A stretch of 12,845 nucleotides of DNA from Methanobacteriota archaeon. GTDB lineage: Archaea > Thermoplasmatota > Thermoplasmata > RBG-16-68-12. Positions 1 through 12,845 of this stretch are shown in pieces (the stretch's first letter is position 1; each line of letters starts with the position of its first letter). The stretch spans positions 599 to 13,443 of the forward strand of contig VBLV01000121.1 in NCBI GenBank assembly GCA_005879045.1. The letters are read 5' to 3'. The position numbers and the translations under genes were made by a program. Below the pieces are notes generated by a model. It was not told the origin of the DNA. It saw nothing but the letters and a program-made list of their open reading frames with translations, and did no database searches.

Positions 1-467
1 ACGAGGCGAACTGGCGGGCCCATTTGGAGTCGACAGGTCCGGAAATCTGGGAGCAGACCGCCGGGACGATCACGCACTTCGTGGCCTGCCTCGGGACGAC
101 GGGGACCTTCGTCGGCGTGGGACGCTATCTGAGAAAAATGAATCGGACGGTGCGTCTGGTCGGGGTGCAACCGGACAGTCCGCTCCACGGCCTCGAAGGC
201 GTGAAGCATCTCGAGACGTCCGTCGTCCCGGGAATCTGGGATCCGAGCCTGGCGGACGAGATGATGTTCGTCGCGACGGAGGACGCTCAGGCCGCGAGTC
301 GACGGCTTGCACGGGCAGAAGGGATCCTCGTCGGCACGTCGAGCGGCGCGGCGTTCGACGCGGCGTTGCGCCTCGCGGAGCGAATCCGCGAAGGCGTGAT
401 CGTGACCGTCTTTCCGGATGCGGGAACGAACTACCTCGGGGAGCGGTATTGGGAGGAGGCACCGTGA
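1..467 (+). CDS. cysM: Cysteine synthase, CysM type (PLP-dependent), 5'-truncated by window edge
   Basis: This is the C-terminal part (about 155 residues) of a fold-type II PLP enzyme that makes cysteine from an activated serine and a sulfur donor. The frame is already open at base 3 and reads EANWRAHLESTGPEIWEQT, a stretch that is internal in cysteine synthases, so the true start lies left of the window and the TTG at 24 is not the start. Family landmarks visible are the glycine-rich GTTGTFVGVGRYLR, GVQPDSPLHGLEGVKH, the SSGAA serine loop expected near the PLP pyridine nitrogen, and the final FPDAGTNYLGERYW. The stop (465-467) overlaps the start of the JAMM protease gene as GTGA, implying co-translation. 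Linkage to a JAMM protease and a CysO-like carrier points to a CysM that uses a protein thiocarboxylate rather than free sulfide. The family is clear; the sulfur donor is inferred from the neighbours. Confidence 0.9.
   Translation, partial: EANWRAHLESTGPEIWEQTAGTITHFVACLGTTGTFVGVGRYLRKMNRTVRLVGVQPDSPLHGLEGVKHLETSVVPGIWDPSLADEMMFVATEDAQAASRRLARAEGILVGTSSGAAFDAALRLAERIREGVIVTVFPDAGTNYLGERYWEEAP
452..459 (+). promoter_or_regulatory. Shine-Dalgarno site for the JAMM protease gene
   Basis: GGAGGAGG lies inside the last codons of the cysteine synthase gene, 4 nt before the GTG at 464. It decides the start: the upstream in-frame TTG at 449 has no such site and would overlap more. With the GTGA stop/start overlap it suggests translational coupling. 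Confidence 0.65.
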
Positions 468-883
468 CGATCGAGATCCCGAAGGCGGTCCTTCAAGCGA
501 TTCAGGATCATGCGCGCGAGGCGTACCCGGAGGAATGCTGCGGTTTTCTCATCGGCCATTCGAGTGCTCCGCGGCGCGTCGTGGAATCGCGCCGGGCCCG
601 GAACGTCGCGACGGAGAACCGGTCGCGGCGATACATGGTCGATCCGCTTGAGCTGCTCCGGGTCGACGACGATGTGCGAAAGAAAAACCTCGATCTCATC
701 GGGATCTACCACAGCCATCCGGACCATCCCGCCGCTCCCTCCGAGTACGATCGATCCCGTGCGGCGAGTTGGTTGTCGTACGTGATCGCCAGTGTCGTGG
801 ACCGACATCCGAAGGACGTGACCGCATGGCAGTTCGACGAGGCCACCGGATCGTTCCGACCCGAAGAGATTGTCTATCGTTGA
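464..883 (+). CDS. JAMM/MPN metalloprotease, Mec-like (CysO-cysteine peptidase / desampylase family)
   Basis: This is a 139-residue single-domain zinc protease of the JAB1/MPN/Mov34 family. The full JAMM signature is present: Glu24 in PEECCGFLIG, then His83-x-His85, seven residues, Ser93 and Asp96 in YHSHPDHPAAPSEYD. Members of this size act on bonds that follow the Gly-Gly of ubiquitin-like proteins. Mycobacterial Mec frees cysteine from CysO-Cys, and haloarchaeal HvJAMM1 removes SAMPs. GTG at 464 is chosen as start because a strong Shine-Dalgarno site sits just before it and it overlaps the cysteine synthase stop. Downstream, after 103 bp with its own promoter-like box, lies the gene for a ubiquitin-like/E1/rhodanese fusion that carries an internal Gly-Gly. 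The context favours a Mec-like role in cysteine synthesis, with a possible second role in cutting the fused carrier. Which substrate dominates cannot be told from sequence. Confidence 0.9.
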   Translation: MTIEIPKAVLQAIQDHAREAYPEECCGFLIGHSSAPRRVVESRRARNVATENRSRRYMVDPLELLRVDDDVRKKNLDLIGIYHSHPDHPAAPSEYDRSRAASWLSYVIASVVDRHPKDVTAWQFDEATGSFRPEEIVYR

Positions 884-951
884 ACCCCGCCCCGCATCTC
901 CGCCCGATGCTCTCTCTCGGGATTCGGATGCGCAGCACCCGCGGGACGAAC

Positions 952-962
952 CTTAAGTATAA
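952..962 (+). promoter_or_regulatory. TATA-like box upstream of the Ubl-E1-rhodanese gene
   Basis: CTTAAGTATAA is the only AT-rich run in the 103-bp gap and ends 24 nt before the ATG at 987. The spacing fits an archaeal TATA box driving a leaderless or nearly leaderless mRNA. No Shine-Dalgarno site is seen before the ATG. Confidence 0.55.
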
Positions 963-986
963 CACCGTCATGGAACAAGTACGATC

Positions 987-2441
987 ATGCCTGCGGTCCG
1001 AATCGTCATTCCCACGGCCCTTCGTCAATACGCGGCGAACCACGATGCGGTGGAGGTCGAGGCCGAAAGCGTTGAACAGGCGCTCGGCGACCTCGTGGAC
1101 CGCTTCGACCAGCTTCGACGTCATCTGTACGCGGACAACGGCCGACTGCGAAATTTCGTGAACGTCTACGTCAACGAGGAGGACATCCGCTACCTCGAGA
1201 AGGATGCGACCCCCCTCAAGGAAGGCGACACGATCTCGATCGTCCCGAGCATCGCGGGCGGTTCGTTTTCGCTCATGGATCGGCTCGGAGCGAAGCGGAA
1301 GGACGTCCTCATGCCGGCGGAAATCAAACGCTATTCCCGGCACCTGATCCTGCCCGAAGTCGGCATGGCGGGGCAGTTGAAGCTCAAACAGTCGTCCGCC
1401 CTGATCATCGGCGCCGGTGGGCTCGGCGTGCCGCTCACGCAATACCTCGGCGCCGCCGGCGTGGGCCGTCTCGGGATCGTCGACTTCGACGTCATCGACG
1501 AGACGAACCTGCAGCGCCAGGTGCTGTACGGGACGAAGGACGTCGGCCGCAAGAAGATCGAGGTTGCGAAAGAACGGGTCGCCCAGATCAACCCGAACGT
1601 CGACGTGCAGACTTACGAGACGCACCTGACCTCGGACAATGCGCTTGAGATCCTGAAAGACTACGACGTCGTCATCGATGGGACGGACAACTTCCCGACC
1701 CGGTACCTCGTGAACGACGCGACAGTCCTCCTGAACAAGCCGAACGTCTACGGATCGATCTTCCGTTTCGAAGGCCAGGCGAGCGTCTTCCACGCGGCCA
1801 AGGGCCCTTGCTATCGCTGTCTGTATGCGGAACCGCCGCCGCCCGGCCTCGTTCCGTCGTGCGCGGAGGGCGGCGTGCTTGGCGTGCTCCCGGGCATTAT
1901 CGGATCGATCCAGGCGATCGAGGCGATCAAACTTCTCCTCGGGAGGGGCGACACGCTCATCGGTCGTCTCCTCGTCTTCGACGCACTGCGGATGAAGTTC
2001 CGGGAGCTCAAGCTGCGTAAGAATCCCGAGTGCCCAATCTGCGGATTGAATCCGACCATCAAGGAACTCATCGATTACGAGGAGTTTTGCGGCTTGCGAG
2101 GCCCGTCAGAGCAGGTCGGGGAGGAGTTCCAGATCACGGTCGCGGAGCTGAAGCAGAAGATCGACGGGGGCAAAGCGGTCGTCCTCCTCGACGTTCGAGA
2201 GCCGATGGAATGGGAGATTGCTCGCCTGGACAAGGCGGTCTTAATGCCGGTGGCCCAGGTTCCTTCCCGAGTGAACGAGCTTAGCACGGCCGACGAAATC
2301 GTCGTCTATTGCAAGACCGGCGTCCGCTCGGGCCGGATCACGAACTTCCTCCGGGAGATTGGGTTCCGTAAAGCCAAGAACCTCGTCGGCGGGATCGACG
2401 AATGGGCGGAGAAGATCGAGCCCGAGATGGCCCGATATTAG
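987..2441 (+). CDS. Fusion: ThiS/MoaD/CysO-like carrier + MoeB/ThiF-type E1 + rhodanese
   Basis: The 484-residue protein has three domains. Residues 1-92 form a ThiS/MoaD-type beta-grasp domain ending in IVPSIAGG, with Gly91-Gly92. Residues about 110-355 form a MoeB/ThiF-type adenylating enzyme: nucleotide loop GAGGLG (142-147), DETNLQRQ (171-178), DGTDN (231-235), zinc cysteine pairs CYRC (275, 278) and CPIC (349, 352), and Cys292 in SCAEGGVLG at the usual catalytic-cysteine site. Residues about 382-480 form a rhodanese with active-site loop CKTGVRS (Cys442). E1-rhodanese proteins of this kind (MoeZ, MOCS3/Uba4) adenylate the carrier C-terminus and deliver sulfur to give a thiocarboxylate. 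Here the carrier sits on the same chain with Ser93-Phe94 after Gly-Gly, so it must be freed before it can be activated, or another free carrier must be used. The products could serve cysteine, molybdopterin or tRNA thiolation; the CysM and JAMM neighbours favour cysteine. Confidence 0.93.
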   Translation: MPAVRIVIPTALRQYAANHDAVEVEAESVEQALGDLVDRFDQLRRHLYADNGRLRNFVNVYVNEEDIRYLEKDATPLKEGDTISIVPSIAGGSFSLMDRLGAKRKDVLMPAEIKRYSRHLILPEVGMAGQLKLKQSSALIIGAGGLGVPLTQYLGAAGVGRLGIVDFDVIDETNLQRQVLYGTKDVGRKKIEVAKERVAQINPNVDVQTYETHLTSDNALEILKDYDVVIDGTDNFPTRYLVNDATVLLNKPNVYGSIFRFEGQASVFHAAKGPCYRCLYAEPPPPGLVPSCAEGGVLGVLPGIIGSIQAIEAIKLLLGRGDTLIGRLLVFDALRMKFRELKLRKNPECPICGLNPTIKELIDYEEFCGLRGPSEQVGEEFQITVAELKQKIDGGKAVVLLDVREPMEWEIARLDKAVLMPVAQVPSRVNELSTADEIVVYCKTGVRSGRITNFLREIGFRKAKNLVGGIDEWAEKIEPEMARY

Positions 2442-2449
2442 GCCGTCGC

Positions 2450-2460
2450 AAATCATAAGC
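2450..2460 (+). promoter_or_regulatory. TATA-like box for the small helical-protein gene
   Basis: AAATCATAAGC follows the fusion-gene stop and ends 25 nt before the ATG at 2486, matching the spacing seen at other genes here. It supports 2486 as the start of a leaderless transcript. Confidence 0.4.
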
Positions 2461-2485
2461 CTTGCAGGAACTTTGCCGGATCTCC

Positions 2486-2803
2486 ATGCCGCTCGATCCG
2501 GGAACGGTGCATCGCTTCGCCATGCTCGAACGGGCGGTCAAATCGTTCGCGAGGACCGGCCGTTTCGATGAATCGCTCAAGCTCGTCGAGGAGATGCTCG
2601 AGATCGCCCCGGAGGATGCGGGCCTTTCAAAGTTGAAGGCGCGCGTTGCGGCCGAATTGGTCCATCAAGCCATCCAGGCGCAGAAGATCGCCGCCGCGAC
2701 CCAGATCCTCGGCCTCGTCGAGACGAAGATTCCCCCGGCGCACCTCGGCCCGACCGAAAACGAACTCCTTGGGAAAGCCAAAGAACACCTGTACTCGATG
2801 TGA
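2486..2803 (+). CDS. Small helical protein, TPR-like, function unknown
   Basis: This is a 105-residue soluble protein. Its first half reads like one tetratricopeptide helix pair (about residues 10-45: MLERAVKSFARTGRFDESLKLVEEMLEIAPED), followed by more predicted helix containing KLKARVAAELVHQAIQ and a short C-terminal part. No catalytic motif, signal peptide or membrane segment is seen. The ATG at 2486 is preferred because a TATA-like box lies 25 nt upstream; an in-frame TTG at 2462 falls within the presumed promoter and an internal ATG at 2522 would remove the first helix. It lies between the sulfur-carrier fusion and a DUF1684 gene, each apparently with its own promoter, so the context does not assign a job. 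A scaffold or adaptor role is only a guess from the TPR-like look. Confidence 0.7.
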   Translation: MPLDPGTVHRFAMLERAVKSFARTGRFDESLKLVEEMLEIAPEDAGLSKLKARVAAELVHQAIQAQKIAAATQILGLVETKIPPAHLGPTENELLGKAKEHLYSM

Positions 2804-2813
2804 TTCGCACAGA

Positions 2814-2819
2814 TTTATG
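2814..2819 (+). promoter_or_regulatory. TATA-like box for the DUF1684 gene
   Basis: TTTATG within AGATTTATGG sits just after the previous stop and ends 25 nt before the ATG at 2845. It supports that ATG over the in-frame ATT/ATG-region codons from 2800, which overlap the upstream gene. Confidence 0.45.
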
Positions 2820-2844
2820 GCGGACGGTGAGGCTCGGAACCGCC

Positions 2845-3498
2845 ATGTCGCCTAAAGGTTCCGCCGAGGACTATGTGAAGGAAATCGAGGCGATGCGTCG
2901 AGAGCAAGATTTCTTCTTCAGGGAGGACGCCGAGTCCCCGATTCCCCACGAGCTCCGCCACAAGTTTGAGGGGCTCGCGTATTTTCCTCCGGATCCGAAA
3001 TACCGGGTCCCCGCCAAGCTGATCAAAGACCCGAATCCCCAACGGGTCATCCTCGCCACTTCCAAGGGAGTTCCGCGGGAGATGACTCGGTATGGCGTCC
3101 TCGAGTTCGAGATCGACGGCACAAAGCAACGACTCGCCGCGTTCAAGTCGGTCCCTCAACCAGGCCATCACCACGCGGACGAGAGCCTCTTCGTCCCGTT
3201 CCGTGACGCGACGTCCGGCAAGGAGACGTACGGGGCGAGTCGATACCTCGACATCGAAGAACAGCCGACGGATGAGTACGTGATCGACTTCAACCTGGCG
3301 TACAACCCATACTGCGCGTACAGCGACGACTACGTGTGCCCATTCCCGCCGCGGGAGAACTGGCTTTCGGTGCCGATTCGCGCCGGCGAGAAGAATTTCC
3401 CGCTAGCTCACTCGGGTTCGTCGCGCATCACGAGTCGGTCCCAACGAGCCAGTCGAGTCGCCGTTCGCGATTCGATAGGATTTCTTCTGGGCCTTTGA
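2845..3498 (+). CDS. DUF1684 family protein
   Basis: The 217-residue protein carries the family's recognisable blocks: FPPDPKYRV near residue 50, GVLEFEIDG, a region ending ESLFVPFRDATSGKETYGASRYLD, and FNLAYNPYCAYSDDYVCPFPPRENWL followed by PIRAGEKNF. DUF1684 proteins occur in archaea and bacteria and have no firmly established activity known to me; the fold is thought to be a small beta-rich domain. No signal peptide is visible. ATG 2845 is the start supported by the upstream TATA-like box. The family usually ends soon after the IRAGEKNF block. Here about 30 further residues (SGSSRITSRSQRAS and on), serine/arginine-rich and unlike the family, run 71 bp into the convergent GTPase gene. This tail is probably a non-conserved read-through or reflects a lost stop. 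Family call firm, function unknown. Confidence 0.85.
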   Translation: MSPKGSAEDYVKEIEAMRREQDFFFREDAESPIPHELRHKFEGLAYFPPDPKYRVPAKLIKDPNPQRVILATSKGVPREMTRYGVLEFEIDGTKQRLAAFKSVPQPGHHHADESLFVPFRDATSGKETYGASRYLDIEEQPTDEYVIDFNLAYNPYCAYSDDYVCPFPPRENWLSVPIRAGEKNFPLAHSGSSRITSRSQRASRVAVRDSIGFLLGL

Positions 3499-4258
3499 AG
3501 TCCTGTTCGACGACCGCGAGCCTCTCGATGAGGGTCCGGATCGCGTCCGTCGTCGGTGCGCGGACATCGAGCCCGGCGAGACCGAGCTGACGCTTCACGA
3601 TCGGCATGCCAGTCTCCACGCCGCCCAGGTGGTAGCAGAAGTCCGTCATGATCTTGTCCGTCACCCGAATCAGGCGGTCGACGGGTTCCTGCGGGGGCGT
3701 CACCAGCGCGATCCGTCGAATCGGATGGCCGGCTGCTTGCAGGATCTGCTCCCCGAGCGCCTTGAACGACGACTCGACCCGGTCCCCCGTCTTCGCACTC
3801 GTCAGGATCCCGGGACACGAATATTTCTGCGTGAGGAAGTACAGGTACTCCTCGGCCCAGACCCGATCCGGGACGAGGTCGGACTTGTTCCCCGCGAAGA
3901 CCGTGGGGATTCGCCCCGCGAGCCTCCAGACGGCCGGGATCCAGTAGTCCTCGAGGGCCCGGCGGCTCTCGTCGTTCGTGGCGTCGTACACGAGCAGGAC
4001 CCCCTGGGCTCCTTTGATCGCCGTCTCCTGCACCCCGCTGTATCCCTTCTGCCCGAGGACGTCCCAGATCTGCATGACCATCTCGACCTCGGCCAGGGGC
4101 GATCCGATGCTCACGCTTCGCTTCGACACTTTCGTGCCGACCGTCGTGATGTAGTCGTCCGAATACTGGTCGACGACGAACCGACGGACGAGCGAGGTCT
4201 TCCCCACTCCGCCGTCGCCCAGAAGGACGACCTTCGATTTCATTGGATCTCGCGGCAT
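3428..4258 (-). CDS. Rab/Ras-like small GTPase with an extra C-terminal helical domain
   Basis: This 276-residue protein has a complete small-GTPase core in residues 7-180: G1 GDGGVGKTS (14-22), switch-I threonine in YITTVG (about 38-39), G3 WDVLGQ (Asp66, Gly69, Gln70), G4 NKSD (124-127) and G5 TSAK (153-156). The Rab/Ras-type DxxGQ glutamine suggests normal GTP hydrolysis. After the core come about 90 residues, mostly helical, including DKIMTDFCYHLGG and PIVKRQLGLAGLDV, which I cannot assign; they replace the prenylated tail of eukaryotic Rabs, and no lipidation motif is seen. Start ATG 4258 is the first of two close methionines; MKSKVVLLGD at 4243 is an equally good start. A possible box ACATTAAGTG lies near 4326-4335. 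The gene is convergent with and overlaps DUF1684 by 71 bp. Partners may include roadblock-domain proteins such as the one at 8137-10161. Confidence 0.9.
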   Translation of the reverse strand: MPRDPMKSKVVLLGDGGVGKTSLVRRFVVDQYSDDYITTVGTKVSKRSVSIGSPLAEVEMVMQIWDVLGQKGYSGVQETAIKGAQGVLLVYDATNDESRRALEDYWIPAVWRLAGRIPTVFAGNKSDLVPDRVWAEEYLYFLTQKYSCPGILTSAKTGDRVESSFKALGEQILQAAGHPIRRIALVTPPQEPVDRLIRVTDKIMTDFCYHLGGVETGMPIVKRQLGLAGLDVRAPTTDAIRTLIERLAVVEQDFKGPEEILSNRERRLDWLVGTDS

Positions 4259-4351
4259 CGAAGGACGAGTGCGCTATCCCCGAGCCCCCTTCTTGAACCG
4301 TTCCCCGTGGTTCTCATCGGGAGCACTTAATGTCCGCTCCGCGAGCATCCG

Positions 4352-4457
4352 CGCGGGGAGGGGGATTTGAACCCCCGGGCGCAGAGCGCACTGGATCCTC
4401 GCGGACGGCCTTTCGTCCTTAGCAATCCAGCGCCCTACCAGGCTAGGCGATCCCCGC
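4352..4457 (-). tRNA. tRNA-Ser (anticodon GCT) with a 23-nt intron
   Basis: Read on the minus strand, acceptor GCGGGGA (4457-4451) pairs with TCCCCGC (4359-4353), followed by unpaired G73 (4352); no CCA is encoded. The anticodon stem is CTGGA/TCCAG, the loop is TTGCTA plus A, and the anticodon GCT is at 4423-4421. A long variable arm GCGC-TCT-GCGC and T arm GGGGG-TTCAAAT-CCCCC identify a class II tRNA; with G73 this is serine. A 23-nt intron (4397-4419) interrupts the gene between positions 37 and 38. The precursor folds as a classic bulge-helix-bulge: central helix TTGC/GCGA, 3-nt bulges TAA and GGA, and inner helix GGAC/GTCC. The archaeal splicing endonuclease would cut within the two bulges. 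Confidence 0.95.
4397..4419 (-). other. tRNA-Ser intron (canonical 37/38 position)
   Basis: This is the 23-nt insertion in the anticodon loop. Cuts within bulges TA^A and GG^A leave the normal 7-nt loop TTGCTAA. The remaining intron forms a GGAC/GTCC hairpin with an 8-nt loop. Confidence 0.9.
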
Positions 4458-4708
4458 AGCCGGCGCCTATCAAGGCACAACCTATAAACGCTTTCGGCGC
4501 CACGGTCCGCTCTCCTTTGGAACACATGAACGAGGTTCCAAAATCGTCTTGGTCGCGGGCTACTGCGTATACGGAAGGCCGTCGCGACGCAGCATTATTA
4601 TGCATGATGTCCTCCCGCTCTCGGCAAGCCCCGATCCCCGAACTAGATCCAGACACTCAGTCAGCGACTTGGCCAAGAACCCTGGATCGTGACGGGCCAT
4701 TTGCGGAC
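4458..4708. other. Intergenic region between tRNA-Ser and otsA
   Basis: Apart from the tRNA promoter this 251-bp stretch has no gene I can support. One AT-rich run, CATTATTATGC near 4593-4603, is a possible TATA box for otsA, which would leave a leader of about 80 nt. A plus-strand reading frame is open across it from inside the tRNA, but its residues do not resemble the start of trehalose-phosphate synthases. Confidence 0.4.
4483..4488 (-). promoter_or_regulatory. TATA box of tRNA-Ser
   Basis: TTTATA on the minus strand (plus-strand TATAAA) ends 26 nt before the tRNA 5' end. This is the spacing expected for an archaeal box A with transcription starting at or just before the mature tRNA. Confidence 0.75.
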
Positions 4709-6184
4709 ATGACTCTCATCCTCGTCTCGAACCGTCTTCCGGTCACCGTTCGGAGAATCGGGAACCGCCTCGACGTGCAGCCGAATCCCGGCGGAGTCGC
4801 GGCGGGCCTCGCCTCCTTTCATCGAGAATTGCAGGCTCGCTGGTTCGGATGGCCCGGCTCCATCGCCCCAGGCGAATCCAAGCAAGTCACCGCCCGACTC
4901 GAGAAAGAGTTCGATTGCGTTCCCGTGATTCTTCCTTCCACCCTGGCCCGCCCGTACTACGCCGGCTTTTCGAATGGGACCCTGTGGCCGTTGTTTCACT
5001 CCTTTTCCACGTACGCGAGATACTCGGCCTCGGAATGGGAGGCGTATCGCACCGTCAACGCGAAGTTCGCGGACGCGATCGTGCAAGCCCTCCGCCCAAA
5101 GGATCAGCTGTGGATCCACGACTACCATCTCCTCCTCCTGCCTCGCTTGATCCGCGACCGGGTTCCCGAGGCCCGGGTCGGATTCTTCCTCCACATCCCG
5201 TTCCCGCCGTACGATGTGTTCCGTCTCTTGCCGTGGCACCGGGAAATCCTTCAGGGCATGCTCGGTGCCGACCTGATCGGCTTCCACACCTACGACTACG
5301 CCCGCGCATTCCTTGGAAGCCTCCTGCGGGATCTGGGCCTCGACAATCGGATTGGCACGATCGTCACGGGCCATCGGGCGGTGCAAGTGGACGTGTTCCC
5401 CCTCGGGGTCGATGTCGCGAAGTTCAATTCGACTCCGATCGGTCCCTCCGCCGGCCGTTCGATCGCACGCCTGAGGAAAGGGCTGGAACCGTCGAAGCTC
5501 CTCTTCTCGATCTCCCGTCTCGACTACACGAAGGGCATCCCAGAAGGGCTCGACGCGTTCGGACGCTTCCTCGAACGGCACCCGGAGTGGCGTCGGAAGA
5601 TCACCTACCTCCTCGCCGTGGTCCCGTCGCGCGAGCGAGTGGCCGAGTACGCTCGGCTGAAACGGGCGATCGACGAGCGCGTCGGCCGCATCAACAGCCG
5701 GTACAGCACGATCGCGTGGTCGCCGATTCGATATGTGTACCGCCAACTCGACTTCGACGAGCTGATCGCCCTCTACCGGGTGAGCGACGTGGCGATCATC
5801 ACCCCTCTGCGAGACGGGATGAACCTCATCGCGAAGGAGTACGTCGCGGCGAAGCAGGAGCCACGAGGCGTCCTGATCCTCAGCGAAATGGCCGGGGCAT
5901 CGAAGGAGCATCGTGAACCCGAACGACGTGGAGGATGTCGTGGGCGCGATCCATCGGGCGCTCACGATGCCCTTGGAGGAGCAGGCCTGGCGAATCCGGG
6001 CGATGCAGGACCGGCTCCGACGCTACGACGCTCGGACGTGGGCGATGCGGTTCCTCGAGCGCCTCGACGATGCCGTCCGGCTGTCCGAGGATCTCACTTC
6101 GAAGCGGCTGTCGGACGCACACCGGAAGGAGATCCGCCAAGCGTACCGGAAGGCGGCTCGCCGGCTGTTGCTCTTCGACTATGA
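4709..6184 (+). pseudogene. otsA: Trehalose-6-phosphate synthase (GT20), frameshifted near 5908; first part of an OtsA-OtsB fusion
   Basis: The enzyme joins UDP- or ADP-glucose to glucose-6-phosphate to give trehalose-6-phosphate. Residues 1-400 (to 5908) are a nearly complete GT20 domain: start MTLILVSNRLPV, GGVAAGL loop (28-34), HDYHLLLLP, GFFLHIPFPP, ISRLDYTKGIPEGL and the donor-binding TPLRDGMNLIAKEY. ATG 4709 fits the family's usual start. After LSEMAGASKE the frame continues to 6184 with an arginine/proline-rich tail unlike the family. The expected next residues, IVNPNDVEDVV, resume in another frame at 5910. Compared with E. coli OtsA (AGAANELTSALIVNP), about five residues are missing at the join, equal to about 14 nt. 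The true reading is probably one fused synthase-phosphatase broken by a small deletion, real or an assembly error. If real, the synthase loses its C-terminal helices and may be impaired. Confidence 0.85.
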
Positions 6185-6875
6185 CGGGACCCTCGTCTCC
6201 TTATCGGTTCAACGGGAGACCGCGCTCCCAGACGACCGCGTCATGGGGATCCTGAAAGGACTCGTGTCCGATTCGACGAATCACGTCGTGCTCGTGAGCG
6301 GCCGGCCGCGACGGGATTTGGAGCCCTGGTTCGGGGAGCTCCCGTTGACGCTCATCGCGGAACACGGCGCCTGGGTCCGCGACCGCGGGGATCGGGAGTG
6401 GCGGTCCACGCTGCCACTCGAGGAAGGATGGAAGGTCCGCGTGCGACCGGTGATGGAGCGTTTCCTCGATCAGGTCCCAGGCTCGTCCCTCGAGGAGAAA
6501 GATTTCTCAATCGCGTGGCACTATCGTGCGGCGGATGTGGAGTCCGGGACCCTCGCGGCGAAGGACCTCGTCGACATCCTGACCACCCTGACCGCGAACT
6601 TCGATCTTCAGGTCCTGCCGGGGAACAAGGTCGTCGAGATCCGCCGCGGCGGGGTGAACAAAGGCACTCACTTCGCGACGCATCTGGCCCGCGAACCGTG
6701 GGACTTTATCCTGGCGGCGGGCGACGACTGGACGGACGAGGCGTTGTTCGCTGCGCTCCCTCCGAGTGCGTTCTCCATCCGGGTTGGAATCACGGCGTCG
6801 TCCGCCCGGCTCAACGTGGAGAGCGTGGCTGCGATCCTCGACCTGCTCGAGTCGCTGGTTACCGCCACGCGGTGA
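5913..6875 (+). CDS. otsB: Trehalose-6-phosphate phosphatase (HAD superfamily) with an N-terminal remnant of OtsA
   Basis: Residues 1-60 from GTG 5913 (NPNDVEDVVGAIHRALTMPLEE to RTWAMRFLERL) are the displaced C-terminal end of the OtsA domain. From about residue 84 a full OtsB-type HAD phosphatase follows: motif I LFDYDGTL with nucleophile Asp89 and Asp91, motif II LVSGR, then AEHGAW, GVNKGTH with the conserved lysine, and the acidic GDDWTDEALF. It removes phosphate from trehalose-6-phosphate to give trehalose, a compatible solute and stress protectant. Bases just before the GTG read AAGGAG (5903-5908) with 4 nt spacing, which could work as a Shine-Dalgarno site and allow separate translation of this part despite the frameshift. 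The stop at 6873-6875 is normal. The phosphatase domain looks intact, so selection has kept it or the break is recent or artefactual. Confidence 0.88.
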   Translation: MNPNDVEDVVGAIHRALTMPLEEQAWRIRAMQDRLRRYDARTWAMRFLERLDDAVRLSEDLTSKRLSDAHRKEIRQAYRKAARRLLLFDYDGTLVSLSVQRETALPDDRVMGILKGLVSDSTNHVVLVSGRPRRDLEPWFGELPLTLIAEHGAWVRDRGDREWRSTLPLEEGWKVRVRPVMERFLDQVPGSSLEEKDFSIAWHYRAADVESGTLAAKDLVDILTTLTANFDLQVLPGNKVVEIRRGGVNKGTHFATHLAREPWDFILAAGDDWTDEALFAALPPSAFSIRVGITASSARLNVESVAAILDLLESLVTATR

Positions 6876-6967
6876 CCTTTCGGCGCGTCATCTCATGGCC
6901 CGCGTCACGAGGCCGATGGCAAGGGACCACGGTGTCGCGTGAAACGCGGAACTCGGAGCGAAGTCTC

Positions 6968-6975
6968 TTTGTACA
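6968..6975 (+). promoter_or_regulatory. Weak TATA-like box for the MFS gene
   Basis: TTTGTACA is the best box-like run in the 124-bp gap after otsB and ends 24 nt before the ATG at 7000. It is a poor match to consensus; the spacing is the main support. Confidence 0.3.
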
Positions 6976-6999
6976 GGGGCATGCGTCGGTGCGGCCCGA

Positions 7000-8133
7000 A
7001 TGGTCTCTGCCCCGCCGGCCCCGCCACCGTTTCGGGTCTCCCAGCGCTTCCGGTATCGCGAGTTGCTCGGGCTCGTGGCGGTCCAGTCGTTCGGCAACCA
7101 GATGACCGGCAGTTTCTGGATTGTCTACTTGGTGAGCCGACCGGTCGACTTCCGGGTCGCGACTCTCCTGTGGGTCATCGCATTCCTCACGGCGGCTCTT
7201 GGGGTCCTCCTCATGGCGCGCGGGCGGCCGATTCCCGCGAGGACGAGCATGACCGTCGGCCTCGCAACGATGGCCGCGGGTCACTTCGCCTTCGCGTTCC
7301 TGCCGGCGAACTGGGTCGTCTTGGTCGGCGGGATAGCCTTCGGCGTTTACCTGCCGCTGTTCTGGCTCCCCATGAATTCCTTGCTCGTCCGAGAAACGAG
7401 TCCGGCGAACCGTGCAGGCCGCCTGGCGGGCGTCACCGCGACCTTCACGACGGTCGCCGTCGTCGCACCCGTCCTCGGCGGGTATCTGGCCGTCACCGTG
7501 GGATTTCGGTTCCTCTTCTCGCTCGGAGGACTTATCCTCGCCGCCAACCTCATCCGTGCGCGCCGACTCGTGCCGCGAGAGGAGTCGTTCTCCTACGTCA
7601 TTAATTTGCGGCGGATGGGCTCGCGGACCGCCCTCGCATTCGCGGGACAGGGAGGCGTCGACGGATTGCTCTCCGTGGCCACGCCGCTCGGCTCGTTTCT
7701 CCTGACCCGGGATTCGTTCGCCCTCGGGCTCCTGTTCGCGCTCTTCTCGCTTGCGGCCGGCATCGCCGCGGTCGTGCTCGGCCGCGTATCGGATCGAGTG
7801 AAGGCCCGGAGTCCCTTTCTCCTCCTGGGACCGGCCCTTTCCGTCCCTGCGTGCCTCCTCGCGTTCGCATCGCGGGACCTCGGATCCTTCGCCTTCGCCA
7901 TCGGTTGGCTCTCGATGACCTCCGTGGTTGCGCCGTCGTTCATCTACACGATCCTCGTGGATCGCATGGAAGACTCGATCCCAGCCGTCACCGCGACGCG
8001 GGAGTTCATCCTGAACACGAGCCGCTCCGTCGCGCTGTTCGCGGGGCTCCTCGTGCTCGCGTCCGGCGGCGATGTGTACGCTCTGTACTTGCTCGTCGGC
8101 GGAGTGATTCTCCTCGAGGCACTCGCGAAGTGA
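7000..8133 (+). CDS. Major facilitator superfamily-like membrane transporter
   Basis: The 377-residue protein is strongly hydrophobic with roughly ten to twelve membrane helices separated by short charged loops, in the usual six-plus-six MFS layout. The N-terminal half includes ELLGLVAVQSFGNQMTGSFWIVYLV and the half-way loop near residues 190-205 is basic (RARRLVPREESF). A short cytosolic loop, LGRVSDRVKARSP, between later helices resembles the MFS loop motif G-x-x-x-D-R/K. The N-terminal 15 residues are proline-rich and probably cytosolic. I cannot name the substrate. It lies after the trehalose genes with its own weak promoter-like box and ends only 3 bp from the stop of the convergent receptor gene. 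Drug or metabolite efflux is the family's commonest role, but nothing here settles it. Confidence 0.8.
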   Translation: MVSAPPAPPPFRVSQRFRYRELLGLVAVQSFGNQMTGSFWIVYLVSRPVDFRVATLLWVIAFLTAALGVLLMARGRPIPARTSMTVGLATMAAGHFAFAFLPANWVVLVGGIAFGVYLPLFWLPMNSLLVRETSPANRAGRLAGVTATFTTVAVVAPVLGGYLAVTVGFRFLFSLGGLILAANLIRARRLVPREESFSYVINLRRMGSRTALAFAGQGGVDGLLSVATPLGSFLLTRDSFALGLLFALFSLAAGIAAVVLGRVSDRVKARSPFLLLGPALSVPACLLAFASRDLGSFAFAIGWLSMTSVVAPSFIYTILVDRMEDSIPAVTATREFILNTSRSVALFAGLLVLASGGDVYALYLLVGGVILLEALAK

Positions 8134-8136
8134 TCG

Positions 8137-10161
8137 CTACAGCGGCCGCATCGGTTCCTTCGGGACGATCACGACTCGGATGACAGGACCAGGACCCTCA
8201 GGCTGTTCGACGATCGGTTCCGGTTCCGCGGCCGCGTGCCGCTTCCAGTCGCCGCGATGGTAACGCTCGCGCCGGGCGAATAATTGAACCATCGCGTCGA
8301 TCCCGAGCAGGTCTTCGTTCATCCCGGACCACCATTGGAGCCGGTCCCCGTATCGCTCCTCGATGTCGGCGAGGAAATCCCGGAGGCTTGTGGAAAGACG
8401 ATTCCGGATTGGGCCCGATCCGATCGCAGCGACGTACACGTGTTCGGAGCGCTCCAGGGCGACCGTCTTGCTTCCGATTTCGAATTGCCTCAACCCCCCG
8501 ATTTCCTCCTGGAACACGTCCTGGGCGAAGGACATGATGGCCGTTAGCATGCCGGCGAGAATATCAGCGTCCCCGTGTGAATCTCGACGGCCTGTCGTGT
8601 GCGCGATCAGGAGTCCTTCGCGGTTGATGAGGAAGAGGTCCTCGATTCGGAAGGCGTGGTTCGCGGACTGGCGGAGCGCGATGAATCCGGCGAGGGCAAG
8701 GGCCCCCGCGAGCAGCACCAACCCGGGCCAGGGCGCGGTGTACCAGGGCGGCGACGGAGGGACGGCGACGGTCGGCGGTTCGACGGTCACGTTCGCGCTG
8801 CCCCGGACGGTCCCTTGTGCCACCGTCACCACCCCGGTCCCGGGGAGGGTCGGTGCATGGAACGTGGCCGACGTGGCGTTGACGGTGACGAGCTGACCGA
8901 TCGTCGAGGACCAGTTGGCCGCGGTGAGGGCCAGCGGGTTGCCGTCGATGTCCCAGCCCCCCGCCGTGAATACGGCGGTCTGGCCGACGAGGACGCTCGC
9001 GGTCGTTGGCGTGACCGAGATGCGTGCGAGCGTGTCCGGGATGACCAGCGTGACGTTGTCGATCCACGCCGTCATGGACGATTCTTCCGATCCCGTCCGA
9101 TTGAGCCGCAACGAAAAGACGAGGGTGAACGATCCGGTCCCCTGAAGGCCTGCGTCTCCGCTGAGGTCCACGTCGATCGTGCGGGCCCCGGACGCCACGG
9201 GAGATTCGGACCATTCGACCGTGTTGCCGACCACGACTTCCAAGTCCGCAACGACATCCAGCGACTGGGTCGCCTGGAGGTCGAAGAACAGCCGGAGCGA
9301 GTTCGGGCTCCCGCCGGTCGGTGTCGACTTCGTGAACGTCTGGGCGACGCGAGCGCTCTCGGCGAACACCGTGGAATTGAACAACACGACGTCGTCAACG
9401 TAGACGGTGCCGGTCGTCCCCCCGGTTCCAGTGAAGATGATCGCGATGTAGTCGACCTGGGACACATCGAGAGGCGCGTTCAAGTCGAGGGGGTATCGGT
9501 ACCATCCTGCGACCAGCGCGTACTGGCCCAGCGAAATCCCACCGGCCTGGTCTTGGACGTAGACCCATGCCGTCAACGCGCTCGGCGTCGCTCGGTCCAT
9601 CCAGATCGCCAGGCGGTTGTAGCCCGACCAGTTCCATGGGAGCGGATCGTTCCGGATCGCGCCCGCCCACTGATTGTTCTGAGCGATCGTTACGTCGTCA
9701 CGCAGGGACCCGTTCGCTTCCTTCCGGATCGCGGTTTCCTGGGACAGGTTGCTGGCAGACTGCGGGTTGGAGACGAGGCTCGTCCACGGAGTCGTGCCCA
9801 AGACGTCGTCCATCGAATCGAATCGGAGGACCGGTTCCGTGTGGCCGAGCCGCGCTCGGGAGGTCGGATCGCGGGACGAGGTCACCGCGCCGGTCGTCCC
9901 ATTCGTGTAGTTCCAAGGGCCGGGGATCGCGTCGAACATGCCGTCCGCGATGAGATTCGTGGCATTCCGAACCAACCGCGGATTGGACTTCGCGACGACG
10001 TCTCCGGCGGGATGTGCGCCTGAGGACGCTCGGTCATTCGCGGGTCCAACGGAACCCACTCCGGCGTGCGTCACGCCCACCGGGCCGAAGACAAATGGAA
10101 CGAGGATCGCCGCCGCGAGGGTGACCAGGAGGACGGCCGCGGGATACGTGTCGGTCTTCAC
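8137..10161 (-). CDS. Cell-surface receptor-like protein: two beta-sandwich domains, Ig-like domain, TM helix, cytosolic roadblock-like domain
   Basis: The 674-residue protein starts with a signal or anchor helix (about 8-30). Two beta-sandwich, jelly-roll-like regions follow: about 65-262, ending GTVYVDDVVLFNS, and about 265-375, ending AWIDNVTLVIP; such VYVDDV/WIDNV ends are typical of carbohydrate-binding modules. Residues 378-461 look like a bacterial Ig-like (BIG2-type) domain (ISVTPTTASVLVGQTAVFTA). A TM helix lies at 479-497. The cytosolic part 503-635 (IEDLFLINREGLLIAH, ILAGMLTAIMSFAQDVF, EIGSKTVALERSEHVYVAAIG) resembles the roadblock/longin fold; the last 40 residues are proline/glutamate-rich. 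I count 12 N-x-S/T sequons, all before the second TM helix and none after it, which supports the topology. It could sense or bind surface glycans and signal to a small GTPase. The architecture is read by eye; the ligand is unknown. Confidence 0.82.
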   Translation of the reverse strand: MKTDTYPAAVLLVTLAAAILVPFVFGPVGVTHAGVGSVGPANDRASSGAHPAGDVVAKSNPRLVRNATNLIADGMFDAIPGPWNYTNGTTGAVTSSRDPTSRARLGHTEPVLRFDSMDDVLGTTPWTSLVSNPQSASNLSQETAIRKEANGSLRDDVTIAQNNQWAGAIRNDPLPWNWSGYNRLAIWMDRATPSALTAWVYVQDQAGGISLGQYALVAGWYRYPLDLNAPLDVSQVDYIAIIFTGTGGTTGTVYVDDVVLFNSTVFAESARVAQTFTKSTPTGGSPNSLRLFFDLQATQSLDVVADLEVVVGNTVEWSESPVASGARTIDVDLSGDAGLQGTGSFTLVFSLRLNRTGSEESSMTAWIDNVTLVIPDTLARISVTPTTASVLVGQTAVFTAGGWDIDGNPLALTAANWSSTIGQLVTVNATSATFHAPTLPGTGVVTVAQGTVRGSANVTVEPPTVAVPPSPPWYTAPWPGLVLLAGALALAGFIALRQSANHAFRIEDLFLINREGLLIAHTTGRRDSHGDADILAGMLTAIMSFAQDVFQEEIGGLRQFEIGSKTVALERSEHVYVAAIGSGPIRNRLSTSLRDFLADIEERYGDRLQWWSGMNEDLLGIDAMVQLFARRERYHRGDWKRHAAAEPEPIVEQPEGPGPVIRVVIVPKEPMRPL

Positions 10162-10177
10162 TGTCGTGTGCCTCGGC

Positions 10178-10194
10178 GGCCTCTTGTCGAGGCC
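10178..10194 (-). other. Hairpin in the 5' leader of the receptor gene (proximal)
   Basis: GGCCTC-TTGTC-GAGGCC is a perfect 6-bp inverted repeat with a 5-nt loop. It lies 17 nt upstream of the ATG on the minus strand, where it could hinder or time ribosome access. Confidence 0.45.
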
Positions 10195-10223
10195 AATCTC
10201 CCCAGGCCCAACGTCCTACCCCT

Positions 10224-10240
10224 CCCCCGCGGTCCGGGGG
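10224..10240 (-). other. Hairpin in the 5' leader of the receptor gene (distal)
   Basis: CCCCCG-CGGTC-CGGGGG is a perfect 6-bp all-GC inverted repeat with a 5-nt loop. If transcription starts about 24 nt past the TTTAAG box, this hairpin would sit at the very 5' end of the mRNA and might protect it. Confidence 0.45.
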
Positions 10241-10265
10241 CCTCGCTTCGTTCGGGGTGGCGGGG

Positions 10266-10271
10266 CTTAAA
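10266..10271 (-). promoter_or_regulatory. TATA-like box for the receptor gene
   Basis: Minus-strand TTTAAG within ACGTTTAAGCC is the best box upstream of 10161. It would give a leader of about 80 nt with two hairpins, unlike the leaderless pattern of neighbouring genes. Confidence 0.45.
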
Positions 10272-10318
10272 CGTATCGGCGCCATTCCTGGCTTTGCCAG
10301 ATTCGCGCCTCGAAGACG

Positions 10319-10393
10319 TTATAGGGACTCGCCCCTGACCGGAGCGCGGATGCGCTCGGGGAGCCGGCGCGGCCGCGCGGCATTTTCATGCCG
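10319..10393 (+). promoter_or_regulatory. Promoter-like box and two hairpins upstream of the UbiA-family gene
   Basis: TTATAG at 10319-10324 is a possible TATA box. Downstream lie two perfect inverted repeats: GAGCGC-GGAT-GCGCTC (10342-10357) and CGGCAT-TTTC-ATGCCG (10378-10393). If the box is used, the leader would be about 65 nt and carry at least the second hairpin. Alternatively the T-rich run CATTTTC at 10381-10387, 26 nt before the ATG, may itself be the box of a leaderless mRNA. Confidence 0.35.
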
Positions 10394-10413
10394 GGGTTGC
10401 CGATGTCCCTGCG

Positions 10414-11457
10414 ATGGGTCTCATATCTGATATCCGAGGGACGAAGGAGCTCCACCTCTCGCCGAGCGACCTGTCGGAGCTGATTGTCAGCATCGGCGGC
10501 GTGAAGTTTTGGATCGTCTCCGTCGCGCCGTTGTACATCGGGTGGGTGCTCGCGCAACCCGCGGGCCTGAGACATCTTTTCGTCGATGACCTTCGCGTCG
10601 TGCTCGGCATGATCGTCGTCGGTCCGCTGCTCGGGACCTTCACGTTGCTGCTGAACGTGTACCACGACATGGGGACGACCGACCGCGTCAATCCCCGCAA
10701 GAAATATGTCCAGGTCGTCGAGGAATTGATCGGCGAAGGACTGATGGAGCGGGACACGCTCCTCCTGGCCGCGTTCGGCTTCGCGGCCATGGGCCTCGTC
10801 CTCGCCGCCTATGTGTCGGGGAGTCTCGTCCGGTACAGCCCCGGCAGCGGAGGCGGCGTGTTCACGTCTCTCGTCGGGACGCAAGGGTTCCTTGTGTTGA
10901 CGATTCTGATCATTGCCCTCTCGTTCGCCTACTCGGTTCCAGGCATCCATTGGAAAGGCGTCGCTGGGATGGACCTCCTCACGAACATGGTCGGATTCGG
11001 GGTCCTCTGCCCGCTCTCCGGCTGGGTTCTCATCCGGCCCATCGAATCCGCGCCCTGGTGGTTCATCGGGACGATCGCCCTATTCCTCGGTGCGCTCTAT
11101 GCGCCGACGACCGCATCCGACTACGCTGCCGATCGCGCCTTCGGAATCCGCACGATGGCCGTGCGACTCGGCGTGAACCGCACGCTGTTCATCGGCTTCG
11201 TCCTCCAGGTCCTCTCGGTCGCATTCCTATTGTTGGGCTGGGCGCTCCGATTGTTCCCGTTCGACGGACCCGCGTACGACGCGATGGGGGACTTGTGGCC
11301 CTTCCTGGCGCTACAGGTCCTGTTCTACGGAGTCTTCATTCGACGTGCCACGGTCGGTCGGATATGGGCACTGCTCTTGCTCCTCTCGATTCTCCAAGCG
11401 CTCGGCGTGATCCTCATGCTCTGGCGGTTTGTCGGAGAGCATGCCTGGTTGCCCTGA
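10414..11457 (+). CDS. UbiA-family membrane prenyltransferase
   Basis: The 347-residue protein has about eight to nine membrane helices. The first aspartate-rich motif is NVYHDMGTTD (81-90), a variant of NDxxDxxxD with Val at the second position and the last Asp shifted by one. The second is DYAADRAFGIRTMAVRLG (Asp216, Asp220), a close match to DxxxDRxxGxRTxxVRLG. YSVPGIHWKGVAGMD is the usual loop after the fourth helix. Members transfer prenyl groups from diphosphates onto quinone rings, heme, glycerol phosphates, chlorophylls or carotenoids; the acceptor here cannot be read from sequence. ATG 10414 is the first start in this frame after the leader hairpins. The next gene encodes a Rieske protein 119 bp downstream, which hints at quinone or heme metabolism for respiration but could be chance. 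A lipid or carotenoid role is also possible. Confidence 0.85.
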   Translation: MGLISDIRGTKELHLSPSDLSELIVSIGGVKFWIVSVAPLYIGWVLAQPAGLRHLFVDDLRVVLGMIVVGPLLGTFTLLLNVYHDMGTTDRVNPRKKYVQVVEELIGEGLMERDTLLLAAFGFAAMGLVLAAYVSGSLVRYSPGSGGGVFTSLVGTQGFLVLTILIIALSFAYSVPGIHWKGVAGMDLLTNMVGFGVLCPLSGWVLIRPIESAPWWFIGTIALFLGALYAPTTASDYAADRAFGIRTMAVRLGVNRTLFIGFVLQVLSVAFLLLGWALRLFPFDGPAYDAMGDLWPFLALQVLFYGVFIRRATVGRIWALLLLLSILQALGVILMLWRFVGEHAWLP

Positions 11458-11563
11458 CCGAGCGAATGCTCGATGACCGGGCCGCATTCCCGTACCCATA
11501 GTATGTACCAGACCTTCAACCGGTCCGCGCATTTTCTTTCGCCGGCCCCGATCCTTGAAGAGC

Positions 11564-11568
11564 GGAGG
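11564..11568 (+). promoter_or_regulatory. Shine-Dalgarno site for the Rieske gene
   Basis: GGAGG lies 8 nt before the TTG at 11577. A stop codon in the same frame at 11556-11558 and the absence of any ATG or GTG between make this TTG the only start that keeps the Tat signal. Confidence 0.65.
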
Positions 11569-11576
11569 GAACGCGA

Positions 11577-12338
11577 TTGTCTGAGGACAACGATGCGGAG
11601 ACGCCGCGACCGTGGACCCGGCGGGATTTGGTCAAGCTCGGTCTCGCCGCGGGCGGAGCGGCGGCGGCCGGCGGTCTCGGAGTCGGTCTGGCTGGCACCC
11701 TGCTCAAGGCTCCGGCTGCGCCGGTACACCAACCCCAGAGCACGATCCGGTACACCCGATTCCCGACGGACGAATGGTGGAACGCGCTCGAAGGCCAGTC
11801 GGTGAAGGTCACCGATTTCCAGGAGTGGCAAGGGGCGACCGGCGTCTGGGATGGTGAGTTCGTCGATGGAAAGCTCGTCGCGGGGACCGGGTATCCGGTC
11901 CTCATAATCCGCGTGAAACGAGACGACTCGGTATTCTCAGCGCCGACCGACGTCGCGGTTCCTTCCGGTTTCAACCTGTACTACGACGATCCCGCGCGGG
12001 ACATCCGCATCGTGGTCGTCTACGATCGGTGTGCGCATCTGTGCTGCTATCCCGGATGGCAAGTCGTCCAGAATCCGCCGCCCGCGCGGGACTACCTCAG
12101 CCCGGCACCGACGTACCAGGTGTTCGGCATCGATCCGATCTACTGCCTCTGTCATGGGTCGCAGTACGATCCGATGCTGCTCGTCAAGAATCTCAACGAC
12201 AAGAACGGCGTGGAGTTCGTCGGGCCTTCGCGAGTCCATGGCCCGGCGAGTCGAGCGATTCCTGTCTTCGCGGTCCGCGCCGTCGACGACGTACTCCAAG
12301 GGGCGATGGTGGACGCTCGTTGGTACGCGTATTGCTGA
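11577..12338 (+). CDS. Rieske [2Fe-2S] protein with Tat signal/anchor
   Basis: The 253-residue protein begins with a twin-arginine motif TRRDLVKLGLAAGG (Arg15-Arg16) followed by an alanine/glycine-rich helix (about 18-43), so the folded cluster domain is exported and probably stays anchored outside the membrane. The cluster motifs are CAHLCC (Cys152, His154 as ligands, Cys157 for the disulfide) and CLCHGSQYD (Cys190, His193 as ligands, Cys192 for the disulfide). The paired disulfide cysteines indicate a high-potential Rieske type, as in cytochrome bc1/b6f-like or SoxF-type complexes, rather than a ferredoxin. The protein is longer than a minimal Rieske domain, with an inserted loop (about 158-180) between the two motifs. 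It starts at TTG with a good Shine-Dalgarno site. No cytochrome b gene is next to it; the upstream UbiA-family enzyme could make a quinone or heme for the same chain. Family call firm. Confidence 0.93.
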   Translation: MSEDNDAETPRPWTRRDLVKLGLAAGGAAAAGGLGVGLAGTLLKAPAAPVHQPQSTIRYTRFPTDEWWNALEGQSVKVTDFQEWQGATGVWDGEFVDGKLVAGTGYPVLIIRVKRDDSVFSAPTDVAVPSGFNLYYDDPARDIRIVVVYDRCAHLCCYPGWQVVQNPPPARDYLSPAPTYQVFGIDPIYCLCHGSQYDPMLLVKNLNDKNGVEFVGPSRVHGPASRAIPVFAVRAVDDVLQGAMVDARWYAYC

Positions 12339-12385
12339 TTCCCGCGCTCGGGCAAATCGGCAGGGAAACGGTCGTGTCGAAAGAC

Positions 12386-12393
12386 TCATATAG
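12386..12393 (+). promoter_or_regulatory. Candidate rRNA promoter (TATA-like box)
   Basis: TCATATAG, preceded by AAAGAC, is the clearest box between the Rieske stop and 16S. Transcription would start near 12416 and give a leader of about 250 nt, usual for archaeal rRNA operons. Confidence 0.4.
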
Positions 12394-12532
12394 CCCGCTC
12401 CGGTATCTGTTGGAAGACTCGGCAAAGGCGACGAAACTATTCGAGTCACCGTCGCCCGAGTCCGTGGTGGCCGCTTTCGGCGAAGGCCCCGATTTGTGAA
12501 GGGCCTCATTCTGATGTGGCCGACACTGTGGA

Positions 12533-12577
12533 GGTTTGAGAAACCCGTACCCTTGCGGGTGCGTGCCCTCTCGAACC
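12533..12577 (+). other. Two-stem inverted repeat in the rRNA leader
   Basis: Outer stem GGTTTGAG (12533-12540) pairs with CTCGAACC (12570-12577) over 8 bp with one G-U. Inside it CGTACCC (12546-12552) pairs with GGGTGCG (12557-12563) over 7 bp with one G-U, around the loop TTGC. It may be a leader processing or folding element of pre-rRNA; a small RNA of its own is possible but has no promoter evidence. Confidence 0.45.
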
Positions 12578-12663
12578 CGACGTTCGCGATCAAGGCAGAG
12601 GTATGTTCGAGCTACCTCGCCAAGATTCCTTTAGATGGCAATAATGTGCGTCGTGCATGATCA

Positions 12664-12845
12664 ACTCCGGTTGATCCTGCCGGCGGGCACCGCTATGGGA
12701 GTTCGCTTAAGACATGCGAGTCGAGAGGTGCAAGACCTCGGCGGACGGCTCAGTAACACGCGGATAATCTGCCCTCAGGTGGGGAATACTCTCGGGAAAC
12801 TGAGGCTAATGCCCCATAGATCTGGGATGCTGGAACGCTTCCAGG
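12664..12845 (+). rRNA. 16S ribosomal RNA, 5' end (partial, runs off the window)
   Basis: ACTCCGGTTGATCCTGCCGG, within 12664-12684, is the universal archaeal 16S 5' end. It is followed by the conserved ATGCGAGTCGAG, the GGCGGACGGCTCAGTAACACG block and GGGAAACTGAGGCTAATGCC. The mature 5' end is placed by comparison with known archaeal 16S and could be off by a few bases. Only about the first 180 nt are present. The text resembles Thermoplasmata-type 16S by eye; a database comparison would place the organism. Confidence 0.95.

Follow-up and report, generated by a model that had tools for sequence, protein, structure and literature searches.

A CysM, JAMM protease and carrier-E1-rhodanese module behind SUF genes in a soil Thermoplasmata lineage: a candidate protein-thiocarboxylate route to cysteine

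Genes at the start of the window

The window analysed is a stretch of 12,845 nucleotides, positions 599-13443 of contig VBLV01000121.1 (C46), from a draft genome of 1.70 Mb in 319 contigs that is 69% complete. At its 5′ end the end of a CysM gene, a JAMM protease gene and a gene for a 484-residue carrier-E1-rhodanese chain adjoin on the plus strand with their active-site residues intact (Table 1). This arrangement, described in an earlier note on the same DNA, was confirmed by Pfam matches, by completion of CysM from the contig and by residue conservation, as was the overlap between the end of CysM and the start of the protease, and a gap of about 100 bp separates the JAMM gene from the fusion gene. 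The nearest named relative among the matches listed is a soil 'Euryarchaeota archaeon' (98% identity in the fusion) and two named homologues are from Thermoplasmata archaeon.

Table 1. Positions in the window of the genes, domains and sequence elements of the module
Feature	Position	Strand	Evidence
CysM-type PLP cysteine synthase, C-terminal part	1..467 (frame 3-467)	+	PF00291, TIGR01138 best families
GTGA overlap, CysM stop/JAMM start	464..467	+	Sequence
JAMM/Prok-JAB metalloprotease, 139 aa, Mec-like	464..883	+	PF14464, 98.9 bits; GTG start
JAMM active-site stretch HxHx7Sx2D (H83, H85, S93, D96)	710..751	+	81/81 in alignment
Archaeal promoter-like element, BRE-like CGAAC and TATA-like CTTAAGTAT, upstream of fusion	945..968	+	Conservation
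484-aa fusion: ThiS/MoaD-like carrier, ThiF/MoeB-type E1, rhodanese	987..2441	+	Pfam; conserved across phyla
Carrier domain, residues 1-92 (ThiS 8-92)	987..1262	+	PF02597; solved-structure relatives 4n6e_B, CysO 3dwg_C
Gly91-Gly92, predicted cleavage after Gly92	1257..1262	+	Invariant in 64/64 fused chains
Flexible linker, carrier to E1	1263..1322	+	Length and sequence vary; pLDDT <50 at residues 90-105
E1 adenylation domain, residues 116-350	1332..2036	+	PF00899, 276.6 bits
Rhodanese domain, residues 384-475	2136..2411	+	PF00581, 66.6 bits
Persulfide Cys442 of rhodanese	2310-2312	+	Invariant in 37 chains

The CysM gene starts outside the window, at contig position 154, and its frame when completed from the contig (154-1065) covers about 303 residues and contains the PLP motif NPGGSVKDR, with a short run of N lying inside the CysM region just ahead of the window start. 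An operon-specific motif, HG[LIVM]EGx[KR], is present in 68 of 73 operon CysMs. The equivalog cut-off for E. coli-type CysM (TIGR01138) was missed (362.9 against 394.2 bits) by the protein scored, that of genome G011, which is 88% identical to the CysM of the window. In the protease, E24 recurs in 80 of the 81 relatives aligned, and H83, H85, S93 and D96 in all 81, in keeping with the intact JAMM motif reported earlier.

Within the fusion, the carrier has among its solved relatives CysO in complex with CysM (3dwg), and carrier, E1 and rhodanese are all confident in an AlphaFold2 model (mean pLDDT 84.4), with a disordered stretch at residues 90-105 coinciding with Gly91-Gly92 and the linker. 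The zinc cysteines of the E1 comprise C275, C278 and C349 in the domain and C352 slightly past it; these four, together with G91, G92 and the rhodanese C442, are unchanged across 37 aligned fusion chains, so that the zinc cysteines and Cys442 named in the earlier note stand. The description of a ThiS-like fold ending in Gly-Gly holds for the carrier domain but not for the protein, which continues with the flexible linker and the E1.

The SUF neighbourhood and a promoter-like element

In genome G014, in which SufS and the second SufU exceed curated cut-offs, the gene order is SufB/D, SufU, SufD, SufS, SufU, CysM, JAMM, fusion, and the contig carrying the window starts within the second SufU. 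At 20 of the 22 archaeal loci with sequence ahead of CysM, a SufS or SufU gene on the same strand is found no more than 1 kb upstream, and SUF genes lie upstream of CysM at 1 of 51 bacterial loci, counts obtained with archaeal SUF proteins as queries, by which distant SUF genes can be missed. The setting of the archaeal module behind SUF Fe-S genes is new here. As the SUF genes stand ahead of CysM, their transcript probably extends through CysM and JAMM.

The fusion is preceded by an element of its own. The sequence GAACCTTAAGTA (948-959), 32-36 bp before the start codon, does not vary among the ten close relatives compared, in flanks that otherwise differ, and a variant, CCTAAGTA, occupies the same place in five more distant genus members, the alignment being anchored on the motif such that only the extra invariant columns count as evidence. 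Neither form was found in two order-level loci. With CysM and JAMM behind the SUF genes and a separate conserved promoter-like element ahead of the fusion, the proposal in the earlier note that the three genes are regulated as a unit is doubtful and was dropped.

Distribution and descent of the module

Conservation of the gene order and of the fusion in relatives was borne out, the order being kept even where the identity of the fusion falls to 53%. After eight duplicate records were dropped 25 archaeal loci were available, of which 21 have at least 2 kb of upstream sequence; among these CysM is present at 19, JAMM within 3 kb at 17 and both upstream on the same strand at 16. The remaining four archaeal loci, with shorter upstream sequence, have both CysM and JAMM. 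In G044 and G055 a JAMM lies about 4.4 kb downstream and groups apart from the other archaeal JAMMs. The 69 bacterial loci come from Acidobacteriota, Armatimonadota, Gemmatimonadota, Chloroflexota, a Paenibacillus and others. Upstream sequence reaches 2 kb or more at 61 of them, and among these CysM is upstream at 50 and both partners at 47, leaving 14 without both partners upstream. Locus L109 shows neither JAMM nor CysM in its 7 kb of upstream sequence. Recurrence of the three-gene order across archaeal and bacterial phyla argues for more than a chance arrangement.

The best 120 of at least 8000 scored homologues of the fusion are near full length and 119 of them have all three Pfam domains. 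Among 61 genomes of relatives, the fusion (whole, or in pieces including the carrier) was found in 23, namely 16 of 22 in the family of the window and seven outside it. Two of the three same-genus genomes that lack a fusion match (G016 and G001) have an operon-type CysM at a contig end, and the absence there may be an assembly gap only. Across the phylum the distribution is patchy, with a match at E 1e-100 or better in 16 of 145 genomes, 10 of these reaching into the carrier. The placing of the module in an archaeon is correct, but module and fusion are common in bacteria, and an archaeal invention of the module was rejected because bacterial copies are abundant.

A bacterial operon of this type has been described as subtype 4c, in which a ThiS/MoaD-like carrier, an E1 fused to rhodanese, a JAB protein and a cysteine synthase occur together as they do here (Iyer 2006; PMC1779556). 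The passages on subtype 4c concern bacteria only, whereas the present module is in an archaeon, has its carrier fused ahead of the E1 and stands behind SUF genes. A 2024 survey reported archaeal MoaD-MoeB-rhodanese fusions in unclassified Euryarchaeota and Poseidoniales and proposed transfer from Acidobacteria (PMC11237513). The fusion of the survey is very probably the one described here, although its clusters are filed under molybdopterin and the passages that treat them name no CysM, JAMM or SUF neighbours (PMC11237513). No paper on an archaeal CysM-JAMM-fusion operon was found in the literature searched, a scope that stopped short of bioRxiv and most subscription journals.

In a tree of the E1-rhodanese part, whose bacterial rows are the best 80 of at least 564 confirmed loci, a sample biased to the query, and whose root is arbitrary, a single branch (93/89, present in 90% of 200 bootstrap trees) sets off 24 archaeal rows (Thermoplasmatota and Nitrososphaerota), which nest among the bacterial rows. 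Among the rows listed the nearest to the archaea is the Omnitrophota locus L131 (81/76), which also has SUF genes ahead of CysM, followed by a mixed group (86/80). An Acidobacteria origin, as proposed in the survey, is neither confirmed nor excluded by this tree (PMC11237513). The archaea need two changes in the CysM tree and three in the JAMM tree, suggesting that the parts were not all transferred as one everywhere.

Some relatives carry an operon resembling UFM1-UFC1-UBA5. In the sister genus g2, behind the same SUF genes, the JAMM of the module and a free rhodanese are kept with a UFM1-like modifier, a UFC1 E2 and a UBA5-like E1 adjacent, and both the g2 JAMM and the free rhodanese nest inside the archaeal clade of the module; the fusion was not found in the three g2 genomes searched. 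It can be suggested, tentatively and with more doubt than confidence, that the locus bridges sulfur-carrier chemistry and UFM1-type conjugation, with the JAMM maturing the g2 UFM1-like protein at Val-Gly. If true, an archaeal sulfur-carrier module may have provided the processing protease of an archaeal UFM1 system.

The internal Gly-Gly and a candidate route to cysteine

An E1 adenylates the free terminal glycine of a carrier and JAMM enzymes cleave after such a glycine. In the fusion, Gly91-Gly92 is internal to the 484-residue chain and a prior cut after Gly92 would thus be needed. Across 64 fused chains the matter behind the invariant Gly-Gly is variable: it opens with S in 37 chains, A in 9, R in 5, N in 5, V in 4 and other residues in 4, and its span up to a fixed E1 column ranges between 15 and 50 residues. 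The shortest span is found in L048, where sequence has apparently been lost. An invariant Gly-Gly followed by variable sequence, in front of an E1 that needs a free terminal glycine, points to trimming after Gly-Gly. Among 22 unfused carriers of the same operon type, seven end exactly at GG and 15 have tails of 1-26 residues. Within the stretch fetched for each carrier, a JAMM accompanies 60 of the 64 fused carriers, 14 of the 15 with tails and 4 of the 7 without, so that in four fused cases none is present in that stretch; given the shared ancestry of the rows and the truncation of some loci at contig ends, this co-occurrence is suggestive support for trimming. The fused and unfused states need three changes on the E1 tree. 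Since the normal cut of a JAMM falls after Gly-Gly, the adjacent JAMM is the likeliest protease and probably also frees the carrier from the fusion chain.

Cleavage of this kind has precedents. JAB proteins were proposed to free fused ThiS/MoaD carriers in the bacterial operons (Iyer 2006; PMC1779556), and a Deinococcus JAMM is reported, in a title among the references of the 2024 survey, to cleave a MoaD-MoaE fusion (PMC11237513). MoaX, a mycobacterial MoaD-MoaE fusion, likewise has its carrier ahead of the partner and an internal Gly-Gly followed by Ser, and is cut at Gly82-Ser83, which is needed for activity; it differs in having MoaE as partner, a protease left unnamed in the study and a place in the molybdopterin pathway (PMC4326299).

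A functional parallel is the mycobacterial CysO-CysM-Mec-MoeZ system, which has the same four activities, and to whose CysO the carrier is related (PMC3227635). As in that route, a JAMM with an intact active site is found next to CysM. In mycobacteria CysO is a free protein, whereas here the carrier Gly-Gly forms residues 91-92 of 484, and moeZ (Rv3206c) is distant from cysO and cysM (Rv1335 and Rv1336) (PMC3227635). With an encoded free carrier lacking, the module would work like the CysO route rather than belong to it. By this analogy, and from the conserved internal Gly-Gly, the module is best read as making cysteine with the sulfur of a protein thiocarboxylate. Following a cut after Gly92, most likely by the neighbouring JAMM, Cys442 of the rhodanese would accept a persulfide, the E1 would adenylate the C-terminal glycine of the carrier and sulfur would be handed over to give the thiocarboxylate; CysM would then move the carrier sulfur onto an activated serine to form carrier-cysteine, from which the JAMM, cleaving after Gly-Gly, would release cysteine for supply to SufS.

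In the mycobacterial route CysM uses O-phosphoserine together with the thiocarboxylated carrier. Here too O-phosphoserine is favoured over O-acetylserine as the activated serine by indirect signs from genome content, given that CysE was over its cut-off in none of the 23 genomes with the fusion and that PGDH-like genes, present in 56 of 61 relatives, make phosphoserine plausible. CysE was over its cut-off in 4 of the 61 genomes in all, and a mutual exclusion of CysE and fusion was dropped (0/23 against 4/38, Fisher p 0.29, not significant). SepCysS was over its cut-off in none of the 61 genomes, with two of 14 controls positive and the window's own genome 69% complete; weak SepCysS matches near the module proved to be SufS. 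The genome gives no support to an absence of free carriers and of further cysteine genes. It encodes a free 88-residue carrier ending in GG, a MoaE on another contig (C33) and a second E1 without rhodanese, and a cystathionine beta-synthase (CBS; 525 bits against a curated cut-off of 510) adjoins a Cys/Met-family gene, the pair offering a putative second cysteine route, for which reason a loss of other routes was no longer considered.

The free GG carrier, the second E1 and the MoaE mean that the fusion could serve other carriers. It might be a general E1-sulfurtransferase for free SAMP/MoaD in molybdopterin synthesis or tRNA thiolation, its carrier domain a docking relic and CysM using free sulfide, which would suit the MoeB-like NCBIfam names of the fusion and the filing of such fusions under molybdopterin synthesis in the survey (PMC11237513). 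Such a relic would not need a Gly-Gly invariant in 64 of 64 chains next to a freely varying linker, the second E1 is available in the genome, and the neighbours of the fusion are CysM and JAMM with no moa genes, all of which makes this role unlikely. Conjugation of the freed carrier to proteins and its removal by the JAMM, with CysM a bystander or target, would resemble sampylation; the best NCBIfam match of the JAMM is indeed desampylase, the carrier matches SAMP1 and g2 has the same JAMM and rhodanese beside its UFM1-like cassette, but both scores fall under the curated cut-offs (97.2 against 130 bits and 51.8 against 60 bits, respectively). As CysM is the closest constant partner in archaeal and bacterial loci alike and a rhodanese serves sulfur transfer rather than conjugation, a sampylation-like function is very unlikely.

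SufS consumes cysteine. The nearness of SUF genes to CysM in archaea could be taken to mean that the module passes sulfur directly to the Fe-S or other thio-cofactors of the SUF operon in place of free cysteine. The same module lacks SUF genes upstream in 50 of 51 bacterial loci and the cysteine used by SufS is the expected yield of CysM and JAMM, such that a direct feed is the least probable of these readings. Were SufS the sulfur source of the module, the loop would be futile, a point that weighs against the cysteine route. The gene order, the domains, the catalytic residues, the internal Gly-Gly with its variable linker and the SUF setting are all direct observations, and on these it is reasonably likely that the module is a self-contained protein-thiocarboxylate cysteine route which descends from bacteria and stands, in a Thermoplasmata lineage from soil, behind the SUF genes.

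The module raises the question of how an E1 charges a carrier whose C-terminus is buried within its own chain, for which the prediction is that the adjacent JAMM cuts after Gly92. It would give several Thermoplasmata families a concrete cysteine route next to Fe-S cluster assembly.

Genes downstream of the module

The genes for a 113-aa protein, a DUF1684 protein and a Ras-like GTPase also adjoin the module in relatives of the same genus, wherever the fetched stretch extends that far. Trehalose-phosphate synthase/phosphatase forms a single open chain in the five relatives compared, with the frame of the window copy being broken near 5,900, either a real break or an assembly error.

Positions of features (C46, contig of the window; L, fetched loci; G, related archaeal genomes)
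Feature	Position	Genome or numbering
113-aa protein without Pfam match; DUF1684 protein; Ras-like GTPase (opposite strand)	window 2462-4258	
Trehalose-phosphate synthase + phosphatase	window 4367-6875	
HG[LIVM]EGx[KR] loop of CysM (C46:154-1065)	residues 217-224	G011 protein numbering
UFM1-like/UFC1-family E2/UBA5-like E1 set	L167:1212-2681	G035
Same set	L174:2065-2328	G050
Same set	L062:4598-6174	G019
Same set	L066	G020
Same set	L067	G021

A UFM1-like gene set in archaeal relatives

Archaeal relatives carry consecutive genes for a UFM1-like modifier, ending in VG (VGSC in G050), a UFC1-family E2 and a UBA5-like E1. Copies in the sister genus have Fe-S cluster (SUF) genes ahead and are accompanied by a JAMM protease related to that of the window, with G019 and G020 also encoding a rhodanese akin to the window's. 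According to two papers, only eukaryotes have UFM1.

Carrier tails and the CysM loop

Fifteen unfused carriers of bacterial operons have tails past Gly-Gly (L081, L084, L088, L090, L101, L114, L116, L118, L119, L125, L128, L130, L136, L146, L147), several ending in LRCxCx. The HG[LIVM]EGx[KR] loop was common to 68 of the 73 operon CysMs and was not found in four other cysteine-synthase-family genes checked, making it a candidate feature for binding carrier or substrate.
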